From a virus: a stretch of DNA of 64,000 nucleotides. The notes under the pieces were generated by a model. The model was given only the letters and a program-made list of their open reading frames with translations. It did not search any database and had not been told where the DNA came from. The stretch spans positions 26,377 to 90,376 of the IMG/VR virus record IMGVR_UViG_3300009009_000003. The stretch is one strand, 5' to 3'. The position numbers and the translations under genes were made by a program. Numbering within the stretch: position 1 is the first letter of the stretch; each line of letters opens with the position of its first letter. Of the stretch, positions 1-64,000 are shown in pieces.

Positions 1-1680
1 TTGGTGGACCATGTGCATAACGCTTATGCCGGTCATGCCTTATCAGGAGAAATACACTTTACCGAAGGTAGTATAGATCATGATAATATACAAAATGTGG
101 GAACACACAGCCATTCATCTATTGATTCCCATGTTGACGATTCTGCTATACACACAAATTCTGCTGATAAAAATAAGTGGAATGGACACATAGCTTCAGG
201 GGAAATACACTTTACAGAGGCATCCATAGATCACAGTAATATATTAAATCATGGGACTAACACCCATTCCACTATTGATAGTCACATATCTAATTCTGAT
301 ATCCATTTTGAATCGGATAAGTACGATGGGCATATTAATAGTGGAGAAATACATAGACAAATAAATGATTCTACGGTATCGGAAACATCACTTTGGTCAT
401 CAACAAAAATAAGCGGAGAAATAGCCAGTAAGGTAGGATCAGGAAGTCCAGGGGGCGGTGATGTTTCCACTGATTCTATATGGGAAGCTAAAGGTGATCT
501 AGTTGTCGGTACAGGTGACAATACCGCTGAAATTCTTAGTGCATCAACAAACGGATATGTTTTGACTTTAGATAATACCGAATCTAAGGGTGTAAAATGG
601 GCTGCTGCTGGAGCGGCCAGTATGGGATCTCTGGATGATTTAACAGATGTTGTTATTACCTCTGCTTTAGCAGGTCATTTTCTATATTGTAGTGGAGAAA
701 ATTGGGTAAACAAATCTTTCAATTATTTACCTTGTTCCATTGCTCCAGTAACTGATAATTTATATTATTTGGGAATTGATGCGACACCTAATAGAAGATG
801 GGCAAATATATATACAAAAAGTATTGATGTGAACTATCATTCTGCTTTTGGAAATTCTCATACTGGGGTAGAATCAACTAGTTGTGTACTAATAGATGAA
901 TCTCTTACTACAGGTGGGGATTTTACTTCTCTTTCTGTTTCAGCAAAATGGAATCCTTCTTCTCCTCTATCTTCCGGCGATACTATGATTGGAATTGGTG
1001 GATATACATGGTTAACTGGAAGTAAAACCACACAATTTGTAAAAGGAAGTGCTTTGATAGGTTTATCATTTGGACCTTTTTCTTTAACTAGTTCTGGGTC
1101 TGGGGAAAGTCTAATAGGAATTAAAACTTGGGGAGCTACTGGAGTTAATTGTACTATTGCTGCCTATGATGTTTACGGATTATTAGTTGCTCCTGCATCA
1201 AATCCTTTTGGATTTACTTTAAATTGTACTAATGCATATGGAGTAAAGATCGAAGATTTTTTTACTATTCCAGTTGAGAGTGCCCCAGCAGGAATAACAG
1301 CAGTTCATTACGGTCTTTATATATCGGCTTTGACTTGGGGTACAGCAAAACACCAAGTTCTTTTGGCTGGTACAGGAGCAGGAAACGGAATTAGATTTGA
1401 GGATGAGACCGGCCCTAGAATTTATGCCCATTCAGCAAATACTTTAAGAATAGATTCAGATACTATAGCAAGGATGACAATTAATGATACAGGCATTGGG
1501 TTTTTTACTGTTACCACACCTATTGCCCAAGTTGCACATATAGCAGATATGACAGTTTCTTTGGTTTCTACACAAGTGGATTCTGGTGCGGAAGTTGCTA
1601 CACAACTTAATGCTACGAACGGAAAAATAAACACCATTCTTGCCGTTCTTGAAAATTTTGGTTTTGTGGCCAAAAGTTAG
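1..1680 (+). CDS. Tail fibre / receptor-binding structural protein, 5' truncated
   Basis: The frame is open from the first base, so the N-terminus lies outside the window and the TTG at base 1 is probably not the true start. About 559 residues are visible. Residues 10 to 120 hold two full copies and one partial copy of a unit of about 50 residues marked by SGEIHFTE, SIDH, HSxIDSH and a closing SxIH; His-rich repeats like this are typical of trimeric fibre shafts. Next come segments common in phage tail proteins, KGDLVVGTGDNTAEIL (about 163) and LDDLTDV with SGENWVNK (about 215-240), then a Gly/Ser/Thr-rich beta-type body and the end INTILAVLENFGF. It heads a plus-strand run leading into lysis genes. 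A role in host binding is inferred; which tail part it is cannot be told. Confidence 0.75.
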   Translation: MVDHVHNAYAGHALSGEIHFTEGSIDHDNIQNVGTHSHSSIDSHVDDSAIHTNSADKNKWNGHIASGEIHFTEASIDHSNILNHGTNTHSTIDSHISNSDIHFESDKYDGHINSGEIHRQINDSTVSETSLWSSTKISGEIASKVGSGSPGGGDVSTDSIWEAKGDLVVGTGDNTAEILSASTNGYVLTLDNTESKGVKWAAAGAASMGSLDDLTDVVITSALAGHFLYCSGENWVNKSFNYLPCSIAPVTDNLYYLGIDATPNRRWANIYTKSIDVNYHSAFGNSHTGVESTSCVLIDESLTTGGDFTSLSVSAKWNPSSPLSSGDTMIGIGGYTWLTGSKTTQFVKGSALIGLSFGPFSLTSSGSGESLIGIKTWGATGVNCTIAAYDVYGLLVAPASNPFGFTLNCTNAYGVKIEDFFTIPVESAPAGITAVHYGLYISALTWGTAKHQVLLAGTGAGNGIRFEDETGPRIYAHSANTLRIDSDTIARMTINDTGIGFFTVTTPIAQVAHIADMTVSLVSTQVDSGAEVATQLNATNGKINTILAVLENFGFVAKS

Positions 1681-1688
1681 GAGGATTT

Positions 1689-1964
1689 ATGGCTTTAAAA
1701 AAAGAACACATGGAAATATTAAAGGAAATACTTTCATTTTTATTTTCCAATAATCCTATGAAACATATTGAAATTTTTAAAAACTATTCTGTAGATGTTA
1801 TTATAGATGGAACGGATGAAGAAAAGATGGTTTACATAAAAAAGTATCTTCAAGAAGTTAAAGTTCCTAAATTAGAATTAGAAGAGAATGGAAGAAGGTC
1901 TTCAATAACTGAAGCTGAGGAAGCTACACTTTCAGCTAAAAGTATTTTAGAGGCTATAAAATAG
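1689..1964 (+). CDS. Small helical protein of unknown function
   Basis: This 91-residue protein is not recognised. It starts with ATG 4 bases after a strong AGGAGG that overlaps the end of the fibre gene. It is charged and probably all helical: a hydrophobic helix (MEILKEILSFLF) is followed by a Lys/Glu-rich middle and a Ser/Ala-rich end. It has no Cys, no membrane span and no signal peptide. Lying between the fibre and the endolysin, it could be a fibre accessory or lysis regulator, but nothing in the sequence proves this. Confidence 0.7.
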   Translation: MALKKEHMEILKEILSFLFSNNPMKHIEIFKNYSVDVIIDGTDEEKMVYIKKYLQEVKVPKLELEENGRRSSITEAEEATLSAKSILEAIK

Positions 1965-1975
1965 GCGGTGCTTCT

Positions 1976-2362
1976 ATGAACTTAAGTAGAAAAAGTATAG
2001 AAAGATTAGGTACTTGTGACACAAGACTTCAAAATTTAGTTTATGAAATAGTAAAAACAAATGGTGTTTATGTTCTTTGTGGACATAGGGGGAAAGAAGA
2101 ACAAAATAAAGCTTATTATGATGGAAAATCTAAACTTCTATTTCCTAAAAGTAAACATAATAAATGTCCGTCTTTAGCAGTTGATCTTGCTCCTGCTCCA
2201 TTACCTGATTGGGAAGATACTATAGCATTTTTAGATTTTTCTTCAATTGTATTATCAACAGCAGACCATCTAAATTATGAAATAAGATGGGGTGGTGATT
2301 GGGATATGGACGGTGAAACAGAGCAAAATGAATGGGATTATGTTCATTATGAGATTGTTTAA
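1976..2362 (+). CDS. Endolysin: M15-family peptidoglycan peptidase
   Basis: A 128-residue single-domain enzyme expected to cut the peptide stem of peptidoglycan at lysis. The zinc-site pattern of the M15 (VanY/L-Ala-D-Glu peptidase) family is visible: SKHNKCPSLAVDLAP gives His61 and Asp70, and the closing WDYVHYEI gives His124 with a nearby Glu126. The GHRGKEEQNKAYYDGKS stretch before it matches the family's usual substrate-side helix. Length suits a catalytic domain alone, with no wall-binding domain and no signal peptide, so it would need a holin; a holin-like gene lies 1.6 kb downstream. Its TAA shares its last A with the next ATG. Confidence 0.85.
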   Translation: MNLSRKSIERLGTCDTRLQNLVYEIVKTNGVYVLCGHRGKEEQNKAYYDGKSKLLFPKSKHNKCPSLAVDLAPAPLPDWEDTIAFLDFSSIVLSTADHLNYEIRWGGDWDMDGETEQNEWDYVHYEIV

Positions 2363-2691
2363 TGGGTAATATTGATTATAAAAAAAGTCATAGAGAAAAG
2401 GGACTTTGCTTATTTTGTAGTAATAAAGCAGAACCATTTTCTGCTTATTGCAAAGAACACAGGGAAACCCACAGAATTTCTTCTCTTAAATACAAATGGG
2501 CAAATATATATGAGATTAGAAAAAAAGATAGAAAATTAAAAGAAAAAAGAATACTAGAAGGAAAATGTTCCCATTGTGGGAAACCTCTTGATAAGGGATG
2601 GACGAACAGAATTTGTGCAAATTGCTCCTCAAACACATTTTTCTTAGGAAGGTGGGTAAGAATTGAAACTATTAGAGAAAAAAATAAATAG
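2362..2691 (+). CDS. Small double zinc-finger protein
   Basis: A 109-residue basic protein with two Cys clusters: CLFCSNKA...YCKEH near residues 17-36 and CSHCGKPL...CANCS near residues 70-90, a pattern that should bind one or two zinc ions. The lysine/arginine-rich linker (KKDRKLKEKR) suggests nucleic-acid contact. It lacks the His-Asn-His residues of an HNH nuclease, although the Cys spacing resembles HNH-associated zinc sites. The start codon overlaps the endolysin stop and the 3' end overlaps the next gene by 29 bases. Function unknown. Confidence 0.65.
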   Translation: MGNIDYKKSHREKGLCLFCSNKAEPFSAYCKEHRETHRISSLKYKWANIYEIRKKDRKLKEKRILEGKCSHCGKPLDKGWTNRICANCSSNTFFLGRWVRIETIREKNK

Positions 2692-3586
2692 AGATTCCAA
2701 TATTTTTTTATTTGGGGACCAGCATATTGATAATCCCTTATACAATAAAAGATTATTTGAAATATTTATTAATTTAATATGTTCTGAGTATGAGGGTGTT
2801 TCAGAAAAATATAATTATGGAGTTGATCACGGTGATTTTATGGAAGCAATATTAATCACTGATAAAAGGATGAGCCGTTCTCTTGCTCTAACACCCAACT
2901 TTAAAAAACAAGATTTTATATTAGGACAATTAAACCAAGCTGTTGAGGACAGAAAACCAATTAAGAATAAATTGATTACTATATTACAAGGGAATCATCC
3001 TGATAAATTATGGCAATTTGGAAATCTAACAAATCAGCTTTGCCTTTCTTTGGGTGTTCCATATGGCACATGGTTAGCAAACATAAGATTTTTAGATAAA
3101 AAAGGTGAATTTCTATTTAGACATATTTGTGAACATGGAAGAAAATCAATAAATTCTTCAGCAGATAACACAGCTAGGCAAAGAACAAATATGGAACTAA
3201 TACTACAAAGACAATTACAAAAAAAATCAGGTACAGCTTTACTGATGAGTAAAGGGCATACTCACAGAATTTTAACCAAAACCCCTGAAAATTCTTCTTA
3301 TTTAGTAGATAAGAATGGGTGGTTTATTATGAAAAGAACTAATAGCAACACACCTTATGATGGATTCATTCCTCCTGATTTTAGATGGTATTGTTCTACA
3401 GGATGCTTTTTGGAACCTTATGTACATGATATGGAAGGGTATAATGAAATGTTGGATTATGATCCATTAGAACCAGGATTTGTGGTAGCAAAAATTAGAG
3501 ATGGTGCTATAGTGGGGCTTGATGAAGTAAGGTTGCTTACTCAATCTGAAGAAAAAATAGAAGTGTGCATTGACAAAAAAACATGA
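2663..3586 (+). CDS. Calcineurin-like metallophosphoesterase
   Basis: A 307-residue protein of the two-metal phosphoesterase superfamily. The ordered motifs are GDQHID (about 18-23, metal Asp and His), VDHGDFME (about 53-60), LQGNHPD (about 108-114) and GHTHR (about 195-199); together they supply the usual metal ligands and the Asn-His catalytic pair. The start is TTG, chosen because GGAAGG lies just upstream and MKLLEKKI reads directly into the first beta strand. Phage members act on DNA, RNA or small phosphoesters, and the substrate cannot be told here. It overlaps the zinc-finger gene before it. It is not the Mre11 of this phage, which is at 14406-15311. Confidence 0.8.
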   Translation: MKLLEKKINRDSNIFLFGDQHIDNPLYNKRLFEIFINLICSEYEGVSEKYNYGVDHGDFMEAILITDKRMSRSLALTPNFKKQDFILGQLNQAVEDRKPIKNKLITILQGNHPDKLWQFGNLTNQLCLSLGVPYGTWLANIRFLDKKGEFLFRHICEHGRKSINSSADNTARQRTNMELILQRQLQKKSGTALLMSKGHTHRILTKTPENSSYLVDKNGWFIMKRTNSNTPYDGFIPPDFRWYCSTGCFLEPYVHDMEGYNEMLDYDPLEPGFVVAKIRDGAIVGLDEVRLLTQSEEKIEVCIDKKT

Positions 3587-3599
3587 AAGGAGAATAGAG

Positions 3600-3950
3600 A
3601 TGCCGAATGGATTCTTGGAACCGGAAGATATAAAATTACATTGTAAAGATCATAGTGGGAATATGTCTTGTCTACTAAATCTAAAGAAAGATGTGGAGGA
3701 GTTAATGATGGAAACAAAAAAGAAAGTAAATTGGACTGTGTTTACATGGATAATTGGGGGAATATGTAGTATAGGTGTATTTGTTGTATCTATTCAAATG
3801 AATTTGGCTACAGGAACAAAAGATAATTTGGCTGAATTGAAAACAACACTGATAGAAGGAACTACTGAATTAAAATCAGAATTAAGACACCAAAGAGAAA
3901 ACATGGACTGTGTTAGACAACGACTTGACCTATTGGAGAGAAACAAGTGA
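3600..3950 (+). CDS. Membrane-anchored coiled-coil protein, lysis-region
   Basis: The ATG at 3600 is preferred because AAAGGAG sits 6-13 bases upstream; a TTG at 3570 in the same frame has no such site. The 116-residue product has an acidic N-terminus, one clear membrane span (TWIIGGICSIGVFVVSIQM, about 50-68) and a charged coiled-coil tail ending in DLLERNK. The layout resembles small phage proteins that attach to the membrane beside a holin, such as the XhlA type, but no family match is certain. It overlaps the following holin-like frame. Confidence 0.65.
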   Translation: MPNGFLEPEDIKLHCKDHSGNMSCLLNLKKDVEELMMETKKKVNWTVFTWIIGGICSIGVFVVSIQMNLATGTKDNLAELKTTLIEGTTELKSELRHQRENMDCVRQRLDLLERNK

Positions 3951-4006
3951 TCAGTGAAATTAAAATGTTCCTATTTTATAGGAAAGCAAGAGAGGAGGTG
4001 GTTCGA

Positions 4007-4246
4007 ATGAAGAATTGGTATGCATCAAGAACATTCTGGGCAGCAATTATAGGCATGATTGCTATGGCTCTTCCTTTACTTACAGGTGGGCATATCACCT
4101 TACCTGAAAATGAGCAAGCTCAACTGGTAGATAATATTATTAATCTCATTAATGCTATTATTCCCATTGTGTCTTTTTTGTTTATTATAATTAGAAAGAT
4201 ACTGGATTATAACAAAGAGAACAAGGAAGTTAAAAATGAAGGGTGA
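4007..4246 (+). CDS. Holin-like protein with two membrane spans
   Basis: A 79-residue protein starting at the ATG at 4007, which has a perfect AGGAGGTG seven bases upstream; an in-frame GTG at 3947 would add 20 residues without a good site. Two hydrophobic segments are visible: TFWAAIIGMIAMALPLL (about 8-24) and LINAIIPIVSFLFIIIRKI (about 46-64), with a polar turn between them and a Lys/Glu-rich tail. Size, two spans and charged C-terminus fit a class II holin that times release of the endolysin encoded upstream. No signal peptide. The holin role is inferred from topology and position. Confidence 0.65.
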   Translation: MKNWYASRTFWAAIIGMIAMALPLLTGGHITLPENEQAQLVDNIINLINAIIPIVSFLFIIIRKILDYNKENKEVKNEG

Positions 4247-4403
4247 ACTGAAGATTGAAAATCCTAATATAACAATTGAGTTCGATAGTGACATTAAGGA
4301 AACAAAGATAATTAGTGCTAATTGCATTGAACTTAAAATGTCAAGTAAACTCAGAATAAAAGGATTTGTAAAATGGTTAATAGACTTACTAAAATTGCAT
4401 TGA
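4236..4403 (+). CDS. Small protein, 55 residues, unknown
   Basis: A short frame starting inside the end of the holin-like gene, with AAGGAAG about 6 bases before the ATG. The product is a beta-rich, charged peptide (MKGELKIENPNITIEFDSD at the start) with an amphipathic C-terminus (KGFVKWLIDLLKLH) that might lie on a membrane. Its last 31 bases overlap the lipoprotein gene. The tight overlaps on both sides suggest translational coupling in the lysis operon. No family recognised. Confidence 0.5.
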   Translation: MKGELKIENPNITIEFDSDIKETKIISANCIELKMSSKLRIKGFVKWLIDLLKLH

Positions 4404-4657
4404 TCCTTGTTTTTATAGTGGCGTGTGGGATATCCTGTCAGGGTATCCCACAACGCACCTATGTTTACACAATAAAAAGGGATTGTTACGGAAAAGTTGA
4501 AAGAGTTACATCAAAAGGAAGTAAGATTGATATTGAGTTTGATAATGGATCTGAAGTAAAAAGAATAACCACATCATCTCATGATATTCAAATTGCTTCT
4601 ACGATTGTAAGTTTCTTTTCCAATTTAATTTCTAGTATTGTTGGTGTGTTCTCTTAA
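4373..4657 (+). CDS. Small lipoprotein, candidate outer spanin subunit
   Basis: A 94-residue protein with a lipoprotein-type signal: basic start (MVNRLTK), hydrophobic core (IALILVFIVACGI) and Cys residues that could be the lipidation site (SC followed by Gln at about residue 22). The mature part is short and ends with a hydrophobic stretch (STIVSFFSNLISSIVGVF). A small lipoprotein directly after holin and endolysin genes is the usual place of an outer-membrane spanin in phages of Gram-negative hosts, but it lacks the proline-rich body of lambda Rz1, so this is only a suggestion. It ends convergently with the minus-strand gene at 4654, overlapping by 4 bases. Confidence 0.5.
   Translation: MVNRLTKIALILVFIVACGISCQGIPQRTYVYTIKRDCYGKVERVTSKGSKIDIEFDNGSEVKRITTSSHDIQIASTIVSFFSNLISSIVGVFS
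4424..4452 (+). repeat. Hairpin inside the lipoprotein signal-peptide codons
   Basis: TGTGGGATATCC (4424-4435), a 5-base loop, and GGGTATCCCACA (4441-4452) form a 12-bp stem with one G-T pair. It lies in the codons for the signal/lipobox region. It is not followed by a T-run, so it does not look like a terminator. Confidence 0.6.
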
Positions 4658-4971
4658 CCAAATGCCCCTTCATTTTTGTTTCTATCTTTCAACTCAGCAC
4701 GTTTTCCTGGGTTCCAGTTCGAAACTTTTGTCATATATCCGGTAATTCTAGTAATACCCTCTACTTCTAGCCCTTTTTTTATTGCTATAATTAGATCATC
4801 ATTTGTCATTGATTCTAATTTTTCCATTGTAATACAAGTTGCATTGTCCACATTATTATAATACCAGGGAAGATTTGTGTCTCTAAAAAGAAAGCACCTT
4901 TCTTTTTCATTATAAGACCATTCTATGTTTCTGTTTTTTTCTAAAAACAAGTCTAGTTCATCAATGCTCAT
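4654..4971 (-). CDS. Stand-alone NrdD-type glycyl-radical-domain-like protein
   Basis: A 105-residue protein whose C-terminal third, ITRITGYMTKVSNWNPGKRA followed by ELKDR (about 74-98), closely resembles the end of class III (anaerobic) ribonucleotide reductase NrdD, where the Gly of the RxxGY motif carries the radical. The rest of NrdD (about 600-700 residues, with the catalytic Cys residues and the four-Cys zinc site) is absent here and elsewhere in the window. The N-terminus (SIDELDLFLEKNRNIEW) is unlike NrdD. Start ATG has GGAGAT upstream, within the preceding small gene. By analogy with GrcA/YfiD, which replaces the damaged glycyl-radical end of pyruvate formate-lyase, it might complement the host enzyme; that is inference. 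Confidence 0.6.
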   Translation of the reverse strand: MSIDELDLFLEKNRNIEWSYNEKERCFLFRDTNLPWYYNNVDNATCITMEKLESMTNDDLIIAIKKGLEVEGITRITGYMTKVSNWNPGKRAELKDRNKNEGAFG

Positions 4972-5122
4972 TTTTATCTCCTTTCATTTTCTCTTCTTTT
5001 TTTATATATTTTCTATAAGCTTTTCTTGTTTTAATTCCTAGCATGATCATTTCTAATTTTTGTGTTCTTTTTTTCGGATTAAAGGCTTCTTTTTTATTGT
5101 ATTTTGTTTCTATGTAGTCCAT
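4961..5122 (-). CDS. Small basic protein, 53 residues, unknown
   Basis: A short frame with AAAGGA about 7 bases before its ATG at 5122. The product is very rich in Lys and Arg (MDYIETKYNKKEAF at the start, KTRKAYRKYIKKEEK near the end), so it probably binds nucleic acid or an acidic partner. Its end overlaps the start of the glycyl-radical-like gene by 11 bases and holds that gene's ribosome binding site, which suggests coupled translation. It lies just downstream of a terminator hairpin. No family recognised. Confidence 0.55.
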   Translation of the reverse strand: MDYIETKYNKKEAFNPKKRTQKLEMIMLGIKTRKAYRKYIKKEEKMKGDKNEH

Positions 5123-5139
5123 TTTACAATCCTTTTAAA

Positions 5140-5175
5140 AGACACCCCCTCTTACACTAATAAGAGGGGGTTTTG
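5140..5175 (-). terminator. Rho-independent terminator after the FnIII-like gene
   Basis: An 11-bp perfect stem, ACCCCCTCTTA (5144-5154) with TAAGAGGGGGT (5161-5171), and a 6-base loop. Reading leftward it is followed by GTCTTTT, reading rightward by TTTT, so it could act in both directions. It closes the unit ending at 5179. Confidence 0.8.
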
Positions 5176-5178
5176 AAA

Positions 5179-5577
5179 TTAGGGGATAATAACAATCTTG
5201 AAGTTGAACGGGGAACTAAAAGCATTTGAGAAGTCAAAATCACCAGTGACTTCATTGCTATTACCTGATTCAAGATTATTTACTTTATTGAAAGCAGTGC
5301 AAACAAAGTAAAGAGTTTGTATAGTTCCTTCCCATTCTGGTTTATTAAGAGTTATTTCTTCTTCATAAGAAGATTGCTGAGATACAAAATTAATATCAGA
5401 AATCTTTGTGTAAGGTCCACCAGAAGTGGTTGAATAGTACAAACGCCAACCTCCAAAATCAGGCTTTGCTGTATCAACTGTATTTTGCTCCCATTGAAAT
5501 GTTTTGGTTACAGGAGCAGCATAAGCGAATGTAGCCAGAAAAATAAAAATAATACAGGCAAATAATACTTTTTTCAT
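5179..5577 (-). CDS. Secreted fibronectin-type-III-like protein
   Basis: A 132-residue protein with a clear Sec signal peptide: MKK, a hydrophobic core (VLFACIIFIFLATFAYA) and likely cleavage after AYA at about residue 20. The mature part looks like one FnIII-type beta sandwich (FGGWRLYYSTTSGGPYTKI, TLYFVCTAFN, ESGNSNEVTG), a pattern common in secreted proteins and tail modules. It is exported, with no anchor, so it probably acts in the periplasm or outside the host rather than in the virion. Its ATG overlaps the end of the upstream HTH gene by 4 bases. Role unknown; superinfection exclusion or surface masking are guesses. Confidence 0.65.
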   Translation of the reverse strand: MKKVLFACIIFIFLATFAYAAPVTKTFQWEQNTVDTAKPDFGGWRLYYSTTSGGPYTKISDINFVSQQSSYEEEITLNKPEWEGTIQTLYFVCTAFNKVNNLESGNSNEVTGDFDFSNAFSSPFNFKIVIIP

Positions 5578-5819
5578 ATAATCACCTCCTTTCTTTTGTT
5601 ATTTGGGCCACCTCTACCTCTTAATTGAATTCCCAATATCTTACAATAATTTACAACTGATGTAAAAGACATTCCCAAATTTTTAGCTATTTCTCTTGTT
5701 GACTCCTTTTTTATTGTATATAAATAGTCAATATATTCCGCAATTGTTTCAAATCCTTGTTCCTTAGCTATTTGTAAAACTTTTTTGTAGGTGTAAAAAT
5801 TACTTACTTTCTTTTTCAT
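5574..5819 (-). CDS. Small HTH DNA-binding protein
   Basis: An 81-residue basic protein. The stretch STREIAKNLGMSFTSVVNYC (about 40-59) is a good helix-turn-helix, of the kind found in sigma-like or transposase-like small phage proteins. The N-terminal half is helical and the last residues are basic (RGRGGPNNKRKE). It shares general layout, but not close sequence, with HTH genes at 7711 and 29662, so the phage has a set of such proteins. Probably a transcription regulator; target unknown. Confidence 0.65.
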   Translation of the reverse strand: MKKKVSNFYTYKKVLQIAKEQGFETIAEYIDYLYTIKKESTREIAKNLGMSFTSVVNYCKILGIQLRGRGGPNNKRKEVII

Positions 5820-5822
5820 GAT

Positions 5823-6263
5823 CTACTCCATTGGAACAATAAAAGAAATTCTGTTCCCAAACGATTTACATTCATTTACAGTTGGCATCCATATATCTAC
5901 ACATCTTCTGTTTTTGGGGTTCATCCTATCTTGAAATTCAAATTCGCCCAATCCAGCTATGTATATTCTGTCCCCAAACTTTAATTTTAAATCCATTTCT
6001 ATATCTTTAGACACTGCTACATATCCTAATTTTACTCTTTTATTTGAAGCAGTTATCCATGGTGTACTATCTGTATATTTTTCTAGTGGTGGATATGCTG
6101 TTAAATCAACTTTTATAGGAACATTTTCTAATACCTTTTGTAGGTAGAAAATATCTTTTTCTAATGAATCCAACTTTTTTATACACAGGGAGAAATCAGT
6201 ATTAATAGAATATAGCATAATACCCATTAATATTAAAGCAGAAATATAGAAAATATTTTTCAT
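5823..6263 (-). CDS. Membrane-anchored 3D-domain (RlpA/MltA-like) protein
   Basis: A 146-residue protein with an N-terminal membrane anchor or uncleaved signal (NIFYISALILMGIMLYSI) and a C-terminal 3D domain, the double-psi barrel named for three conserved Asp. The visible marks are WITASNKRVKLGYVAVSKDI (about 70-89), KFGDRIYIAGLGEFEFQDRM and RCVDIWMP, then a closing SFG, matching the family pattern of G-D, Q-D-x-M and x-D-x-W. Related domains cut or bind peptidoglycan glycan strands. With the endolysin at 1976 this gives the phage two possible wall-active proteins, this one facing outward from the membrane. Confidence 0.7.
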   Translation of the reverse strand: MKNIFYISALILMGIMLYSINTDFSLCIKKLDSLEKDIFYLQKVLENVPIKVDLTAYPPLEKYTDSTPWITASNKRVKLGYVAVSKDIEMDLKLKFGDRIYIAGLGEFEFQDRMNPKNRRCVDIWMPTVNECKSFGNRISFIVPME

Positions 6264-6285
6264 TTCTTTTCTCCTTTAGTTTAAA

Positions 6286-6313
6286 ATAAGGGGGGTTTCT
6301 AAGCCCCCCTTAA
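6286..6313 (-). terminator. Rho-independent terminator
   Basis: AAGGGGGG (6288-6295) pairs with CCCCCCTT (6304-6311) around an 8-base loop. Read leftward it follows the stop of the gene at 6319 and is trailed by ATTTTAAA. Confidence 0.7.
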
Positions 6314-6318
6314 ACGTG

Positions 6319-6567
6319 CTACTTGCTCTTCTTGCTAGTTTTCTTAGCCTTGATAGCAGGAGTTCCACGTTTAGTTGATTTGGTTGCTTCCTTCTTCATA
6401 TTGTCATCACCTCCTTTCTTTATAGAAATAACTGCTATTTTTGATAACTCTTTTATGAGATCATCAAAAGATTTTTTGGTCAACGTAATTGATCCATCAT
6501 CATTTTGGTTGTAAGGAATTCTGAGAACATTAGAATCGTACCATTCTTTTACTTTATAATTTTCCAT
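6319..6567 (-). CDS. Small protein with Lys-rich tail; possible nested short form
   Basis: An 82-residue protein whose first 50 residues are mixed helix/strand (SNVLRIPYNQNDDGSITLT, then a helix with KSFDDLIKEL). The last 26 residues are extremely basic (KKEATKSTKRGTPAIKAKKT). An in-frame ATG at codon 57 (6399) is preceded by GGAGGTGATGACAAT, a much better ribosome site than the one before the first ATG, so a 26-residue basic peptide may also be made alone. Such tails bind DNA or RNA nonspecifically. It overlaps the Rad50-like gene by 14 bases. No family recognised. Confidence 0.55.
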   Translation of the reverse strand: MENYKVKEWYDSNVLRIPYNQNDDGSITLTKKSFDDLIKELSKIAVISIKKGGDDNMKKEATKSTKRGTPAIKAKKTSKKSK

Positions 6568-7174
6568 TTTGGCTCTCCATTAGTTGTGAAATGTTTTTGT
6601 TTTTACTACAAATAAATGTTTTGTCTGCTGCTTGGTTTATATCCTGAGCATGGGAAACCATTAGTATTTGAATACCCAACTTCTCAGATATGGTTTTTAT
6701 CATTTCACTTACTCTAGTTTGAAGTTCCGGACTTACATTTCTAAAAGGTTCATCTAAGATTAAACAATTTCTATTTTTTCTTATTGACCAAAAAGCAATA
6801 CGAAGGGCAAACGAAACTATATCCAATACTCCACCACCAGAAGCATCAATGGGCTTATATTCTTGACCTTGTTCTTCAAACAATAAATCACATTCAGTTT
6901 TGTTTCTCCTAAGTTCAAATTTTACTTTAAAATTAGGAGGATTGTCAAACACTGAATGAAGTGCTAATGTTACAATATTAGAAATATGATATTCCAAACT
7001 AGATTGAGTTTGTCTGCCCACTGTTTGAAATATCGTTCTTACCATAGAATAATCAGATAAAAGCTTTAATGTGTCCTCCATTTTCTCTTTGTTTTTAATT
7101 AGATCATTCAGGCAAAGTTCTCTTTTTACCTTCTCCTTATCTAATATTTTTCTATATTCAGTTAAATCTCCCAT
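6554..7174 (-). CDS. C-terminal half of a Rad50/SbcC-type ATPase
   Basis: A 206-residue protein carrying only the second half of an ABC-type SMC/Rad50 ATPase: signature motif DASGGGVLD (about 110-118), Walker B CLILDEPF (about 137-144) followed by D-loop-like RNVSPE, and the H-loop MVSHAQD (about 170). A coiled-coil arm of about 60 residues precedes it. There is no Walker A; that half is encoded separately at 15313-16374, which ends at a zinc hook. The two proteins should assemble into one Mre11/Rad50-type machine with the nuclease at 14406. Here the gene overlaps a coiled-coil gene upstream by 13 bases. High confidence in the fold; assembly with the other half is inferred. Confidence 0.8.
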   Translation of the reverse strand: MGDLTEYRKILDKEKVKRELCLNDLIKNKEKMEDTLKLLSDYSMVRTIFQTVGRQTQSSLEYHISNIVTLALHSVFDNPPNFKVKFELRRNKTECDLLFEEQGQEYKPIDASGGGVLDIVSFALRIAFWSIRKNRNCLILDEPFRNVSPELQTRVSEMIKTISEKLGIQILMVSHAQDINQAADKTFICSKNKNISQLMESQNGKL

Positions 7175-7413
7175 TGGTATTCTTTCTTTAAGGCATTGAA
7201 TTTGTCTTCCAGTTCTTTTTCCAACTCAGTTAATTTTTCAGTTAGCTTGATTAAACCACCCTCAGCTTCTTCTATATTATTATAGTTAAACTGTTCTTTA
7301 AGTGTTTTCAAAAGCTCAGATAATCTCCCTTCTAGTCTTGCTTTATCCTCTTTTGCCTTATCAATCTCTTTTTCTAATTTGATTAATTCATTAATTATTT
7401 CTGTACTCTTCAT
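7162..7413 (-). CDS. Coiled-coil protein next to the Rad50 half
   Basis: An 83-residue protein that is almost entirely a charged heptad coiled coil (INELIKLEKEIDKAKEDKAR, then KLTEKLTELEKELEDKFNAL). It ends 13 bases inside the start of the Rad50 C-terminal half, so the two are likely translated together. It might extend the short coil arm of the split ATPase, or be an independent adaptor. No Cys hook and no enzymatic motif are present. Confidence 0.6.
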   Translation of the reverse strand: MKSTEIINELIKLEKEIDKAKEDKARLEGRLSELLKTLKEQFNYNNIEEAEGGLIKLTEKLTELEKELEDKFNALKKEYQWEI

Positions 7414-7714
7414 ATTTTTTCATAACTCCTGTCATTGTTTTGGGTTGTAAGTAACAAATTTTTATCTTTTTGTTTAAAGCAAAGCACATTCCAAAATCAA
7501 ATATAGTTCCAACACTTCTTTGATCCCAAAAAATATGAATTTCATCTGCCCATTCTATTAACTTTTTATTATGTAAGCAAACCTGTAACTCATCATAATT
7601 TGGGAAATCATCAAAAGCCGGTGTTTCAACAAAATTCCCCTGTGCAATCAACTCTTCTGCGTGTTCAACCATTGCTTTTTTATATGCGTGTGTTCCTATT
7701 ATGGTTATTTTCAT
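7391..7714 (-). CDS. Nucleoside 2-deoxyribosyltransferase-like protein
   Basis: A 107-residue Rossmann-type protein beginning MKITIIGTHAYKK. The ATG at 7714 is preferred over one 24 bases upstream because it forms an ATGA overlap with the stop of the preceding gene and has AGGAGA before it. The segment ADEIHIFWDQRSVGTIFDFG then MCFALNKKI matches the conserved core of the nucleoside 2-deoxyribosyltransferase/YtoQ-like group (D-x-F/W-D-x-x-S-x-G-T-x-x-E/D-x-G). The usual catalytic Glu position is Asp here, so activity is uncertain. It would fit nucleotide salvage or defence-related nucleotide chemistry. Confidence 0.65.
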   Translation of the reverse strand: MKITIIGTHAYKKAMVEHAEELIAQGNFVETPAFDDFPNYDELQVCLHNKKLIEWADEIHIFWDQRSVGTIFDFGMCFALNKKIKICYLQPKTMTGVMKKYEEYRNN

Positions 7715-8079
7715 ATTTTCTCTTCTCCTTTTCTCCATTTTCTAACACATCTATCAGATACACCCAGTTTTTGTGTTGCTTCTTGTATGCTTCCCAAAAA
7801 AACTTCATTCCTAAATACTCTATCCACATCCTCCTTTATACACTTAAATTTAAACATTAGTTTCCTTGTTTGTTTGGATGATCTGCCTCCTATCTTATTT
7901 ATTTTTGTGTTTTTAGGCATCCAGTTAATAACTGTATCAGGACTAACCCCCAATAATTTTCCTATTTCTCTGGAAGAGAAGGATAGATTGTGGTAAAAAA
8001 AACTTAAAAAAGAATCAATGTCTCCATCAAACCCCAATTCTTTTATTTTATTAATTGCTTCCCTTTTGTGTATTCTCAT
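7711..8079 (-). CDS. Protein with two helix-turn-helix motifs
   Basis: A 122-residue basic protein. Two HTH segments are visible: SSREIGKLLGVSPDTVINWM (about 35-54) and SIQEATQKLGVSDRCVRKWR (about 97-116), separated by a Lys-rich linker (SSKQTRKLMFKFKC). Two HTHs in one small protein suggests recognition of a bipartite site, as in some phage regulators or homing-type DNA-binding proteins. It is translationally coupled (ATGA) to the deoxyribosyltransferase-like gene. Target unknown. Confidence 0.65.
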   Translation of the reverse strand: MRIHKREAINKIKELGFDGDIDSFLSFFYHNLSFSSREIGKLLGVSPDTVINWMPKNTKINKIGGRSSKQTRKLMFKFKCIKEDVDRVFRNEVFLGSIQEATQKLGVSDRCVRKWRKGEEKI

Positions 8080-8090
8080 TTTCTTATTCC

Positions 8091-8852
8091 TTATACAAAT
8101 AATAAAGTTTGCGTACAGTGTAATCTTTCTTTTATTTTTTTATAGTAGTATTCATTTTTTTCTATTAGAATAAACCCTCGATTTAATTTTTTACAAGCTA
8201 CCCCTGTAGATCCAGAACCAGCACAGTTATCCAATACCAAATCCCCTTCGTTGGTATAGGTCTTAATTAAATACTCCATTAAAGATACTGGTTTTTGTGT
8301 TGGATGGTAACCTGTTTCCCTTTTTATTTTAATCACACTTTTTGGATAGCGAAGTCCATTATTTTGAGTTTGTTTTTTTACAATTTTCCCTGTAACTTCA
8401 CCGCTGTCACCCTTTCCACTTATGTAAGGTTTTCCGTAAGTAAACTGAGGATTGTATTTCCCCCCACCAAAAACAAGAATGTTTTCATGTGCTTTCATAG
8501 GTTGTTTCTTTGCACTTAAAAAATTTACACCTTGTTCCTTCTCCCAAATAATCTCATATTTAAACATATCAATATTACTCATCACTAAAGCACTTGTAAA
8601 AGGTTGAGAAGCGGTTAAAACTATTGCACCATTGTCTTTTATTATTCTCTTGTACTGCCTCCAAAGTGGTTCAAAAGGAATTACCGTATCCCATTTACAG
8701 GCAGTAGTTCCGTAGGGGGGGTCTGAAATTATTGCGTCTATTGATTTGTCGGGGATAAACTTCATAAGCTCAAGGCAGTCTCCCTGATGCACTTCATTTA
8801 TTTTTAGATGTCCGTTTTCTAAAATATGCATAGAATTTTTCTCAATCTTCAT
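8091..8852 (-). CDS. DNA methyltransferase, N6-adenine/N4-cytosine type
   Basis: A 253-residue methyltransferase of the beta (permuted) class. The catalytic motif IV is AIISDPPYGT (about 41-50), near the N-terminus, and the SAM-binding motif I is LVLDNCAGSGSTGVACKKL (about 205-223), near the C-terminus, preceded by the usual HPTQKP. DPPY predicts amino methylation of adenine or N4-cytosine. It has no linked endonuclease, so it is an orphan enzyme, most likely protecting phage DNA from host restriction or regulating it. The first ATG is used; an in-frame ATG 7 codons later is possible. Confidence 0.85.
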   Translation of the reverse strand: MKIEKNSMHILENGHLKINEVHQGDCLELMKFIPDKSIDAIISDPPYGTTACKWDTVIPFEPLWRQYKRIIKDNGAIVLTASQPFTSALVMSNIDMFKYEIIWEKEQGVNFLSAKKQPMKAHENILVFGGGKYNPQFTYGKPYISGKGDSGEVTGKIVKKQTQNNGLRYPKSVIKIKRETGYHPTQKPVSLMEYLIKTYTNEGDLVLDNCAGSGSTGVACKKLNRGFILIEKNEYYYKKIKERLHCTQTLLFV

Positions 8853-8881
8853 AGACTTCTTTGATTGTCATTGCTGTACCT

Positions 8882-9112
8882 CTAAATAATTGTGCAATAC
8901 TTACCAAGCAAATCCTTAAAGCAGTGCTGGCATAGTTCAATAGATACCTCAGTACCATCACCAAACACAGAATCATAGCCACAGTGGTTATGAAAAAAGA
9001 GAGCTTCCTGTTTTTCCACCTCATCACCTAGAATGTCTCGACCACAAACAGAACATGTTATCCCAACAAGATCTAGTTCTTCTTTGACTACCATTCCATA
9101 CTGTCTCATCAC
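8882..9112 (-). CDS. Small zinc-binding protein, paralogue A
   Basis: A 76-residue protein with CSVCGRDI (about 20), a HNHCGYDSVFGDGTEV block and LCQHCF (about 60), which should bind zinc. It is about 65 percent identical to the protein at 9893-10120, including the identical end LGKYCTII, so the two are recent duplicates. I recall proteins with the same GYGSVFGDG core in enterobacterial and other phages, of unknown function. It lies at the downstream edge of the patchwork array that runs to 14411. Confidence 0.75.
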   Translation of the reverse strand: MMRQYGMVVKEELDLVGITCSVCGRDILGDEVEKQEALFFHNHCGYDSVFGDGTEVSIELCQHCFKDLLGKYCTII

Positions 9113-9133
9113 TCATCCTCCACCGGACATACA

Positions 9134-9313
9134 TTAGTTATCCTTTCTAAATAACCACTTATCAAAGAACCAGAAGCAGCAGGCACCTATTGCCTGTGCC
9201 ACAAGCAGGTTGCCCCATAGTGGCAGTCCCTTATACTGCATATAGTCCATTGGCGGTATCATTACCAGACCAGATATTTGCCATCTCAGGTGATACAGGC
9301 CATAACGTCTCAT
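9134..9313 (-). CDS. Small membrane protein, 59 residues
   Basis: The start at 9313 is chosen because its ATG overlaps the previous stop (ATGA) and GAGGAGA lies 6 bases upstream; a longer in-frame version has no such signals. The product has two probable membrane spans, around LRWQISGLVMIPPM and NLLVAQAIGACCFWFF, and ends with a basic cytoplasmic-type tail (KWLFRKDN). GC content here is visibly higher than in flanking replication genes. Function unknown. Confidence 0.6.
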   Translation of the reverse strand: MRRYGLYHLRWQISGLVMIPPMDYMQYKGLPLWGNLLVAQAIGACCFWFFDKWLFRKDN

Positions 9314-9510
9314 TCTATCTCCTCTACAGTAACCCTGACCCTCTTTGGCGGCCACTTAGTCCAGCGTGATCTTGGTGTCTTGCTTGCATATACCCATGTA
9401 CCCCACTGCGGCCACGGCTTGCTGTCTATGGTGTCGCAGTATCGTCTCAATGGCACGGTCTCAGTCGGATCGATCCAACCCTCTACCTGCTGTATAACTT
9501 TGCGTTTCAT
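9310..9510 (-). CDS. Small Trp-rich protein, 66 residues
   Basis: A 66-residue protein (MKRKVIQQVEGWIDPTET at the start) rich in Trp, Pro and Arg; a short core SKPWPQWGTWVYASKT suggests a small beta fold. It begins at a GGTGAAGGAATG junction shared by seven array genes and ends in an ATGA overlap with the small membrane protein. I recall similar short proteins in enterobacterial phages but cannot give a function. Its GC-richer codons differ from the flanking replication genes. Confidence 0.6.
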   Translation of the reverse strand: MKRKVIQQVEGWIDPTETVPLRRYCDTIDSKPWPQWGTWVYASKTPRSRWTKWPPKRVRVTVEEIE

Positions 9511-9881
9511 TCCTTCACCACTGTTTCTTTGTGTTTAGAAATAGCTCTATTATACTCCTTCAGTAGACTTTCTACCCTAGAAGTAGTTGCAGTATTAAAT
9601 TCTTCTAAACAAGTTGCAAGATATTGACCCAGAATAACATCTGATTCATAAACTGCTTCCCTAAGTGCCTCTTTTCTTTTTTTCTCCCCTCTACTATTCC
9701 ACTTATCTACGGCAAGACTATTATCATACTCCTCGCATTCAACATATGGCCCACTTGCCATGCATTCTATACAAACTATCTGCGTTCCAACTAATCCATT
9801 TGGTAACATATCCTCAATACTATCCTCTAGTAATGTTGATCCACAAAACGGACAAGGCAAAGCTGGTTTCTTTGGTTTCAT
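9507..9881 (-). CDS. Lar-like zinc-ribbon protein (restriction alleviation family)
   Basis: A 124-residue protein with an N-terminal domain of the Lar type: LPCPFCGS (about 8-15), VCIECMASGP (about 36-45), then a helix and VDKWNSRG (about 59-66), which is the usual ending W-N-x-R. The founding member, Lar of Rac prophage, relieves type I restriction; many phage relatives have only the zinc ribbon and are untested. The C-terminal half here is an added helical segment ending in VVKE, whose codons carry the ribosome site for the next gene. The domain call is strong, the activity inferred. Confidence 0.7.
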   Translation of the reverse strand: MKPKKPALPCPFCGSTLLEDSIEDMLPNGLVGTQIVCIECMASGPYVECEEYDNSLAVDKWNSRGEKKRKEALREAVYESDVILGQYLATCLEEFNTATTSRVESLLKEYNRAISKHKETVVKE

Positions 9882-9892
9882 TCCTTAACCTC

Positions 9893-10120
9893 CTATATAA
9901 TAGTGCAATACTTGCCAAGAAGCTCCTTAAAGCAGTGCTGGCACAGATCAATATACACCTCTGTGCCATCACCAAACACAGAACCATATCCACAGTAATT
10001 ATGAAAATGCATTGCCTCCTGCCGTTCCATTTTATCATTCAAGAGATCACGCTTACAAACAGAGCATTTTATCTCAACAACATCTCTTTCCTCTCTAGTT
10101 ATGATTCCGTATCGTCTCAT
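9893..10120 (-). CDS. Small zinc-binding protein, paralogue B
   Basis: A 75-residue protein with CSVCKRDL, HNYCGYGSVFGDGTEVYIDL and CQHCF, the same layout as the protein at 8882-9112. Duplicates this close, in the same direction and separated by three unrelated genes, indicate tandem copying followed by insertion or shuffling. Start ATG lies in a GGTGAAGGAATG junction overlapping the previous stop. Function unknown. Confidence 0.75.
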   Translation of the reverse strand: MRRYGIITREERDVVEIKCSVCKRDLLNDKMERQEAMHFHNYCGYGSVFGDGTEVYIDLCQHCFKELLGKYCTII

Positions 10121-10380
10121 TCCTTCACCTTACTCATTAAAATTTTAATCTGTTCTTGTGTTAATATATTTTTAAGAACTCTAAGATTTGTCCATTTTCT
10201 GTTTTTATTTCCACTTCCCCAACATTCGTCACATACGTCACTAGTAATAACATTACCACCCACACCACCGTGCCAAGTGCATGTTTGTCCGTATGCTTTA
10301 ACACCCCATCCCGAACATTTTGTGCAAACATCCTCTTCATAATCTATGCCTCTATGAAGCATTATGTCTCGTAGGTTCAT
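10117..10380 (-). CDS. Cys-rich DnaJ-zinc-finger-like protein
   Basis: An 87-residue protein, starting at the ATG at 10380 (ATGA overlap, GGAGGTGAAGG upstream). Two CxxCxGxG-like repeats are visible, CTKCSGWGVKAYG and CDECWGSGN, with CTWHGGVGG between them, as in the zinc-binding region of DnaJ. A helical tail (LKNILTQEQIKILMSKVKE) closes it. The J domain is absent, so it is not a chaperone in the usual sense. The last four codons (VKE and stop) double as the ribosome site of the following gene. Confidence 0.65.
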   Translation of the reverse strand: MNLRDIMLHRGIDYEEDVCTKCSGWGVKAYGQTCTWHGGVGGNVITSDVCDECWGSGNKNRKWTNLRVLKNILTQEQIKILMSKVKE

Positions 10381-11033
10381 TCCTTCACCTCCACACACTC
10401 AGGACATATCCTGCCTGATAGATCATGTCGATCATAGTTTATCCCCCAACTCAATTTTGTATTTGGTTTTTCTAACACCCTATATCTAGTATCGTGTTCA
10501 CATTGCTTCCAAACACACCAAAAAGTATCCATCGTTGGTGATTTTCCCCTCTCTCCGTTACAAAAATCTGGCCTCCATGTTAATGCTAATATATATGCTG
10601 GTGGATACTTTCGAAACAGTTCTACTCTTCTCTTTGCGTGCCAATATTGTGATTTCAATAAATAACAGAACATTTTAGCCCCCAACTCCATCGCCTTTAG
10701 AATAAACCCCTCTGACACATTAAACGGAGGATTCGTAATAATACCGAATTCTACTTTAAATGGAATTTCATTTTTAGTTACTGTTAAAAAATCAACTTGT
10801 TTTTCACAGAATTCTGTAGATCGAATATCCGTTCCATAGGTGCAATATCCTCTTTTCTCTAAAACTTTTCTTATATGACCACTACCACAAGCACATTCCC
10901 AAATTGGTATCTCAGTGTCAATGTTCATAAAATCCAATAATGCTTCCGTAGCCTCTGTAGGAGTACAGTAATAATCTGCTGGATCGGAATACTCTGTATT
11001 TCTTTTGTTTGTTAATGACTGACCATTAAGCAT
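10377..11033 (-). CDS. DNA adenine methyltransferase-like protein
   Basis: A 218-residue protein. The ATG at 11033, with GGGGAAAGG nine bases upstream, is preferred over a TTG at 11069 that lies within a palindrome. The SAM-binding motif I appears as WECACGSGHI (about 46-55) and the catalytic motif as GIITNPPFNV (about 98-107), an NPPF typical of gamma/alpha-type N6-adenine methyltransferases. The order I then IV differs from the enzyme at 8091, so the two are unrelated in layout. It is shorter than usual and lacks a clear target-recognition domain. It ends ECVEVKE with an in-frame ribosome site. Confidence 0.75.
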   Translation of the reverse strand: MLNGQSLTNKRNTEYSDPADYYCTPTEATEALLDFMNIDTEIPIWECACGSGHIRKVLEKRGYCTYGTDIRSTEFCEKQVDFLTVTKNEIPFKVEFGIITNPPFNVSEGFILKAMELGAKMFCYLLKSQYWHAKRRVELFRKYPPAYILALTWRPDFCNGERGKSPTMDTFWCVWKQCEHDTRYRVLEKPNTKLSWGINYDRHDLSGRICPECVEVKE

Positions 11034-11053
11034 ATATTGTACCTTTCCCCATT

Positions 11054-11069
11054 TTGTTAACGTTAACAA
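11054..11069. promoter_or_regulatory. 16-bp perfect palindrome, possible operator
   Basis: TTGTTAACGTTAACAA is its own reverse complement. It lies in the 72-base gap between the RNA ligase gene and the methyltransferase gene, 21 bases before the latter's ATG. Position and symmetry suggest a site for a dimeric regulator; no promoter boxes are obvious. Confidence 0.5.
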
Positions 11070-11105
11070 TATGCCATTATTTTCCCTACGTCAGAAAAAT
11101 GATCA

Positions 11106-11702
11106 TCATACTTCCCACTTGCCTTTCTCGTCTTTCTCGAATGTCTTTTTCATCATAAAGTTTCCTGCCGTATGGTAAATGACTATGCCTTCAGGCTTCA
11201 TAAAACATGGGGCAGCGTAACTACCATGTTCTGCAAGCATGGCCATTACTTGAGACACATTCAAGTCATCCATGTTACACTCAAACAATATAGGCACCAG
11301 ACCAATACACTCCGGCAATACCTGCTGCATCTCTGAAATTCTCGGGTCACCTGTTAGTATCTCTTTTGGTTCGCTGCCATACAGGCACCACCTGGTCACA
11401 TTGAACAGGCTAAATCGCTTTTCGCCCTTTGACAGACCATAACCACGCTGGATTCCGCTGCCCCACCATTCTCCAAAGTGCCTGCCTAGACCTAGCTGCA
11501 TAAGCTCGTCCTTGTGGTCATGCGCCCACCTTGAGAAACCATGGTTATCCTTGTCTGGTGTTATCCATCGTGTCCTGCTGCCAGTAAGAAACTCACCATC
11601 ATCGCCAATGAATATCTGTGCGTTAGTACCGTCGATTTTCTCAGTGACGATAACTTTCCGTGAATAACGTGCTATCTTTTGTAATCCTACAAAATCACTC
11701 AT
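11106..11702 (-). CDS. RNA ligase (nucleotidyltransferase superfamily)
   Basis: A 198-residue protein with the ligase motif order: motif I VTEKIDGTNAQIFI with the AMP-accepting Lys (about residue 22), motif III FGEWWGSGIQRGY (about 76-88), motif IV PEGIVIYH (about 168-175) and motif V MMKKTFE (about 182-188). The KxDGTN core and small size fit the Rnl2-like RNA ligase group more than DNA ligases. It may repair RNA cut by host anticodon nucleases. Its ATG sits directly on the SD-encoding tail of the upstream DUF1566 gene (ATGA overlap). Codons are GC-richer than neighbours at 6-8 kb. Confidence 0.75.
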   Translation of the reverse strand: MSDFVGLQKIARYSRKVIVTEKIDGTNAQIFIGDDGEFLTGSRTRWITPDKDNHGFSRWAHDHKDELMQLGLGRHFGEWWGSGIQRGYGLSKGEKRFSLFNVTRWCLYGSEPKEILTGDPRISEMQQVLPECIGLVPILFECNMDDLNVSQVMAMLAEHGSYAAPCFMKPEGIVIYHTAGNFMMKKTFEKDEKGKWEV

Positions 11703-12118
11703 GTTGCCTCCTTATTAAGTTCTGCTATCAGCCTATTTGCTTCATCCCATGTGCAAGGACCTAAGGTTTTCTTACTCCACACAAGGTATGTCGCAGGATC
11801 AAACACAGCAGATCGATTTGTATAGAATGTTTTTCCATTAGGCATTAGTTTGATATTCATATCATCCGGTGGAGCAAACCCATTCCGCACCGCGCGAACG
11901 TAGTAGTGACCGTCCTTACTGTAGTTGAGGACGCTACCGTCGTCGAAATACACGATCCACGCGCCGTATGGACCGTAGGCAGTAGTATTAGAAGACCAAT
12001 AGGAGGACGACTGTGTGTCAGGAAATAGGTCAGTGTTAATAGCAGGATTGTCTCTACTATAATCCACTAAAGAAATAAGCTCTTGTATTTTTGGCAGTCT
12101 CCAGTCGGTGTACTTCAT
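11699..12118 (-). CDS. Permuted DUF1566 (C-type-lectin-fold) protein, copy 1
   Basis: A 139-residue protein of the DUF1566/Lcl-C-terminal group: MKYTDWRLPKIQEL, INTDLFPDTQ, YWSS, AWIVYF and YVRAVRNG occur in family order. In usual members the segment WxxxTxxxCTWxxA precedes the TDWRLP strand; here that part (YLVWSKKTLGPCTWDEANRL) comes last, so the gene looks circularly permuted. Compared with copy 2 (14008), the framework is nearly identical but the codons between DTQ and RAVR differ mainly at first and second positions, a diversifying pattern. The last residues LIAELNKEA are shared with two other genes and encode AAGGAGG for the next gene. Probably a binding protein; ligand unknown. Confidence 0.7.
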   Translation of the reverse strand: MKYTDWRLPKIQELISLVDYSRDNPAINTDLFPDTQSSSYWSSNTTAYGPYGAWIVYFDDGSVLNYSKDGHYYVRAVRNGFAPPDDMNIKLMPNGKTFYTNRSAVFDPATYLVWSKKTLGPCTWDEANRLIAELNKEAT

Positions 12119-12309
12119 TCTTTTATCTCCGCATCTCGGCAGCGTTTGAGTCGCTTGGGGTTCCAGTTTGTAGTTGGAAACTTATGGTTAAATAACCTAC
12201 AAAAATGACTGTCAAAGGTAAATCGTAACCAGTTACAACAAAGCCTTCCATTGCAGCACCTCGTCTTAGTGACATCCTTGCCTAAGTCAATCAATGGTCT
12301 TATCTTCAT
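12115..12309 (-). CDS. Small Cys-rich protein, paralogue 1
   Basis: A 64-residue protein starting MKIRPLIDLGKDVTKTRC, with Cys at about 18-19, 24-25, 37 and 57, probably a zinc site. It is homologous to the protein at 12619-12816 (shared MKIRxLIDLG start, PKRLK and CR near the end). Its start lies in a GGTGAAGGAATG junction and its end (EIKE) carries a weaker version of the same junction. Function unknown. Confidence 0.65.
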   Translation of the reverse strand: MKIRPLIDLGKDVTKTRCCNGRLCCNWLRFTFDSHFCRLFNHKFPTTNWNPKRLKRCRDAEIKE

Positions 12310-12322
12310 TCCTTCACCTCCT

Positions 12323-12622
12323 CTACCTATTTAACTCATCTCTTACAATAGACCTGACACGTTTAACGAGTGCATCAGTATCAATTCCAGCTCTCTTTAA
12401 ATCTTCTTCAAGAATCTTCAGTGGTATGTCCTGTATAAAATCATATTTGGCATCAAAAAAGGGGCTTTCGATTATGGTTACATTTTCTTTTACCACCAGT
12501 TCGCTTATTCTATACATACCTTTTGCCACTATCTCAACAGCCTTGTCATATTCTTTATTTCTTATTAATAGGGATAATGTAGCTAGCATATTATAGATTT
12601 GCTCATACTCTTGTATCGTCAT
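12323..12622 (-). CDS. Helical protein of unknown function
   Basis: A 99-residue protein, mostly helical (IQEYEQIYNMLATLSLLIRN, then KEYDKAVEIVAKGMYRISEL), ending in a basic helix (VKRVRSIVRDELNR). No Cys, no membrane span, no known motif. It is preceded by a GGAGGTGAAGGAATG junction overlapping the upstream stop. It separates the two copies of the Cys-rich paralogue, which suggests it inserted or travelled with them. Confidence 0.65.
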   Translation of the reverse strand: MTIQEYEQIYNMLATLSLLIRNKEYDKAVEIVAKGMYRISELVVKENVTIIESPFFDAKYDFIQDIPLKILEEDLKRAGIDTDALVKRVRSIVRDELNR

Positions 12623-12816
12623 TCCTTCACCTCCATCTCACGACAAATCTTAAGTCGCTTTGGTTCTTTGTTGCCAAATGGGAGAACTAGGTTAAAGGCC
12701 TCACAGTACACATGACCAGAAGACGTATCAAGGAACCGGCATTTTTTTAAACCATTTTTAGTAGCGCATTTTGTGGTAGTAACATCTCCCAAGTCAATCA
12801 ACATGCGTATCTTCAT
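12619..12816 (-). CDS. Small Cys-rich protein, paralogue 2
   Basis: A 65-residue protein starting MKIRMLIDLGDVTTTKC, with Cys at about 17, 26, 38 and 58, homologous to the protein at 12115-12309. Three of the Cys positions and the NKEPKRLKICRE segment align with the copy. The start sits in a GGTGAAGGAATG junction placed after, not over, the preceding stop. The EVKE end encodes GAGGTGAAGGA, the ribosome site of the downstream gene. Function unknown. Confidence 0.65.
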   Translation of the reverse strand: MKIRMLIDLGDVTTTKCATKNGLKKCRFLDTSSGHVYCEAFNLVLPFGNKEPKRLKICREMEVKE

Positions 12817-12828
12817 TCCTTCACCTCA

Positions 12829-13650
12829 TCATTCAGTTTTGGCATACACATATATAACGCCATTAACACATCCAAATAGTGCATAACCTTTTTGCCATAC
12901 TTGCCATGCTGCCTTAGAATATTTAATATGTTTCCTGTTTAGCTTTAAACCATGGCATATACAATTACATGCCACATAATTTGCAGCATCCCAGGCAGCA
13001 TACCTGGCATCATTCCAGGCAGCATCCCAGGCAGCATTCCAGGCATCATACCTGGCAGCATCACAGGCAGCATTACTGGCAGCATTACCGGCAGCATCAC
13101 AGGCAGCATTCCTGGCATCATACCTGGCAGCATTACTGGCAGCATCACAGGCAGCATTCCTGGCAGCATTACTGGCAGCATACCTGGCAGCATTACTGGC
13201 AGCATCACAGGCAGCATTCCTGGCATCATACCTGGCAGCATACCAAGTTTTTCCAGTAAACAGTTTCCATGACTTTAATGGTTTTCCGTCCGGTTTTAAA
13301 AATTGCACATGCTTGATACTATCAACAAAATCAATAGCATCTAACCACCATTTAGGATGTTGTACTGGCTTTAGCAACCGTGCCCCAACAAAAACCGATT
13401 TATCGTCCTGGTGTATAGCACCATCCAGTATTGGCTCCGCCTCATAGCAGATACAATTCCATTTGTACCATTGATAAGGTTTGGTGGTCAGATGGATTCC
13501 ACTACTACACATAACAATGTCATCATCAATCTTGTGCCATTTACCTGGTGTCCACTTTCCTTTTTTATCTTGCTTAGGCAGTGACCAGGTAAGATCACCG
13601 CCGTTGCATGACTTACCATCAACCAGTATTTTGTAATATTTGGTTTTCAT
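12829..13650 (-). CDS. DUF7666-type protein with 22 Ala-rich tetrapeptide repeats
   Basis: A 273-residue protein. The N-terminal domain (about 1-135) has the marks KILVDGKSCNGGDLTWSLP, KWTPGKWHK, CSSGIHLT and CYEAEP, which I recognise from a phage/bacterial family (DUF7666). It is followed by about 22 tandem four-residue repeats of the form [AD]A-x-[NDY] (AARY, DARN, AACD, AASN and so on, about residues 137-225) and a short C-terminal domain (SKAAWQVWQKGYALFGCVNG). Family members often carry such Ala-rich arrays, probably helical, of variable length. The array is a 12-bp minisatellite at DNA level. Function unknown; immunity roles proposed for relatives are unproven. Confidence 0.7.
   Translation of the reverse strand: MKTKYYKILVDGKSCNGGDLTWSLPKQDKKGKWTPGKWHKIDDDIVMCSSGIHLTTKPYQWYKWNCICYEAEPILDGAIHQDDKSVFVGARLLKPVQHPKWWLDAIDFVDSIKHVQFLKPDGKPLKSWKLFTGKTWYAARYDARNAACDAASNAARYAASNAARNAACDAASNAARYDARNAACDAAGNAASNAACDAARYDAWNAAWDAAWNDARYAAWDAANYVACNCICHGLKLNRKHIKYSKAAWQVWQKGYALFGCVNGVIYVYAKTE
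12975..13243 (-). repeat. 12-bp coding minisatellite (tetrapeptide array)
   Basis: About 22 units of 12 bp with the plus-strand core GGCAGCATtaCt/caCa/tcCt or GGCATCATACCT. It lies in the DUF7666-type gene and encodes [AD]A-x-[NDY]. Because the unit is a multiple of three without stops, long empty frames appear on both strands. Confidence 0.85.
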
Positions 13651-13659
13651 TCCTTCACC

Positions 13660-13743
13660 TCATTTCATTCCTTTAGTAACCATATATGCTATAACTAGGT
13701 TTATAATAATAGCAATAATTAACAGGTAAAGGTTATCATCCAT
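13660..13743 (-). CDS. 27-residue membrane micropeptide
   Basis: ATG at 13743 follows GAGGTGAAAGAATA, and the frame MDDNLYLLIIAIIINLVIAY MVTKGMK is one membrane span with an acidic start and basic end (positive-inside orientation). It fits the 84 bases between two coding genes exactly, ending 10 bases before the next start. Two other micropeptides of the same plan exist at 32466 and 38413. Expression is not proven. Confidence 0.5.
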   Translation of the reverse strand: MDDNLYLLIIAIIINLVIAYMVTKGMK

Positions 13744-13744
13744 A

Positions 13745-14011
13745 TTATTCTTTCACCTCACTCAACTTATGCCAAATTATGCAGGCGTAGTGTGCCAGCT
13801 TCAGCATGTCACGTTTCTGCTCCTCGGAACCCCTGGCATTGTTGCCAAACCTGGCACAATATTTTTTTATGTCGTTGATAATCTCAGCAGGCGATAGCTC
13901 GGTGCATCGGTCTTGGCCCTTCTCGCCGTATTGTTTTACGGTGTAATGCTCGATGTGATCATCAACGATGCTGCTAAACCAAGACCATTCGCCTCTGCGT
14001 GTTTCCATCAT
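13745..14011 (-). CDS. Conserved small phage protein, unknown
   Basis: An 88-residue protein with a recognisable core: VKQYGEKGQDR, IINDIKKYCARFGNNARGSE and HYACIIWHKL. I have seen the YGE...YxxRFGxNARGxxEQxxDxxKxAHYA pattern in other phage proteins but know no function. Mostly helical, no Cys cluster. The ATG at 14011 overlaps the upstream stop and uses the AAGGAGG encoded by the LIAELNKEAI tail of the DUF1566 copy 2 gene. Its own end is EVKE. Confidence 0.65.
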   Translation of the reverse strand: MMETRRGEWSWFSSIVDDHIEHYTVKQYGEKGQDRCTELSPAEIINDIKKYCARFGNNARGSEEQKRDMLKLAHYACIIWHKLSEVKE

Positions 14012-14409
14012 ATCGCCTCCTTATTAAGTTCTGCTATCAGTTCATTGGCTTCGTACCATGTGCAAATGCCTAGAGTTTTCTGCATCCATATAAGACCTGT
14101 ACTATTATCAGTGACTGTGCCATCTCCATTATCAGTGAACTTTGGATCAGCATTTAATGACCCACACTGTCCGGACCGCACCGCACGAAAGTAGTTGTAG
14201 TGGTCCTTAAAGTAGTAGTAGACGTTGCCGTAGCTGAAACTCACGACCCATGCGGAGTAGGGAGTGCCGACAAGGGTAGTAGACGACCAATAGCCGTACG
14301 CCTGCGTGTCAGGAAATAGGTCAGTGTTAATAGCAGGATCAAACTTGCTTCTATCTACTATAGAATTTAGTTCATCAACTGTAGGTAACCGCCAGTCGGT
14401 GTATTTCAT
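14008..14409 (-). CDS. Permuted DUF1566 (C-type-lectin-fold) protein, copy 2
   Basis: A 133-residue protein: MKYTDWRLPTVDELNSIV, AINTDLFPDTQ, YWSSTT, AWVVSF, FRAVRSG, then FTDNGDGTVTDNSTGLIWMQ and CTWYEANELIAEL. In ordinary DUF1566 proteins the NGDGTVTDNxTGLxW segment opens the domain and TDWRLP follows, so the order here is permuted by a stop/start placed before KYTDW. Between DTQ and RAVR the codons are mostly NNC/NNT with Tyr, Asn, Ser, Gly, Asp and His, the signature of a hypervariable lectin surface. Ends with LIAELNKEAI, the tail shared with the Mre11-like gene. A diversity-generating system is a possible source, but no reverse transcriptase is in the window. Confidence 0.7.
   Translation of the reverse strand: MKYTDWRLPTVDELNSIVDRSKFDPAINTDLFPDTQAYGYWSSTTLVGTPYSAWVVSFSYGNVYYYFKDHYNYFRAVRSGQCGSLNADPKFTDNGDGTVTDNSTGLIWMQKTLGICTWYEANELIAELNKEAI
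14016..14040 (-). repeat. SD-encoding junction repeat, copy at DUF1566 copy 2
   Basis: A 25-bp sequence that occurs identically at 14016-14040, 14414-14438 and 11707-11731. On the coding strand it encodes LIAELNKEA and contains AATAAGGAGG, the ribosome site of the downstream gene. Confidence 0.85.
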
Positions 14410-15311
14410 ATCGCCTCCTTATTAAGTTCTGCTATCAGCTTGTTTACTAATTCTTTCACACAATTTTCTATATTGTTTGCCACCATAAAATTTTCCAAGT
14501 TGTTTTCAAATTTTAAATTTTCCATTATCTTATCTTCACTAAGACCATTAACAAAGGCTTCCAATTTTCTATTAATCTCCTTTTCTTTTTCTAATAGTGA
14601 CAAATCAAAAACGTTATCTTTTACCGGTATTTCTACTCTTTTAGCATTTAATGTTTGTGTATCATAAACAAAAAAACAAGGTTTATGATCAACTTGTGTT
14701 ATGTCCATTCGCATTAATGACCCAGGATTTATTAACATTCTGCTTCCATTTTGTACTGTAAAAGTTTTGTGGTTATCCCCTGTAACAATAAGATCATAAA
14801 AACTGTTAGCATTTAAAAATTCTACAGCATCCATTGAATTAGGAACTTCTTCTCTAAAACAAATAAGACCATGGTAGATCAAAATATTGAATAAATTTGT
14901 ATCTTCAACTTTAGGTATTGTTTCTCCAAAATTACAAAAGTAAATCTTTTCTTTTGTTTTCTTTTCTTCTTGACAAAAATCGGTTCTACTGGAAATAAAT
15001 ACTTTTGCACTTTCTAAAACTGCTAGTGGTGTATTGTCCATCTTATCATTTGAATGGTATCGCATATCGTGTTGTCCGAAAACACCAATCATAGTGGTTT
15101 TAGAAAGAATTTGAATCATGGTTCTTAAAGTTTCGTATGAAATTTTCTTTGTATGGAAGATATCCCCACAATTAAGAATATCCATATTTTCACGACAAGA
15201 ATATGAAACGATGTAATTAATCTTTCTAATTTGTTCTTTAACATAATCATCAGTCCTTCTTTTTGGTGGTTGGTCTGTAATATGCCAATCACTAGTTATT
15301 ATATACTTCAT
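14406..15311 (-). CDS. Mre11/SbcD-type nuclease (T4 gp47-like)
   Basis: A 301-residue metallophosphoesterase of the Mre11 group. Motifs in order: ITSDWHITD (about 5-13), NCGDIFHTK (about 46-54), VFGQHDMRYH (about 76-85), ILIYHGL (about 142-148) and VTGDNHKTF (about 173-181), covering the two-metal site. The C-terminal helix should dock on the Rad50 coiled coil. It is followed immediately upstream by the Rad50 N-terminal half (1-base gap), and the C-terminal half is 7 kb away. The last 11 residues, KLIAELNKEAI, are identical to the end of the DUF1566 copy 2 protein and appear to have been added by recombination at the gene border. Confidence 0.85.
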   Translation of the reverse strand: MKYIITSDWHITDQPPKRRTDDYVKEQIRKINYIVSYSCRENMDILNCGDIFHTKKISYETLRTMIQILSKTTMIGVFGQHDMRYHSNDKMDNTPLAVLESAKVFISSRTDFCQEEKKTKEKIYFCNFGETIPKVEDTNLFNILIYHGLICFREEVPNSMDAVEFLNANSFYDLIVTGDNHKTFTVQNGSRMLINPGSLMRMDITQVDHKPCFFVYDTQTLNAKRVEIPVKDNVFDLSLLEKEKEINRKLEAFVNGLSEDKIMENLKFENNLENFMVANNIENCVKELVNKLIAELNKEAI

Positions 15312-15312
15312 A

Positions 15313-16374
15313 TTAAATCCTTATTTCTTGTTTACACAAAGGGCATATCTTTTGTTCAGACAAAAAGGTTTTGTGTTTATCCATTAAATCATCAGTTAAT
15401 TTTTCCCCCACTGCTAATAAAGAATAATTTTTTCTGATATCCTCCACTTTTCTGTTTAATTTATTATGTTCAGTGGATAAATTCACACACTCTTCTGCTA
15501 TATCTTTCAATTCAATTATTTTCCGTATTGGTTTTACTTTCTGCTCCAAATTTACAACATCTTTACTTATTTTGGTTATATCACAGCACAGTTTTTTTAG
15601 ATTTTTTTGATTATTTGAAGCATCAGTTAATTTATTCAAAACAATTTTGATTTCATTTACTAAGTATTCCCCTTCCAAATACTCAATAGTATTTTGTAAA
15701 GCGGTCTTAGTTATGCAAACCCTCTTTATAATTTCATTTAAAGAATATGATGTTCGTTTTTTATCAGAGATATCATTTACTACAGATTCGAGATGTCTTA
15801 ATTTACTGTCCTTTTCTTCTAAATCTACATAAGTATCCAATTCAATTGTACAGGATTCGATTTTTTCGTTTATGTCTTTTAGTTCTGAATTTATCGAATT
15901 TATTTTTTTGTTTGTGCGCTCCAAGCACAAATCTATTATATCAATACCAACCAGCTTATTTAATAGTTTTGCTACTGAACCGGATGAATCTTGTAAAAGA
16001 TAATACCCTTCATGTTGGGAAAGAAAGTTAATTTCATTCATATTAAGAATATTCAAGACCTCATCAGGAACATCTGTTCCCAATGCTGTTAATAAGCAAT
16101 CATTTATTTGATAGTAATGTGTCTTTCCACGAACATGGTGTACATAAGAATTATCGTTGAAGTAAATTTTTACGGACGTGTCTTCTTTATCAGAAGAAAA
16201 GAAGGATTTAAATGGGGTTCCTGATGGTCTATTAAAAAGAACCCATTTAATTGCTCTCATTACGGAACTTTTCCCAGAGTGGGAAGCCCCTTTAATAATA
16301 TTGACCCCATTGGAAAGTTCTAATGTAGTATTCTTATGACTTTGAAAATTTTCTATTTCTATTTTACTTATCAT
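15313..16374 (-). CDS. N-terminal half of Rad50/SbcC ATPase with zinc hook
   Basis: A 353-residue protein: KIEIENFQSHKNTTLEL opens the ATPase lobe, Walker A is KGASHSGKSSVMRAI (about 28-42), and the Q-loop region is NFLSQHEGYYLL (about 115-126). A long coiled coil (about 160-335) ends in the hook motif CPLCKQE at 345-351, just two residues before the stop. A full Rad50 would continue back down the coil to Walker B; here the chain ends at the hook, and the missing part is the separate gene at 6554. The split therefore lies at the natural hinge. Partner of the nuclease at 14406. Confidence 0.85.
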   Translation of the reverse strand: MISKIEIENFQSHKNTTLELSNGVNIIKGASHSGKSSVMRAIKWVLFNRPSGTPFKSFFSSDKEDTSVKIYFNDNSYVHHVRGKTHYYQINDCLLTALGTDVPDEVLNILNMNEINFLSQHEGYYLLQDSSGSVAKLLNKLVGIDIIDLCLERTNKKINSINSELKDINEKIESCTIELDTYVDLEEKDSKLRHLESVVNDISDKKRTSYSLNEIIKRVCITKTALQNTIEYLEGEYLVNEIKIVLNKLTDASNNQKNLKKLCCDITKISKDVVNLEQKVKPIRKIIELKDIAEECVNLSTEHNKLNRKVEDIRKNYSLLAVGEKLTDDLMDKHKTFLSEQKICPLCKQEIRI

Positions 16375-16918
16375 TTTGCATCTTTTCTTTATCTAAAACT
16401 TTGTATAGGAATGTATCCAAGGTTGTTATTGTAATATGATGTGGGCAAAGATTTAATAAAGTACAATCTAACGGCACTTTGGCAAAGGGCATGTTGTAGA
16501 GAACATTACTAAAAGCAGCACAAATCAAACCATTGTTTCTTTTGAATATGATTAATGGTACTTTCTTATTGTGAAAGTCGCACTCTTTTTGTGCTTTATT
16601 AAACCAATCAAGAAAAATGTTTTTTGTTTTTGGTTTATCTATAAAATTTAGAAAATCTATTTTTTCACCATATCCCCTTTTAACTTCCACAAGAAAGATG
16701 TCAGTGAAAATCTTCCCTTCCTCTTCTTCGTGTTTAATATCTCCTGCACCAAATGGTAGGGACTTACCTTTTTTACTTTTTGTTGTTGCTCTTGCTCCTG
16801 ATGCATCAGTTCTCCAAAATATATCTTCGTTTATTCCATCACTTATCCAAAGAGATAATATTCTCGAAATGTCTCTTTCAAATTGTCTCCCCTTTGCACC
16901 TCCACCACCTTTTCTCAT
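16364..16918 (-). CDS. PD-(D/E)XK nuclease, Holliday-junction-resolvase-like
   Basis: A 184-residue protein with the layout of small phage restriction-fold nucleases: GGGGAKGRQFERDISR (about 3-18) with the Glu of motif I, FWRTDASGAR, GAGDIKHE (about 56-63, metal Asp) and TDIFLVEVKRG (about 70-80, the E-x-K pair). A C-terminal half with FNKAQKE and LIIFKRNN completes the core. Phage enzymes of this shape resolve branched DNA or act as recombination endonucleases. The position between Rad50 and RecA-like genes fits. Overlaps the Rad50 half by 11 bases. Confidence 0.65.
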   Translation of the reverse strand: MRKGGGGAKGRQFERDISRILSLWISDGINEDIFWRTDASGARATTKSKKGKSLPFGAGDIKHEEEEGKIFTDIFLVEVKRGYGEKIDFLNFIDKPKTKNIFLDWFNKAQKECDFHNKKVPLIIFKRNNGLICAAFSNVLYNMPFAKVPLDCTLLNLCPHHITITTLDTFLYKVLDKEKMQNDK

Positions 16919-17127
16919 TATTTTCTACCGTATTTTATTGCTAATTTAGAATGACAATAACAATATAATTTCCCAGGACCATATCCATTTCTATTTTTAC
17001 ATTGCTTATTAGAAGAAAATAATTCATATGCACATCTAGTATGGTCGTAAGGAACACCCCCACCTTTACTGCTTTCATATATATGCTTTTTTGCTTTGAT
17101 CTTAGTAATAAAAGGATAGACAATCAC
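16918..17127 (-). CDS. Small basic Cys-containing protein
   Basis: A 69-residue protein starting at a GTG with GAGGA upstream. It has four Cys (CAYELFSSNKQC in the middle, then YCYC near the end) and many Lys/Tyr, so a zinc site is likely. The motif KNRNGYGPGKLYCYCHSKLA suggests a compact treble-clef-like fold. It shares its last base with the start of the nuclease gene. Function unknown, but co-expression with recombination genes is clear from the spacing. Confidence 0.55.
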   Translation of the reverse strand: MIVYPFITKIKAKKHIYESSKGGGVPYDHTRCAYELFSSNKQCKNRNGYGPGKLYCYCHSKLAIKYGRK

Positions 17128-17212
17128 AAGAATTCCTCAAAATATAGTTGGGAAGGGGAGCAGGATAAACTTTTAAACCCACTTCCCCTTTTACGATGGG
17201 GCAATCAACCAA

Positions 17213-18265
17213 CTATAGGTCTATATATTTTGGTTTTCTTTTTATACTTATTTCATCTTCGATTTGCTTCCATAAATTTGCTGTCAATTCTTTTAGTTTC
17301 GGTTCCAAACCCTTTTCTTCTATGAAAGAAATAAGATCATCTTCTCTCATTTGCTCTTCGCTAATCCCATCAGCTAGTATATACCCACCGCCCTTCTTCC
17401 CCCAAAACTTATTATCAACAAGAAAATTAATACAGGATTTAATATCATCCACCCCGTAATCATAATACACAGGAAAACTAATTTCTCTTAGCTTTCCTGT
17501 GTATTTGTTCTTTTTTACTTTAGCAATAATATTTTGTCCTAGAGTATGTGAATTTCTTGTTTTGGCTTTAATGCTACTTTCTTTGGATAACCATATCTCA
17601 TGGGAAGACCAAAACTCCAAAGCTCTTCCACCTGATTTGGTTTTCTTCGGTCCGTACATAACATTAAGGCTGTCTCTAGTTTGGGAGATTATTAGTGATA
17701 GAGAATTTGTTTTCTCTACCCCTTCAGCAAAGTTTCGAAATGCTTCTGATGCCCATTTTGCCTTTTCAGATTTGAAGCTGCCTTTTATATCTTCTGTTTC
17801 ATTACTAAGAACCTTCTTTACTATTTCATCACCCCTCTTTTTTTCTTCTTCTGAAGAAAGACCGTCAAAAGAGTCTGTGATGTAGACAAATGGTTTATTG
17901 TCAGCCATCATTCTAAGATGGTTTCCATACCATTGTTGTATGGTTCGAGAGTTAATGTCTCTTCTTATCCTCTCGCTTACTCTTTTTCCAAATAGTTTTG
18001 AAACATTAAATTCCAGGGCAACTTCAGTATCATCATAAATAAGCTCATAGTCATCAAATCTCTTATCCTGACAAAGCTCTGCCAGCATAGTTAAAGCAAG
18101 CATACTCTTTCCAGCAGAAGAATCACCTATCAAATTTATTATCTTTCCAAAAGGATACCCACCGAAAGCATTATCAGAAAGAGCAAGATTAAGAAGTGTG
18201 CTTCCTGTTTGTATAAAGCCATTTTCTAATTTTATTTCTTCTTGCTCTTTCCTTTTTGGACTCAT
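17213..18265 (-). CDS. RecA/UvsX-like recombinase
   Basis: A 350-residue RecA-fold ATPase. Walker A is IGDSSAGKSMLAL (about 45-57), the Walker B strand PFVYITDSFDGLS (about 124-136), and the L2-side strand LSLIISQTRDS (about 191-201) is followed by the GGRALEFW (about 214-221) and KTR segments seen in UvsX and RecA. The C-terminal part is a helical domain. It should form a filament on ssDNA for strand exchange with the SSB and UvsY-like proteins encoded directly upstream. The 85-base gap after it (17128-17212) holds no gene and only weak dyad symmetry. Confidence 0.8.
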   Translation of the reverse strand: MSPKRKEQEEIKLENGFIQTGSTLLNLALSDNAFGGYPFGKIINLIGDSSAGKSMLALTMLAELCQDKRFDDYELIYDDTEVALEFNVSKLFGKRVSERIRRDINSRTIQQWYGNHLRMMADNKPFVYITDSFDGLSSEEEKKRGDEIVKKVLSNETEDIKGSFKSEKAKWASEAFRNFAEGVEKTNSLSLIISQTRDSLNVMYGPKKTKSGGRALEFWSSHEIWLSKESSIKAKTRNSHTLGQNIIAKVKKNKYTGKLREISFPVYYDYGVDDIKSCINFLVDNKFWGKKGGGYILADGISEEQMREDDLISFIEEKGLEPKLKELTANLWKQIEDEISIKRKPKYIDL

Positions 18266-19248
18266 TCCATTCTCCTTCTCATTCTTTTAGGTGGATCGCT
18301 TGGTTCTGGAACATCCACATGCTCAGTAAATCTTCTTCTTCTGGGTTCTTCAACTGGTTTTTCCTGTACAGGTTCTGGTTTGGTAAGCAATTCGTATGCT
18401 TCAATACATTGGTCAACTTGCGAGCATGTGTCACACTCGGGATACTGCTCAGGTGCTACACCAAAATATTCACCTGCCGGACACCTTCTTGCATTTATCG
18501 GTTTTTCATCAACAGAATCTTTTTTACCCATAAGGGCATTTTTCATTGAATCATAGGATGGGTGCATATCAAGCAACTCATCCAAAGGAACAACCATATC
18601 TAAAATATCATCAGGTATGGGTTCCCGTCTATCAACAAAAGCGTGGCCAAGATATTCCATTGTTTCTTTAGACTTAGAAACTATTTTGAACCTGATGCTT
18701 CTCCCATTATCAGGATCAAGATAGTTTATGTACCCACCACCTCTGGGCAATCTTGCCAATTCACTGATTTTTTCTTCAAAGAAGAAGTAAGCCACTTCCC
18801 AGGGAATGGGTCCCAATTTTTCAATTATCCCTTTTTCATCATGTACCCATACATTATATATTTCTCTTCGGTATGTTCTCAGTGCAGTGTAATCATCACC
18901 GCTTGGACGTTCTTCTTTAATATATTCACATATAGGACAAGGCTCTTTGAAATTTTTTAGTGGGCAAACAAAATTATCATTGAGCATACCTATTCTTCTG
19001 TGGATAAACAGATCGCAATTGTAAGCAATTTCACCTTTCTTTAAATGGGGGTGGTTAGCACCAGCAAAGAATGGAATAATGTCTATAAGATGCACCTCAT
19101 TCTTTTCAGGCATCCATATTTTCATTCCTTCAGGAAACTTCTCTTTCAAAAATATGGAACGACCGGATATCTGTCGTTCTTCAGTTTCCTGTCTACGTTT
19201 CAACAAATCTTGCCTATGTTCTGACATTCTTTTTCTCATAGTGGACAT
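18262..19248 (-). CDS. gp32-like single-stranded DNA-binding protein
   Basis: A 328-residue protein resembling T4 gp32: a basic N-terminus (STMRKRMSEHRQDLLKRRQ) for cooperative binding, an OB-type core with a zinc site VCPLKNFKEPCPICEYI (about 93-109), and an extended C-terminal region. The gp32 Cys pattern C-x9-C-x2-C is kept. Unlike gp32, the C-terminus has a second Cys group (CPAGEYFGV, CDTCSQVDQC, about 257-285) and ends with a basic stretch (PPKRMRRRME) rather than an acidic tail. It is coupled to the recombinase by a 4-base overlap. Coats ssDNA in replication and recombination. Confidence 0.75.
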   Translation of the reverse strand: MSTMRKRMSEHRQDLLKRRQETEERQISGRSIFLKEKFPEGMKIWMPEKNEVHLIDIIPFFAGANHPHLKKGEIAYNCDLFIHRRIGMLNDNFVCPLKNFKEPCPICEYIKEERPSGDDYTALRTYRREIYNVWVHDEKGIIEKLGPIPWEVAYFFFEEKISELARLPRGGGYINYLDPDNGRSIRFKIVSKSKETMEYLGHAFVDRREPIPDDILDMVVPLDELLDMHPSYDSMKNALMGKKDSVDEKPINARRCPAGEYFGVAPEQYPECDTCSQVDQCIEAYELLTKPEPVQEKPVEEPRRRRFTEHVDVPEPSDPPKRMRRRME

Positions 19249-19250
19249 AA

Positions 19251-19709
19251 TTACTCTCCTTTTTTCATTCTTGATGAATTAATGTTTTCCGTTTTCATTT
19301 TCTGTATAGCTTCACCGACATCTTTATCTGTGCAATAATAATTGTGAACATATAACTGAACAAGAAGCTCCAACATTTTTTTCTTTTGGTCAAGTGCTTT
19401 CAACATATTTTCCAATGAATTCATTTCTTTCTGTTTTTCAATTACATCTTTTCTTAAATCTGAAACCTCTTTATTTGAAGTTATGGCAGAAGATATTGCT
19501 GCTTCAGTTGTTTTTATATCCGGTGAAATTCCGTTTGTTCTAAAATAAATATCCAAACCGGCTTCCGTTTCCTTTAGCTTAAATTTTATATCTCCCAATT
19601 CATTATCTAATTTAGCTAATTTCTCACTATAGAAAAAATAAAGGCTTGACTGATTTTCACAAAGAGAATCAAGGTTATACTTATCAATTGCTAAATCTTT
19701 ATCTAACAT
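19251..19709 (-). CDS. Coiled-coil protein, candidate UvsY-like recombination mediator
   Basis: A 152-residue helical protein. Segments LAKLDNELGDIKFKLKE, LDIYFRTNG, SAITSNKEVSDLRKDV and LELLVQLYVH echo the layout of T4 UvsY (a helix, L-D-x-Y, an SxxxSxxxV helix, then a last long helix), but identity is low. It lies directly upstream of the gp32-like and RecA-like genes, the natural neighbours of a mediator that loads the recombinase on SSB-coated DNA. It is the first gene behind a strong promoter at 19730-19757. The UvsY assignment is an inference from layout and context. Confidence 0.5.
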   Translation of the reverse strand: MLDKDLAIDKYNLDSLCENQSSLYFFYSEKLAKLDNELGDIKFKLKETEAGLDIYFRTNGISPDIKTTEAAISSAITSNKEVSDLRKDVIEKQKEMNSLENMLKALDQKKKMLELLVQLYVHNYYCTDKDVGEAIQKMKTENINSSRMKKGE

Positions 19710-19729
19710 ATTTCACCTCAGTACATATT

Positions 19730-19757
19730 ATTATAACATAGTTTAGAGTAAAGTCAA
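19730..19757 (-). promoter_or_regulatory. Sigma70-type promoter for the recombination genes
   Basis: On the minus strand TTGACT (19752-19757), a 16-base spacer ending TGT, and TATAAT (19730-19735). It lies in the 57-base gap after the clamp-loader gene and about 20 bases before the UvsY-like ATG. Confidence 0.75.
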
Positions 19758-19766
19758 TAGATTTTT

Positions 19767-20702
19767 TTACTTGATGCAAGATAAAAGACATGCTGCTGAT
19801 AGACCTGCTTTCCCTGAATAAATAAAACTATCGGTAAAGTTTAGAATTATGGATGTAATGAACTCCGCTTTCTTTTCATTACTAGATAGTAGTACTTTAT
19901 TCAAATAACCAAGAATGGCATATCTGGCTGCTTCTGCTTCTCCATTATATCCACTTAATATATTTCTTATTTTGTCCCATTTTTCTGATGGGTTTTCTGT
20001 GGATATGAGTGCTCGGCAAATATCAATGGATAGATTCTCTCTTGTTACTACATGGGAAATACATTTAATTGCTTCTTCTTCAGATTCAATATCAATTACT
20101 GAATCAAGTAATGACAACGCCCTTCCGAAAGAACCTTCACAAGAAGCGGAGATTTCCTTCAGAAGATTGTTTAGTGGGTCATTAATTCCCTCCTTCTTTA
20201 ATATTCTTTCTAATCCTTTTATTATTGTTTCTCTGTCTAACAACTCCAATTCCCCACAAAAGCACCTTCGTTTTATAGTGATCTTAATCTTTTCGGGTTC
20301 AGTGGTGGAGAGTACATACAGAACATGCTTAGGTGGCTCTTCTAGCATAAGCAGAAGGGACTCTTGTGCAGCTCCAGTAATCTGGTGACACTCATCAAGC
20401 AAGTATAGTTTGTACTTCCCCATAATAGGTTTATAAGCAGTGCTTTCCCCAATTTCTCTTATTGTGTCAATCCCCCTTGTATTGGCTGCATTGTAAATAA
20501 AAAAATCACAATCAGCTATCTTAAAAAAGTTTTTTAATATGTAGGCCATTGTTGTCTTGCCACATCCTGAAGGGCCACTAAAGAAATACGAGTGTGGAAC
20601 ATCCTCCTTTCTATTCAAAACGGAAGTAAGGCTTGCTTTTGTTTTTTCATTTCCAATTAATTCAGTGTATGTTTTTGTTCTGTACTTTGTTTGCAAAGGC
20701 AT
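19767..20702 (-). CDS. Clamp loader ATPase (DnaX/RFC small-subunit-like)
   Basis: A 311-residue AAA+ protein: opening YRTKTYTELIGNEKTKASL, Walker A SGPSGCGKTTMAY (about 42-54), Walker B LYLLDECHQIT (about 99-109), sensor 1 VLYVLSTTEPEKI (about 126-138) and the arginine-finger SRC-like KRRCFCGELEL. The remaining 150 residues form the lid and a helical collar. It loads the sliding clamp encoded at 23493. Only one loader gene is seen, so it may form a homo-oligomer or work with another subunit outside the window. Its start overlaps the small zinc protein gene by 46 bases. Confidence 0.85.
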   Translation of the reverse strand: MPLQTKYRTKTYTELIGNEKTKASLTSVLNRKEDVPHSYFFSGPSGCGKTTMAYILKNFFKIADCDFFIYNAANTRGIDTIREIGESTAYKPIMGKYKLYLLDECHQITGAAQESLLLMLEEPPKHVLYVLSTTEPEKIKITIKRRCFCGELELLDRETIIKGLERILKKEGINDPLNNLLKEISASCEGSFGRALSLLDSVIDIESEEEAIKCISHVVTRENLSIDICRALISTENPSEKWDKIRNILSGYNGEAEAARYAILGYLNKVLLSSNEKKAEFITSIILNFTDSFIYSGKAGLSAACLLSCIK

Positions 20703-20935
20703 GTGTTCTCCTCAGTTCCTTCATTTAAAACAGAAACAAACGCAGTATCACACTTTGGACACAATAAAGTGAATTCTGGGTCACTGTCAGTTAGTTTTTG
20801 GATTAAAATTAGATTGTCATCTTTACATTCATAACATATTCCTTTTGTTCTGCTTACTCGATACTCTCTGGATTGACAAAAATCAATTGTTTCGTCATCC
20901 ATTAAATCAAAAACCATTCCACTGAGACTATTCAT
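20657..20935 (-). CDS. Zinc-ribbon-like small protein
   Basis: A 92-residue protein with CYECKDD (about 34) and LLCPKCDTA (about 58), the two knuckles of a zinc ribbon, and a Cys-containing tail (TCLCKQ). ATG is preceded by AGGAGGTGATAAA. It is placed between the DNA polymerase and clamp loader genes and overlaps the latter. It could be a clamp-loader or transcription accessory; function unknown. Confidence 0.6.
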   Translation of the reverse strand: MNSLSGMVFDLMDDETIDFCQSREYRVSRTKGICYECKDDNLILIQKLTDSDPEFTLLCPKCDTAFVSVLNEGTEENTCLCKQSTEQKHTLN

Positions 20936-20950
20936 TTTATCACCTCCTTT

Positions 20951-23491
20951 CTATTTCTTTCCATACCATCCTTCGTTTATGTCTGTGATTTCAAATTCAA
21001 TTTCTAAAGGAACTATTATCCAAGGGTTTTTCTTTATCAATTGATCAGTTCCCATGTACTTTATTATTTCTATAATTTCATCTTTTTCGGGTGGGAATAA
21101 GTCAATTACAATGGAATCGTGTATTTGCCCCACTATCTTCGATTTATAATTTCTTTTGGTTATTTTCTTATTCACATGAATTAAAGTCCAAAGAAGACAG
21201 TGAAAAGCAGTTCCTTGTATAGGATAATTTGTTACATCATTATATTTCATGTAGCCTGTAAACTCAAACCCAAAGAATGTTTTTATCCTACCGGTTCTTC
21301 TATACAAAGAATTTATGTTTTCCTTCCACATATCATAAACACAAAAACGTTCCCCCCAAAATATTCTTTCACACTTCTTGCAGTGTTCTAAAAAAAGCTC
21401 TAAAGATGTTATACCTTTAGTTTTCAGATGATCTTTTACAGTAGAACCAGATTTAAACTTTAGATTTAAAACCGCCATCCATATGTTTGTCCCACACTCT
21501 TTCCAATAGCTGCCGTAGAATTGTGGGAAAGTCCAACCATTTTTGCCATAGAACCTTATTTCTTTTGTAATCTCCTCTGGTTTGATCATAAACAAATCAC
21601 AGCAAACGTCCCTATGCATATCAGTGGTTGGATCTTTTATATATTTAATCATATTTGGATCTTTGTGATAACAAACAGAAATACGAACTTCTATTCCAGA
21701 GTAATCTGCTTCCAGTATTTGGTTTCCTGGAGTTGGAATAATTCCGGATCTAACAATTTTCTTTGCTTCTTCTTCTCTAACAGGGATGTTTTGAAAATTT
21801 GGTTTTGAAGAACTTGACCTGTATGATTTTGGATTCACTAAGTCAAAACAAGGGTGTATTTTACCATTACACACTTCTCTTTTAAACTGTGCTAAATAGG
21901 TTCCCTTTGTTTTCTCCAACCTTCTTAATTCCAAAAGCTTGTTTCCTGTTGGAAACTTACTGGCTATCTTTTCTATAGAATTTTTATCTAATGATAAATT
22001 TCCTTTTTCAGTATATCTTTTGCCTGCTCCCACTATTTCATAAAACAGAAATCCCAAATCTTTAGATGCCCCCCAATCAATCTTCTTATGCTTTATTTCA
22101 AAAAATTTCTTTGCTTCCACAGAATCGTTTAGTTCGTTCTTTAAATTTTCTATTCTTATGGAAAGTTCAATATCAGCTTTATTAAAGTACTCTTCATCTA
22201 CACAAATTCCGTTATACTCACAATCAGCAAGTGCAATTTGACCTTCAATAAACAAATCGGTTGCCGATGCCCAATCAGCATCTTGATATTTACTGTGCAA
22301 TTTATAAAGTTCTCTACTGTAGAAAGTATCAAGTGCATTATATCTGAGCAGCTTATCCAATGGTATTTTATCAACTGAATTAAATTCTGCCCCTTCTAAA
22401 AAATCTTCTACTTCTTTATTGTATGGTCGAACACCAAAGTTTAAATAGGTTTGGAATTTCAGATCACAAAACTTTTGTCTGTTGTCAATGCATCTTGCCC
22501 CGATCATGGTGTCCCATTCCCAATCTAATTTCTCAACACCAAGAATACATCTTGCCCAATTATGTTCAAACTTTAGGTTGTGTGCAACCAACCTTTTGGA
22601 CTCCATTATATTCTTTAAATAGAGTTTTATTTCTTTTGTTTCAGCCTCAGAGAAATAGTTTCGATAATTAATTGGAAAAGAATACACATTGCCCTGTAGA
22701 TTTGCTAGGGAAACTGATGCTATGAAGTGTCCTGATCTATAAGGCCGTAGTCCTGAAGTTTCAAAATCAATAAATAAAGGGGAGTTTACATTAAGTATTT
22801 CTTTTAAAGCATTGATTATTTCATTAAATTGATATAATTCAAAAATAACATTATCTGTTTTTGGTTCAGGTTTTATTTTTTCTCTTAGATTTAAAGAAGC
22901 TTCTTTTAGATCATGGATAAAGCAAGATAAAAGATTTTCATCATTTTCGTTTCTCATTATAAATGATGGGTGAAATAATACATTAACAATGGAGTTAGTT
23001 TTCCTATCAGGTATAGTTAATCCTCTAAATCTGGATATGGAAGTATCCTTAAAATCTTCACCAAGAAATGATTCTAAGGAAACATTTCCCAGAAGCCATA
23101 TCTTTTCAGGTTGTAATTTTTCAATTATATTATTTACAAATGGTCGGCAATACTTTATGTGGTCATCCGTGGGGGTTTCACTTTTTCCTGGATAACAATT
23201 TACAGCATTAATTTTCCAAAAATCTCTATCTAAATCCAGTCCAATTGATTTAAGTTTACTTCTTAAAAACTCTCCAGCTCTTCCTATTAGCTGAGTTCCC
23301 AATCTATCTTCATTTTCTCCAGGTGCTTCAGCAATTATCAAACATTTTTTCTCCCCCCTTCCTGTATAGTTCATTTTGGGGGTGATACAGGTGTGGAGTA
23401 ATCCACACCTGTAGCAGTTAGAATTATTATCAGGATCAAAATTTTCCTTGGACCATTCTTCCATTTGTTTTTTGGTAAATAAAGAATTCAC
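20951..23491 (-). CDS. Family-4 uracil-DNA glycosylase fused to a family A DNA polymerase
   Basis: An 846-residue fusion. Residues 1-205 form a UDG of family 4: CYRCGLLHTC cluster Cys, IIAEAPGENEDRLGTQLIGR with the catalytic-pocket motif, INAVNCYPGKSETPT and LFHPSFIMR. Residues about 225-420 are a 3'-5' exonuclease (FIDFETSGLRPY, AHNLKFEHNW, YNALDTFYSRELY). The polymerase follows with motif A LEADYSGIEVRIS (about 600), a motif B region KNGWTFPQFYGSY (about 650) and motif C GQIHDSIVIDL (about 795). The glycosylase could remove uracil at the fork. Coupled by a 1-base gap to the sliding clamp. Confidence 0.85.
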   Translation of the reverse strand: MNSLFTKKQMEEWSKENFDPDNNSNCYRCGLLHTCITPKMNYTGRGEKKCLIIAEAPGENEDRLGTQLIGRAGEFLRSKLKSIGLDLDRDFWKINAVNCYPGKSETPTDDHIKYCRPFVNNIIEKLQPEKIWLLGNVSLESFLGEDFKDTSISRFRGLTIPDRKTNSIVNVLFHPSFIMRNENDENLLSCFIHDLKEASLNLREKIKPEPKTDNVIFELYQFNEIINALKEILNVNSPLFIDFETSGLRPYRSGHFIASVSLANLQGNVYSFPINYRNYFSEAETKEIKLYLKNIMESKRLVAHNLKFEHNWARCILGVEKLDWEWDTMIGARCIDNRQKFCDLKFQTYLNFGVRPYNKEVEDFLEGAEFNSVDKIPLDKLLRYNALDTFYSRELYKLHSKYQDADWASATDLFIEGQIALADCEYNGICVDEEYFNKADIELSIRIENLKNELNDSVEAKKFFEIKHKKIDWGASKDLGFLFYEIVGAGKRYTEKGNLSLDKNSIEKIASKFPTGNKLLELRRLEKTKGTYLAQFKREVCNGKIHPCFDLVNPKSYRSSSSKPNFQNIPVREEEAKKIVRSGIIPTPGNQILEADYSGIEVRISVCYHKDPNMIKYIKDPTTDMHRDVCCDLFMIKPEEITKEIRFYGKNGWTFPQFYGSYWKECGTNIWMAVLNLKFKSGSTVKDHLKTKGITSLELFLEHCKKCERIFWGERFCVYDMWKENINSLYRRTGRIKTFFGFEFTGYMKYNDVTNYPIQGTAFHCLLWTLIHVNKKITKRNYKSKIVGQIHDSIVIDLFPPEKDEIIEIIKYMGTDQLIKKNPWIIVPLEIEFEITDINEGWYGKK

Positions 23492-23492
23492 T

Positions 23493-24548
23493 TTACTCCT
23501 CCGTCATCAATGCAACAAGAACGGTGAGTTTTTTGTTATCATCACAGAAATAAGCCGTGTTATTTGATATTGACAATTTAAAGGAATGGGTGTTTTTAAT
23601 TACCTTTTGAAGATATGTTTTGTTTACTATTATATTAATATCATTATCAGGGTCACTTTCCATTTCCAAAACAGATTCAAGTGAACCTGCTTCACCAGAT
23701 GAAGCCAGCATTTTTATTTTGTTTTCTTCTTTGATTAATCTTATTCCGTGGTCTTTATCAAAGAAGGATAAGAATGGGTTGAGTGCTTTTGTGAATTCAT
23801 CTTTATTAAATTTATACACATGAGCGAAAAAATTATCCTCTTTTAGTAAAGAGGCGACATTTGGAAATTTTCCATTTACCAATCGAACAGCATAATACCC
23901 CAAATCACCGCATAAATAAAGAATTGATTTATCTTTAACAAAGTAAGAGGAAATGGATTTTCCTTTGTCCATACTATATAGGGAAAACAGAATTTCAGAA
24001 GGAACCAATAGTTCCTCTTCAAAAATAATATTGTCTATGTTGTATATACTAAACACTTTTTCATTTGTTGACTCAATTTTGTTTTCATAAATGTGGTAGT
24101 TGTTAAGTGTGCCCTTAATTGGATCGTTTGTGGTAGATGCACAGCACAGATACACACCATTCCAAAAATCTTCAGGTAAACTAATTCTACAACCTTCAGC
24201 AAATCCTTTTTGACATGTGGCAACTGCTTCATAAAATAAATCTGAGCATAGTAAGGTGGGGAGCTTTGCTTTGATAGAGGATGCTTTTATTATAAGTTCA
24301 TTTCCATTTAATGATATATCCATTTCACTATCGGCAATATTAGAGATTATGGAAAAAAACCTATCACAGTTAACAGCACAATCAAACCCTAAGTTTATTT
24401 TCTCTTCACCGTAAACAAGATAATTAAAATAATAAATCTTATCAGTACACAGATTAATACACTTGGTTTCCTCAGAAACACCAAAACCTTTAATGCCAGA
24501 ACGTAACTTTTTGACTATGTTTTTAACTTCTTCTGTTTTTACAATCAT
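23493..24548 (-). CDS. DNA polymerase sliding clamp, DnaN-like
   Basis: A 351-residue protein with the three-domain size of a bacterial beta clamp. Family-like segments are NELIIKASSIKAKLPTLL (about 83-100), YYAVRLVNGKFPNV (about 218-231, where DnaN has R-L-x-D-G-x-F-P) and the closing strand LTVLVALMTEE. The DNA-facing basic residues are less obvious than in cellular clamps, and identity overall is low. The position between polymerase and helicase and the presence of a clamp loader support the call. An alternative is a divergent PCNA-like clamp. Confidence 0.7.
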   Translation of the reverse strand: MIVKTEEVKNIVKKLRSGIKGFGVSEETKCINLCTDKIYYFNYLVYGEEKINLGFDCAVNCDRFFSIISNIADSEMDISLNGNELIIKASSIKAKLPTLLCSDLFYEAVATCQKGFAEGCRISLPEDFWNGVYLCCASTTNDPIKGTLNNYHIYENKIESTNEKVFSIYNIDNIIFEEELLVPSEILFSLYSMDKGKSISSYFVKDKSILYLCGDLGYYAVRLVNGKFPNVASLLKEDNFFAHVYKFNKDEFTKALNPFLSFFDKDHGIRLIKEENKIKMLASSGEAGSLESVLEMESDPDNDINIIVNKTYLQKVIKNTHSFKLSISNNTAYFCDDNKKLTVLVALMTEE

Positions 24549-24549
24549 G

Positions 24550-24798
24550 TTAATTACCTTTCTGTAAAACTTCTTTTTTGTTTCGTTCTATTATTGCCAT
24601 TGTGTATTCAAAATCCTTAATAAGGTTTCTAATTGGGGATATTGCTTCACGCCTTCTTATTTCAACCTCAACATCATCACAAGAAATCTTTACGGGACTG
24701 TTTAGATTGTTTTCTCTTATCAAAGCAAGCTGGTTTACAATTTTCTGATATTCTTTTAAATCAGCATCCATTTTATTTATTTTATCCATGAATCCCAT
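24550..24798 (-). CDS. Small helical protein in the replication operon
   Basis: An 82-residue charged helical protein (MDKINKMDADLKEYQKIVNQ at the start, a short strand region with KISCDDVEVEIRRRE, and a Lys-rich helix at the end). No motif recognised. It is one base upstream of the clamp gene and overlaps the next gene by 17 bases, so it is certainly co-translated with replication proteins. It may be a small adaptor of the replisome; this is only position-based. Confidence 0.6.
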   Translation of the reverse strand: MGFMDKINKMDADLKEYQKIVNQLALIRENNLNSPVKISCDDVEVEIRRREAISPIRNLIKDFEYTMAIIERNKKEVLQKGN

Positions 24799-25027
24799 TT
24801 TGTTCCTCCTTTATAGTTTCTGATAAAATTCTCAATCGTTTCGACCATCTGTCAACATCCATTTCCTCTATTTTTGTTTCTACTTCATCCAGAAAATCCT
24901 CAAATTGTTTTAAGAAAACCATTATATTATCTTTTCTTTTTACTAATGGTTTTCTATTTAAAAACTCAGTGATGGAATCACTTTTGCCGTATAAATCATA
25001 AGAAAAATTTGTTTTCTTTTTTATCAT
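24782..25027 (-). CDS. Small protein of unknown function
   Basis: An 81-residue protein with a basic N-terminus (MIKKKTNFSYDLYGKSDS) and an amphipathic helical C-terminal half (FLKQFEDFLDEVETKIEEMD, then WSKRLRILSETIKEEQ). No Cys and no membrane span. It overlaps the genes on both sides (17 and 32 bases). Function unknown; part of the replication operon. Confidence 0.6.
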   Translation of the reverse strand: MIKKKTNFSYDLYGKSDSITEFLNRKPLVKRKDNIMVFLKQFEDFLDEVETKIEEMDVDRWSKRLRILSETIKEEQNGIHG

Positions 25028-25427
25028 TTGTTTGTTCCTTTTTAGGGGTTAGTTTTAAAAATTCCAAAACTCTTTTGTCAAAGATACAGAACAGTTGACT
25101 GGAATAGAGAGGGCTTAAAATGGACATAAATTCAGGAATGTATGTTTCTTTCTTCCAGTCAACATTTACATTAACAAAATCAAAACCCCTTCGTTTAAAT
25201 ACTTTCATTGCTCTGGATAAAGCAATAAATTTGCCTATCCACCTGTTTTCATTATCTTTATTACTTTTTCTTGAATATCCAAAGCACAGCTCTTCAGTGG
25301 GTCTTTTTATGTAGATAACGGCTACAGTGGTGTTTCCAAAACGTCTTATTCGCAACTTACTTTCCGGACAAATTTTCTCCATATGCTCTTTCATCTTTTT
25401 ATACTTCAATTTGTAATTTTGCGTCAT
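24996..25427 (-). CDS. Protein of unknown function, replication operon
   Basis: A 143-residue alpha/beta protein: a basic coiled start (KLKYKKMKEHMEKICPESK), strands LRIRRFGNTTVAVIYI and a helix RWIGKFIALSRAMKVFKRRG, then a Lys-rich tail. It has no catalytic pattern I can name. Its last 32 bases overlap the following gene. Conserved position beside helicase and clamp suggests a DNA-related role, which is not shown by sequence. Confidence 0.6.
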   Translation of the reverse strand: MTQNYKLKYKKMKEHMEKICPESKLRIRRFGNTTVAVIYIKRPTEELCFGYSRKSNKDNENRWIGKFIALSRAMKVFKRRGFDFVNVNVDWKKETYIPEFMSILSPLYSSQLFCIFDKRVLEFLKLTPKKEQTNDKKENKFFL

Positions 25428-25437
25428 ATTAACCCCT

Positions 25438-26943
25438 TTAATTAAAATCAGAATCCAAATGCGCCTGACCTATGGTTAGTTGTTGTAAAACTGTTACCGA
25501 GTCCGTTTCCATAAAATCTTTGTGCCTATGTGCCATTACGGAAATCCTCATTATACCAAAATCTTTTTCTTCTCTTGTTTGGTTCAAAGCAAGCATACAG
25601 TCAATGTGTCCTAATTTTCCTTTCCATCTTGCTGTGTGTTTTTGGGTTACTACAATGGCTTCCAGTGAATCTCCTGTAGCTTGGGTTCCTGTTACTACCA
25701 AACAATTTCTTTGTGAAGCAAGTCTAGCCAAAGCCATCCATGTTTCATCCTCCTTTAATACTCCAGTAAGTTCATCTCTTTCGGGTTTAAGAATATCAGC
25801 ATGGTCAACAGCAATTAACTTGGGTACATATCCCTCAGTTTTTTCTAAGATATCCAAATCCCTTTCTAAATCAGAAATGTTTGCTGAAAATCGTGGGTAG
25901 GCTTTCATTCGATAGTACTTACTAAAAAACTGCTCTATTCCGGACATCTTGTTTATAATTGTGCTTTCATTGTATTCTGGGACATTAATTTCATCATACC
26001 ATATATCTGGCTCAAATTCTGAATGGTTAATAGTTCTGCAATAGTCGCATGTTTTGTATCGTATATCTCTGGAATATGTAGGTTTTGTTCCATCTGGATT
26101 AAGAAGAATTCTGTCATTGGTTCTTTCCGGAAGTTTACAAGAACCCGATTGGTTTTTGGCACAATCAAAAACAGGATACAAAACAGATTCCGAGTTCTCA
26201 GATGATGGTACCAACCTCTTATAAAATCTTTCCTTCATCTGCTCAATGGTCATTTCAAGAGAAAAGAATACTACAGGCAGTCTGGAAAACATCCCCATGA
26301 TACAAAACTCTTGAAGGTAAAATGTTTTTCCTCTTTTATAAGGTCCGGTAATACCAACAAGCCATCCTGCTTCAAATGGACCGACAAAGTTCCCCAACAT
26401 CCCAGGTAATTTTAAAAGGGGTTCTGTTTTATGGTCGAAGTGCTTCTGTATTTCTTTGCTTTCAAGCGGATTAATCCAATTTGAAGTGATCTTTGATATT
26501 TTTTTAAAAGCCAAAGCTTCATCTTCAGCCTTTTCCAATTGATCTTCTTCAAGAAGGATTTTTATGTTATTGGCTCTTATTTCTAAATCACGTTTTTTGA
26601 AATAGTTGATTGTTTGGTCTGTTAAATAATTAATATTTATTGATTTTTCTATGTAATTACTTTCATCGAGTTCAATTAGGATTTTTTTAATAGCTTCCTT
26701 TTGATCTTCAGATAAAAGGTGTTCTCTTTCATAGAATAAATCAAAAATATCATCTTTTATACAATCATCATATTCCAGAAAGTGGTCGTAGCACCAACAC
26801 ACCATCCTCTTGACATGGTCATCTCTGAAGTAGATTGGTTTCAATATTGACGTTACATTATTAGTAAACTCCTTTGATAGAATTAGGCCAAATAGTATCC
26901 TTTTCTCTAAGGATGTGTCTACCTTTACCCTTTTTATGCTCAT
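25438..26943 (-). CDS. Replicative DnaB-like helicase
   Basis: A 501-residue protein. The N-terminal helical domain (about 1-165) is followed by a RecA-type motor: Walker A ITGPYKRGKTFYL (about 197-209), FFSLEMTIEQM (about 226-236, as in DnaB), Walker B PKLIAVDHADIL (about 380-391) and GTQATGD, AHRHKDF near the end. An insertion of about 100 residues between the Walker motifs contains four Cys (CAKNQSGSC, CDYC), probably a zinc site, which is unusual for DnaB. It unwinds DNA ahead of the polymerase and should interact with the initiator and primase encoded next to it. Confidence 0.85.
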   Translation of the reverse strand: MSIKRVKVDTSLEKRILFGLILSKEFTNNVTSILKPIYFRDDHVKRMVCWCYDHFLEYDDCIKDDIFDLFYEREHLLSEDQKEAIKKILIELDESNYIEKSININYLTDQTINYFKKRDLEIRANNIKILLEEDQLEKAEDEALAFKKISKITSNWINPLESKEIQKHFDHKTEPLLKLPGMLGNFVGPFEAGWLVGITGPYKRGKTFYLQEFCIMGMFSRLPVVFFSLEMTIEQMKERFYKRLVPSSENSESVLYPVFDCAKNQSGSCKLPERTNDRILLNPDGTKPTYSRDIRYKTCDYCRTINHSEFEPDIWYDEINVPEYNESTIINKMSGIEQFFSKYYRMKAYPRFSANISDLERDLDILEKTEGYVPKLIAVDHADILKPERDELTGVLKEDETWMALARLASQRNCLVVTGTQATGDSLEAIVVTQKHTARWKGKLGHIDCMLALNQTREEKDFGIMRISVMAHRHKDFMETDSVTVLQQLTIGQAHLDSDFN

Positions 26944-26945
26944 AC

Positions 26946-28742
26946 TTACCTTTGTGCATAAATGGACATTCTAGGACTTGTTTTTTCACTACTCATTATC
27001 ATGTTTTTGTTCAGCCAACTAGGTATTCTTTGTGAGAATGTATATGGTGAACACAAAACACCTGTTGTTACTTGTTTAAGTTTCTCATCACTAATAACAG
27101 AGGAAAATAAGATAGTTGCAGCTTTTTTTGGAGTATCAATATACAAAGGTTTAATTAATGTTTTGTTTTTTTCAATAAATTCTGTAAGTAAGTTTCCTGT
27201 TTTAATAAAATTATTTTTATCTAGCTGAGAAAAATCTACGGAAGCTCCACCAAGTATTTTTTCCACAAATAGTTTTTTTATCTCATTCGTAATTTCAGGA
27301 TTCGTTTCTATTAGTTCCGGTTCCATTGGCTGCGGTTCGTTTTCAAAATAGTAAATAAACAGTGATTTTGTAGTTGTTCCGTTTGAATAGATGGATAGAA
27401 GAAATTTGTCTAAAGTTCTGTAAGAGTTTAGTTTTACTTTATTTTCTGGTTTATACTTATCTGATAAGGCTTTTTCAAAGTTTTCTGCTGAGATGATGAA
27501 GTCTTCTAAGGTAAATTTATTGTTATAGTATCGTTTAAATTCAGGTAAGCTGTTGAATAATGTTCCTTTTTGCAATCTTTTTAGGTATGTGAGAGTAGTT
27601 TGATAAGATTTGGTTTCCGTTCCTGGTAGTTTAAATCCTTTGCTGATCCATACGTTTATGAAATTTTTTAAAGAGTCAGAAATAGGCTTAGAATCAATTT
27701 TCTCATCGTTATTGGTGTCAAGTGTAGTGTCTGTGATAGTTTTTTGAAATTTGGCCGGTTTCCGTTCGTTTTTAAGGGGTTCAGGATTAATGTCAAGGTC
27801 ACTTTTTACGTTTTGGTTTAAATTATCGCCCACGGGCACGTTTAAAATAGTCTGTTTAGTTTCGTCAAGGTTTGGTTTAGGCAACGTTTTGTCTTTTTTT
27901 AAATTATCTTTTTCTAAGTCATAAATCGTTTCATCAAGGTTTGGTTTAGGCAACGTTTTATTGTTTTCTAAATTCTTGTCATTCTCCAATTTTTGTTCTG
28001 GCAATGTGTTATTTTCTTCTTTTTTGAGTTTTAAAAAATTTTTACAGTATTTACTTCGTAAATACATTTGGTGTAAAATACTAATATTATTATTAATACT
28101 TATAATTAAATATATATCTTTAGATATATATTTAGTAAACGATTTTTGTAAGTCGTTGATTTTGCTTAGTATTTCTTCAGACTCAATTTTTTCGTCACTA
28201 AAAATGTTGGTCATTTGGCCAACTTTTTGGAAAATCAAGTTAAAGTCGTCGTAAGTATCTGAATTCCCTTCCTCTGGAAAGTTTCCAAAAAGAGACTTTT
28301 TGCCTGACCGGTACGTTTTTGGACTAGTGGACACTTCTGTCAACCGGTACGTTTTTGTACCACCAACCGGTACGTTTTTGTACCACCAACCGGTACGTTT
28401 TTGGACTAGTTGACCGGTACGTTTTTGGACTAGTTGACCGGTACGTTTTTGGACCCCCTCTTGCTCTAACTTTTTGTTCAGTTCTTCTAAATTAACTCTA
28501 TAGGATGTTGTTTTACCGTTTTCCAAATGGCGTTCAATTATATTAGAATCAATTAGATTATTAATAAGATTAATAACTGAGCTTTTATTTTTAATAAAAC
28601 ATATTTCTTTTATTTGGTTTAAACTTAGGTGTAGGTAGTTTTCCCCACTAGGCAGGAGTGTTTGTATAAGGAGAGCTTCTCTCAATCCTACACCATTAGC
28701 TAGTTCTACATCGAAAGAAGTTATGAGGGGATTTTTTTTCAT
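26946..28742 (-). CDS. Replication initiator with internal iteron origin (lambda O-like plan)
   Basis: A 598-residue protein. The N-terminus is a winged helix (GLREALLIQTLL, LSLNQIKEICFIKNKSSVIN, IIERHLENGKTTSYRV, about 18-90). Residues about 97-147 are read from an array of 23/24-bp DNA repeats (KRTGQLVQKRTGQL, then other frames). A long charged linker with two KTLPKPNLDET repeats leads to a C-terminal helical domain (about 330-590) that may bind the helicase encoded 2 bases downstream. This arrangement (DNA-binding N-terminus, iterons in the gene, helicase-binding C-terminus, next to the helicase gene) is that of lambda O. The role is inferred from this plan; sequence similarity to O was not tested. 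Confidence 0.65.
   Translation of the reverse strand: MKKNPLITSFDVELANGVGLREALLIQTLLPSGENYLHLSLNQIKEICFIKNKSSVINLINNLIDSNIIERHLENGKTTSYRVNLEELNKKLEQEGVQKRTGQLVQKRTGQLVQKRTGWWYKNVPVGGTKTYRLTEVSTSPKTYRSGKKSLFGNFPEEGNSDTYDDFNLIFQKVGQMTNIFSDEKIESEEILSKINDLQKSFTKYISKDIYLIISINNNISILHQMYLRSKYCKNFLKLKKEENNTLPEQKLENDKNLENNKTLPKPNLDETIYDLEKDNLKKDKTLPKPNLDETKQTILNVPVGDNLNQNVKSDLDINPEPLKNERKPAKFQKTITDTTLDTNNDEKIDSKPISDSLKNFINVWISKGFKLPGTETKSYQTTLTYLKRLQKGTLFNSLPEFKRYYNNKFTLEDFIISAENFEKALSDKYKPENKVKLNSYRTLDKFLLSIYSNGTTTKSLFIYYFENEPQPMEPELIETNPEITNEIKKLFVEKILGGASVDFSQLDKNNFIKTGNLLTEFIEKNKTLIKPLYIDTPKKAATILFSSVISDEKLKQVTTGVLCSPYTFSQRIPSWLNKNMIMSSEKTSPRMSIYAQR
27865..27959 (-). repeat. Direct repeat of 26 bp in the initiator linker
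   Basis: TCAAGGTTTGGTTTAGGCAA and six following bases occur at 27865-27890 and 27934-27959 (69 bp apart), encoding KTLPKPNLDE twice. A third, degenerate copy (encoding LPEQKLEND) follows near 27990. Confidence 0.8.
28081..28140. other. AT-rich segment beside the iterons, candidate unwinding element
   Basis: Only 6 of these 60 bases are G or C, with runs such as TATATATCTTTAGATATATA. It lies about 170 bp from the iteron array on the helicase side, as the AT-rich part of the lambda origin does. Confidence 0.5.
28307..28451 (-). repeat. Six iterons (CAAAAACGTACCGGT), candidate replication origin
   Basis: Six perfect copies of ACCGGTACGTTTTTG (plus strand) start at 28307, 28343, 28366, 28389, 28413 and 28437. 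Spacing is 36, 23, 23, 24 and 24 bp, so copies fall in different reading frames and encode KRTGQ, KNVPV or KTYR. Conservation of DNA but not of peptide points to a protein-binding role. Confidence 0.85.
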
Positions 28743-28768
28743 AGGGTACTTTTTTTTGATTAAGTAAT

Positions 28769-28796
28769 ACTATAACACGCCTATAAAATTTTTCAA
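28769..28796 (-). promoter_or_regulatory. Promoter for the initiator gene
   Basis: Minus strand TTGAAA (28791-28796), 16-base spacer ending TGT, TATAGT (28769-28774). It is in the 54-base gap between primase and initiator genes and shares spacer length and TGT with the promoters at 19730 and 32365. Confidence 0.65.
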
Positions 28797-29708
28797 CTAA
28801 TAAATTTTAGAAAAAACGTCTTTTCTGATGTTTTTTACGTCTTCATCGGATAATTCGGCAGGGTCTTTTTTGTCTATTGTATAAATGTAAACATCTTTAA
28901 CAAAAGAACAAAGGGAATTTGCTAGTTTATTGGATGCTTCTTCAGCATCAGAATCAAGTAATATAAATATCCTATTGATATTACTTAATTTTAAGATTTG
29001 TTCGGATGTGAACTTTTTTCCTAGTATAGCAACGCACCCTTTACCTATTCTCCATACGTCGGTTGTTCCCTCTACAACAATAGCTGTGTTTGTTATAGTG
29101 TCTATATTGTATAGACAGTCTTTTATGTTTAGAACAGATTTTTCATTTGGACAGTTTTTATATTTTGTTACCCCAATAAAATTTCCAGGTGTTCTACCAA
29201 TGTAAGATACTAGATTGTGATGATAATAAATGGGAATATAAATTCTGTTTTTGAATCCCATTGATGATGGAGGAAAGGATGCAATTTTATAATCCATTTT
29301 TAATTTATTAACGTCAAATCCACGTGATTCCAGATAATCTGAATGGATATTTGTAAGGGGGATTGTTTTTGGAATTTCAAATTCTTGTCTATTTTCCAAT
29401 TCTTCTTTAAAGGATTGAAGTTCCCCAGAGGAATAGGATGAGATAATTTTCTTGGCTTTTTCATATGAGCATCGTTCAATATTTTTTATGTACTTAAGGA
29501 AGCTGCCCCTTGTGTTGCATCTCCAGCATGAGATGTTTCCGCTATAAAGATTAATTCCCAAGTGACTTGATGGGTCTCCATCAGGACAAAAAGGACAGTT
29601 AACGCCGATCCAATTATTGGATGATATGTTTTTTCCTTCGGTAAGAAAGAGAATTCTTTTGTCATTTAAGTATTTTTTTACGTCTATTTTTTCTATCAGC
29701 ACATTCAA
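28797..29708 (-). CDS. DnaG-like primase
   Basis: A 303-residue primase. The zinc-binding domain has CPFCPDGDPSSHLGIN (from about 38) and SCWRCNTRGSF (about 61-71); a linker with EIPKTIPL and YLESRGFD follows; the TOPRIM core shows NRIYIPIYY, AIVVEGTTDVWR (about 206-217, metal Glu) and IFILLDSDAEEA (about 250-261, metal Asp pair). No helicase domain is fused; the helicase is separate at 25438. At about 300 residues it lacks the long C-terminal helicase-binding domain of bacterial DnaG. It overlaps the upstream HTH gene by 47 bases. Confidence 0.85.
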   Translation of the reverse strand: MNVLIEKIDVKKYLNDKRILFLTEGKNISSNNWIGVNCPFCPDGDPSSHLGINLYSGNISCWRCNTRGSFLKYIKNIERCSYEKAKKIISSYSSGELQSFKEELENRQEFEIPKTIPLTNIHSDYLESRGFDVNKLKMDYKIASFPPSSMGFKNRIYIPIYYHHNLVSYIGRTPGNFIGVTKYKNCPNEKSVLNIKDCLYNIDTITNTAIVVEGTTDVWRIGKGCVAILGKKFTSEQILKLSNINRIFILLDSDAEEASNKLANSLCSFVKDVYIYTIDKKDPAELSDEDVKNIRKDVFSKIY

Positions 29709-30150
29709 ATTCCTTTTGTCTAAGTACTTCTCTTATGTTTCCCAAAGTTACTTTTTTGTTTGTCTCTTTTTGAATAGACCAGTTTTTAACCTTGCTTTCT
29801 CTTATATCTGCTGCTCTGGCCATTTGTGGCAGTGACCACCCACAAATTTTTAAACCTTCTATGCATTTTGTTACTGATACTTTGGGGTTATTGGTAAACG
29901 CTTTCAAAAATTTTCTCTTGTCCGGAGTAAGTTTAGGGTACTTTTTATATTTGCCCAAAGGTCTTACTTTGATTTTTACATCTTTCAACCATCCTGTTAA
30001 AAGATATGTAGAAACACCCAACAACTCTGCTATTTCCGGAATACTCATTTCTTTGTATAGTTTTTTTAAGCAGGAAGCCAGTGATCTATATCCTAATTCA
30101 TCGGCTTTGCGTGTGGCTCGTAGGAAGTTGCTGCTGTTAATTAATTTCAT
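29662..30150 (-). CDS. HTH DNA-binding protein, two HTH motifs
   Basis: A 162-residue basic protein with MSIPEIAELLGVSTYLLTGW (about 35-54) and SLPQMARAADIRESKVKNWS (about 106-125), both helix-turn-helix in form, and a strongly basic end (CADRKNRRKKILK). Its plan matches the two-HTH protein at 7711. It is coupled to the zinc protein upstream by a 4-base overlap. Probably a regulator or nucleoid-type protein; target unknown. Confidence 0.65.
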   Translation of the reverse strand: MKLINSSNFLRATRKADELGYRSLASCLKKLYKEMSIPEIAELLGVSTYLLTGWLKDVKIKVRPLGKYKKYPKLTPDKRKFLKAFTNNPKVSVTKCIEGLKICGWSLPQMARAADIRESKVKNWSIQKETNKKVTLGNIREVLRQKEFECADRKNRRKKILK

Positions 30151-30362
30151 GATCTAAATCTTGTCTTTTTTTGAACATCTTTTCCGTCTACAACACACAA
30201 ATATATCTGCTCATTGCATTTATAAAAACCTGTGTTTTTTTGGGGATAAAAAACTCGATGCTTTTTTTTACAGACTACACAATCAATATATTTCTTTGGT
30301 TTTTCTATTTCTTTAGATTTTTCAAGTTCCTCTTTTGTGAGAAAGAAATAATTTGGTTTCAT
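30147..30362 (-). CDS. Small zinc-binding protein
   Basis: A 71-residue protein. The start at 30362 is chosen because its ATG overlaps the helicase stop (ATGA); an upstream in-frame ATG would extend it into the helicase gene. CVVCKKKHRV (about 28) and YKCNEQIYLC (about 48) form a likely zinc ribbon, with basic ends. Function unknown. Confidence 0.6.
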   Translation of the reverse strand: MKPNYFFLTKEELEKSKEIEKPKKYIDCVVCKKKHRVFYPQKNTGFYKCNEQIYLCVVDGKDVQKKTRFRS

Positions 30363-31702
30363 ATCCAATTGTTTTCCATATAAATACAAAGTCTGCTTCC
30401 AAAGTGGTCTATCAAATAGGTGTGTGATGGATCAAAGAAATCGTATATTATGACCTCTTCTTTATCAGAAGTTCTTCGCAAACCTCTTCCTATTGCCTGA
30501 ATTGTGGGTATTTCCCCTTTCCCACCTCCTGCGTTTATTATTATGTTCAATGAAGGTATGTTTATTCCTTCTCTCCATACAGAAGTGACAATAACCACAT
30601 CCAGTGTTTTGTTGTTTAAAAGCCTTTTTGTGTGTTCTCTTGATTCGCTTTCAGTAGCACCATTTACAAAACTACTTAGCAATTGGTTTTGTAAACACAT
30701 TTGGTGCAATCGTTCTCCATGCTCAATTTTATTAACCAGAATAAGAACTGTTTTTTTCTCATTTCTTGCTTTCTTAACTACTTCAAGAATAGAGTCATTT
30801 CTTTTGTTATTAAGCAGTATTCCATATTCTATAACATCATTATAATTTCTGAGCTTCTTTACTTTTTCATTTATGGGAAGCTTTACTATCTTTATTTTGG
30901 GCTTTGCTAAAATTTCTAGCTTAGAGGCTTCATTTATTGTTTGCTGTGCAATTACAGGACCTAATAAACCCTCAATTGCTAGAATTTTTTCAGGATCAGT
31001 CGGTGGAGTTGCCGTAAACCCTAATCTAATCGGGGCGTGTATTTTATTTAATACATATTCATATGACGGTGATGAGGCATGATGAGCTTCATCCACAATA
31101 ATTGCATTATAGTTATTGTGTTCAACAACCATGTTTTTATATGTTTGTATTGTGGAGACAACTATGCCTTGTGTAGGTGTATTCTTTGTTGTGCCATCAA
31201 TATACATCACGTTTTTAAATTCTTTTGAGAACTCATCATAAAGCTGTTTTACTAGACTTATGGTGTGGGCAAGTATTAAAACGTTTGTTTCTTTCGGCAA
31301 GCAAGACAAAATTGCCATTTGGAGAACTGTTTTTCCTGATCCTGTCGGGGCAAGTATTAAACCCCTCTTCATGTTTGATTTTATAAAAGATTCTACTAAC
31401 AAACTCTGGTCTTCTCTAATCGTAAGATTTTTTAGATGAGGGCTTGAAAGAGTTATGTCCAAATCATATAAAATTTCTAGGTCTGTGCCAGGAAATTTAT
31501 TTACTATCCGAGACACCAATCCTGTGTAGAAGTAAAGTTTATTGCCATCCCTTTTATATACAGGCTTTCTCCACATCCTTCTTTCTTTTGTAAATCTTGT
31601 CTTTTGATAGAAGATTGCGTCGTGGGATAAAATGGGATGTATGTATCTCATTTCAGAGACATTAACAGAACTTCTAACTGGATTGTGAATGGTTATTTTC
31701 AT
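30359..31702 (-). CDS. SF2 DNA helicase, UvsW/DEAH type
   Basis: A 447-residue helicase with the motif series: Q-like REDQSLLVESFI, motif I LAPTGSGKTVLQ (about 114-125), Ia LAHTISLV, II IIVDEAHHAS (about 200-209), III GFTATPPT (about 227-234), IV LILVNKIEHGE, V TSVWREGINIPSL (about 381-393) and VI QAIGRGLRRTS (about 412-422). The N-terminal 95 residues are an accessory domain. This is the layout of T4 UvsW and related phage helicases that process forks and branched recombination intermediates. Confidence 0.85.
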   Translation of the reverse strand: MKITIHNPVRSSVNVSEMRYIHPILSHDAIFYQKTRFTKERRMWRKPVYKRDGNKLYFYTGLVSRIVNKFPGTDLEILYDLDITLSSPHLKNLTIREDQSLLVESFIKSNMKRGLILAPTGSGKTVLQMAILSCLPKETNVLILAHTISLVKQLYDEFSKEFKNVMYIDGTTKNTPTQGIVVSTIQTYKNMVVEHNNYNAIIVDEAHHASSPSYEYVLNKIHAPIRLGFTATPPTDPEKILAIEGLLGPVIAQQTINEASKLEILAKPKIKIVKLPINEKVKKLRNYNDVIEYGILLNNKRNDSILEVVKKARNEKKTVLILVNKIEHGERLHQMCLQNQLLSSFVNGATESESREHTKRLLNNKTLDVVIVTSVWREGINIPSLNIIINAGGGKGEIPTIQAIGRGLRRTSDKEEVIIYDFFDPSHTYLIDHFGSRLCIYMENNWI

Positions 31703-31723
31703 AAAAATTTCTAGGTCAAAAGG

Positions 31724-32089
31724 TTAAATTTTATTTATATCTACATTTGGTATTCTGTATGATTTTAAAACTTCCTTTAATTTGTCTTTTTCAAATTTAT
31801 TAAGAAATTTTTTAAAATATTTTACAACATATTTCTTTTTGTGACATTTACATTGATTGGAGAAGGCGCAGGCTCCCAACAATTTGGTAGAGTTCCACTT
31901 ATCACACCATGTAAATAGGGACGGATTGAAATCTGAGCATTTTTCCGTTTTAATTTCTTTAAAATCTTTTGCATTTATACGACAAGCAATGGTGATGTGC
32001 ACTTTGTTCTTTTTATGCTCGTCTGTAATTGTGCTTTTTAAACCATTTACACAATACGAACAGATTATCTCATCATGTTTTTTGTTCAT
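31724..32089 (-). CDS. Cys-rich protein of unknown function
   Basis: A 121-residue protein with eight Cys: CSYC (about 10), C36, C51, C62, C73 and CKCH near 79, likely one or two zinc sites, followed by a Lys-rich tail (KKKYVVKYFKKFLNKFEKDK). It starts with its ATG on the stop codon of the ribbon-helix-helix gene. The family is not recognised. Basic character suggests nucleic-acid binding. Confidence 0.6.
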   Translation of the reverse strand: MNKKHDEIICSYCVNGLKSTITDEHKKNKVHITIACRINAKDFKEIKTEKCSDFNPSLFTWCDKWNSTKLLGACAFSNQCKCHKKKYVVKYFKKFLNKFEKDKLKEVLKSYRIPNVDINKI

Positions 32090-32283
32090 TATTTTATCTC
32101 TCCGAGATTTTTTGGATTTGGTGGTATAATATCGTTCTTAATCCAATTTGTTATTATAAAAGAAACTAGATTACTGATGCTTCTTTTTTGTGAAGTTGCC
32201 ACATCTTTTATCTTTTTGTAGTCCTTCATTTCTATTGTTACTCCTATTTGGATGGTGTTTTTTTCTTCGTTCTTATTTTTCAT
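32089..32283 (-). CDS. Ribbon-helix-helix regulator (Arc/CopG type)
   Basis: A 64-residue protein using the ATG at 32283, which has AAGGGA upstream; a GTG at 32343 in frame has no ribosome site. NTIQIGVTIEMKDYKKIKDV then SQKRSISNLVSFIITNWI give the beta strand and two helices of an RHH dimer. It is the first gene behind a strong promoter that carries an inverted repeat over its -10 box, so it probably represses itself and the downstream replication operon. Confidence 0.7.
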   Translation of the reverse strand: MKNKNEEKNTIQIGVTIEMKDYKKIKDVATSQKRSISNLVSFIITNWIKNDIIPPNPKNLGEIK

Positions 32284-32348
32284 TTCGAAATCCCTTCTCC
32301 ATTTGTTCTCCGAGATACTTCTTTTAGAAAAAGAGAAGTTCACCGAGA

Positions 32349-32392
32349 TATGTTATAGTGTAGTATTATAACATAAAAAATATTAAAATCAA
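32349..32392 (-). promoter_or_regulatory. Promoter with overlapping operator, head of the replication operon
   Basis: Minus strand TTGATT (32387-32392), 16-base spacer, TATAAT (32365-32370) in the extended form TGTTATAAT. A 9-bp inverted repeat, TATGTTATA and TATAACATA (32349-32357 and 32367-32375) with a 9-base centre, covers the -10 box, a likely site for the RHH protein encoded just downstream. Confidence 0.75.
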
Positions 32393-32415
32393 GTGAAAAG
32401 TGAAAATGGCACAAA

Positions 32416-32445
32416 AAAAGGGATGTGGTTTCCCACATCCCTTTT
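32416..32445 (-). terminator. Strong rho-independent terminator
   Basis: AAAAGGGATGTGG (32416-32428) and CCACATCCCTTTT (32433-32445) form a perfect 13-bp stem with a 4-base loop, followed leftward by further T residues (TTTTTTT in total). It ends the leftward unit from 39109 just before the 32392 promoter. Confidence 0.9.
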
Positions 32446-32465
32446 CTTTAACCATCCATCCTTTT

Positions 32466-32546
32466 CTAAACAACAATGGAGATTGTTACCAATATTAAAA
32501 ACACAAAGACCAATATAAATATTTTTTCTTGGATGGAATCATTCAT
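32466..32546 (-). CDS. 26-residue membrane micropeptide
   Basis: MNDSIQEKIFILVFVFLILV is the first part of a peptide that is nearly all one membrane span after a short polar start. ATG at 32546 overlaps the end of the preceding gene (ATGAATGA). The ribosome site is weak, so expression would depend on coupling. Same plan as the peptides at 13660 and 38413. Confidence 0.4.
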   Translation of the reverse strand: MNDSIQEKIFILVFVFLILVTISIVV

Positions 32547-32913
32547 AAATCTTATCCAGTTCACTTGAGATGAGTTCATGAAGATAATCTTTTGTGGATT
32601 CATACTTTCGTGGAAACTTCCCCAGGATGGAAAGCTTGAACCCAAACATTAGATCAGATGTTACCTTTATGGTAAAATCAGAATAACCATCCCAAAATCC
32701 ATTTTCATTCATGTGATGATAGGATGAGTGGATAACTAATTTTTGCCCGTTCGATTCATAAAAATCGAAGATTGGATCGTCAATTGGAAATCTCTTTACC
32801 ATTTCCTCTATTTTTTCTGTATGTTTTTCCTCCCATTCTTTGTTGTCCATCTGAATACATCTTAAACGAGCATCAGTTAAAGTGGCCAGTTCTTGATAAA
32901 TCTTTTTTGGCAT
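32539..32913 (-). CDS. Protein of unknown function, early region
   Basis: A 124-residue protein starting at the ATG at 32913 (GAGG five bases upstream). The N-terminus is helical (KKIYQELATLTDARLRCIQM), the C-terminal half contains strands (KLVIHSSYHHM, DFTIKVTSDLMFGFKLSIL) and a last helix. No known motif. It is the last sizeable gene before the terminator at 32416. Confidence 0.65.
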   Translation of the reverse strand: MPKKIYQELATLTDARLRCIQMDNKEWEEKHTEKIEEMVKRFPIDDPIFDFYESNGQKLVIHSSYHHMNENGFWDGYSDFTIKVTSDLMFGFKLSILGKFPRKYESTKDYLHELISSELDKIYE

Positions 32914-32922
32914 AAGCACCTC

Positions 32923-33102
32923 TTATATTTGGGTTGTGGATATTTCTACAGGTTTTCCATCCTTTTCACACAAAACTACGGCTATTTCCCATGTTCGTTT
33001 TTTCACATTTGCCATTTTTGCTATCTTTTGCTGTGCTTCATAAGACGTATTTGCTTCCACCTCATATTTTTTTCTTTTGTAAAAGCCAATGTATCCGTTC
33101 AT
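32923..33102 (-). CDS. Small conserved-type phage protein, 59 residues
   Basis: A 59-residue frame with GGAGGGATAAC just before its ATG at 33102. MNGYIGFYKRKKYEVEANTS then YEAQQKIAKMANVKKR and IAVVLCEKDGKPVEISTTQI gives a compact strand-helix-strand protein. I recall very similar short proteins (GF/YKGKxYEVxAxTSYEAQxKI...) in other phages, of unknown function. It fills the gap between neighbours exactly. Confidence 0.7.
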   Translation of the reverse strand: MNGYIGFYKRKKYEVEANTSYEAQQKIAKMANVKKRTWEIAVVLCEKDGKPVEISTTQI

Positions 33103-33103
33103 G

Positions 33104-33295
33104 TTATCCCTCCATTCCTTGTTCTCGTTTTTTAAATGGTGTATAGCTCTTCTTTTTTTGTACTGGATTATTTAAAATATCGATTATTTCAAATCTACAT
33201 CTGTTGGCTTCTTTGTTTTCATTATGAAAGAAGCAAACATCGTCTGGATTGTAATCTGATAGTTTCTTCCCACACTTTCTGCAATATCTGTCCAT
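33104..33295 (-). CDS. Small zinc-ribbon protein
   Basis: A 63-residue protein with YCRKCGKKL (about 4-12), CFFHN (about 21) and a further Cys in NRCRFE, a rubredoxin-like or zinc-ribbon knuckle arrangement. The C-terminus is basic (KKKSYTPFKKREQ) and its GAGGG codons supply the ribosome site for the next gene. Function unknown. Confidence 0.6.
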   Translation of the reverse strand: MDRYCRKCGKKLSDYNPDDVCFFHNENKEANRCRFEIIDILNNPVQKKKSYTPFKKREQGMEG

Positions 33296-33298
33296 TTT

Positions 33299-33520
33299 CT
33301 ACTCCTCACACATTTCGTCCATTATTCCTTTTTCACTTCCAGAGAGTTTTTTATAATTCTCATCCAAACGGAAAGAGAGTTTGGTTAATACATCTATTAA
33401 TTCGTAAGAGCATGTCTTAAATGGAATTTTTTCTTTTTGACAATCTTGAGTGAATTTTTTGGCAAGTTCCACTAAATTTAATGCTAATTCTTTTCTCATT
33501 TCTTTTAATTTTTCATCCAT
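33299..33520 (-). CDS. Small helical protein
   Basis: A 73-residue, all-helical charged protein (MDEKLKEMRKELALNLVELA, KLSFRLDENYKKLSG) with two isolated Cys. The ATG at 33520 follows GGAG. No family recognised; member of the leftward early group of small genes. Confidence 0.6.
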   Translation of the reverse strand: MDEKLKEMRKELALNLVELAKKFTQDCQKEKIPFKTCSYELIDVLTKLSFRLDENYKKLSGSEKGIMDEMCEE

Positions 33521-33532
33521 TGTTTTTCTCCA

Positions 33533-34063
33533 TTATATTTGGTATAATTGTTTAAATCTTTCCACCATTCCTTCATCAGATACAAATTGTATTATTTCCG
33601 ACCATTCTGCTAACCATAATTTATTGCATAACGAACATTTTATTATTGGTTCAATTTTGCCACAAAAGTGTTTTATCATACTGATTTGGTAATAGTCTGT
33701 TTTTCCTATAGTGGGAAAAGAGAATTTCACTTCATCAGTAGATGCTGGTAACTTCTCTCCATGATAACATTTCATGGTTATCATTATTCCATTATCTTTT
33801 GAAACAATGCTTGTCTGTCCTGGATTATTAGCCAATTCCTTACTGTGATAACCATTTAATGGTAATCCTCTATCATGTTGCAGATAATTACCTGGAAGAA
33901 TGGGGTCTTCATCAGTAAAAGGAATTCTCCAATTTGTGCCGAAATAATTTCCGGATATTAATTTAACGTCGTTTTTGTCTTGGTATCTTAAATAATACAT
34001 ATTTTCCAGTGTTCCGATTTTGATGGTTGCACCATCTGATTTTCTAATTGCATATTCACCCAT
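33533..34063 (-). CDS. Conserved phage protein with a Cys knuckle
   Basis: A 176-residue protein starting MGEYAIRKSDGATIKIGTLE, a start I have seen in proteins of other phages and bacteria (unknown function). Beta-rich first half (MYYLRYQDKNDVKL), then a His/Cys region (MKCYHGEKLP, HFCGKIEPIIKCSLCNKLWL) that may bind zinc. ATG follows GAAAGGAAA. It is among the larger early genes, so a host-takeover role is possible but unproven. Confidence 0.6.
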   Translation of the reverse strand: MGEYAIRKSDGATIKIGTLENMYYLRYQDKNDVKLISGNYFGTNWRIPFTDEDPILPGNYLQHDRGLPLNGYHSKELANNPGQTSIVSKDNGIMITMKCYHGEKLPASTDEVKFSFPTIGKTDYYQISMIKHFCGKIEPIIKCSLCNKLWLAEWSEIIQFVSDEGMVERFKQLYQI

Positions 34064-34089
34064 TGTTTTTTCCTTTCTGTTGTGGTTGT

Positions 34090-34296
34090 TTAGTATCCCA
34101 TACGATCCAGTTTCTCGTTTAACCTTTGTATAGCATTGGCTCTGTTTTTCTCACACATTTTTATAAATGGATTTGTTTTCTTCAGCCTCCGTATTGCTCT
34201 CGAATGTAATTCACCATTTTTATCAAAAACGTGTTTTCTATGGTACCTAAGTAATTTACTAATCTTTTCCGTGTTGTCCATGCATTTTGGATTCAT
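34090..34296 (-). CDS. Small basic protein
   Basis: A 68-residue strongly basic protein (KISKLLRYHRKHVFDKNGEL, SRAIRRLKKTNPF, RLNEKLDRMGY), mainly helical. It probably binds nucleic acid. The ATG at 34296 is preceded by GGAGAAATAAC. The gap upstream to 34440 holds no gene, only a hairpin. Confidence 0.6.
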   Translation of the reverse strand: MNPKCMDNTEKISKLLRYHRKHVFDKNGELHSRAIRRLKKTNPFIKMCEKNRANAIQRLNEKLDRMGY

Positions 34297-34393
34297 GTTA
34301 TTTCTCCATTGTTTTTTGTCGGGGATACTACTAAGAAAAGGGTATGTTTTTTATTACACCTCCATTCTGTTTAGTTTGTTTAACTACCTAATA

Positions 34394-34421
34394 CCATCCA
34401 CACTATAAATAGTGTGGATGG
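34394..34421 (-). repeat. Intercistronic hairpin
   Basis: CCATCCACACTAT (34394-34406) and ATAGTGTGGATGG (34409-34421), 13-bp perfect arms that extend imperfectly outward. It follows the stop of the DUF932 gene and has no T-run on the leftward side, so it is not a classic terminator. Confidence 0.75.
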
Positions 34422-34440
34422 GTTAGATAGTTAGAAATGG

Positions 34441-35331
34441 TTATGCTGCTTTTCGAAATACCCTTTCAACCACAACCATCTTTTCATTTTGAACATCTGG
34501 AGATGATATGTTGTGGGTAACAAATTGGGTAACAGCATTATGCATTTCGTAAAATGGAATTTTTCCGGTTTGAATATACTCATTTAATGTCATACCGCTT
34601 CCCACAATGGGAAGTGCCAAAAGCTTTGTTCGATGGTTTTCTCTTTTTACTTCCTCGTCTTCTTTTACCGATCCGAACGGAAGGTTTGTCCATATCTCCG
34701 TGAATTCCGGAATATCCAAAACCCTGGATTTGTTTTCTTTCCAAAAATCACAGAAGTCATGGACGTTTAGCAAATCGTCTTTGATGGACTCAATAATTTC
34801 CATCTCGTCCATTGCCATGCGGTGCCTTTGGGAAGTCTTTCTTCCTTTCCTGCCCACTACAACCGCACCATTCGAACATATTTGTCTTACTATATCCCAT
34901 GATATTGAAAAAACCAATTCTGTATCATAGGAATTTTTTAAGATTAATCTTGGATAATAGTTGTCCCCATTTATGTTAAAATCGGTTGTTTCTGGGAAAT
35001 CAAAAGAAGCAAATAATCTTGCTCCCTCCCCCGCAAATTTTATTTTGGTTTTTGATTCTCCCATATCAAGTGAAGGAAGGATTATATCCATCACCGCATC
35101 AATACATTCTTCATGGGTAAGAAGCTTGTATTGGTTTGAAACCATTGCATATGGGAGCTCCATCCCTTTGTACCTGCCCACAACCACATTTTTATCATCC
35201 CACAATTTGGTGTCTTTTGTGCCATAAAAAACACCTTCTTGCCAAACATCAGGAAATTCTGTTTCTGGGAAAGTGTTTCTTACTTTGTTGATGGCTTCAA
35301 TTTGTTTTTCGTATGTGGTGTTGTTAAACAT
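34441..35331 (-). CDS. DUF932-family phage/plasmid protein
   Basis: A 296-residue protein of the DUF932 (phage/plasmid-like) family: YAMVSNQYKLLTHEECIDAV (about 62-81), ILPSLDMG, FAGEGARLFASFDFPE, YPRLILKNSYDTELVFSIS (about 125-143) and RQICSNGAVV (about 149-158). The family is common on conjugative plasmids and phages and has been discussed as anti-restriction or DNA-repair related; no activity is established. ATG follows GGAGAAATAAA. It is one of the largest early genes and is flanked by a hairpin at its 3' end. Confidence 0.8.
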   Translation of the reverse strand: MFNNTTYEKQIEAINKVRNTFPETEFPDVWQEGVFYGTKDTKLWDDKNVVVGRYKGMELPYAMVSNQYKLLTHEECIDAVMDIILPSLDMGESKTKIKFAGEGARLFASFDFPETTDFNINGDNYYPRLILKNSYDTELVFSISWDIVRQICSNGAVVVGRKGRKTSQRHRMAMDEMEIIESIKDDLLNVHDFCDFWKENKSRVLDIPEFTEIWTNLPFGSVKEDEEVKRENHRTKLLALPIVGSGMTLNEYIQTGKIPFYEMHNAVTQFVTHNISSPDVQNEKMVVVERVFRKAA

Positions 35332-35385
35332 TTTATTTCTCCATTCTTAAATTTAATATTTAGTAAACCATAAAACACACCCATT

Positions 35386-35571
35386 TCAGTTTTCCTCCAT
35401 AGGCAATCCTCCATCATTAAAGTTTTTCCCACTGTACTCCACAAACACAAATCGTGGTTTTTTTTCTTTTGCCGAGATATACCGATAAACACCATTTCTA
35501 ACGTTTTCCATTGCAGTACGATTTGAAACTTTCAGGACGCACCCTGTTTTGTTGTGGATAATTTTTTTCAT
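35386..35571 (-). CDS. Small protein of unknown function
   Basis: A 61-residue protein; the ATG at 35571 is preferred because GGAGGAAAAG precedes it, four codons after an upstream in-frame ATG. MKKIIHNKTGCVLKVSNRTA followed by NGVYRYISAKEKKPRFVFVE looks like a small beta fold. No known motif. Confidence 0.6.
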   Translation of the reverse strand: MKKIIHNKTGCVLKVSNRTAMENVRNGVYRYISAKEKKPRFVFVEYSGKNFNDGGLPMEEN

Positions 35572-35596
35572 CTTTTCCTCCATTATGGGTTAACAG

Positions 35597-35638
35597 TTAA
35601 CGAAGCCCCATCCATTTTATGGATGAGGCTCTCGTTAA
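35597..35638 (-). repeat. Intercistronic hairpin (imperfect)
   Basis: Outer arms TTAACG (35597-35602) and CGTTAA (35633-35638), inner arms CATCCAT (35609-35615) and ATGGATG (35619-35625), with a bulged GC-rich middle. Placed just after the stop at 35642, no T-run. Confidence 0.6.
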
Positions 35639-35641
35639 ATG

Positions 35642-36049
35642 TTACACAAGGCCCATCTTTTTTGCTTCAACATAAAGATGGGGTTTGTTTTTAAACCTTC
35701 TTGGTATATGTTTGTCAATTTCTTTGGAATACACATAATGTTGTATTCCCATTGACATTAGCTTTTTGATGCAATCATCAAACCCCAGGTTTACCAGTTT
35801 TTTTGCAATTGAAAGGGATTCTCCAGAGTGATAACAATCATTATAGTATTCCACTCTTACTGCATATGGAATTCTTTCCGGCTGGAGTCTTGACACATCC
35901 AGATTCCTTTGTGAGTGAATGGTCAATACAGGATTATGTATACTATAATGTTTGTGTAGTACTTCTACATGTGGATGGTCAACTTTGTTATATGAAAAGT
36001 TTTTTTCTGCCCAATATACAAAATAATACTTTGGATGTTCTTTTTTCAT
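35642..36049 (-). CDS. Protein of unknown function, early region
   Basis: A 135-residue protein starting at the ATG at 36049 behind GGAGGTAAAA; longer in-frame starts have no good site. His/Tyr-rich first half (KYYFVYWAEKNFSYNK, HPHVEVLHKHYSIHNP), then YAVRVEYYNDCYHSGESLSI and a helical C-terminus (AKKLVNLGFDDCIKKL). Alpha/beta protein without a recognised motif. Confidence 0.6.
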   Translation of the reverse strand: MKKEHPKYYFVYWAEKNFSYNKVDHPHVEVLHKHYSIHNPVLTIHSQRNLDVSRLQPERIPYAVRVEYYNDCYHSGESLSIAKKLVNLGFDDCIKKLMSMGIQHYVYSKEIDKHIPRRFKNKPHLYVEAKKMGLV

Positions 36050-36060
36050 TTTTACCTCCA

Positions 36061-36252
36061 TTACCATTTTGGCCATGCGTTTACTTCACTTGCATTAGTA
36101 GCCATTGTTCTTGTCATTTTTACATGGGATGTGTTTTCAATATCCCATCTGTTGATTATGGCCCAGATGTAGCCATTCGTCACAGTATATCCTATATGAA
36201 TGGCTTTTTTTTGATCAATCAGTTTTTTTGCCCTTTCTTTACTTATTACCAT
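36061..36252 (-). CDS. Small basic protein
   Basis: A 63-residue protein (MVISKERAKKLIDQKKAIHI, GYTVTNGYIWAIINRW), with GGGAGGCAAAAA before its ATG. A short helix is followed by a beta segment. The start overlaps the end of the 31-residue frame at 36239. No family recognised. Confidence 0.6.
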   Translation of the reverse strand: MVISKERAKKLIDQKKAIHIGYTVTNGYIWAIINRWDIENTSHVKMTRTMATNASEVNAWPKW

Positions 36253-36334
36253 TTTTTGCCTCCCTTTTAATAGGTGGATTGTTTAATGACGTTTCCATTA
36301 TTTTTTTCATTACTTCTTTTTCCAGTGAATTCAT
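36239..36334 (-). CDS. 31-residue peptide, possible gene
   Basis: MNSLEKEVMKKIMETSLNNP starts a short charged helical peptide with a perfect GGAGG nine bases before its ATG at 36334. It fills the gap between two genes and its last codons carry the ribosome site of the next one. It may be a real micro-gene or mainly a translated leader that couples its neighbours. Confidence 0.45.
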   Translation of the reverse strand: MNSLEKEVMKKIMETSLNNPPIKREAKNGNK

Positions 36335-36335
36335 T

Positions 36336-36572
36336 TTAAAATCCTCCAATTGGCGTTATCTGTTCAGAGTAGGCCCAGTGGCCATTTTTTAGTGTAAACA
36401 ATACCCTGTTTTTTTCGACCTCAGAATATGGTACAATGTTTTGTCTGCGACCATATTTTTGTCTGGGGTATAGAGTTACTTCCATTTCTTCAATAATAGC
36501 TTCCTTAGGTGGATCTTCGCCAAATCCACCTCTCCACATTACTTTGTCTCCCACTTTTAGATACTTTTCCAT
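36336..36572 (-). CDS. Small phage protein (WRGGFG type)
   Basis: A 78-residue protein: YLKVGDKVMWRGGFGEDPPK, a beta-rich middle and FTLKNGHWAYSEQITPIGGF. The pattern V-G-D-K-V-x-W-R-G-G-F-G...NGHWAY...QI resembles small SH3/KOW-like barrels that I have seen in phage genomes, function unknown. The ATG follows GGAGGAAAAGCT. Confidence 0.65.
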   Translation of the reverse strand: MEKYLKVGDKVMWRGGFGEDPPKEAIIEEMEVTLYPRQKYGRRQNIVPYSEVEKNRVLFTLKNGHWAYSEQITPIGGF

Positions 36573-36620
36573 AGCTTTTCCTCCATTAAATTGTTTTTCT
36601 CAGACAATAAACCCACAAGT

Positions 36621-36646
36621 GTAACCACTTAATAATAAGTGGTTAC
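36621..36646 (-). repeat. Intercistronic hairpin
   Basis: GTAACCACTTA (36621-36631) and TAAGTGGTTAC (36636-36646) with a 4-base loop; flanking AACCCACAA and TTGTTGGTT extend the stem with one mismatch. It follows the stop of the gene at 36658. Confidence 0.75.
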
Positions 36647-36657
36647 CGTTTGTTGGT

Positions 36658-36939
36658 TTATTTGTTGAAAAATTCCAAAACCTCTTCTATTTTTACCATT
36701 TCTTCATCGAATGTCTCTTTGTAGACACTCCGTACTTTCTTGGAAACAAAAACCATTCCAAGAAGTATTCCAATCATTGCTTCTTTTGCGGTAATGTTTT
36801 TTTCTTTTGCTTGATCCCTTAATTCAGAAATTATAAATTCATCCAGTTTATTTTTGAAGTTTTCCGAAAAGTTAATAAATATCTCTTCACGGCTCTCTTC
36901 TCCATTAGTAAATGTAAACTGCCCACCATATACTGCCAT
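36658..36939 (-). CDS. Small acidic protein of unknown function
   Basis: A 93-residue protein starting at the ATG at 36939 (GGAGGAAAGAAAA upstream). MAVYGGQFTFTNGEESREE is a short strand region; the rest is helical (FKNKLDEFIISELRDQAKEK, AKEAMIGILLGMVFVSKKV) with a moderately hydrophobic helix that may pack in a bundle. No motif recognised. Confidence 0.6.
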   Translation of the reverse strand: MAVYGGQFTFTNGEESREEIFINFSENFKNKLDEFIISELRDQAKEKNITAKEAMIGILLGMVFVSKKVRSVYKETFDEEMVKIEEVLEFFNK

Positions 36940-36953
36940 TTTTCTTTCCTCCA

Positions 36954-37133
36954 TTAATTGTTTTCTAGTATTTTAAACATGATCTCCATTACCACTTTTG
37001 ATGCTCTATTTACGGAAAAGTAATCGTCCCAGAGATATTCCTGATTCTCTTTTCCAGCCTTGATTTCGTTTTGAAGCAAGTCCATCACACTGTTGAGTGT
37101 GTGGATGGTCTGCTTCATTCCATCCATCGTCAT
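36954..37133 (-). CDS. Small helical protein, 59 residues
   Basis: The ATG at 37133 has GGAGGTGTAGC directly upstream and is preferred to one at 37172 that is buried in a hairpin stem. MTMDGMKQTIHTLNSVMDLL and a second helix (SVNRASKVVMEIMFKILENN) make a short helical hairpin protein. Function unknown. Confidence 0.6.
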   Translation of the reverse strand: MTMDGMKQTIHTLNSVMDLLQNEIKAGKENQEYLWDDYFSVNRASKVVMEIMFKILENN

Positions 37134-37161
37134 GCTACACCTCCATCCAAAAAAGGTTTTT

Positions 37162-37201
37162 GGTCTGTCCATCCTTATTGAATTAAAAGGATGGACAGAC
37201 C
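37162..37201 (-). repeat. Intercistronic hairpin, 15-bp perfect stem
   Basis: GGTCTGTCCATCCTT (37162-37176) and AAGGATGGACAGACC (37187-37201) with a 10-base loop, between the stop at 37208 and the start at 37133. It is not followed by a T-run in the direction of transcription. Confidence 0.8.
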
Positions 37202-37207
37202 GATTAT

Positions 37208-37606
37208 TTACCAGTATAAATCTTGATAAGTTACATATTTACGGAATTGGACAAACCTGAACGTGGACATTTTCTCTCCGGTTTGTACATTTTCCACTAC
37301 TATTCTTTCGGTAGTGGAATAAATGCAATATAACGGATCCGCTTTTGGAGCACTAATTCTGGCAATGGACACAAAAGCTGCCACAAATCCACTTTCGCCC
37401 ATAACGTGAACCACCTCCCCTATTTCCCTTGCCTTGTCCACATATTCCTGGGCAAGCAAGTAAACCTCTTGGTCTGTTAATTTCGGATCTATCATGGGGA
37501 AAGGTAAATCTTGAACCCCATCCGGACACAACTCCTTTGCAGCGTCCATCTGCGCTTTACCCCATTTGCTACTTGGATGATTTGATAGATTCACCATCTT
37601 GTCCAT
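37208..37606 (-). CDS. Rossmann-like small protein, NLSNHPSSKW family
   Basis: A 132-residue protein with ATG at 37606 behind GGAGGTTTT. Conserved-looking blocks are MVNLSNHPSSKWGKAQMDAA (about 4-23), DLPFPMIDPKLTDQEV, VVHVMGESGFVAAFVSIARI (about 66-85) and CIYSTTERIVVENV then STFRFVQFRKY at the end. I have seen this block order in bacterial proteins of unknown function; it suggests a small alpha/beta sensor or hydrolase fold. Function not known. Confidence 0.6.
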   Translation of the reverse strand: MDKMVNLSNHPSSKWGKAQMDAAKELCPDGVQDLPFPMIDPKLTDQEVYLLAQEYVDKAREIGEVVHVMGESGFVAAFVSIARISAPKADPLYCIYSTTERIVVENVQTGEKMSTFRFVQFRKYVTYQDLYW

Positions 37607-37672
37607 AAAACCTCCTTTGGCCATTTGGCCGGTTACGCTCTACCGTTTTGGTATGAGCAAATAGAACTAATG

Positions 37673-37696
37673 ATGGAGACCGTGGCCGGTCTCCAT
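37673..37696 (-). repeat. Intercistronic hairpin
   Basis: ATGGAGACCG (37673-37682) and CGGTCTCCAT (37687-37696), loop TGGC. It follows the stop of the DUF2786 gene. Leftward it has no T-run. Confidence 0.75.
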
Positions 37697-37703
37697 TTTA
37701 GTG

Positions 37704-38402
37704 CTACTTTAGTGCTCGCTGCCCATTCCCTCCGGACGACCCCGAAATGGGTCGACCGAGTGAAACGGATTTGCCATCTTCAAACCCTCTTTGCCATGCG
37801 TTATTGTCAATACGCATGGATGAAGCCCGCCCATGCGTTGTGTTTGGAAACAGGTTCTTATAGAACCTGTCCACCTGCAAGTTTCTGGCGAGAACCAAGT
37901 CCATCGATCCGCTTTCACGGATCACTTGGTCCTTATATCTTTTCATCTCATTCAGTCTTTTGTCTATAGTCTGGATGAAGCCACAAGCATAGCTCCATCC
38001 AGTATTCTTTTTCATACCCCATGCCTCCACTCCGATTTGCCTACGCAAATACCGAAAATAATATTCGGTAATTTGAACATCTTGATGGAATCCGCAAAAT
38101 GTAATGTGAACTCCATCAGCCCTGTTAATTGATTTGCATCCAAAATGTCTTGCAATCATGTGGGAAAGGGTCTTTTCCCACTTTTGATCCTGTCCGGAAA
38201 AGATGCATTTTATGGATAAGTCTTCTACCTCATCAATGGTTGTATCCTTTTGTCGGATATCAACCATCTCAATTTCGTATTTAGCCATTATCTCGCCTGC
38301 TCTTTGCATGGCTAGATTGGCTTCATACTCGTTTTGTGAAGACCCCAACTCAAGAAGTGCCTTCACCTTTTCCATTATTCTTTCCTTTTTCTGTGCATCC
38401 AT
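37704..38402 (-). CDS. DUF2786-family protein
   Basis: A 232-residue protein. Residues about 8-45, IMEKVKALLELGSSQNEYEA then NLAMQRAGEIMAKYEIEM, are the DUF2786 N-terminal domain (K-x-x-A-L-L-x-K-A-x-S-x-N-x-x-E-A-x-x-A). The C-terminal region has ARHFGCKSIN, ITFCGFHQDVQITEYYFRYL and SYACGFIQTI, as in many phage and bacterial members. Function unknown; the family is frequent in phage early regions. The ATG at 38402 has AGGAGAGCAAA upstream. Confidence 0.75.
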   Translation of the reverse strand: MDAQKKERIMEKVKALLELGSSQNEYEANLAMQRAGEIMAKYEIEMVDIRQKDTTIDEVEDLSIKCIFSGQDQKWEKTLSHMIARHFGCKSINRADGVHITFCGFHQDVQITEYYFRYLRRQIGVEAWGMKKNTGWSYACGFIQTIDKRLNEMKRYKDQVIRESGSMDLVLARNLQVDRFYKNLFPNTTHGRASSMRIDNNAWQRGFEDGKSVSLGRPISGSSGGNGQRALK

Positions 38403-38412
38403 TTTGCTCTCC

Positions 38413-38490
38413 TTACATTAAGATTATGGCAATCATTGTGATTACCATGTAAAGCATAACTGTTATAATGGTCAATTCGTTTTTTGTCAT
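38413..38490 (-). CDS. 25-residue membrane micropeptide
   Basis: MTKNELTIITVMLYMVITMI is the start of a peptide that is one hydrophobic span after a polar head. The ATG at 38490 has GGAGGCCTGA upstream, a convincing site. It ends 11 bases before the DUF2786 start and carries part of that gene's leader. Same plan as 13660 and 32466. Confidence 0.55.
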   Translation of the reverse strand: MTKNELTIITVMLYMVITMIAIILM

Positions 38491-38723
38491 TCAGGCCTCC
38501 ATTTTACGGGTTTTTTGTTTTGTCTGGGATAATCTATAGAATCCCATATATAAGCTAGATCAGAATTTTTTTACCATTTTCAAGCGAGACCGTACAAAAT
38601 CGTCCATTTTCGTTTTTATCCACAATGGAGCGAAATGTTTGCTTGTTCTACCCTAAGTAATCTGTTGAAAAAAAATGGGCATACGGTTTTATGCGATTTG
38701 CCCAAGTCATAAAACCAAAAAAA
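38491..38723. other. 233-base non-coding segment
   Basis: No gene with a ribosome site is seen. It contains one perfect DnaA-box sequence, TTATCCACA, at 38616-38624 and a weak dyad around ATGGGCATA near 38672. It separates the first early gene, which has its own terminator, from the rest of the early group, so a promoter for that group should lie here, but no clear -35/-10 pair stands out. Confidence 0.4.
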
Positions 38724-38754
38724 AATGGCCATGAGAAAAAATCTCATGGCCATT
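38724..38754 (-). terminator. Rho-independent terminator of the first early gene
   Basis: AATGGCCATGAGA (38724-38736) and TCTCATGGCCATT (38742-38754), perfect 13-bp stem, 5-base loop, followed leftward by a run of eight or more T. It starts 4 bases after the stop at 38759. Confidence 0.9.
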
Positions 38755-38758
38755 AAAT

Positions 38759-39109
38759 TTACTTCATCATCATTTTTAAAAGAGTCAATTGCATCCGGAT
38801 CGTCTGATTTACTGTCGCCCACTTCAGCTTTTCATTGCTATGAAGAATTTTTTTCACATGGGACTCAATTTCTTTTCCGGCCGGAATGCAATTAAGGTCA
38901 AGCAAATATCGAGCGATTACTTCACTCGACGTTGCTTGCTTGTCGCCAGCAGGTTCTGTAGCGAACCGGTTTTCGGTATATGTCCGACATTCGTTATGCA
39001 TTGTCGGGCGTTCGTCTACACAAGCAATGCATGCCGGATTCAACAAATTACAATTCCCGATTCTCTTGCACTCGATGCCGTACTTTTCCTTTAACTCTTC
39101 TTTCTTCAT
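38759..39109 (-). CDS. First leftward early protein, Cys-containing
   Basis: A 116-residue protein starting at the ATG at 39109 (AAAGGTACAAC upstream). MKKEELKEKYGIECKRIGNC and NPACIACVDERPT then HNEC give four to six Cys in a short span, a possible zinc or Fe-S site; the rest is helical (SSEVIARYLLDL, ATVNQTIRMQLTLLKMMMK). It is alone between a 39-bp palindrome upstream and a strong terminator downstream, so it is a separately controlled gene. Such first early genes often act on the host; none recognised. Confidence 0.65.
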   Translation of the reverse strand: MKKEELKEKYGIECKRIGNCNLLNPACIACVDERPTMHNECRTYTENRFATEPAGDKQATSSEVIARYLLDLNCIPAGKEIESHVKKILHSNEKLKWATVNQTIRMQLTLLKMMMK

Positions 39110-39155
39110 GTTGTACCTTTCTGTTATCAGATTAGAGCGGTCGTTATGACTCGCC

Positions 39156-39194
39156 CTTCTATATATAGGCAATCGGATTGCCTATATATAGAAG
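39156..39194. promoter_or_regulatory. 39-bp perfect palindrome, candidate operator
   Basis: Arms of 19 bp (39156-39174 and 39176-39194, CTTCTATATATAGGCAATC and its complement) around a single central G. It lies 47 bases upstream of the first leftward early gene, and the arms contain TATATA boxes. Confidence 0.75.
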
Positions 39195-39196
39195 AG

Positions 39197-39231
39197 CACG
39201 ACCGGCTAGCTTAGTAGGCTAGCCGGTCGTG
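39197..39231. promoter_or_regulatory. GC-rich 14-bp inverted repeat
   Basis: CACGACCGGCTAGC (39197-39210), loop TTAGTAG, GCTAGCCGGTCGTG (39218-39231). It directly adjoins the 39-bp palindrome. A very stable hairpin in either strand; read leftward it precedes the palindrome. Confidence 0.75.
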
Positions 39232-40135
39232 AAGGTCGATGCATACTATATCTATATAGTCGCAGTTGATCGATGTCCGCATTACCTGGCTATCAGATTG
39301 CTATGGGTAGATTATCGGTTTTTTTCGATATCCCGATATCAGAATTTCGATATTACCCGATAATCGCAAGCTTTCCAATATGCTGGTGTCCATACTGCCC
39401 TTCGTCCGACAGTTTTTTACCGATTTTCTGCGACTATATTCTATTTTCAAAGAGCAATACACTACATGCCAGGAAAACGTCCATTATCGTATGTCTGCCG
39501 GTCTAACTCCCCGAATTCCCTGTTAATTTTTACGGATATCCGCAAAATCAACAAAAAATCAGACATTCTGTCTTGTTAGGACAGCTACAGGATCAACCTT
39601 GTTTTCCCGACAAGGGTTAAAAAAAACCTTCAAAGAGCAAAAAAAACATAAATACGAAGTATTTATCGGATACTTACTTCCAAAACTTTAGCTTTTTTTT
39701 TCAATTATTTTTCGAAGTAATTTCAAGGCCTTGTAAGACTTAATTCCTAATTATACTTTTATCTCACATTGGGATTATCCAAACTTTTGCTTTACGCATA
39801 CTTTGTATATCTTCAACTATTAGTAATACCCTTTTCACATAAGTACTTAATATATCAAGAGTTTTTCTTGATATTGCAATTGTCGTACCTTGTACAATAC
39901 TAATATAGCGATAAGCATTAATAACCCTATATACATTAAGTAATTCGGATAAGTAAGGATTATCAATGATTTACATTTCAGGAAACATGGGAATTGAGAA
40001 AAGACAGAAAAAACAGCTACTTACGATCAAGCAAACATAACACTAGTAATATGCTTTATCTATACATATAGGTGTACTATACATTGCCTTCTAATCTGTT
40101 GCCTGCTGATATAGTATAGGTTAGTTATGTATTGC
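39232..40135. other. Long non-coding control region
   Basis: About 0.9 kb without a convincing gene. Small dyads occur: ACTATAT-CT-ATATAGT near 39245-39262, repeated GATATC/CGATAT and ATTATCGG/CCGATAAT blocks at 39310-39365, and a 9-bp hairpin ATATCAAGA/TCTTGATAT at 39852-39874. The motif CTGCGACTATAT occurs in opposite orientations near 39255 and 39428. A frame of 77 codons here lacks a ribosome site. Confidence 0.55.
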
Positions 40136-40203
40136 TTTTGATTAACCCCGTATTTTGCTTAACCCTGTCTTTTGCTTAACCCCTTATTTTGATTAACCTA
40201 TGC
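40136..40203 (+). repeat. Four tandem 17-bp repeats (iteron-like)
   Basis: TTTTGATTAACCCCGTA, TTTTGCTTAACCCTGTC, TTTTGCTTAACCCCTTA and TTTTGATTAACCTATGC follow each other without gaps at 40136, 40153, 40170 and 40187. A partial unit TTTTGCTTG follows near 40209. Regular spacing in non-coding DNA suggests protein binding. Confidence 0.8.
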
Positions 40204-40254
40204 ATTGCTTTTGCTTGTCGCCAGATAATGGATGGATTGTCGGAGTTAAGAACA

Positions 40255-40285
40255 TGTGGATAACCTGTGAAAAACCTGTGGATAA
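40255..40285 (+). promoter_or_regulatory. Two perfect DnaA boxes
   Basis: TGTGGATAA, the complement of the DnaA consensus TTATCCACA, occurs at 40255-40263 and 40277-40285, in the same direction and 22 bp apart (about two helix turns), with TGTGAAAAA between them. They follow the 17-bp repeats by about 50 bp. Confidence 0.65.
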
Positions 40286-40578
40286 ATGGAACGAGATACC
40301 AATGGTTCATATAAAAACGAAAGTTTCCAAATGGGCCGTAAGTGCCTGAAATACCTATTTTTTTTACTTTTAGGTTACATAATAACTATTATCAGACGTT
40401 TCTATACGGTATGGGGGGAATGTGAAGGAAAATCAGGTACTTACCCCCCTCGAAAAATCTCCATCCATCAACTTTACCGGTGGACCACGGGACCCGAACG
40501 CAATTTTTTCTTTGAAAATGGTAATAGGCAATCAACTGGTGATTTACGTTCCTTTCCATTTTAGGAAGAGTAAATGTC

Positions 40579-40608
40579 TTGACAGGGATTATGTGGGTAT
40601 ACTATAGA
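40579..40608 (+). promoter_or_regulatory. Rightward late promoter before the packaging genes
   Basis: TTGACA at 40579-40584 (perfect -35) and TATAGA at 40603-40608 with an 18-base spacer, 20 bases before the ATG at 40629, which has AGGAAGGAG upstream. Confidence 0.6.
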
Positions 40609-40628
40609 ATATACAGGAAGGAGTTTTT

Positions 40629-41264
40629 ATGGAAAACGAATTTGACCACGGAGATGGTGATAATTTTTTTTGTGGGGATTCTTCGGAGGATGGGTTTAGT
40701 GATACAGGGGAAGAGGGGGAGGGTAAATTAAGTGGGTATAGTAATCCTTTGGGGATGCCTTTGGGGTACAAGAAGAGGTTAGGGGACATAAGGGTATGGA
40801 AGGCAGACATAGGGGATGTAAAGGTAATAAGTTGGGATGCAATACCGCCTTGTAGGGGGGAGGTATGCAGTATATGGGGGATATGCAGTAAGAGGGGGAA
40901 GGAGGTAAGCAAGAGGCATTGTGGGGTAGTGCATGAATATTTAGGTAATGTAAACGAGATGATATTCAGGAATTATTACAATCAATTAACGGAGCCTATG
41001 TTATTCAAGATTGGGATGCATTTAATACCTTTATACAAGCAATTATGCAGGTTAAAGATAGAGGAGTTGGCGGTAGAGAATTTAGTTCACATAGTAAGTG
41101 GGAGGTATTTAATACATCCTATAATGAAGGAGATAAGGGAGACGGTAAAGGATATTGAGAAGGTGTGGAGCAGTTTAGGGTTAGAGGTGAGGGAGGGGGA
41201 CAGCAGGAGTGTAGAGGAGTACGAGAATGAAGTAGGGAGGATAGTGCGTGAGGCAGTTAGGTAG
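40629..41264 (+). CDS. Candidate terminase small subunit / packaging accessory protein
   Basis: A 211-residue protein with a very acidic N-terminus (ENEFDHGDGDNFFCGDSSED), a Cys cluster CRGEVCSIWGICSKRG with a further C after 11 residues (about 75-98, possible zinc or Fe-S site), and a helical remainder (LTEPMLFKIGMHLIPLYKQL). First gene after the late promoter and directly upstream of terL (17-base overlap), so a small-terminase role is likely from position; no HTH is obvious. Codon use is peculiar: third positions are nearly always A or G (GGG, AGG, GTA, ATA, TTA). Confidence 0.5.
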   Translation: MENEFDHGDGDNFFCGDSSEDGFSDTGEEGEGKLSGYSNPLGMPLGYKKRLGDIRVWKADIGDVKVISWDAIPPCRGEVCSIWGICSKRGKEVSKRHCGVVHEYLGNVNEMIFRNYYNQLTEPMLFKIGMHLIPLYKQLCRLKIEELAVENLVHIVSGRYLIHPIMKEIRETVKDIEKVWSSLGLEVREGDSRSVEEYENEVGRIVREAVR

Positions 41265-44163
41265 TAATAGTAAGAGGAGTTCGATTGGTTTTTTAGGTAA
41301 GGGTGAGTACACAGGTGGGGCAGAGGGGATGATTCGGTGGTGTAACGAGAATGTATACATACCGATATACCGGCAAGGGGATGTAATACCGACTTGGTGC
41401 AAGATGGGGAATTTACCGAGTGGGGTAGTTACGAAGACGGGGAAGAGTTACGATAGTATTTGGGTAGAGCAGCAGAAGGTATTGAGGGAGGCATTGGTAT
41501 TAGATGAGAGTGGATTTTTCAAGAACAAGCTACTTGTATTTTGTTGGATGAGGGGTGAAGGCAAGTGTCAAGAAAAGGGAAGTAAGGTTTTGATGTTTGA
41601 TGGTAGTATAAAGAAGGTTGAAGACATAGTAATTGGGGATTTACTAATGGGGGATGATAATACTTCTAGGGAGGTATTGTCGTTAGTTAGTGGCAGAGAG
41701 GAGATGTTTGAAGTAGTTCCTTACAGAGGGGAATCTATGGTTGTTACAGCAGACCACAAGCTTTCCTTAAAGAGAAGAAGGCGAGGTTTGCACAAGAGAG
41801 GCAAACCGATTAATGATACTGAAGCTGGAAAAATTACTGATATAACGGTTAGGGATTTTCAGAAACAGAATAAATCTTTTAAGAATTTTAATTTATTGTA
41901 TAGAGTTCCGGTTAATTGGCCTGAACAGAAAGTGCCAATTGACCCCTACTTTTTGGGTTTGTGGTTAGGAGACGGTCACTCTCATGTTCCTTCAATAACT
42001 ACGATGGATAAGGAGATAGTTGATTATTTGTATTCTTTTGCAAGTAAAATGAATATGCAAATTACTGTTAAATGGAAAGGTAAAGGTAATAAAGCCAAAG
42101 AATATGCTCTTGTTACTGATAAAGGTAAAGGAAATCCGCTACTTAGCCTTTTAAGAGAAAACAATTTACTTCATAACAAACACATTCCAAAAGAATATAA
42201 AGCAAATTCAAGAGAAGTGAGATTGCAGGTTTTAGCAGGACTTGTAGATACTGACGGTTATAGAAACAGAAATTCCATTCAATTTACACTTAAAGACAAA
42301 CTGTTGTGTGATGATATTTTATTTTTGGCTAGGTCTTTAGGATTTCATGCAAATATTAAGAAATGTACAAAAGGGATAAAGAGTACAGGGTTTTCAGGGG
42401 AATATTATAGAATTGGTATTTCAGGGGATTGTTCCATTATCCCTTCTCTTATTCCGAGAAAGAAATGCCTTCCAAGAAGTAAGTGGAAGGATGTTCTTGT
42501 TACTACCATTAAAGAGATAAAGTCTGTAGGAGAACGGGAATACTTCGGCTTTATGTTAGATGGAAATGGCCGTTATGTTACAGGAGACTTTACAGTTACT
42601 CATAATTCTCTTCTAGCAGTACTTGTTCAGTTATGGAAGTTTTTTTGTTTTCCTCGTCAGCAGATAATGTTGGGGGCAAATTCGAAGGAGCAGACGAAGT
42701 TTGTACATTATGATATTATGAGGGATATTATATTAAACAGTCCTGAATTGCTATCGGCTTTAGGTGGGAAGAAGAACGTACAGGAGAAGGAGATCAGATT
42801 ACGGGATGACAGGGGGCGGATCACGTCAGTAATAAGGGCAATATCCTCTTTTTCCGGAATAAGGTCGAATATTACAGGGTACACATTCTCAGAAATCTTT
42901 GATATGAAAAATCCAAGGTTTTTCGTACAGTTAGATGGTTCATTGCGTAATATTCCTAATGCTTTGGGGGTAATTGATTCTACTGTATCGGACAAGCAGC
43001 ATGTATTGTACTCGTTATTTGTTGATAGTATCATAGAGAAGAAGACGAAGACGGTTTTTTTCAGTTATCGGTGTAGTAAGAACGCAGATCCTGGGGATTA
43101 TTGGAATCCTCACATGGATGGTGATCAGTTATCCGACTACAAGATCAAATTTCCGATGGGGGAATTTGAGAAGTATTTTCAAAACCTTTGGAGTGCAGGG
43201 ATTACGAGGGTATTTTCTGAGGAAGTGATTAGGGAGAAGGGGATAATGGGAATAAAGGGGGAAATATTGAACCATGAAAAGATTGCTGATGCTATAAGGT
43301 ATGAATCAAGATTAACAGACATAATATCTGGGATGGAAGAGAAAGAGCATGAATATGGTCTAAACCAAGCTAGGCCGAAGCTTGTAAATTTGAGGGATAG
43401 TTTAGTTCCGGTAAGCAATTTCTATAAGTTACAGAAATGGACACAGCATGATGGCACTAGGATGTGTTCTATGGCGGAGCTGAATATGTTGGGTGATTTG
43501 CTGGATACAGACTTTTGTATTTTAGCAGGAACGGACTTTGGTGATCCTGTTGCTGTTCGAACCTATGCACGAAGCATGGGGGTGGTTGTGGCTAAATGCT
43601 TACCAAGGTCTAGGAAAAACTTCTTTGTTTCCGATACCGCTCCTAACTATTTGTATTTACTTCTTTGTGTTGTTCATGCTGAGAAGAATAATTTGGGGGC
43701 GATTAAGGAAGCATTAGAGGAATGTAACAAGGAGTATGATGGGATTGATACCTTATGTTCGGAGAGGTTTGGTTCTTGGGATCTTTCCGAATGGTGTGAA
43801 GAGAGGGCAATAGAGTTTGATCCGATATTCCCTACTTATGATCGTCAGAGGGAAGGATTTAATAATTTATACAATATTTTTAAGTTTGGTTTGTTTAAAT
43901 CCCCTCCTACAGATTTACCTGGTAACAAGCGTTCAGATATATTAGATGAGGAATTAGAGGTGTTTGACCACGATTCCTCTAAGAGATGGTTTGGTTCCCC
44001 AGAGAAGTATGAGAAAAATGGGGCGCAGGATGATACAGTGTATGCTTTGAACTGGTGTATTTTTGGTGGAAGGAAGAAAAGCGTGAATGATTTTCGTATT
44101 AGAAGAAGTTCCGTTAGTTTTGGGGAAATTGTGGGGAATTCTAGCTTATTGGGGAGATATTAG
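41248..44163 (+). CDS. terL: Terminase large subunit interrupted by an intein
   Basis: A 971-residue precursor; removal of a 347-residue intein would leave about 624 residues. GTG start, with GGGAGG seven bases upstream. The ATPase Walker A, WMRGEGK then SLLAVLVQ, is split by the intein between Lys and Ser. The remaining extein shows MLGANSKEQTKF, SFSGIRSNITGYTFSEIFD (Walker B region, about 555) and the RNase H-like nuclease with CILAGTDFGDPVAV (about 755, first metal Asp) and CSERFGSWDLSEW (about 832). It packages DNA into proheads. Extein codons are G-rich, as in the gene before; the intein's are not. Confidence 0.85.
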   Translation: MRQLGSNSKRSSIGFLGKGEYTGGAEGMIRWCNENVYIPIYRQGDVIPTWCKMGNLPSGVVTKTGKSYDSIWVEQQKVLREALVLDESGFFKNKLLVFCWMRGEGKCQEKGSKVLMFDGSIKKVEDIVIGDLLMGDDNTSREVLSLVSGREEMFEVVPYRGESMVVTADHKLSLKRRRRGLHKRGKPINDTEAGKITDITVRDFQKQNKSFKNFNLLYRVPVNWPEQKVPIDPYFLGLWLGDGHSHVPSITTMDKEIVDYLYSFASKMNMQITVKWKGKGNKAKEYALVTDKGKGNPLLSLLRENNLLHNKHIPKEYKANSREVRLQVLAGLVDTDGYRNRNSIQFTLKDKLLCDDILFLARSLGFHANIKKCTKGIKSTGFSGEYYRIGISGDCSIIPSLIPRKKCLPRSKWKDVLVTTIKEIKSVGEREYFGFMLDGNGRYVTGDFTVTHNSLLAVLVQLWKFFCFPRQQIMLGANSKEQTKFVHYDIMRDIILNSPELLSALGGKKNVQEKEIRLRDDRGRITSVIRAISSFSGIRSNITGYTFSEIFDMKNPRFFVQLDGSLRNIPNALGVIDSTVSDKQHVLYSLFVDSIIEKKTKTVFFSYRCSKNADPGDYWNPHMDGDQLSDYKIKFPMGEFEKYFQNLWSAGITRVFSEEVIREKGIMGIKGEILNHEKIADAIRYESRLTDIISGMEEKEHEYGLNQARPKLVNLRDSLVPVSNFYKLQKWTQHDGTRMCSMAELNMLGDLLDTDFCILAGTDFGDPVAVRTYARSMGVVVAKCLPRSRKNFFVSDTAPNYLYLLLCVVHAEKNNLGAIKEALEECNKEYDGIDTLCSERFGSWDLSEWCEERAIEFDPIFPTYDRQREGFNNLYNIFKFGLFKSPPTDLPGNKRSDILDEELEVFDHDSSKRWFGSPEKYEKNGAQDDTVYALNWCIFGGRKKSVNDFRIRRSSVSFGEIVGNSSLLGRY
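41566..42606 (+). mobile_element. Intein with LAGLIDADG homing endonuclease in terL
   Basis: Residues 107-453 of the TerL precursor. It begins with Cys1 (CQEKGSKVLMFDGSIKKVED, block A), has block B MVVTADHKLSL, two LAGLIDADG helices FLGLWLGDGHS and LAGLVDTDGYR, and ends with block F/G YFGFMLDG and FTVTHN followed by Ser+1. All residues needed for splicing (Cys1, TxxH, His-Asn, Ser+1) are present, so it is probably active. Insertion is inside the P-loop GxGK-S. Confidence 0.9.
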
Positions 44164-44173
44164 AATAAATTGC

Positions 44174-44202
44174 TTGACACAAGTGTTTAAAAATACTATG
44201 GA
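44174..44202 (+). promoter_or_regulatory. Possible internal promoter before the portal gene
   Basis: TTGACA (44174-44179) and TATGGA (44197-44202), 17-base spacer, in the short gap after terL. The -35 is perfect, the -10 weak. Confidence 0.35.
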
Positions 44203-45829
44203 TATAGGTATGGAAAAAGATATAGGAATGGATGATCTTTTAGAGTACTTATCTACAGGGAAGGGGGCCACAAATTTTGTATCTCCTTGGCAACATAATG
44301 TAGATATAAGTACAATTACTAGAGATGAGGATGGATTTGATTTAATTTCTAGTAAAAGCACCAATATGACGAGAAAGGAATTGCAGGATGAATGTTGGAG
44401 AAGGTTTCATCTATCACCACAATTCAACACTGCTGTTCGAGGTGTACAAGGAAGGCTTACCGGTTATGGATTTGAAGTTACTTCCCCCATATTTAAAATA
44501 CAAAGGGTAATTGATGAGATAGAGCAAGATCCTAGAAACAGACTTTATTCCAATTATTCAAAGTTTGCTTTGCGTTCTATTATAGAGGGGGAGCTATTCT
44601 TAATAGTTTCTTTGCATGTTGATGGTTTTATTGAAATTGATTTTCTTGATCCTTCTTGTGTATCCGGTTTAGGGGGGGAGGAAGATTGCGGAATAGTGTT
44701 TCATCCGGAAAAAACGAACATGCCTCTTGTTTATAACATACAGGAAAATGGAAAGACTACTTGCCAAATACCTTCAATTTATATTGCTAGATATCCTGAA
44801 CTTCTAAATGTAGCGAAATCAAAGGAACCGCTTATTAAAGACGAATTACTAAAAGACAGCAAAAACGTAAAGGCTAAATATAATAAATTCGGTGGATTTT
44901 TTAGATTTGTAATTTCTTGGGATAAGGGGGCTTTAACGAAACGAAATATATCATATCTTAGAACGACACTAGAATGGATAAATTATTACGAAACTTTAAA
45001 GAAATATGAAATAGACCACAAGAAATCATCTGGATCTTACTTATGGCACTTTTCTTTTGAAGACGCACGAATGTTTAAACTATGGTTATCATTATCTGAT
45101 GAAGAGAAGAAGAAAACAGCTATATTGGCAAAGAAAGTTCCTGGTGGGACTATTATTACTCCTCCTGGAATGAAGATGGAAGTTAAGAATCCTGTTTTGT
45201 CCGCTATTAAAGATCAGGATACTGATATATTGCACATGGTTACATCTGGATTGAATGAACCGGAAGATGTGTCAACGGGGCAATCAAAAGGGACGTTTGC
45301 TTCAGTAAAAGCTACTCGTGGGCCAATGAGTGATAGAATTAGTGATGAAATTGCTGAATTTGAAAGATTTTTACGATATGACTTATGGGGGAATTTGTTT
45401 TATTTAAAAGCCACAATATCTAATTTTGCATCCACATTTGTTGTTAGAGAAGCAGTTGATTTTAAAAAAGGTGAACCTGTATTTGAGAATGTTAAACGTA
45501 AACCCGAAGAATTACTTGAAATTTCTTTTCCTACTTCTGAGATGATTGATTTTGAAAGCAGAGCAAGAGCTTTTCTTGGTGTTAAACATGGACCTATAGC
45601 AGAAACTTTGGGTATTAGTAATAAAGAAATAGCTAGAAGAATGGGATTAGGAAACTACGGAAAGATGAGATTGAGGAAAGCAACGGAAGATGAGATGTAT
45701 CCTGAATTGTCTTATAATGTAGATGCTGAATCCTTGCAGGAAGCTACTCAGGGCGGTGTGGAACCAGTTACTCAAAAGACCGTGGTTAAACGACCGGTTA
45801 CAAGAAAAGAAAAATTGGCTAAAGGGTAA
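44198..45829 (+). CDS. Portal protein
   Basis: A protein of about 543 residues placed between terminase and prohead protease, the usual portal position. RRFHLSPQFNTAVRGVQGRL near the N-terminus, a central domain with long helices (KRNISYLRTTLEWINYYETL) and GQSKGTFASVKATRGPMSDR (about 400) fit phage portal proteins. The start is uncertain: ATGs at 44198, 44210 and 44228 are in frame and none has a strong ribosome site; the frame also extends upstream inside terL. The C-terminus is basic (KRPVTRKEKLAKG). Confidence 0.75.
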   Translation: MDIGMEKDIGMDDLLEYLSTGKGATNFVSPWQHNVDISTITRDEDGFDLISSKSTNMTRKELQDECWRRFHLSPQFNTAVRGVQGRLTGYGFEVTSPIFKIQRVIDEIEQDPRNRLYSNYSKFALRSIIEGELFLIVSLHVDGFIEIDFLDPSCVSGLGGEEDCGIVFHPEKTNMPLVYNIQENGKTTCQIPSIYIARYPELLNVAKSKEPLIKDELLKDSKNVKAKYNKFGGFFRFVISWDKGALTKRNISYLRTTLEWINYYETLKKYEIDHKKSSGSYLWHFSFEDARMFKLWLSLSDEEKKKTAILAKKVPGGTIITPPGMKMEVKNPVLSAIKDQDTDILHMVTSGLNEPEDVSTGQSKGTFASVKATRGPMSDRISDEIAEFERFLRYDLWGNLFYLKATISNFASTFVVREAVDFKKGEPVFENVKRKPEELLEISFPTSEMIDFESRARAFLGVKHGPIAETLGISNKEIARRMGLGNYGKMRLRKATEDEMYPELSYNVDAESLQEATQGGVEPVTQKTVVKRPVTRKEKLAKG

Positions 45830-45832
45830 TGT

Positions 45833-46045
45833 ATGGCTGAAGCAATTCGATGCAATTGCTGTAAAAAGATATTAAATCCCTTGCTTTTTTTATCTGTGCG
45901 TGATAAATTAGCAATAATTACTTTGTTTGAGGAAGCTTCTGATATTGAAGAAGGTGATATTTACATGACTTGTATTGAATGTAGTAGAAGAAGGGAGGTG
46001 TTGTTAAATGCCATGGAAATCTTCGGATGTGAAAAGTCACACTAA
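45833..46045 (+). CDS. Small zinc-ribbon protein
   Basis: A 70-residue protein with CNCCKKIL (about 8-15) and TCIECSRRR (about 46-54), a zinc ribbon. It is 3 bases after the portal gene and overlaps the protease gene by 38 bases; its codons near the end carry the GGGAGGTG ribosome site of the protease. Proteins of this kind between portal and protease are frequent but have no assigned role. Confidence 0.6.
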   Translation: MAEAIRCNCCKKILNPLLFLSVRDKLAIITLFEEASDIEEGDIYMTCIECSRRREVLLNAMEIFGCEKSH

Positions 46046-47267
46046 AAATGAATCTGAGGAAACAAGTGTATCTCTAAAGGTTCCTAAAGAGGCTTTTAAT
46101 TTTACTGATTTGGATACAGTTGTTGAATTAAAGGAATCAGAAGGAAAAGCACGACTAGAGATGGTTGTATATTCGGGGAAGGTTATTGACCACGCTTGGT
46201 GGGGGAAGTTAGCTATTGATGGAAATGGTGGATCTTTCAAGAAAAGAAAGTATCCTGTGTTATTTGAACATGATACTTCTAAACAGATCGGATTTACACA
46301 TAAACCTAAAGTAGAAGAAGGGGGGAAAGTAATTCTTGACTCTGATAAAACTTTTATTTTGGAAACTGAAGAGGCTAAGAATTTTGTTTTGGCTGCTAAA
46401 GATGGGTTTCCCTTTGAAGCTTCTATTTCGATTAAGCCTACGAGAATCGAAAATTTGGAGAAAGACCAATCTGGAAGTGTAAATGGTTATAAAGTAAGTG
46501 GTCCTTTTTCTATAATTCGAGAATGGGAATTCAGGGAAGCTTCGGTCTGTACTTTCGGTGCTGATAGGAATACTTCTAGTAGTGTATTTTCTGAAGCACA
46601 AATGGAAGAAATTACTTGCAATTTTACAAATAGAATATATACTAATGTTGGTGGAACGTCAGCTATTCCAGATTTTCCACCGTCAATTAATTATTACAAA
46701 TATATAATACCGAAGGAGGTGAAGAAAGATATGAAGACTTTGGCTGAATTGAAAGAGGAGTACAAGGAGCTTTGTGAGGATTTGAAGCTTGAAGTAAAGA
46801 CGGAGTGCATGTTGGAGAATGAGAAGGAAGTAAATGAACTGAAAGCTAAACTTGAGGATTCTGAGAAGATTAATGCTTCTTTGAAAGCTGAGAAGGAAGC
46901 TATTAGTGAACGTCTCATTATTCTGGAGAAGAAGGATTCCATTAGAACCGAAAAGGAACTGAAGGATCAGGTGGACGATGTTTTTACCAAGCATCTTTCT
47001 GAAAGTTCAATACCTAATCGTTATTGGGATAAGGTGAAAGCATGTGTAAATTCAAATACTTACATTAAAGACTTGTGTCTTGATGTTAAGTCTTTTACAG
47101 ATGCGATTGTCTCTGAAATTAAGGATTGGGAAGATAAGGGTGTTACTACTGAAATACTTGGTTCTGGGAAGACAAAGAGAGATTTGAGTGATCAAGGAGG
47201 GAAGGATTTTGATGCTAGTTCTATAGCAGATAATCTTCTTAAACTTGCTGGTCAGAAAATAAACTAA
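46008..47267 (+). CDS. Prohead protease fused to scaffold domain
   Basis: A 419-residue protein, ATG at 46008 behind GGGAGGTG. The N-terminal 215 residues form a herpesvirus-assemblin-like prohead protease (fold marks ARLEMVVYSGKVIDHAWWGK, PVLFEHDTSK with the catalytic His at about 87, FPFEASISIKPTRIEN with the catalytic Ser at about 143). The C-terminal part, from about residue 242, is a charged coiled coil (LKEEYKELCEDLKLEVKTEC, then ELKAKLEDSEKINASLKAEK) with a Gly/Asp-rich end, the plan of a capsid scaffold. The protease should process scaffold during capsid maturation. Confidence 0.8.
   Translation: MPWKSSDVKSHTKNESEETSVSLKVPKEAFNFTDLDTVVELKESEGKARLEMVVYSGKVIDHAWWGKLAIDGNGGSFKKRKYPVLFEHDTSKQIGFTHKPKVEEGGKVILDSDKTFILETEEAKNFVLAAKDGFPFEASISIKPTRIENLEKDQSGSVNGYKVSGPFSIIREWEFREASVCTFGADRNTSSSVFSEAQMEEITCNFTNRIYTNVGGTSAIPDFPPSINYYKYIIPKEVKKDMKTLAELKEEYKELCEDLKLEVKTECMLENEKEVNELKAKLEDSEKINASLKAEKEAISERLIILEKKDSIRTEKELKDQVDDVFTKHLSESSIPNRYWDKVKACVNSNTYIKDLCLDVKSFTDAIVSEIKDWEDKGVTTEILGSGKTKRDLSDQGGKDFDASSIADNLLKLAGQKIN
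46731..47267 (+). CDS. Nested scaffold protein (internal start in the protease gene)
   Basis: An in-frame ATG at 46731 is preceded by AAGGAGGTGA (46713-46722), a near-perfect ribosome site. Translation from here gives a 178-residue coiled-coil scaffold (MKTLAELKEEYKELCED at the start) without the protease. This mirrors lambda C/Nu3. The alternative is that the site is fortuitous within Glu/Val codons. Confidence 0.6.
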   Translation: MKTLAELKEEYKELCEDLKLEVKTECMLENEKEVNELKAKLEDSEKINASLKAEKEAISERLIILEKKDSIRTEKELKDQVDDVFTKHLSESSIPNRYWDKVKACVNSNTYIKDLCLDVKSFTDAIVSEIKDWEDKGVTTEILGSGKTKRDLSDQGGKDFDASSIADNLLKLAGQKIN

Positions 47268-47282
47268 AGGAGGTGATTTAGA

Positions 47283-47957
47283 ATGGCTAATTTGGTTCGA
47301 GATATTCCTAGTGTACTTTATGGAACACAAGATGATTACAAACGTCTATTTTATAGTCCTGTTGGTATTGCTTTGACTTTGCCCATTACTATTGGACCTG
47401 GTTATGGTGTGCTGAAAGCAGGTACTTTGATGTCCAAAAATGATTCTGCTGCTGGTAATTACGGTAAGTATGTTCCTTATGATACGCACGGAACTATTAC
47501 TGGTGCAGAAAATTGTCCTTCTAGGGCGTACATCGTTACTGATGGTGCTGCTGATAATTATGCCTATGTAACGATGGATGATTCCTACAAATTCATTGTT
47601 GGTGATGATCTGATTGCATATGATGGGAATACTTCATCCCCTGTTGCGGTCGGAGCTATTACTGCCATTGATCGTACAACTTATGCTCACATGGCAAAAA
47701 TTACTGGTTCTGCAAATCTTACTTCTGGCATTACCACTGCTCAGTTTGGATATGTGGAATGTGAAGGAGCTGACACGGCTGATGGTGTTCTTATGAATAC
47801 TGTTGATACCGGAAAAGGTTCAACGGCACAGGGAGCTGTTGCAAATTTGATTATTGGAAATGCGATTCTCTATCGTGCTGCTATTGTAAACTATGATTCT
47901 AATGCTGCATCGGACCTTACACTTACTGTTAGTGGTCCGTATCTAATTTTTAAGTAA
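47283..47957 (+). CDS. Head decoration protein candidate
   Basis: A 224-residue protein between scaffold and major capsid genes, where lambda-like phages encode the capsid-stabilising gpD-type protein. PGYGVLKAGTLMSKNDSAAG then YGKYVPYDTHG (about 40-70) resembles the core of that family, and the C-terminal YRAAIVNYDSNAASDLTLTV is also typical. It is about twice the size of lambda gpD because of an inserted beta segment (about 90-160). ATG follows AAAGGAGGTGATTTAGA. Confidence 0.65.
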   Translation: MANLVRDIPSVLYGTQDDYKRLFYSPVGIALTLPITIGPGYGVLKAGTLMSKNDSAAGNYGKYVPYDTHGTITGAENCPSRAYIVTDGAADNYAYVTMDDSYKFIVGDDLIAYDGNTSSPVAVGAITAIDRTTYAHMAKITGSANLTSGITTAQFGYVECEGADTADGVLMNTVDTGKGSTAQGAVANLIIGNAILYRAAIVNYDSNAASDLTLTVSGPYLIFK

Positions 47958-47974
47958 GAAGGAGGTGAGTTACT

Positions 47975-49222
47975 ATGCCTATTGGACGAAGTGATATTCC
48001 TGAATTGAGACTTGAAACTCTTCGGGCTTTTGTAACGAAGTTTATGAGTCCACCGAATTTGCTTTTTGTGAATATGTTTGGCACCAGCCAGGCTTCCGGT
48101 TCTACAATTAAATGGGAAAGCCAGGAAGGGACTCGTGGTATGGTTCCTTTTAAATCTCCTGGGGCACCCACTAAAGTAACGGCTCCCATTGGTATTGCAC
48201 AGCACTCTGCTGAAGCAGCGTTTTGGGGTGAGAAAATGTACTTTGATGAGGTGTTTTTGAACAATCTTCGGAAAGAAGGTACGGAAAATCAGTATCTTAC
48301 GGCGCAAGCTCGTCTTGCTCGTGAAATGGCTGGTTTGACTACTCGATGTATGCGAAGGAAAGAATGGATGTTTTCAAAGATGATTACTGCCGGATCTTTT
48401 ACTTACTCAGAAGCTTCCGGTACAAAATTGTCTGTTGATTATTCAATTCCTTCGGATCACATTGTTACTCTTGCTGCTGCAAGTAAGTGGAATAGTGGTA
48501 ATAACAAAGATATAATTGGTGATATAATTGATGGAAAGAAAAAGATTTCCGATGATTGTGGTGCCAATGTCAACTATGCTTTCTGCAATTCTACCACTTT
48601 GAAGTATCTTGCAAGGGATACGACTATTCAGACTTTACTTAGCAAATCTGCTTTTGGTGAGGGTGACCTTTTCAAAGGTAGTGTAAACAATATAGTCGGT
48701 GTGAACCCGAAGGTAGTGGGAGCTTTGTTGGATATTCCCAATCTTATAGTTTATGATGAAATCTATGAGGTGAAGGCTTATCTACTTGCTGCTGTTGCCG
48801 CAAGTTCCACGACCAGTGTTACTGTTGAAAATCCTGCTGATTTTGTTGCCGGTGGTACTCTTCGTTTTGTTGATGTTTCTGCTGGTACTTGGGAAGAGGA
48901 AACTATTTCTTCAGTTACACCTGAGTCAAACTATGTTGTTGTTTCAACTGCTCCTTCAACTTCTTATAAGGCGTTTGAAGACTATGTTCTTATGAGAAAG
49001 AAGTTTATCCCTGATGATAAGTTCATTATGATGGCTTCTGATGTTGACGGTCAGAAAATTGCAGAATATTTTGAGGCTCCTTTTGGATTGAATCATCAAT
49101 ATGGAATTCAGCCTGATACTCATGAGGAATGGGATCCTGATGGAATTTGGATCAGAGTTCAAGATAAAGGGTTGCCTGTACTTTACCAGAGGGATGCTCT
49201 TTACATTCTTGATGTAGAGTAG
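47975..49222 (+). CDS. Major capsid protein (lambda gpE family)
   Basis: A 415-residue protein. The N-terminal arm and long helix (IPELRLETLRAFVTKFMSPP, LLFVNMFG) and the C-terminal domain (KFIPDDKFIMMASDVDGQKI, YGIQPDTHEEWDPDGIWIRV, PVLYQRDALYILDVE) match the HK97-fold gpE group. Between about residues 268 and 338 there is an extra beta-rich segment (AASSTTSVTVENPADFVAGG...) not present in lambda gpE, probably a surface domain. Strong AAGGAGGTGA precedes the ATG. It builds the capsid shell. Confidence 0.85.
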   Translation: MPIGRSDIPELRLETLRAFVTKFMSPPNLLFVNMFGTSQASGSTIKWESQEGTRGMVPFKSPGAPTKVTAPIGIAQHSAEAAFWGEKMYFDEVFLNNLRKEGTENQYLTAQARLAREMAGLTTRCMRRKEWMFSKMITAGSFTYSEASGTKLSVDYSIPSDHIVTLAAASKWNSGNNKDIIGDIIDGKKKISDDCGANVNYAFCNSTTLKYLARDTTIQTLLSKSAFGEGDLFKGSVNNIVGVNPKVVGALLDIPNLIVYDEIYEVKAYLLAAVAASSTTSVTVENPADFVAGGTLRFVDVSAGTWEEETISSVTPESNYVVVSTAPSTSYKAFEDYVLMRKKFIPDDKFIMMASDVDGQKIAEYFEAPFGLNHQYGIQPDTHEEWDPDGIWIRVQDKGLPVLYQRDALYILDVE

Positions 49223-49238
49223 AAAGGAGGGGGAACAT

Positions 49239-49733
49239 ATGACTACATATTTAGGACCTCTTCCGGCAGTTGGTTTTAACCGATTTTCTGGGAAGTCAGG
49301 ATATGATTCCATTACGCTTTGTGTATCCGGAGAGATTACAGTAACTAAGAGAGGACTTCCGGTTGGTATTGCTAGAAAATCTGGCATGATTACTAATGTT
49401 GGTCTTTCATTACTTACTTGTGGTTCGGATGGCACCGACGCTCTTAATATGTCGGCTAATGTTAAGATTAATGGAACCACCTGTCTTACTACTCAGCCAA
49501 ATATTGTAGCCGGTGGTGCCGGTGGGACTAATACCGGTACTGCTGAAAACCGTACTACTTTGGACCCGAATGATTCTGGTATTACGGCTGCTGTAATTGA
49601 TACTACAGCAAATTCTGTTTATGTTGGGGATGTTATCACTTGTGACCTTACACTTGTGCGTACTACTCCTGAAACAGAGATGGCAGATGCAATTGTAGTG
49701 GTTGATTTTGAACCAAATAGTTATTTGCCTTAA
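49239..49733 (+). CDS. Structural protein, probable head-associated
   Basis: A 164-residue beta-rich protein (YLGPLPAVGFNRFSGKSGYD, SGEITVTKRGLPVGIARKSG, TLVRTTPETEMADAIVVVDF) without Cys-based sites. It follows the capsid gene by 16 bases with a strong AAAGGAGGGGG site, so it is likely made in quantity, as expected of a virion protein such as a second decoration or head fibre. The family is not recognised. Confidence 0.6.
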   Translation: MTTYLGPLPAVGFNRFSGKSGYDSITLCVSGEITVTKRGLPVGIARKSGMITNVGLSLLTCGSDGTDALNMSANVKINGTTCLTTQPNIVAGGAGGTNTGTAENRTTLDPNDSGITAAVIDTTANSVYVGDVITCDLTLVRTTPETEMADAIVVVDFEPNSYLP

Positions 49734-49755
49734 TTTAAAGTAAAGGAGCAATTCG

Positions 49756-50082
49756 ATGGATGCTAATAAAATCGAAAGAGTAAAAGTAAATACAACCTTG
49801 AAGTGTGGGAACAATGTTTATCTTAAAGGTAAGATATATGATCCCCCCATTCCTAAGGATCTTATAGCTGAAGTTAAGGCTAATACAGGAACTGTTGAGG
49901 TTTTGGGGGTAGTCTTTAAGGAGACTGCCCCCGAACCATCCACAAATAATGTGGAACTGGAACAGGAAGAGTTGTTAAAAATGATTGATGATGACCCTTG
50001 TGTTGTTATTGATGGTGGTGAAGTTATTGTTGAGGATACTTCAGACACCAAGAAAAGAGGAAGGAAAAGACTGATTGACTAA
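49756..50082 (+). CDS. Small head-region protein
   Basis: A 108-residue protein: ERVKVNTTLKCGNNVYLKGK, YDPPIPKDLIAEVKANTGTV, then an acidic linker and a basic end (DTKKRGRKRLID). The first 60 residues look like the small barrel domain (K-x-L...G...Y-x-x-G-x-I...P) found in many short phage head proteins next to the capsid gene. It overlaps the next gene by 8 bases. Function unknown. Confidence 0.6.
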   Translation: MDANKIERVKVNTTLKCGNNVYLKGKIYDPPIPKDLIAEVKANTGTVEVLGVVFKETAPEPSTNNVELEQEELLKMIDDDPCVVIDGGEVIVEDTSDTKKRGRKRLID

Positions 50083-50524
50083 AGATGAGCTTGTGGCTCT
50101 TCTTCCTTCTAGGATGAAAGGGCTAATATCTTATCTTGATCCCGAAGACTATTCCAGTGCTGCTGATGATGCCTCACTAGAATTAGGTTGGGATTTTCCT
50201 GTTTCAGATGCCCAGAAGTTTTGGACAATAGAAAGAGCAAAAAGGTGGTTGTTTTTCTACTTACTTACTCAACAGGCGCATAAGTTCCAATTTGAAAAAA
50301 TAAATCTCCAGCACAGATTCGATCACTACTCAAAAATAGTGGGTCTTATGGATAGGAGATTTGAAGTTGCAATAGAGGAAAATCCTGCTTTGTTTGCTGG
50401 TGTTGATACCAGAGGACTTTTTGGAACTTATGTTTATTCCGGTTATTCTACTGATGAATTAGGATATGAAACCACATATTCTGATGACAATGTTGTAGAA
50501 TTCTTTCCAAATGAAGAAAGCTAA
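50075..50524 (+). CDS. Head-tail connector protein candidate
   Basis: A 149-residue protein starting with TTG at 50075, supported by the GGAAAGGA just upstream and the overlap with the previous gene. Mostly helical: SAADDASLELGWDFP, FWTIERAKRWLFFYLLTQQA and HRFDHYSKIVGLMDRRFEV. Size, helical content and position directly after head genes suggest an adaptor that docks below the portal. Shares one base with the next gene. Confidence 0.55.
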   Translation: MTKDELVALLPSRMKGLISYLDPEDYSSAADDASLELGWDFPVSDAQKFWTIERAKRWLFFYLLTQQAHKFQFEKINLQHRFDHYSKIVGLMDRRFEVAIEENPALFAGVDTRGLFGTYVYSGYSTDELGYETTYSDDNVVEFFPNEES

Positions 50525-51132
50525 TGAGTGATGTAGGAATTGACATAAAAGAAGCCTTAGAGGAAATTGGTGTTTCTATAGATTATAGAGACATTTCAGG
50601 GGAATATATAAAAGTATCCCCAAATTCCCAAATCACAAAACCGTTTATAAGTGAGTTTTTTGTTGAAGGGATGTGTCCTTATGATACATCCTTAGTTGTT
50701 GGTGATATTATTATTTATAATGCCACTAATGAACGATTTCTAACCATGTCCAAAACTCCTAATGTTTTTGAAAATGAAGTGTATAGCTACAGAACCATTT
50801 TTTATAAATGCAACATTACTTCTGGAAAGTTGATTCGTCCTTCTGGTGAAGTGATAGATGGGCAGTATCACACTGAGCAGAATTGGGTTGAGGTTGCTAG
50901 TAATGTTGTTGCCCTTCAAACTGATGCCTTATTCGGAACCACTTTAGATGAAGGTGAAGAATTGGGATTAATCGGTTTGAAAAGGAATGAGTTGTACATT
51001 GCTCATTCCTATGGAATATCAGTTCACGACCGATGGGAACCTGTCAGTGGTGAATATTATAGAGTAGAAACAATTAATTCAAGAACCTTTACCGGCATAG
51101 ATATTGCAAAAATAAGTGAAGATACACGATAA
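50524..51132 (+). CDS. Head completion / connector protein candidate
   Basis: A 202-residue beta-rich protein. VSPNSQITKPFISEFFVEGM, SLVVGDIIIYNATNERFLTM and IGLKRNELYIAHSYGISVHD then WEPVSGEYYRVETIN resemble stopper/completion proteins that close the connector, where a loop blocks the channel. Evidence is mainly position and fold type. It is the last head-type gene before the sugar cassette. Confidence 0.5.
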   Translation: MSDVGIDIKEALEEIGVSIDYRDISGEYIKVSPNSQITKPFISEFFVEGMCPYDTSLVVGDIIIYNATNERFLTMSKTPNVFENEVYSYRTIFYKCNITSGKLIRPSGEVIDGQYHTEQNWVEVASNVVALQTDALFGTTLDEGEELGLIGLKRNELYIAHSYGISVHDRWEPVSGEYYRVETINSRTFTGIDIAKISEDTR

Positions 51133-51155
51133 CCAACCAAATAAAGGATTAAGTT

Positions 51156-53222
51156 ATGAAACAAACAATTCTTTTGGTGGGGGAACACCCACTAGCTTCA
51201 ACTGGAAATTCCGGAATGTTGGCTTCTTTACTAAGGGAGCTGGATCTTAATTCTTATTCACCCACATTGTTTTGTTCTTTGCCTCATTTGCTTGATTTGG
51301 GGTATTTGTCGAAGAATGTTTTCCCTTTTCCAATAATAGATGCTACTGATGGGAAAGATCATTGGGGATCAAATAAACTCATATGGTTGTTGGATAACAA
51401 TAAATTTGATAAAGTGGTTTTTGTAGGGATTGATATTTGGAGATACGCTTCTGTTCTTACAGAGTTAAAAAATATTACTGATTCAACGAAACTTGTTAGT
51501 ATTTGCATTGCTCCTTATGATATTAGTTATTTGAGAAAAGATTGGATTAAATGGTTTAATTGTTTTACTCACCCATGTGTTTATTCCAAATTTGCATATA
51601 ATCTATTAATAAGAGAGATACCTAAAATAGGTTATTTCCGACCTAATCTTTATCTTAGTGAAGTCTTTGCTCCCTTCCCTGATAAGAATAAGGTAAAAGC
51701 AGAAATTTTCCCAGATATGGATATTTCTACTACTGTATTTGGTTTTGTCGGGCACAACCAATTTAGAAAAGATCCACAAAAATTAATTAAAGCTTTCAGC
51801 ATTGCTAAGAAATACTCGAAAAATGACATTACTTTATTTATGCACACTGATTTTGAAAGCGGTGTTTTTAATTTGAAGCAGTATGTTATGGATTGTGGTT
51901 TGAAAAGAGGTGATATAAGGGCAACAAGAAGCGGACAGATTTTTAATAGAGAAAGTCTTGTCAAGGTATATAACAGTTTGGACATTCTTTTGAATTGTTC
52001 CTTCCAAGAAGGATTGTCGTGGACTCCAATTGAAGCAGGTCTGTGTGGTGTACCGGCAATAGTTTCTTCGACAACTGCCCACATTGAACTTGATTGTGAG
52101 TACAATGTTCCTTGTGAACAAGAAGTCTATCAGCCTTTGATAGGGGAATTAGGTGACACTTGGATGGATTCTAATTCTTGCAAAGCAGAAGATATTGCTG
52201 AGAAGATGGTTTTGTTTATGGAGGCGAGTAAAGAGGAGAGAAAGGAATTATCTGACCATGCTCTTTTGAGAAGTAAAAAGTGGATTTCAGAAGTAAATAA
52301 TATTAATTCATTGCTTTTGTCAGCAGAAAAGAAAAAGAGTTTGTGTTTAGTAAACAAAGAAAAAAACGACATACTTTTTGTACAGCATAGTTCTGCTGGT
52401 GATATTTTAATGTCAACACAGTGCTTTAAAGGATTACGAGAGAGACACAAGGAAAAGGGTCTTGTGTACATGACGCAGGAAAAATACAAAGGAATTTTAA
52501 AAGAAAATCCGTATGTTAGCAGGGTTGTTGATTGGAACCCTGGTCTTATTAATATATTTGAGGTTGTTTATAATCCTCATGGTGAAAAAATACTGCCAGG
52601 AGGATGGAATAATTTGAATGTAAAGTTGTATTCTATGTATCCTTACTTTTGTTCAGTTACCCCTGATAAAATGTTTATTGCTTGTGATGTTCCTTCTGAT
52701 GAGAAATTAATGGAGGAAATAAAAGACAAAAAATATTTGGTAGTAAATACAGGGGGGGCATCGGAATTCAGAAGATATAAACACATGGAAATGGTTTTTA
52801 AAGGAATAGATTATCCTCTGGTGCAAATAGGATCAAGTGAAGATCCCTATTGCAAAGGGGCAATTGATATGAGGGAAAAATTGACATGGACTGAAAGCGC
52901 ATGGGTAATGAAAAATGCTACTGCTGCTGTTGTAATTGATAGTTTCTGTTCTCATTTGGCAGGTGCTTTGGGTACTCCTGCTGTAGTTCTTTACGGCCCT
53001 GCTCCGGCAAGGGTTGTTGGTCCTTGGTATGAAGACAGAACTAAAGTTATAGAGATGGAACCGGATATGCTGAAGGTTTGTAACATAATGTCTTATTGCT
53101 GGAGTAATCCTAAAGTTAATGCACAAACAGGGAGAAGATTGTGTATTTCCCCTTGTATAAATTCACACAATCCAATAAACATTAGCAATAATCTTAAAAA
53201 ACTGATGGGAGGATTATCATGA
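51156..53222 (+). CDS. Two-domain glycosyltransferase: GT4-like plus GT9 (heptosyltransferase)
   Basis: A 688-residue fusion. The N-terminal GT-B domain (1-390) begins ILLVGEHPLASTGNSGMLAS and contains TTVFGFVGHNQFRKDPQKLI (about 190-209) and the donor-site motif LLNCSFQEGLSWTPIEAGLC (about 277-296), E-x7-E-like as in GT4. The C-terminal domain (about 400-688) is GT9: NDILFVQHSSAGDILMSTQC, LVVNTGGASEFRRYKHM, and AAVVIDSFCSHLAGALGTPA followed by VVLYGPA (about 589-615). GT9 enzymes usually add heptose to lipopolysaccharide. It may modify host surface or virion proteins. Confidence 0.8.
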   Translation: MKQTILLVGEHPLASTGNSGMLASLLRELDLNSYSPTLFCSLPHLLDLGYLSKNVFPFPIIDATDGKDHWGSNKLIWLLDNNKFDKVVFVGIDIWRYASVLTELKNITDSTKLVSICIAPYDISYLRKDWIKWFNCFTHPCVYSKFAYNLLIREIPKIGYFRPNLYLSEVFAPFPDKNKVKAEIFPDMDISTTVFGFVGHNQFRKDPQKLIKAFSIAKKYSKNDITLFMHTDFESGVFNLKQYVMDCGLKRGDIRATRSGQIFNRESLVKVYNSLDILLNCSFQEGLSWTPIEAGLCGVPAIVSSTTAHIELDCEYNVPCEQEVYQPLIGELGDTWMDSNSCKAEDIAEKMVLFMEASKEERKELSDHALLRSKKWISEVNNINSLLLSAEKKKSLCLVNKEKNDILFVQHSSAGDILMSTQCFKGLRERHKEKGLVYMTQEKYKGILKENPYVSRVVDWNPGLINIFEVVYNPHGEKILPGGWNNLNVKLYSMYPYFCSVTPDKMFIACDVPSDEKLMEEIKDKKYLVVNTGGASEFRRYKHMEMVFKGIDYPLVQIGSSEDPYCKGAIDMREKLTWTESAWVMKNATAAVVIDSFCSHLAGALGTPAVVLYGPAPARVVGPWYEDRTKVIEMEPDMLKVCNIMSYCWSNPKVNAQTGRRLCISPCINSHNPINISNNLKKLMGGLS

Positions 53223-54091
53223 AAATAAGTCTGGTAATTAATGCTGATACCAGAACAAAATGCACACTTCCTATGACTACTACTCTTGATTCTAACGGTG
53301 GTTGTTCCTGTGTAGATTTTATGACTGATGGGGTTTTAAATAAGATAAAATTCTTTCGTGGAATAAAAGCGGAATTAGAAATCATTTTGTTTGTAGATAC
53401 ATCTTCTGGGAAAATTCCTGATGAAATAGAACAGAAAGTATCAGATATTTGCTATGAGTATAACATAAATCTTATTTTATATACGATGGATAGGGGCAAT
53501 CCTTTATATCCTAAGAAATATGATATGGTGTACATTGAGGCATTGTGTTCAGCTACTGGAGATTATGTAGCTCATTTTGATGGTGATATGGGGGCTTTTA
53601 GGTCGGATGATTCCAATATTTTGGAGAGATATTTATATTGGTTAAATTCAAATTCCTATGAGTTTGTTTCTCTTCCTATGATTGGTTCTCCTAATGCTGG
53701 ATTTGAAAGTAGGGATTATTGGTGGGCATCAACTAGATTTTTTATTGGGAAAAGAGACTATTTTAATAGGGATGAAATGATAAGGTGTTTTAATAATAAT
53801 TATGTGTTGAATAAATATGGTGTAGCCGTATGGCCTAATTGTGTTGAGCATGTATTAGGGGCAAGAGCAGGAAAAGGAAGAGTGTTATATCCTGTTGTAG
53901 AATTTGATAATTCTATGCAAAATCCAATACTTAGAGAAAGTGGATACATGATTTTTAGTTGGGCTACTTATTATAAGGGAACAATGGAAAAACTTAATTC
54001 AATGACTTACTCCCAAGTTTATAACTATATTATTAATGAATGTGGGGGAATTCATGGAGCTAATGATGTTATTGGAAAGGAACTAAAATGA
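53219..54091 (+). CDS. GT-A type glycosyltransferase
   Basis: A 290-residue protein with a nucleotide-sugar strand start (KISLVINADTRTKC), AELEIILFVDTSSGKIPDEI, and the DXD motif in GDYVAHFDGDMGAFRSDDS (about 115-133, FDGDM). The acceptor half (about 140-280) has SLPMIGSPNAGFESRDYWWA and ARAGKGRVLYPVVEF. Metal-dependent inverting type is likely. Coupled to both neighbours by 4-base ATGA overlaps. Confidence 0.65.
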   Translation: MKISLVINADTRTKCTLPMTTTLDSNGGCSCVDFMTDGVLNKIKFFRGIKAELEIILFVDTSSGKIPDEIEQKVSDICYEYNINLILYTMDRGNPLYPKKYDMVYIEALCSATGDYVAHFDGDMGAFRSDDSNILERYLYWLNSNSYEFVSLPMIGSPNAGFESRDYWWASTRFFIGKRDYFNRDEMIRCFNNNYVLNKYGVAVWPNCVEHVLGARAGKGRVLYPVVEFDNSMQNPILRESGYMIFSWATYYKGTMEKLNSMTYSQVYNYIINECGGIHGANDVIGKELK

Positions 54092-54813
54092 TTTTTATAA
54101 TGCAATCAGTAAATGAAGAGACATATGTGAAAAGGTTGATCTCGAAGGTAGTGGAGTATCCTTTTGTTGATAGAGTTATTGTTATTGATGGGGGATCTAC
54201 TGATTATACAGTTCAGGAGCTAAATAAGTTTGATAAAGTTGAGGTGTATGAGCATCCGTGGATTGATTGGTATCATGATATGAATATAATGCAGAGGAAC
54301 ATAGCACTTTCTTATGTTCCTGAAGGACAGCTATGTTTTATGTTGGACTTTGATGAATGTCTATCAATGGAGTTGGAGCAGTATCTAAATTTTGTTAATA
54401 CACAGGGGGTTTCTTCAGAAATGACATTGATTTCAAGGAAGACATTTGAATTGATGCGGTATCCTGATAGTCCTTGGTGTATATATGGAGAAGATGGGTT
54501 TCCTCTTCTTAGTCATCAGATAGGGCAGTTTCCTGATTGGCAGCCTCGTTTGATTAGAAGAAGTTTTCGTCAACATTGGGTAAATAGTCCACATCATCTT
54601 CTTTTTGGAGTAGACGGTGAAACAACTGCACCGGAAAATGCTCATATTATTCATTTTGAGAAGGATGATTCCAGGAATAGAGAAAGAATAGAAAAGAAGT
54701 GGCTAAGGGAGCAAGCTAGGAGGAAAATGCTAGGCCTTGTTCCAGATGTTTTCGAATGTAAACCGAAAACCGAAATATTTGAATATTCTAATCCTGAATC
54801 TTGGAAATGGTAG
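54088..54813 (+). CDS. GT2-family glycosyltransferase
   Basis: A 241-residue protein: IFIMQSVNEETYVKRLISKV, FVDRVIVIDGGSTDYTVQEL (about 26-45, the classic D-G-S-x-D nucleotide site) and LCFMLDFDECLSMELEQ (about 82-98, DXD-like FDE). The C-terminus with PDWQPRLIRRSFRQHWVNSP and IIHFEKDDSRNRERIEKKWL is typical of small GT2 enzymes. Adds a sugar to an unknown acceptor. Confidence 0.8.
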   Translation: MIFIMQSVNEETYVKRLISKVVEYPFVDRVIVIDGGSTDYTVQELNKFDKVEVYEHPWIDWYHDMNIMQRNIALSYVPEGQLCFMLDFDECLSMELEQYLNFVNTQGVSSEMTLISRKTFELMRYPDSPWCIYGEDGFPLLSHQIGQFPDWQPRLIRRSFRQHWVNSPHHLLFGVDGETTAPENAHIIHFEKDDSRNRERIEKKWLREQARRKMLGLVPDVFECKPKTEIFEYSNPESWKW

Positions 54814-54818
54814 AATTG

Positions 54819-55748
54819 ATGAAGATATATTATGGTCAGCTTGCAAAAGAGGATTCTGTAGCTTATGTTAGAACTATTGCTGAAAGAATGGAAAAATATA
54901 ATTCTAATATTAGAGTTGTACAGAATATTGCTGATTGTGATGTTATTTTTTTAGGGGGACCAGTAGTATACTATTTTGATTTTGATATACAGAGAGCAGA
55001 ACACATAAAAAAATCTGGGAAACCCATTATTACGTTTCAAATTGCTGAAGGATATCCAAATAGATTTGAGAACAGTTTCCCTTTTTATGTAAGTTTTCTT
55101 GAGGAAACACAAGATAGAATAAAGGTTCATTTTTGGAGAGATTTATTTAGGGAAGATAAAGATAATTGGGATAAAATTTATCCCTTAGAAACAATTGAAA
55201 TGGTTCAAGAGACATCCAAGTTTTTTGGGGAACCTTCGTCAAAAATACAATTTTTTAATAGACCTTATAATATATTTATGGCAACCAATTGTTTTAATGA
55301 TTCTCGTATAGGATTTTTTAGAGCATATTATGGTGAACCGGATAGTTTTGTTGAGAATATACTTCCTGAATTAAGACTTCCTTTTGAGGATATACTTAAA
55401 TATCATGGGGCTTCAAAAATAAGTTTAAGTCTTGAAGGGTCTGGATTTAAATGTGGAAGACATCATGAGGCTTCTTTGAATAGTGTTATGGCTACTCCTG
55501 GTGTTGATGTTGTTTGGTCATTTCCATGGATAGATGGATTAAATTGTATTGGTTTACCATATACAGCTCGTGAGGGAAAATTTACAGCCGATGTTGTTTT
55601 GGGTGTTTTGAAAATGAACTACTATCTTAAAGATAACCCAGACCTTCTTTATAATATTTATAGGACAGGATTTGAGAATGCTAAAAATTATTATTTTCCA
55701 TATTATTATGGAACTTACTTACCCAATAAAGTAAAGGAGTATCTATGA
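54819..55748 (+). CDS. Unassigned protein of the sugar cassette, possible GT-B enzyme
   Basis: About 309 residues. In-frame starts at 54801 (TTG), 54807 and 54819 (ATG) are possible; MKIYYGQLAKEDSVAYVRTI from 54819 reads like a natural Rossmann start. CDVIFLGGPVVYYFDFDIQR then KSGKPIITFQIAEGYPNRFE, LEGSGFKCGRHHEASLNSVM (about 211-230) and PGVDVVWSFPWIDGLNCIGL suggest a GT-B-like enzyme with a conserved Gly-rich C-terminal site. No family is certain. It sits between glycosyltransferase and methyltransferase genes. Confidence 0.5.
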   Translation: MKIYYGQLAKEDSVAYVRTIAERMEKYNSNIRVVQNIADCDVIFLGGPVVYYFDFDIQRAEHIKKSGKPIITFQIAEGYPNRFENSFPFYVSFLEETQDRIKVHFWRDLFREDKDNWDKIYPLETIEMVQETSKFFGEPSSKIQFFNRPYNIFMATNCFNDSRIGFFRAYYGEPDSFVENILPELRLPFEDILKYHGASKISLSLEGSGFKCGRHHEASLNSVMATPGVDVVWSFPWIDGLNCIGLPYTAREGKFTADVVLGVLKMNYYLKDNPDLLYNIYRTGFENAKNYYFPYYYGTYLPNKVKEYL

Positions 55749-56815
55749 CAGATATTATTAATCGGTTGTTAGAAAAATTTGGATATAATGAAATTGTTTT
55801 TAATTCTTGTTTAAATCCTGCTTTAGATGTACATGGGGATAATGCAGATATTCTATTTAAGTTCATTAACAGAAAACCCACTAAGGTTGTTTTGGAAATA
55901 GGAACTTATCACGGATTATCAGCAGCTTACATTGCCACCTTTATTGAAAAGGTTTATACAATTGATCTTATGGATTATGAAGAGAAATACAAGTTTTGGG
56001 ATTTTTTAGGAGTAACTGATCGAATAAAATTTATTAAAGTTAAAGATGATAACGAAAAAAGAGAAGTGATAGAAAGTATTCATTTTGATTTGGCTTTTGT
56101 TGATGGGGAACATTTTAAACCCTATCCTGAAGTTGATTTTGAAATGGTAAAACATTGTGGAAGAGTTATTTTACATGATTATTGCAAAGAATTTCCTGAT
56201 GTGATTGAGTTTTGCGATAAGCTAAACAGTAAAGAAAGAAATGGGTTATTTGTATATTGGGAAGATTCATTGAGTCCACAAGTATTAATGCCAGAATTTC
56301 ACCATAATCTACATTATGTAAACCAATATTTGGTGGGTGCAGGGTTTGATATGGGATGTGGAAGCAATCCTTTACAAAAACCAAATTGTTATCATGTAGA
56401 GGTGGCTTCAAAGGAAATGTCAGAAAGGCAGTTAGGAAGACCTATTGATAATTATATTCATGAGGATGCTTCTTCTATTCACGGGGGGTTGTTTTATGAG
56501 AAAGTAGATTATGTGTTCAGCTCTCATATGATTGAGGATTTAGGAAGTGAAGAGGAAATAGTGAAGTGTCTTAAAAATTGGTCTACTTTGTTAAAAGATG
56601 GTGGGCACATAATTCTTCTTCTTCCTGATATGCAGGGTGGGCGATATCCTACTGTAGAAGAAGGGGGGAACCCATCACACAGGGTGAATGTTGGGGCACC
56701 TTTTATAAAAGGAATTCTTTCTTTATTGCCATCATTAAACTTGGTTCAGATGGATACTATTCCTCATAATGAAGGGTGTACAATTGATGTTGTTTTTAGA
56801 AAGGATCAGAAATGA
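55745..56815 (+). CDS. Fused two-domain SAM methyltransferase
   Basis: A 356-residue protein with two class I methyltransferase domains. The first (1-175) has KVVLEIGTYHGLSAAYIATF (about 48-67, motif I), VYTIDLMDYE and HFDLAFVDGEHFKPYPEVDF, like Methyltransf_24. The second (about 190-356) has LVGAGFDMGCGSNPLQKPNC (about 197-216), VDYVFSSHMIEDLGSEEEIV and GGHIILLLPDMQGG, like Methyltransf_11. Probably methylates sugars or their carriers, given the neighbours. Overlaps both flanking genes by 4 bases. Confidence 0.75.
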   Translation: MTDIINRLLEKFGYNEIVFNSCLNPALDVHGDNADILFKFINRKPTKVVLEIGTYHGLSAAYIATFIEKVYTIDLMDYEEKYKFWDFLGVTDRIKFIKVKDDNEKREVIESIHFDLAFVDGEHFKPYPEVDFEMVKHCGRVILHDYCKEFPDVIEFCDKLNSKERNGLFVYWEDSLSPQVLMPEFHHNLHYVNQYLVGAGFDMGCGSNPLQKPNCYHVEVASKEMSERQLGRPIDNYIHEDASSIHGGLFYEKVDYVFSSHMIEDLGSEEEIVKCLKNWSTLLKDGGHIILLLPDMQGGRYPTVEEGGNPSHRVNVGAPFIKGILSLLPSLNLVQMDTIPHNEGCTIDVVFRKDQK

Positions 56816-57354
56816 AAAAATGGAATGAAATAGAGGGAAGTTTTGATTTTGGTGAAGCTACTATTATAAGAGAAATATCAACTGGAAAAATATATTTAGA
56901 AGTGGGTGTGTTAAACGGAAGGTCTTCGGCAAATGCTAGTGATGTAGCAATGCATGTACATGCAGTTGATACTTATATGTCACATCCTAATGGAATTTAC
57001 CAATTTGAAAAGTACACTAATTTACAAATAGTTCAAGATAATTTGAGAGGAAGGACAAACATAACATTTTGGCCTGGGAAATCTGATTTTATAGCCACTC
57101 ATTTTGAAGATGAATCTATTGATGTTATTTTTATTGATGGTTCCCACACCTATGAAGGAGTATCCTTGGATATAAGGTCTTGGTGGAGTAAGTTAAAATA
57201 TGGCGGGAAAATGGCATTTCATGATTATGGACAAGGTTTTCCTGGGGTTACTTTAGCATTTAATGAATTTTTTGGTATTCCTGAGATTAGAAAAGATTCA
57301 ACAGCGATAGTAACAAAGAAAGAGCAAATTATAAATATGGAGACAAATAAATGA
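56812..57354 (+). CDS. SAM methyltransferase (Methyltransf_24-like)
   Basis: A 180-residue single-domain methyltransferase: KIYLEVGVLNGRSSANASDV (motif I, about 26-45), VHAVDTYMSHPNG, FEDESIDVIFIDGSHTYEGV (about 98-117) and KYGGKMAFHDYGQGFPGV. It is related in design to the first domain of the preceding fusion, suggesting duplication within the cassette. Substrate probably a glycan; unproven. Confidence 0.75.
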   Translation: MKKWNEIEGSFDFGEATIIREISTGKIYLEVGVLNGRSSANASDVAMHVHAVDTYMSHPNGIYQFEKYTNLQIVQDNLRGRTNITFWPGKSDFIATHFEDESIDVIFIDGSHTYEGVSLDIRSWWSKLKYGGKMAFHDYGQGFPGVTLAFNEFFGIPEIRKDSTAIVTKKEQIINMETNK

Positions 57355-57782
57355 AAGATTTGACCGTTTTTATATTGCCTTCTAATGGGAACTACCCAAA
57401 TAGTTTGTTTATCGGAAAAATCAGTAAAATGATGTTCAATTGTGGGTTTGCCTTTTTTTTCAATACTGATTGTGAGAATTCGGACCAAGTGAGCAAACTT
57501 GTGAAAATGACAACTTGGTATATGATTGTTTATGATAATGAGATTATAACGCCTCCTTTAATTAGAGGAATGAAAAATTTATTGCAAAGTCTAAATTATG
57601 ATGTATATTCAATATTGAAGAGAGAGATTAATACAGAAAAGATATATGAAGCTCCAAGGATTTATAGATCTTGGATAAAACTTCAGGAAGGCAGTCTTCT
57701 TCCTGTACATAGTGATTTTATTCGATATGAAAGGGTTTTAGATGGGTTCATAATTGATGATAGTACCAAAAATAGTTTTTAA
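57351..57782 (+). CDS. Unassigned protein closing the sugar cassette
   Basis: A 143-residue alpha/beta protein (LTVFILPSNGNYPNSLFIGK, MTTWYMIVYDNEIITPPLIR, YDVYSILKREINTEKIYEAP). The strand/helix order and an aspartate-rich turn (YDNEIITPP) recall small GT-A folds, but no motif is convincing. Coupled by a 4-base overlap to the methyltransferase and overlaps the tail gene that follows. Confidence 0.45.
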   Translation: MKDLTVFILPSNGNYPNSLFIGKISKMMFNCGFAFFFNTDCENSDQVSKLVKMTTWYMIVYDNEIITPPLIRGMKNLLQSLNYDVYSILKREINTEKIYEAPRIYRSWIKLQEGSLLPVHSDFIRYERVLDGFIIDDSTKNSF

Positions 57783-58320
57783 TAAAAATCAAATAGAGAA
57801 TATTCTACAAGCTAGTAGAAAACTAAAAACCTTTGTGGAAAAGGAAAGATACGAATTACCCCGTCAGTTTGCCGGTCATTATTACAAAGTACTGATTACC
57901 AATTTAAATTCTGGAAAACACATGGGGTCTTTTCAATATGGAAGAACACCAGGTTCAAGAAGATACTTAAAATGGAAGGCTGATTATGGTTCTGCTGACA
58001 AGGGTCCGTGGAGATTGGCTGATGATTTAATAAAATCCATTAAAGTTACATCATACAATAATGGATATTTAACTGGAATTAGGTCAGAATTGAAGGATAG
58101 GGGTGGGAAGTCATGGTTTGGAACGAAGGATAAACCAAAAGGCAAAAAGAAACCAATTGCTATGTATGCTAGAGTTCTTGAATTTGGAATGGAAGATAAT
58201 CCAGATCAATATCATCCACCCAGACCAATGTTTGGTCCTGCACTGGAAGATTTTATAAGTTCTGATTTGGAATGGAGAATAAAACGTACTATGCATAGAA
58301 TGGGGTTAACATGGAAATAA
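57757..58320 (+). CDS. HK97-gp10-like tail/connector protein
   Basis: A 187-residue protein; ATG at 57757 follows a TTG at 57754. The RYELPRQFAGHYYKVLITNL, KWKADYGSADKGPWRLADDL and MYARVLEFGMEDNPDQYHPP then RPMFGPALEDFI segments match the gp10-like minor tail protein group (ending R-P-x-x-x-P-A-L). It normally joins head completion and tail terminator. This shows that the sugar cassette is inserted between connector genes. Confidence 0.7.
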   Translation: MIVPKIVFNKNQIENILQASRKLKTFVEKERYELPRQFAGHYYKVLITNLNSGKHMGSFQYGRTPGSRRYLKWKADYGSADKGPWRLADDLIKSIKVTSYNNGYLTGIRSELKDRGGKSWFGTKDKPKGKKKPIAMYARVLEFGMEDNPDQYHPPRPMFGPALEDFISSDLEWRIKRTMHRMGLTWK

Positions 58321-58523
58321 AGTCAGTAAAAGCAAGGGATGTTTTGGTGACTATTGAATTTGATGCTTCGGAAATAGATATGATATTGGATGTACTTGAT
58401 CATTCAACTGTAGATACGAATGATGATAAAATAATGAAGGCTTTTAAATATGTTAGAGCTGTCTTTTGTAAAGAAATGGAACAGCTTTTATCTTCCGTAA
58501 AGGAGAAGACTGATGTCACTTGA
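58311..58523 (+). CDS. Small protein of unknown function
   Basis: A 70-residue protein: VLVTIEFDASEIDMILDVLD, then a helix with KIMKAFKYVRAVFCKEMEQL. I recall similar short early-type phage proteins with this strand-helix order, but here it lies among tail genes. It overlaps both neighbours by about 10 bases. Function unknown. Confidence 0.6.
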   Translation: MEIKSVKARDVLVTIEFDASEIDMILDVLDHSTVDTNDDKIMKAFKYVRAVFCKEMEQLLSSVKEKTDVT

Positions 58524-58983
58524 TCCTACAGCTAGAGAAGCAAATGTGCGAGATTCCTTGAAAAAATACTTTAAGGATAATTTTCAAACCATAGAGGGGA
58601 TTAGAGTTTCTTTTGAAAAGACTGCTTCCCCCCCTACGGTACAAGGGGTTGAGGTGGACAGATGGATTTCAGTGAATATGGGGGATATGATTAGGGAAGC
58701 AGGGGCAAATATAGGGGTTGAGTTGTATTGTTGCACACGAAAGGATTCAGAGGGGTTTAAGCTTGCTCAGTTGGTGGATACTGTTTTGGGGTATTTACGG
58801 GATTCTTCTATGACAGATGGGATGGCCAGAGTTAAATTGTACCGATCTCATAGAGATTCAGCTTGGGAAGAGATTGGTGGAATGGTTGTTTATGATGTGG
58901 TTGAATCCCCAGAACTAGAAGCTTCTGATTTAACTAAGTATAAAATTCTTAATTGTAGGTTTGGTTGGGGAGCAAAAATATAA
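58513..58983 (+). CDS. Tail terminator-like protein
   Basis: A 156-residue protein of the size and position of phage tail terminators (after a gp10-like gene and before the tube gene). FQTIEGIRVSFEKTASPPTV, DRWISVNMGDMIREAGANIG and VELYCCTRKDSEGFKLAQLV alternate strands and helices as in lambda gpU-like proteins. It would cap the tail tube and join the head. Similarity is by layout only. Confidence 0.6.
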   Translation: MSLDPTAREANVRDSLKKYFKDNFQTIEGIRVSFEKTASPPTVQGVEVDRWISVNMGDMIREAGANIGVELYCCTRKDSEGFKLAQLVDTVLGYLRDSSMTDGMARVKLYRSHRDSAWEEIGGMVVYDVVESPELEASDLTKYKILNCRFGWGAKI

Positions 58984-58991
58984 AATATTTA

Positions 58992-59020
58992 TAGACAAAT
59001 GGTTTATTTTTTTCTATAAT
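58992..59020 (+). promoter_or_regulatory. Promoter before the Com-like gene
   Basis: TAGACA (58992-58997), 17-base spacer rich in T, and a perfect TATAAT (59015-59020), 29 bases before the ATG at 59050. Confidence 0.65.
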
Positions 59021-59049
59021 ATAATTGAGTGATCTTTTAGGAGTGACAA

Positions 59050-59301
59050 ATGGAAGAGCGAGAAGCACAGAAAAGAGTTTTTCTACATTGTAATAAATGT
59101 GGCAAACGTCTTTTAGAGAGACTTAGTAATGGATTGTTTAAATTCATGTTTGGTAAAAATAAAGATTCAGATCTTCCTCCTCCAGTAGAAATTTATATTC
59201 ACGGGAGTGTTAAAATAAAATGTTGGGCTTGTTCCTACTTTAATATATTTGATTATTTCCCGAAGAGTTTTGATATACCAAACAATCAACTAGATAAATA
59301 G
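59050..59301 (+). CDS. Com-like zinc-finger protein
   Basis: An 83-residue protein with HCNKCGKRLLERLSNG (about 13-28) and a second Cys pair in SVKIKCWACSYFNIF (about 56-70), separated by a variable loop with PPPVEIYIHG. The C-x2-C...I-K-C-x2-C-x-x-x-N order is that of the Mu Com family, whose founder is an RNA-binding activator of mom translation. Here the loop is longer. No mom-like gene is in the window. It has its own promoter inside the tail operon. RNA-binding control of a tail or modification gene is inferred. Confidence 0.55.
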   Translation: MEEREAQKRVFLHCNKCGKRLLERLSNGLFKFMFGKNKDSDLPPPVEIYIHGSVKIKCWACSYFNIFDYFPKSFDIPNNQLDK

Positions 59302-59339
59302 TTGAATTCTCTGGTTTTTATTGAAAGGAGGTGATGTGA

Positions 59340-59924
59340 ATGGCTCGTACAGGTCCAGTTACTAAGGATACGTCTACTGTTGCATTAGGATTGGCACAAG
59401 TTAGAGTTGGTGCTGCTGCTGCTAATATAGGTACTCCTTATGGTGCACTTTCTTCTTCTGATTCTATTGGTGTTTTGGCCAATACGAAATTTACAGGTAA
59501 CAGCGATTGGTTGAAGCTAGAATCAGGTTATCCACTATTAGAAGATTATGTTGTTCCCATTCGTGAGTCTGCTGCTTTGGAATGTGCCTTTATGGAAATT
59601 ACCCCGTATAATATGGCAATGTCTCTAGGTATTGACCCTACTTCAGGGTATGCTTCTGTACATTCTGGAGAAGTTGCGTTGGGTGGAAGAACGTCTCCTG
59701 CTTATGTTAGAATGGAGGCTGTTTATACTTATCCAAATGGTACTAATACAATGACCATTATTTTCCCCAGAGCACAGGTAAGTGCTGCTATTGAGATGGA
59801 TCTTCAGATGGAAGATTGGTCAAATGTTCCTATTACGTTTGAAGCTAAACGTGCGGATAGTGAAGTAACAGGCGGAAATGCAATTTGGAACAGTAAACCG
59901 CTTGGTGCTATTAAGTGGGTTTAA
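59340..59924 (+). CDS. Major tail (tube) protein candidate
   Basis: A 194-residue protein with a very strong AAAGGAGGTGATG before its ATG, fitting a highly expressed tube subunit. VALGLAQVRVGAAAANIGTP, KLESGYPLLEDYVVPIRESA (about 60-79), FMEITPYNMAMSLGIDP and MEDWSNVPITFEAKRADSEV match the beta-sandwich pattern of major tail proteins, including an alpha/beta hinge. Placed directly before the tail chaperone genes, as in most long-tailed phages. Confidence 0.75.
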   Translation: MARTGPVTKDTSTVALGLAQVRVGAAAANIGTPYGALSSSDSIGVLANTKFTGNSDWLKLESGYPLLEDYVVPIRESAALECAFMEITPYNMAMSLGIDPTSGYASVHSGEVALGGRTSPAYVRMEAVYTYPNGTNTMTIIFPRAQVSAAIEMDLQMEDWSNVPITFEAKRADSEVTGGNAIWNSKPLGAIKWV

Positions 59925-59952
59925 CAAATAATCAAAATTGAAAGGTAGTATT

Positions 59953-60438
59953 ATGCCAGAGAATACTAATGATACAAGACTTAATCCTGGGGTTGTGGAT
60001 GTCGATATTGGCATCCACAATCTCAGAACAATCAAAATATATCCACTTTCTGTGGCGGATCAGATGCAGCTTGCAGATATTATTACTAAAGCTCTTCAGA
60101 AATTTTTTCTTCATGGCGGTGGGCAGACTTTAAAGGATATAAAGGACGAAGAGTTTGTTAGGTTTGCCTTATCTCTAATTGTAGAGAACTTAGAGAAAAT
60201 ATTGTTATTGGTTACTAATATCTCAAGGCCAAAATCCGTTTTTAATTTTCTTAATAAGAAAAAGAATTTTCTTTATGACATAACTAACTCTCAAATGGTT
60301 GAAATTGCTGATATTATTTTTAGAGTTAATTATGCAGATCCATTAAAAAACGGAGTAAGCCTCTCCAAGAAGATCAAAGAAATGTTGAATTTGGAGAGGC
60401 AGTCTGTTGCGTCTGCTCCAATTACGGATACAGATTAG
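59953..60438 (+). CDS. Tail assembly chaperone (upstream, short form)
   Basis: A 161-residue protein; ATG at 59953 with AAAGGTAG upstream. IHNLRTIKIYPLSVADQMQL, DEEFVRFALSLIVENLEKIL and MVEIADIIFRVNYADPLKNG make a helical protein of the type lambda gpG, which coats the tape measure. Near its end, at 60345-60351, the codons TTA AAA AAC contain a perfect A-AAA-AAC slippery site. The remaining 28 codons after it encode the unshifted end. Confidence 0.75.
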   Translation: MPENTNDTRLNPGVVDVDIGIHNLRTIKIYPLSVADQMQLADIITKALQKFFLHGGGQTLKDIKDEEFVRFALSLIVENLEKILLLVTNISRPKSVFNFLNKKKNFLYDITNSQMVEIADIIFRVNYADPLKNGVSLSKKIKEMLNLERQSVASAPITDTD

Positions 60439-60752
60439 AAGATATTTATAAGAAATCCTTCAGGGAAGGTGGTCTTACAATAAACCAAATTGCTGCTTTG
60501 TTTGAATATTACAATAAAGCAGAAATGGATAAACTTAAGGTGTTAGGATCTTTCTTTGGGGTTGAATTTAAGGAGGACAAAAAGAAGAAAGGGTTTATAC
60601 CATTTAAAGGACCGGATCAATACAACAAACTTTCTCCTGAAGAGAAAGAGAGACTCACTAAGGAAATGATGGGTTCACATAAAGATTTTGTCGAAGGAAG
60701 ACAAATTAAGAGTACTCTCTTGGGCAAAAAGCCTTCAGGAGGTTTGTTTTAA
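59953..60752 (+). CDS. Tail assembly chaperone fusion by -1 frameshift (GT-like)
   Basis: After a -1 slip at A-AAA-AAC (60345-60351) the frame continues from 60349 as AAA CGG AGT and on through an open stretch to the TAA at 60750-60752. The added part reads KRSKPLQEDQRNVEFGEAV, YGYRLEDIYKKSFREGGLTI, NQIAALFEYYNKAEMDKL and ends KKPSGGLF, about 134 residues. The -1 frame is closed by stops before 60330, so the shift must occur after that. This is the G/GT arrangement of lambda and most long-tailed phages, directly before the tape measure gene. An independent TTG start at 60498 would be the alternative, but it has no ribosome site. Confidence 0.75.
60345..60351 (+). promoter_or_regulatory. Programmed -1 ribosomal frameshift site
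   Basis: A-AAA-AAC in frame with codons TTA AAA AAC of the tail chaperone gene. This heptamer is one of the best known -1 slippery sequences. The -1 frame is open from 60330 to 60749. Confidence 0.75.
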
Positions 60753-63700
60753 TGGAGCAAGATAGACAGCTAAGTTTAGGTGTGTTGTTTACAGGCAAAA
60801 TGGATAGTAGTTTTCGGACTGCTATTTCCAGTTTGCAAAATGCTTTAAGCGGATTGAATAATATTATAACACGATCCGAAGGCATTACCAGAAATGCTGC
60901 TAAAGTAAATAGAGATTTCTCCTCATCTACTGATAAAGCAAAAAAATCAACTGAAAATTTGAGTAGAACTTTGACCAGAGGCCAAACAGCCACCACTCAG
61001 TTTGCTGGTGCTATTCAAAGGCTCGGTACAGCCATGAAGATTATAGCTTCATTTTCGATGGCAGGGTCCATTCTTTTTACACTTATTGATTCTTTTAAAT
61101 CAGGTGTTAAAAACATAATTGACTATGATCAAGCCTTACAAAATATTAGGGCGATCACAGGGGCCACAACTGCTGAAATGTCAGGATTAAGCAAGACAAT
61201 TCAAGAGGTTGCTTCAAACACAAGATTTTCAACAAGAGAAGTTTCAGAAGGTGCTGTTATTTTTGGACAGGCCGGTTTTACTGCTTCTGAAACAACTATG
61301 GCTTTGAAAGCTGCTGCTGATCTTGCTCAAGGTACTATGGAAAGTATGGAGCAAACTGTTGATCTATTGTCATCAACCGTTCGAGCTTTTAATTTGGACG
61401 CATCAGAATCTGGAAGGGTTGCTGATGTTATGGCCAATGCTATAAATAAATCAAAACTAACAGTTGAGAAATTGCGTGTAGCTTTTAACTATGTTGGGGC
61501 TATAGCTTCTCAAACCAATGTTTCTTTAGAAGAAACCGGAGCATCATTAATGGTTCTTTCAGATAATGGTTTGCGAGCATCTACTATGGCTACCGGTTTG
61601 AGACGTATTCTTTCAACTCTTATCGCTCCTACAGATAAAGTTAAAGAAAGAATGTCCAATATGGGAATTGCTATTACGGATATAGATCCTGCTGTTAAGG
61701 GTTTTCAAGTTGCTCTTAGAAATCTTGTTTCGATTTTGAAAGACCAAAAGACAAACACAATAGATTCATCAAGAGCTTTTGAACTTTTTGGTATTTGGGG
61801 GGCGCAAGCTGCAACTGTTTTAATTGATTCATTTAATACCAATGAGTTTAATACAGCTCTTTTAAAAATAAAAGAGACTGGAACGGCTGCGGATATGTCT
61901 TCAATTCAAGCAGAAGGTTTAGGGGTTATTTTTTCTAGGATTGCTACTCAAGCAGGAATAATGGCTATTAGAATTGGTGATGCTGGATTAGGCGGATCTT
62001 TACGAATCTTAGGGACGATAATGAGAAAATCATTGGAAACTTTCAATGATTTTCTAAAAGATGGGTTAGGGAAAATGATAGTTTCTACAGGACTCGTCTC
62101 TGCTGTTTTCTATGGTACTATTCCCGTAACTTTGCTTCTTATAGGGAAGATTAGAGATTTAAAAAATGCCTTTTTTGCTGCTATTTTAGGGGTGCAAGCT
62201 TTAAACACGGCAATGAAGGGGGCCATTGTTACTGTAGGAACTTTCAGAGCATCTCTTATTTTATTAAAACAAGCTCTTATTTCAAATTGGTTTGGACTGT
62301 TGATTTTGGGGTTATCAGGATTAATAACATGGATATATAAAGTTACCCATGCAACAGATGATTTAATACAAAAAAACCATGATTATCAGGGGACTTTAGA
62401 TGAACAAAAAGGATCTTTGCTTAGATATCGAGGAGCGTTGGTACAACTGCATGAAAGTAATGTAGCTGCTGGTGAAGTAACTGAGGAGTATAATAGAACA
62501 ATTTCCAGATTGATTAAGGACCATGAGGAATTAACTGGTGTAGTGGATGTAACTACAGCTAGTTATGAACAATTGGTAGAGGGGATTGATAAATTAATAA
62601 ACAACATCTCTTTATTAAAATTGAGTGTAATGAAAGATGATATAGATAATTTAGCAATGTCATTGGAAGAATCTAGGGATAAATCTGAATTATTTTCCAT
62701 GTTTATTAAAAGGACAGCTATGGGATTGGCCGGATTGGATATAACTACGGCTAAATATAATCAAACACTTGATAAATATGCTGAATCTACTGATAAAGGA
62801 AGGGCAGCATTACTGAAGTTGAGAAATGCAGAAGAGAGTTTACGGCAGAATACCATTACTCTTGCTTTAGCGAATAAATGGGGGAAGGATCAAGCTGTTA
62901 AATATTATACTGAGCTGGTTAAACAGAGTAAGTTTCTCTCTAAAGAATCGGACAAGCACGTTAAAACCTTTTCCAAATCCTGGGATATTATAGTTACAAA
63001 ACAAGAAGAAGGATTAAAATCATATGTAAATTATGCTGAACAGATACATAAAAGCAAAATGCTTCTGAAAGATTTGGCTTTACAGGCAGCTAAGTTAAAA
63101 GAAGACAAGACCGTTGACCCAAAAGGTGAGAAGCAAATAGCTGTAGCTAGAGCTGTACATGCGGAAAATGTGAAACTTGCTGAGAGTGAATATAAGAAAA
63201 AAGAGTTAATGGAATCCGAAGATTATAATAAGAAGATTTTGCAAAGAGAAAGAGACGAAACAATTAGAGATAGCCAAATTGAAATGGAATTGGATATTCT
63301 AAGAATCCAAAATGAGCAAGATAGGGTGCAATCCAATATTAGAGATAAGAGATTGGAATATCAGAAACAACTGGAAGATCAAATTATAGCAGAGAAAAGT
63401 GCTTCGTTAGCAATTGAAGCAAGAACACAAGCCTACGCAATGCTTTTGGATAGGGAGCAAAGATACCAGGAATCTTTAGCAAAGGTTGATGATAAAACAA
63501 CTATAGGACTTGATGAGAAAATCAGGCTTCAGAAAGATCTTACTACTACAAAAGAAGCTGAGTTACAACTACAAAAGAAGATTATGGATGCAACTATTGA
63601 TAATGATGCTAAGGTTAGAGAACTGCAAGAAAGTTTAAATAACCAGCAATTATCTTATGCTAAACAGCAACTGGAAACAAACAAAATTATGAGTGAAACG

Positions 63701-64000
63701 GAAAGAGATGCTATTTTAGATCAAATAAATTTGACAAAGAATCAACTTGTTGCAGCTAAAGCTGCTGTGATAGAAAAAATTAAAGAGCAGAGATATTTTA
63801 CTTTAGAAAATGGAAAGCAGGTACAATACCTTTCGGAATCAATGTATCATTTAGATCAATTATTTATTAATTTAGGGAATAGTGCTGAGAAGGCTGGAAA
63901 TAAGATGAAGGAGTCTTTTACACCTCTCTCCGAAAGACTAACCACTTCTTATTTTGAAACTATATCTGATACTCTTGGGAATATAGTTAGTGCATCTGAA
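60752..64000 (+). CDS. Tail tape measure protein, 3' truncated by the window
   Basis: ATG at 60752 overlaps the chaperone stop (TAATG) and has AGGAGG ten bases upstream. At least 1083 residues are visible and the frame is open to the last base. Residues about 125-340 form the TP901-type tape measure core (DYDQALQNIRAITGATTAEM, TRFSTREVSEGAVIFGQAGF, ASLMVLSDNGLRASTMATGL, RAFELFGIWGAQAATVLIDS). Hydrophobic segments follow (FYGTIPVTLLLIGKI near 455, and LLILGLSGLITWIYK near 520), then long coiled coils rich in Lys/Glu (about 760-1050). It sets tail length and probably enters the host membrane on injection. Confidence 0.9.
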   Translation, partial: MEQDRQLSLGVLFTGKMDSSFRTAISSLQNALSGLNNIITRSEGITRNAAKVNRDFSSSTDKAKKSTENLSRTLTRGQTATTQFAGAIQRLGTAMKIIASFSMAGSILFTLIDSFKSGVKNIIDYDQALQNIRAITGATTAEMSGLSKTIQEVASNTRFSTREVSEGAVIFGQAGFTASETTMALKAAADLAQGTMESMEQTVDLLSSTVRAFNLDASESGRVADVMANAINKSKLTVEKLRVAFNYVGAIASQTNVSLEETGASLMVLSDNGLRASTMATGLRRILSTLIAPTDKVKERMSNMGIAITDIDPAVKGFQVALRNLVSILKDQKTNTIDSSRAFELFGIWGAQAATVLIDSFNTNEFNTALLKIKETGTAADMSSIQAEGLGVIFSRIATQAGIMAIRIGDAGLGGSLRILGTIMRKSLETFNDFLKDGLGKMIVSTGLVSAVFYGTIPVTLLLIGKIRDLKNAFFAAILGVQALNTAMKGAIVTVGTFRASLILLKQALISNWFGLLILGLSGLITWIYKVTHATDDLIQKNHDYQGTLDEQKGSLLRYRGALVQLHESNVAAGEVTEEYNRTISRLIKDHEELTGVVDVTTASYEQLVEGIDKLINNISLLKLSVMKDDIDNLAMSLEESRDKSELFSMFIKRTAMGLAGLDITTAKYNQTLDKYAESTDKGRAALLKLRNAEESLRQNTITLALANKWGKDQAVKYYTELVKQSKFLSKESDKHVKTFSKSWDIIVTKQEEGLKSYVNYAEQIHKSKMLLKDLALQAAKLKEDKTVDPKGEKQIAVARAVHAENVKLAESEYKKKELMESEDYNKKILQRERDETIRDSQIEMELDILRIQNEQDRVQSNIRDKRLEYQKQLEDQIIAEKSASLAIEARTQAYAMLLDREQRYQESLAKVDDKTTIGLDEKIRLQKDLTTTKEAELQLQKKIMDATIDNDAKVRELQESLNNQQLSYAKQQLETNKIMSETERDAILDQINLTKNQLVAAKAAVIEKIKEQRYFTLENGKQVQYLSESMYHLDQLFINLGNSAEKAGNKMKESFTPLSERLTTSYFETISDTLGNIVSASE

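What the first reader, a model, noticed from the sequence alone, without database searches (positions are those of the whole stretch)
14016..14330. DUF1566 lectin-fold pair shows a diversifying pattern like DGR target proteins
The proteins at 14008 and 11699 share nearly identical framework codons (MKYTDWRLP, INTDLFPDTQ, RAVR), but between DTQ and RAVR almost every codon of NNC/NNT type differs. In my hand alignment of that stretch, first- and second-position differences clearly outnumber third-position ones, the reverse of neutral drift. The substituted residues are Tyr, Ser, Asp, Asn, Gly, His and Leu in C/T-ending codons, as expected if AAY codons in a template were mutated at A. C-type-lectin-fold proteins are the typical targets of diversity-generating retroelements (established). 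No reverse transcriptase or template repeat was seen in this window.
Basis: partly seen in the sequence, partly recalled or inferred. Interest (0 to 1): 0.8.

Follow-up and report, generated by a model that had tools for sequence, protein, structure and literature searches.

The report
Orphan hypermutation targets in a phage
A phage genome that looks complete carries two small lectin-like genes whose variable stretches bear the mutation signature of a diversity-generating retroelement, yet the genome has neither the reverse transcriptase nor the template that would make such variation, so the machinery must sit elsewhere (most likely in the host) or have acted before the phage captured the genes.

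Summary
The two Lcl_C/DUF1566 genes (14008-14409 and 11699-12118, minus strand) differ at 21 amino acids in codons 37-75, and 20 of these 21 codons keep the same third base. In flanking codons the figure is 13/36 (P = 7e-6). Retroelement-free DUF1566 paralogues give a median of 30% (maximum 52%, 105 pairs); phages with DUF1566 target pairs, most on contigs that carry an RT, give 74-93%. The stretch is 54% GC in a 36% GC genome. Its changed codons coincide with AAY codons of real template repeats (L061; a gammaproteobacterial chromosome, L130). This is the adenine-to-N signature of diversity-generating retroelements (DGRs).

New facts: (1) the 90-kb contig has an exact 123-bp end repeat inside the tape-measure gene, so it is very probably a complete genome, and no RT, Avd or template was found in it. 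(2) Both proteins are circular permutants of the DUF1566 domain, with the variable region in the N-terminal half. (3) The complete syntenic relative (89 kb) lacks DUF1566 and RT, so the cassettes are an acquisition.

Best explanation: captured DGR variable regions, most likely served in trans by a host or prophage DGR (55%). The rival is frozen copies diversified before capture (38%). Ongoing activity and host are not shown. New variant of a known kind.

The parts
14008..14409 (-). DUF1566/Lcl_C protein a, 133 aa, circularly permuted
   Evidence: Pfam Lcl_C E 3.6e-34: residues 3-78 match profile 42-117; the C-terminal stretch 14011-14121 matches profile 1-39
14176..14301 (-). variable-region-like stretch of a (codons 37-78)
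14302..14409 (-). conserved N-terminal framework of a (codons 1-36); codons 25-36 are 97% identical in DNA to b
14011..14139 (-). N-terminal half of the DUF1566 domain, moved to the C-terminus of protein a
11699..12118 (-). DUF1566/Lcl_C protein b, 139 aa, same permuted order
   Evidence: Pfam Lcl_C E 7.2e-32; 11885-12124 matches profile 38-117, 11705-11809 matches profile 2-38
11885..12010 (-). variable-region-like stretch of b (codons 37-78)
11702..11857 (-). relocated domain half at the C-terminus of protein b
14406..14448 (-). copy of the shared 43-nt cassette end (LIAELNKEAI plus Shine-Dalgarno AAGGAGG) at the 3' end of the metallophosphoesterase gene 14406..15311
   Evidence: repeat family D4; the complete relative ends this gene differently
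14008..14050 (-). copy of the shared 43-nt cassette end, in gene a
11699..11741 (-). copy of the shared 43-nt cassette end, in gene b
63878..64000 (.). exact 123-bp direct repeat of the contig's first 123 bases, inside the tape-measure gene: the ends join
   Evidence: reading frame continuous across the junction

Best explanation
Genes a and b are captured target genes of a DGR. Shown here: their central stretches carry the result of adenine-specific mutagenic retrohoming, namely replacement of AAY codons by NNY with the third base kept, and DNA composition unlike the rest of the phage. Shown: the phage genome, which looks complete, encodes no RT, Avd or template that these searches can see. 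Inferred: the phage works as a target-only element. A DGR resident in the host chromosome, a prophage or a co-infecting phage supplies RT, Avd and template RNA, and its cDNA homes into both copies, giving the phage two varying C-type-lectin-fold binding proteins without carrying the machinery. Inferred: the proteins bind varying ligands. They have no obvious signal peptide and sit among DNA-metabolism and methyltransferase genes rather than in the tail module, so an intracellular or counter-defence partner is as likely as a host receptor.
For: Third-base conservation at changed codons: 20/21 against 13/36 in flanks, at most 52% in 105 RT-free paralogue pairs, and 74-93% in DGR-type phage pairs. 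Variable region GC 54% against 39-42% in flanks and 35.6% genome-wide; third-base C far above the phage's 22%; third-base A almost absent, 1 of 42 in each copy. Amino-acid changes fall on the AAY codons of the L061 template, 10/12 against 3/16 elsewhere, P = 0.0016; a gammaproteobacterial chromosomal template (L130) shows the same AAY frame and third bases, also at codons 48, 49, 52 and 55, outside the search pattern. Nearest viral relatives, 57% identical, lie beside an RT and a template 'NFNNGNVNNNDINNN'. Third positions differ less in the variable region (7/42) than in flanks (37/69), P = 1.2e-4, which fits refreshment of both copies from one template after the flanks had diverged. Genome probably complete: 123-bp end repeat. 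No RT, Avd or template. Remote targets are an accepted DGR feature, and second variable regions far from the RT near methyltransferase genes are reported in gut prophages (PMC12629997); here 8091..8852 is an N6_N4_Mtase.
Against: No template or RT that serves these genes was found, and the host is unknown. No population or read data show ongoing change. Six of 19 unchanged-residue codons in the variable region differ synonymously; all six are four-fold codons, which template wobble adenines could explain, but drift could too. No GC-rich 7-10 bp hairpin with a 4-nt loop follows either variable region.
Confidence: 0.55

Rival explanations
1. Frozen capture: the phage picked up two already diversified target genes from a DGR-bearing genome; no DGR acts on them now and the residues are inherited or selected normally.
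For: No machinery in the phage. The syntenic complete relative has neither DUF1566 nor RT, so the genes are a lineage-specific gain. Three copies of a 43-nt end element suggest insertion by recombination. Some synonymous differences exist inside the variable region.
Against: The variable regions have not drifted to the phage's AT-rich codon use (GC 54% against 36%), and third-base agreement is higher than in the flanks. This means recent homing, recent capture, or both.
Confidence: 0.38
2. The RT and template belong to the phage but are missing from the assembly.
For: IMG/VR contigs are often fragments.
Against: An exact 123-bp repeat at the contig ends, with the tape-measure frame continuous across the junction. 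The complete syntenic relative (89,207 bp, 127-bp end repeat) also has no RT.
Confidence: 0.04
3. Ordinary positive selection on a lectin-like binding surface, with no retroelement involved.
For: DUF1566 loops are surface exposed, and amino-acid change can exceed synonymous change under selection (established knowledge, not tested here).
Against: Selection on residues does not hold the third base fixed. RT-free DUF1566 paralogues and other paralogues of this phage show 17-55% third-base agreement, not 95%. Selection does not raise local GC.
Confidence: 0.03

Closest known systems
Viral DGRs with small DUF1566 targets: IMGVR_UViG_3300034073_003927 (L007) and IMGVR_UViG_2919688452_000001 (L008)
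   Same: Small DUF1566 proteins (123-145 aa, three per phage), 57% identity to a, variable codons at the same places, DNA methyltransferase genes nearby (L007)
   Different: RT and template present; normal domain order with the variable region at the 3' end of the gene
IMGVR_UViG_3300035493_000046 (L061) DGR
   Same: Best-matching viral template by the adenine-tolerant count; AAY codons coincide with the varied codons
   Different: Target is the end of a large fibre-like protein; RT and a helical Avd-like gene alongside; hairpin present downstream
Bordetella phage BPP-1 DGR (Mtd)
   Same: Inferred mechanism: adenine-specific mutagenic retrohoming into a C-type-lectin-fold protein (PMC3240598)
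   Different: Complete DGR in cis, tail-fibre target, variable region at the gene's 3' end followed by a hairpin
Remote DGR targets (PMC7517822, PMC8144416; distal second variable regions in gut prophages, PMC12629997)
   Same: Variable region far from any RT; in gut prophages near methyltransferase genes
   Different: There the RT is in the same genome; here it is absent from a phage genome that looks complete
Legionella Lcl C-terminal domain (PDB 8q4e) and Treponema TvpA (PDB 2y3c)
   Same: Model residues 1-80 align: Z 5.5, rmsd 2.7 over 70 residues; Z 3.3, rmsd 3.3 over 77 residues
   Different: Only the C-terminal half of Lcl_C (332-401) aligns, as expected for a permuted order

Membership tests
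DUF1566 / Lcl_C (PF07603) | Profile match over the curated cut-off | tested here: met
   118 and 110.6 bits against cut-off 34.9
DUF1566 / Lcl_C (PF07603) | Domain order as in the profile | tested here: not met
   Circularly permuted in both proteins: profile ~38-117 comes first, ~1-39 last. Filed as a permuted variant of the family
C-type lectin fold | Fold matches solved CLec-fold DUF1566 or variable proteins | tested here: inconclusive
   One good model (pLDDT 89, pTM 0.83; the other four models poor). Residues 1-80 align with 8q4e at Z 5.5 and 2y3c at Z 3.3; no Foldseek hit below E 0.001
DGR target gene (variable repeat) | Differences confined to template adenines, giving NNY in place of AAY | tested here: inconclusive
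   The signature is met statistically, but the cognate template was not found, so the test against it could not be made
DGR target gene (variable repeat) | Hairpin/cruciform just downstream of the variable region (phage DGRs, PMC3240598) | tested here: inconclusive
   Not found in a or b, but also not found in L007, L008 or L043; found in L061
Complete DGR | DGR-type reverse transcriptase | tested here: not met
   No PF00078 match in 90,376 bp, no match to the L061 RT; the same family search finds the RTs of G001 and G002
Complete DGR | Template repeat | tested here: not met
   Adenine-tolerant scan of both strands of the whole contig: nothing above background
Complete DGR | Accessory protein Avd | tested here: not met
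   No PF05635 match; some DGRs lack Avd
Active DGR target | Variation of the region within a population | not testable with these tools
   No reads; no near-identical phage in the collections

The most novel reading that the evidence does not exclude
Phages can be target-only parasites of DGRs: a phage that carries permuted variable-protein cassettes and uses its host's (or a resident prophage's) retroelement in trans to diversify its own proteins, never encoding the mutator itself.
Probability: 0.4. Interest if true: 0.8.

Novelty: new variant of a known kind. Interest (0 to 1): 0.58.

Why it matters
Surveys find DGRs by their RT and a nearby template, and the authors of the largest one note that they miss remote targets (PMC8144416). 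A phage genome that looks complete, with two DGR-type variable regions and no RT, suggests that such targets travel alone and that diversification could be borrowed from another genome. The third-base test used here needs no RT or template, so it could be run on any paralogue pair to find more orphan targets. Circular permutation puts the variable region in the N-terminal half of the protein, so a position at the gene's 3' end may not be required.

Tried and rejected
Direct search for close relatives of protein a in viral contigs found none, and the annotated phages gave no tblastn hit. Scans of viral contigs for the shared cassette end and for a template with the exact GCGGTGCGG end found none. 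The template search in 369 gammaproteobacterial genomes gave one DGR (L130), which is not this phage's host system as far as can be told. A weak Lcl_C hit in relative G401 (16.7 bits, one stop) was judged spurious. RecA-like and terminase-region queries did not find close relatives; the major capsid protein did. A Pfam number guessed for an accessory family turned out to be an unrelated family and gives no information. Ordinary selection was rejected by the third-base controls. Papers on host DGRs acting on phage targets: none found in the library with the terms used; this is not proof that none exist.

Full report
Setting. The window is bases 26377-90376 of a 90,376-bp IMG/VR virus record. 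The contig's first and last 123 bases are identical, and the tape-measure reading frame that runs off the window's end continues from the contig's start, so the ends join and the genome is very probably complete. It is a tailed phage with terminase, head protease and major capsid genes, its own family A DNA polymerase, clamp loader, primase and helicase. The nearest genomes are found through the capsid protein (54-67% identity). One of them, 89,207 bp with a 127-bp end repeat, keeps the order clamp loader, RecA-like protein, nuclease, SbcC-like ATPase and metallophosphoesterase.

Observation. Genes a (14008..14409) and b (11699..12118), both on the minus strand, are 57% identical in protein. 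From codon 37 to 75, 21 codons change the amino acid and 20 of those keep their third base; in the rest of the gene only 13 of 36 do (P = 7e-6). The same count on 105 pairs of DUF1566 domains from a genome with many such domains and no RT (G003) has median 30% and maximum 52%. Pairs in phages with DUF1566 variable-region pairs give 74-93%. Two other paralogue pairs of this phage give 12/22 and 5/30. The third base is mostly C in a phage that uses C in only 22% of such codons, the stretch is 54% GC against 36% genome-wide, and third-position A is nearly absent. The pattern is real and not chance.

What it matches. The nearest viral relatives lie beside a reverse transcriptase and a template in which the varied codons are AAC or AAT. 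A scan of viral contigs for the template motif gave 81 stretches. The best by an adenine-tolerant count is L061, with an RT, an upstream helical gene of Avd-like size, a template, and a fibre-like DUF1566 target. Its AAY codons predict where a and b differ: 10 of 12 changed, against 3 of 16 other codons (P = 0.0016). A gammaproteobacterial chromosome carries a DGR whose template agrees with the third bases of a and b, also at codons 48, 49, 52 and 55, outside the searched motif. The search itself selected templates with this motif, so the match within the motif is partly by construction.

Missing machinery. No RT, no Avd and no template in an adenine-tolerant scan of both strands. The RT family search works on related DGR phages. 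None of 26 related phage records has an RT or a credible DUF1566 gene (the one weak hit is spurious), although most of them are fragments. The two genes are therefore a gain of this phage.

Anatomy. Both proteins start in the middle of the domain (DWRLP...RAVR) and end with its first part (DNGDGTVTDN...LIAELN): profile positions ~38-117 come first, ~1-39 last. This is a circular permutation, as would arise from one unit of a tandem array cut out of register. The best AlphaFold model is confident (pLDDT 89, pTM 0.83), but four of the five models are poor. Its first 80 residues align with the C-terminal half of Legionella Lcl (8q4e, Z 5.5) and with Treponema TvpA (2y3c, Z 3.3). A 43-nt end element that holds the next gene's ribosome-binding site occurs three times: at the ends of a, of b, and of the metallophosphoesterase gene upstream of a. 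In the complete relative that gene ends differently and no DUF1566 gene follows. This suggests insertion by homologous recombination at the element (inference).

Timing. Codons 1-24 and 79-123 differ at 37 of 69 third positions, the variable stretch at 7 of 42 (P = 1.2e-4). The variable stretches therefore look younger than the genes around them, as expected if both were rewritten from one template after the flanks diverged. The rewriting may have taken place in this phage or in its donors; the data do not decide. Codons 25-36 are nearly identical in DNA and keep their adenines, which the model does not explain; a conversion tract is one possibility.

Interpretation. That these are DGR-made variable regions is close to settled (about 93%). 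Whether a host or prophage DGR still acts on them in trans (55%) or they are frozen captures (38%) is open and needs reads or the host genome. Their place beside methyltransferase, RNA ligase and DNA-metabolism genes, not in the tail module, recalls the distal variable regions near methyltransferase genes in gut prophages (PMC12629997). What they bind is unknown.

Noticed in passing
window 12829..13650 (-): A 273-aa protein with about 20 tandem copies of a 12-bp (4-residue, Ala/Asn/Asp/Arg-rich) repeat between the two DUF1566 genes; the repeat region matches phrog_8332 (unknown function).
   Followed up: no
window 8882..9112 and 9893..10120 (-); 12115..12309 and 12619..12816 (-): Two pairs of small Cys-rich paralogues in the same accessory region; used as internal controls, they show the usual substitution pattern.
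   Followed up: partly
window 14302-14337 and 12011-12046 (codons 25-36 of both genes): 36 nt before the variable stretch are 97% identical between the copies while codons 1-24 are only 64% identical; its adenines are unmutated. Unexplained; perhaps a conversion tract.
   Followed up: partly
L007, L008, L043, L044, L084: Small DUF1566 genes with DGR-type variable regions occur as sets of two or three in phage accessory regions; in L007 the neighbours include DNA methyltransferases. This may be a recurring, little-described target class.
   Followed up: partly
L130 (G125:C72): A gammaproteobacterial chromosomal DGR: secreted-looking DUF1566 target, Avd-like gene, template and RT.
   Followed up: no
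L009 genome (G003, bacterium UBP6_UBA1177): At least 152 Lcl_C/DUF1566 domain matches, many in tandem arrays in proteins up to about 2000 aa, with no RT found: a large expansion without a DGR.
   Followed up: no

What the first reader, a model, noticed from the sequence alone, without database searches (positions are those of the whole stretch)
28081..28455. Lambda-ori-like origin: six iterons inside the replication initiator gene, conserved as DNA across three reading frames
Six perfect copies of ACCGGTACGTTTTTG start at 28307, 28343, 28366, 28389, 28413 and 28437. The mix of 23- and 24-bp spacing means the same DNA is read as KRTGQ, KNVPV or KTYR, so selection acts on DNA, not protein. The host gene has a winged-helix N-terminus, lies next to the DnaB-like helicase gene, and a 60-bp segment with 10 percent GC lies about 170 bp away on the helicase side. 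This is the plan of lambda O/ori (established knowledge); the initiator and origin roles here are inferred. The unequal repeat length also means copy-number change would shift frame, so the array must be under constraint.
Basis: partly seen in the sequence, partly recalled or inferred. Interest (0 to 1): 0.85.

Follow-up and report, generated by a model that had tools for sequence, protein, structure and literature searches.

The report
Phage replication origin inside initiator gene
A large, little-known phage carries six identical copies of a short DNA word and a very easily melted stretch inside the gene for its probable replication starter protein, the same layout that phage lambda and some plasmids use as their replication origin.

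Summary
Six perfect ACCGGTACGTTTTTG copies lie at the stated places and are read in all three frames; shuffled sequence gives none. The conserved unit is 18 bp (ACCGGTACGTTTTTGKAC, 17 of 18 positions invariant; all 10 flanking columns vary), with short inverted arms around an A/T tract, as in lambda iterons and RepA_N boxes. The AT-rich block at 28071-28147 is the least stable 60- and 100-bp segment of the 90,376-bp record. The gene lies between primase and DnaB-like helicase in a phage with its own replisome. Its N-terminus models as a winged helix; its C-terminus is homologous to genes at the same place in related viruses, two of which match replication-initiation families. Best explanation: a lambda/pSK41-style origin embedded in the initiator gene, iterons bound by the encoded protein; neither binding nor origin activity is shown. 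Lambda's own iterons are also read in three frames, so this is a new member of a known kind. The array was not found in any relative, so conservation between genomes could not be tested.

The parts
26946..28742 (-). Putative replication initiator gene, 598 aa, ATG start, no recognisable Shine-Dalgarno
   Evidence: ORF; position between primase and helicase conserved in relatives; relatives match initiator profiles
28452..28742 (-). N-terminal winged-helix domain (codons 1-97), predicted iteron-binding domain
   Evidence: AlphaFold2 mean pLDDT 86.3, H-H-H-H-E-E-H order; Foldseek matches to MarR and RepA_N N-terminal domains in PDB and to phage replisome organizers in BFVD
28307..28454 (+). Iteron array, codons 97-146 of the gene
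28307..28324 (+). Iteron copy 1, ACCGGTACGTTTTTGGAC
28343..28360 (+). Iteron copy 2, ACCGGTACGTTTTTGTAC (perfect GGTAC/GTACC arms with the next base)
28366..28383 (+). Iteron copy 3, ACCGGTACGTTTTTGTAC
28389..28406 (+). Iteron copy 4, ACCGGTACGTTTTTGGAC
28413..28430 (+). Iteron copy 5, ACCGGTACGTTTTTGGAC
28437..28454 (+). Iteron copy 6, ACCGGTACGTTTTTGGAC
28071..28147 (.). Putative DNA unwinding element; holds the least stable 60-bp segment of the 90,376-bp record (the least stable 100 bp starts at 28032); contains a 13-bp perfect inverted repeat (28107-28134)
28533..28634 (.). Second AT-rich segment on the other side of the array (second to third least stable in the record), inside the winged-helix codons
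28206..28223 (.). Inverted repeat GTTGGTCATTTGGCCAAC between iterons and AT-rich block; role unknown
26949..27665 (-). C-terminal domain shared with initiator-position genes of related viruses; inferred helicase/primase-contact domain
   Evidence: phmmer E about 1e-7, alignment A3; structure model poor
25438..26943 (-). DnaB-like replicative helicase
   Evidence: PHROG 19, E 3e-37
28797..29708 (-). DnaG-type primase
   Evidence: PHROG 47, E 2e-35
30359..31702 (-). UvsW-like helicase
   Evidence: PHROG 16, E 3e-74
23493..24548 (-). Sliding clamp (DNA polymerase processivity factor)
   Evidence: PHROG 947, E 2e-23
20951..23491 (-). Uracil-DNA-glycosylase/family A DNA polymerase fusion
   Evidence: Pfam UDG and DNA_pol_A
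19767..20702 (-). Clamp loader
   Evidence: PHROG 5846, E 4e-52

Best explanation
This is the replication origin of a large tailed phage, built into its own initiator gene. The encoded protein binds the six iterons through its N-terminal winged helix. Each iteron is an 18-bp site with short inverted arms around an A/T tract. The nucleoprotein complex bends the array and melts the AT-rich block at 28071-28147. The C-terminal domain then recruits the phage's own DnaB-like helicase, and the phage primase, clamp and polymerase follow. Shown: repeats, frames, AT minimum, winged-helix model, gene context and homology of the gene to initiator-position genes. Inferred: binding, melting, helicase loading and origin activity. 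Because the array sits in a linker between two domains, the peptide made by the iterons is probably tolerated rather than selected, as reported for pSK41 Rep, whose ori-encoded central part can be deleted (PMC5703833).
For: Iterons: six copies, none expected; 1/18 variable columns in the unit against 10/10 in the flanks, Fisher p = 8e-7, while the reading frame changes, so the DNA and not the peptide is what is alike. AT block: minimum duplex stability of the whole record at both 60 and 100 bp. Protein: winged helix by AlphaFold2, structural matches to RepA_N N-terminal domains and phage replisome organizers. Context: UvsW, primase, initiator, helicase, clamp, polymerase in the same order in distant relatives. 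Homology: the C-terminal domain is shared with the genes in G003, G004 and G005. The G003 gene matches 'replication initiation protein' at E 4e-15 and the G005 gene 'replication initiation O-like' at E 5e-5. In G001 and G005 the least stable segment held also lies inside that gene. Layout matches lambda: 18-bp iterons spaced 20, 24 and 23 bp, read in phases 0, 2, 2 and 1, AT-rich block on the 3' side (PMC5043065).
Against: No iterons could be found in the equivalent genes of the relatives, and no other sequence carries the array, so conservation across genomes is untested. Fourfold-site GC skew shows no switch at the locus. No DnaA boxes stand out. Winged helices are generic, and the Foldseek E-values against the PDB are weak (best 3e-3). 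Initiator linkers rich in Asn, Lys and Ile raise AT content without any origin role.
Confidence: 0.8

Rival explanations
1. The array is a binding site for the encoded protein, but it serves to regulate the gene's own expression or copy number (a roadblock, titration or handcuffing site), and the origin lies elsewhere.
For: Iterons of plasmids often double as control sites; the gene lacks a Shine-Dalgarno sequence and may be tightly regulated. The strand-bias test gave no origin signal.
Against: The array lies about 290 bp inside the gene, away from the start, and next to the weakest duplex of the record; no comparable array of perfect, unevenly spaced short repeats next to an AT minimum was seen elsewhere in the record.
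Confidence: 0.1
2. The repeats are a recent tandem duplication in a disordered linker with no role as DNA.
For: Two pairs of neighbouring spacers are identical (CACCA twice, TAGTTG twice), a sign of unit duplication. Relatives have no array. A second in-frame repeat (LPKPNLDET) lies in the same linker.
Against: The 18-bp units stay identical while spacers have diverged and changed length and frame (p = 8e-7). A simple duplication would not spare the unit only.
Confidence: 0.05
3. The array is bound by another protein, such as the HTH protein at 29662-30150 or a partition or packaging protein.
For: A second HTH gene lies two genes upstream; direct repeats of this size also occur in partition sites (general knowledge).
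Against: No partition genes were identified among the genes profiled; position inside the initiator gene and next to the AT block fits an origin better.
Confidence: 0.05

Closest known systems
Phage lambda O gene and ori-lambda (and the six-iteron origins of lambdoid phages)
   Same: 18-19 bp iterons in the middle of the initiator gene between DNA-binding and C-terminal domains; spacing 20-24 bp; read in all three frames; inverted arms around AAAAC; AT-rich melting region on the 3' side; six iterons known in some lambdoid phages (PMC5043065, PMC7466680)
   Different: No detectable sequence similarity to O (no Pfam or PHROG O match); the phage has its own helicase and whole replisome instead of a loader for the host's DnaB; AT block 160 bp away instead of adjacent; arms here are shorter and imperfect in four of six copies
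RepA_N plasmid initiators such as pSK41 Rep
   Same: N-terminal winged helix, Rep boxes centrally inside the rep gene, dispensable linker encoded by the ori, C-terminal domain for replisome contact; boxes are direct repeats with inverted arms converging on an A tract (PMC5703833, PMC7145576); RepA_N structures 4pql and 5kbj are among the Foldseek hits
   Different: No RepA_N Pfam match; Foldseek similarity is no better than to MarR regulators; element is a phage with its own replisome
SPO1-type (Herelleviridae) gp20.1/Rep genes
   Same: Gene between UvsW helicase and DnaB-like helicase; in phage LysYB1 an N-terminal HTH precedes a second domain
   Different: No detectable homology of the C-terminal domain (hhalign probability 1-2%); no iterons in the gene

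Membership tests
Iteron origin embedded in the initiator gene (type of layout) | Several direct copies of an initiator-size site inside the initiator coding sequence | tested here: met
Iteron origin embedded in the initiator gene (type of layout) | Nearby AT-rich, easily melted segment | tested here: met
   least stable segment of the record
Iteron origin embedded in the initiator gene (type of layout) | The encoded protein binds the repeats | not testable with these tools
   needs gel shift or footprinting
Iteron origin embedded in the initiator gene (type of layout) | Replication starts there | tested here: inconclusive
   no fourfold-site GC-skew switch, but small genome and few informative sites
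Lambda O family | Sequence match to the O / O-like profiles | tested here: not met
   no match for the window protein in Pfam or PHROGs; a related virus's gene in the same place does match an O-like PHROG
RepA_N (PF06970) | Match to the RepA_N domain | tested here: not met
   no Pfam match; only generic winged-helix structural similarity
HTH_36 phage initiators (PF13730) | HTH_36 match at the N-terminus | tested here: not met
   absent in the window protein; present in the G006 gene (L115) above cut-off and in the G003 gene (L112) just below it
Initiator group of this phage clade | Gene between primase and helicase with the shared C-terminal domain | tested here: met

The most novel reading that the evidence does not exclude
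A large phage with a complete replisome of its own starts replication from a lambda-style iteron origin carried in its initiator gene, and the initiator loads the phage's own helicase directly without a separate loader. Its iterons, unlike the gene, turn over so fast that related viruses have none recognisable.
Probability: 0.4. Interest if true: 0.55.

Novelty: new member of a known kind. Interest (0 to 1): 0.42.

Why it matters
How large phages with their own replication machinery start replication is known for only a few models such as T4 and T7. Here a compact region of about 700 bp gives a precise, testable origin with its likely initiator, in a branch of phages for which no experimental work was found here. 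In-gene, multi-frame iterons could also serve as a signature for finding origins in uncultured phages. The layout itself is known from lambda and pSK41, so the gain is a new case and not a new principle.

Tried and rejected
Initiator protein against phages and viral contigs: no match. Iteron DNA against phages and plasmids: none. A pair of 12-bp iteron cores in viral contigs: one hit, a 15-bp tandem array in an unrelated phage. A pair of 11-bp iteron cores in 84,980 bacterial and archaeal genomes: 20 stretches, none in a recognisable initiator gene of this kind. Idea that the iteron word is shared by many Firmicutes initiators (from memory): not borne out. Looser iteron scan in the relatives' genes, with lambda O as positive control that the scan does detect: nothing above shuffles except AT-rich low-complexity words in G005, SPO1 and EalM132. 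GC-skew switch at the locus: not seen. Homology of the C-terminal domain to SPO1 gp20.1: not found. AlphaFold of the C-terminal domain: too poor to search. A scan for more homologs with the C-terminal profile only returned two already known.

Full report
The window is bases 26377-90376 of a 90,376-base virus record. It carries a leftward replication block: clamp loader, UDG-polymerase fusion, sliding clamp, DnaB-like helicase, the gene in question, DnaG-type primase and a UvsW-like helicase, followed by rightward packaging and head genes. Most genes have strong Shine-Dalgarno sequences of the AGGAGGTG type. The nearest named phages by polymerase are Herelleviridae, at about 25% identity.

Observation. 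A shuffled window gives at most 3 matches even with three mismatches allowed, and shuffles of the region never give more than 4 copies under any setting of a local scan in which the real array gives 6. The copies fall in three phases of the gene and give KRTG, KNVP and KTYR. Alignment of the copies shows two further invariant bases, so the unit is ACCGGTACGTTTTTGKAC. One of its 18 columns varies, while all ten flanking columns vary (Fisher p = 8e-7; the unit was delimited by looking at the same copies, and the copies are not independent if they arose by duplication, so this p is a guide only). Read with the next base, the unit is GGTAC-GTTTTT-GKACY, with short inverted arms around a T tract. 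The arms are perfect in copies 2 and 3 only.

Copies 4 to 6 are 24 bp apart, so loss or gain of one of them leaves the frame intact. Only the 23-bp units carry a frame penalty. Lambda's four iterons are likewise read in phases 0, 2, 2 and 1, so reading in several frames is a property of the known model and not a novelty.

Melting region. The 60-bp and 100-bp segments of lowest nearest-neighbour stability in the whole record start at 28075 and 28032. The array is flanked on its other side by the second (60 bp) or third (100 bp) least stable segment of the record, at about 28535. A chance placement of the global minimum within 250 bp of the array has a probability of about 0.7% (about 650 of 90,376 positions; own arithmetic). 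Among four relatives with 20-28 kb held, the least stable segment lies inside the corresponding gene in two (G005, G001), the second least stable 60-mer does so in a third (G003), and in the fourth (G004) the minimum lies some 420 bp upstream of the gene.

The protein. The first 97 residues model as a winged helix with mean pLDDT 86, although one of five models stands out (the others 61-70) and only four sequences were in the alignment. PDB matches are generic winged helices, MarR regulators and RNA polymerase III subunits first, with RepA_N initiator domains (4pql, 4pt7, 5kbj) among the top 40. Viral matches include proteins named replisome organizer and replication initiator. No family profile recognises the protein as an initiator. 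Polymerase relatives in IMG/VR at 37-45% identity led to five distinct genes at the same place between primase and helicase. Three of them share the C-terminal domain with the window gene (phmmer E 5e-8 for G003 and 1e-8 for G004, weaker for G005). The G003 gene matches replication initiation proteins (E 4e-15) and DnaD-like loaders (E 4e-9). The G005 gene and the gene of G006 match O-like or initiator families. This chain is the main support for calling the gene an initiator.

What does not fit or is missing. None of those relatives has iterons that the scan can see, although the same scan finds lambda's imperfect ones. No database sequence found holds the array; the tools may leave out records very near the window's own. 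Fourfold-site GC skew shows no switch. So the array is not shown to be conserved between genomes, and function rests on anatomy.

Mechanism proposed. The initiator's winged helix binds the six sites, the complex bends the array through its A tracts, and the AT-rich block on the 3' side of the gene melts. The C-terminal domain brings in the phage helicase encoded by the next gene, and the phage primase, clamp and polymerase complete the fork. No separate helicase-loader gene was identified among the genes profiled (not all genes were), so direct loading is possible but untested. The steps from binding onward are inference from lambda (PMC5043065) and pSK41 (PMC5703833). In both, the origin lies in the coding sequence between the DNA-binding and C-terminal parts, and in pSK41 the ori-encoded linker is dispensable to the protein.

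Verdict. It is a new member of a known layout, carried by an initiator with no initiator-profile match of its own and by a phage with a full replisome of its own.

Noticed in passing
window 12306-12830: Several spaced copies of TCATTCCTTCACC (GGTGAAGGAATGA on the - strand, seven of the core 12-mer in the record), which look like a repeated ribosome-binding site and start region of small leftward genes.
   Followed up: no
window 12990-13200, ORF 12829-13650 -: Long imperfect 12-bp repeat array (GGCAGCATTACT type) inside a leftward ORF, so a repeat protein.
   Followed up: no
window 27859-27974: A 69-bp in-frame repeat (TLPKPNLDET) in the linker of the same initiator gene.
   Followed up: no
window 28742: The initiator gene has no Shine-Dalgarno sequence, while most genes of this phage have clear ones.
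   Followed up: partly
window 20951-31702: Gene order UvsW, primase, initiator, helicase, clamp, UDG-polymerase is kept in distant uncultured relatives (G001, G003-G005) while the initiator N-terminus is swapped or highly diverged.
   Followed up: partly
L127 1660-1846 and L136 1979-2064: Prevotella veroralis has 22-bp spaced arrays with the core TAAAAACGTACC outside long ORFs; apparently unrelated to this phage.
   Followed up: no
L012 4159-4207: A 15-bp tandem array in an unrelated phage contains the same 12-bp core (CAAAAACGTACC), read as RYVFD repeats on the other strand.
   Followed up: partly
L008 4086-4173 and L010 4174-4233: In SPO1 and Exiguobacterium phage EalM132 a tract of almost pure A/T (2-5% GC over 60 bp) lies just upstream of the gp20.1-type gene, a possible melting site there.
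   Followed up: no
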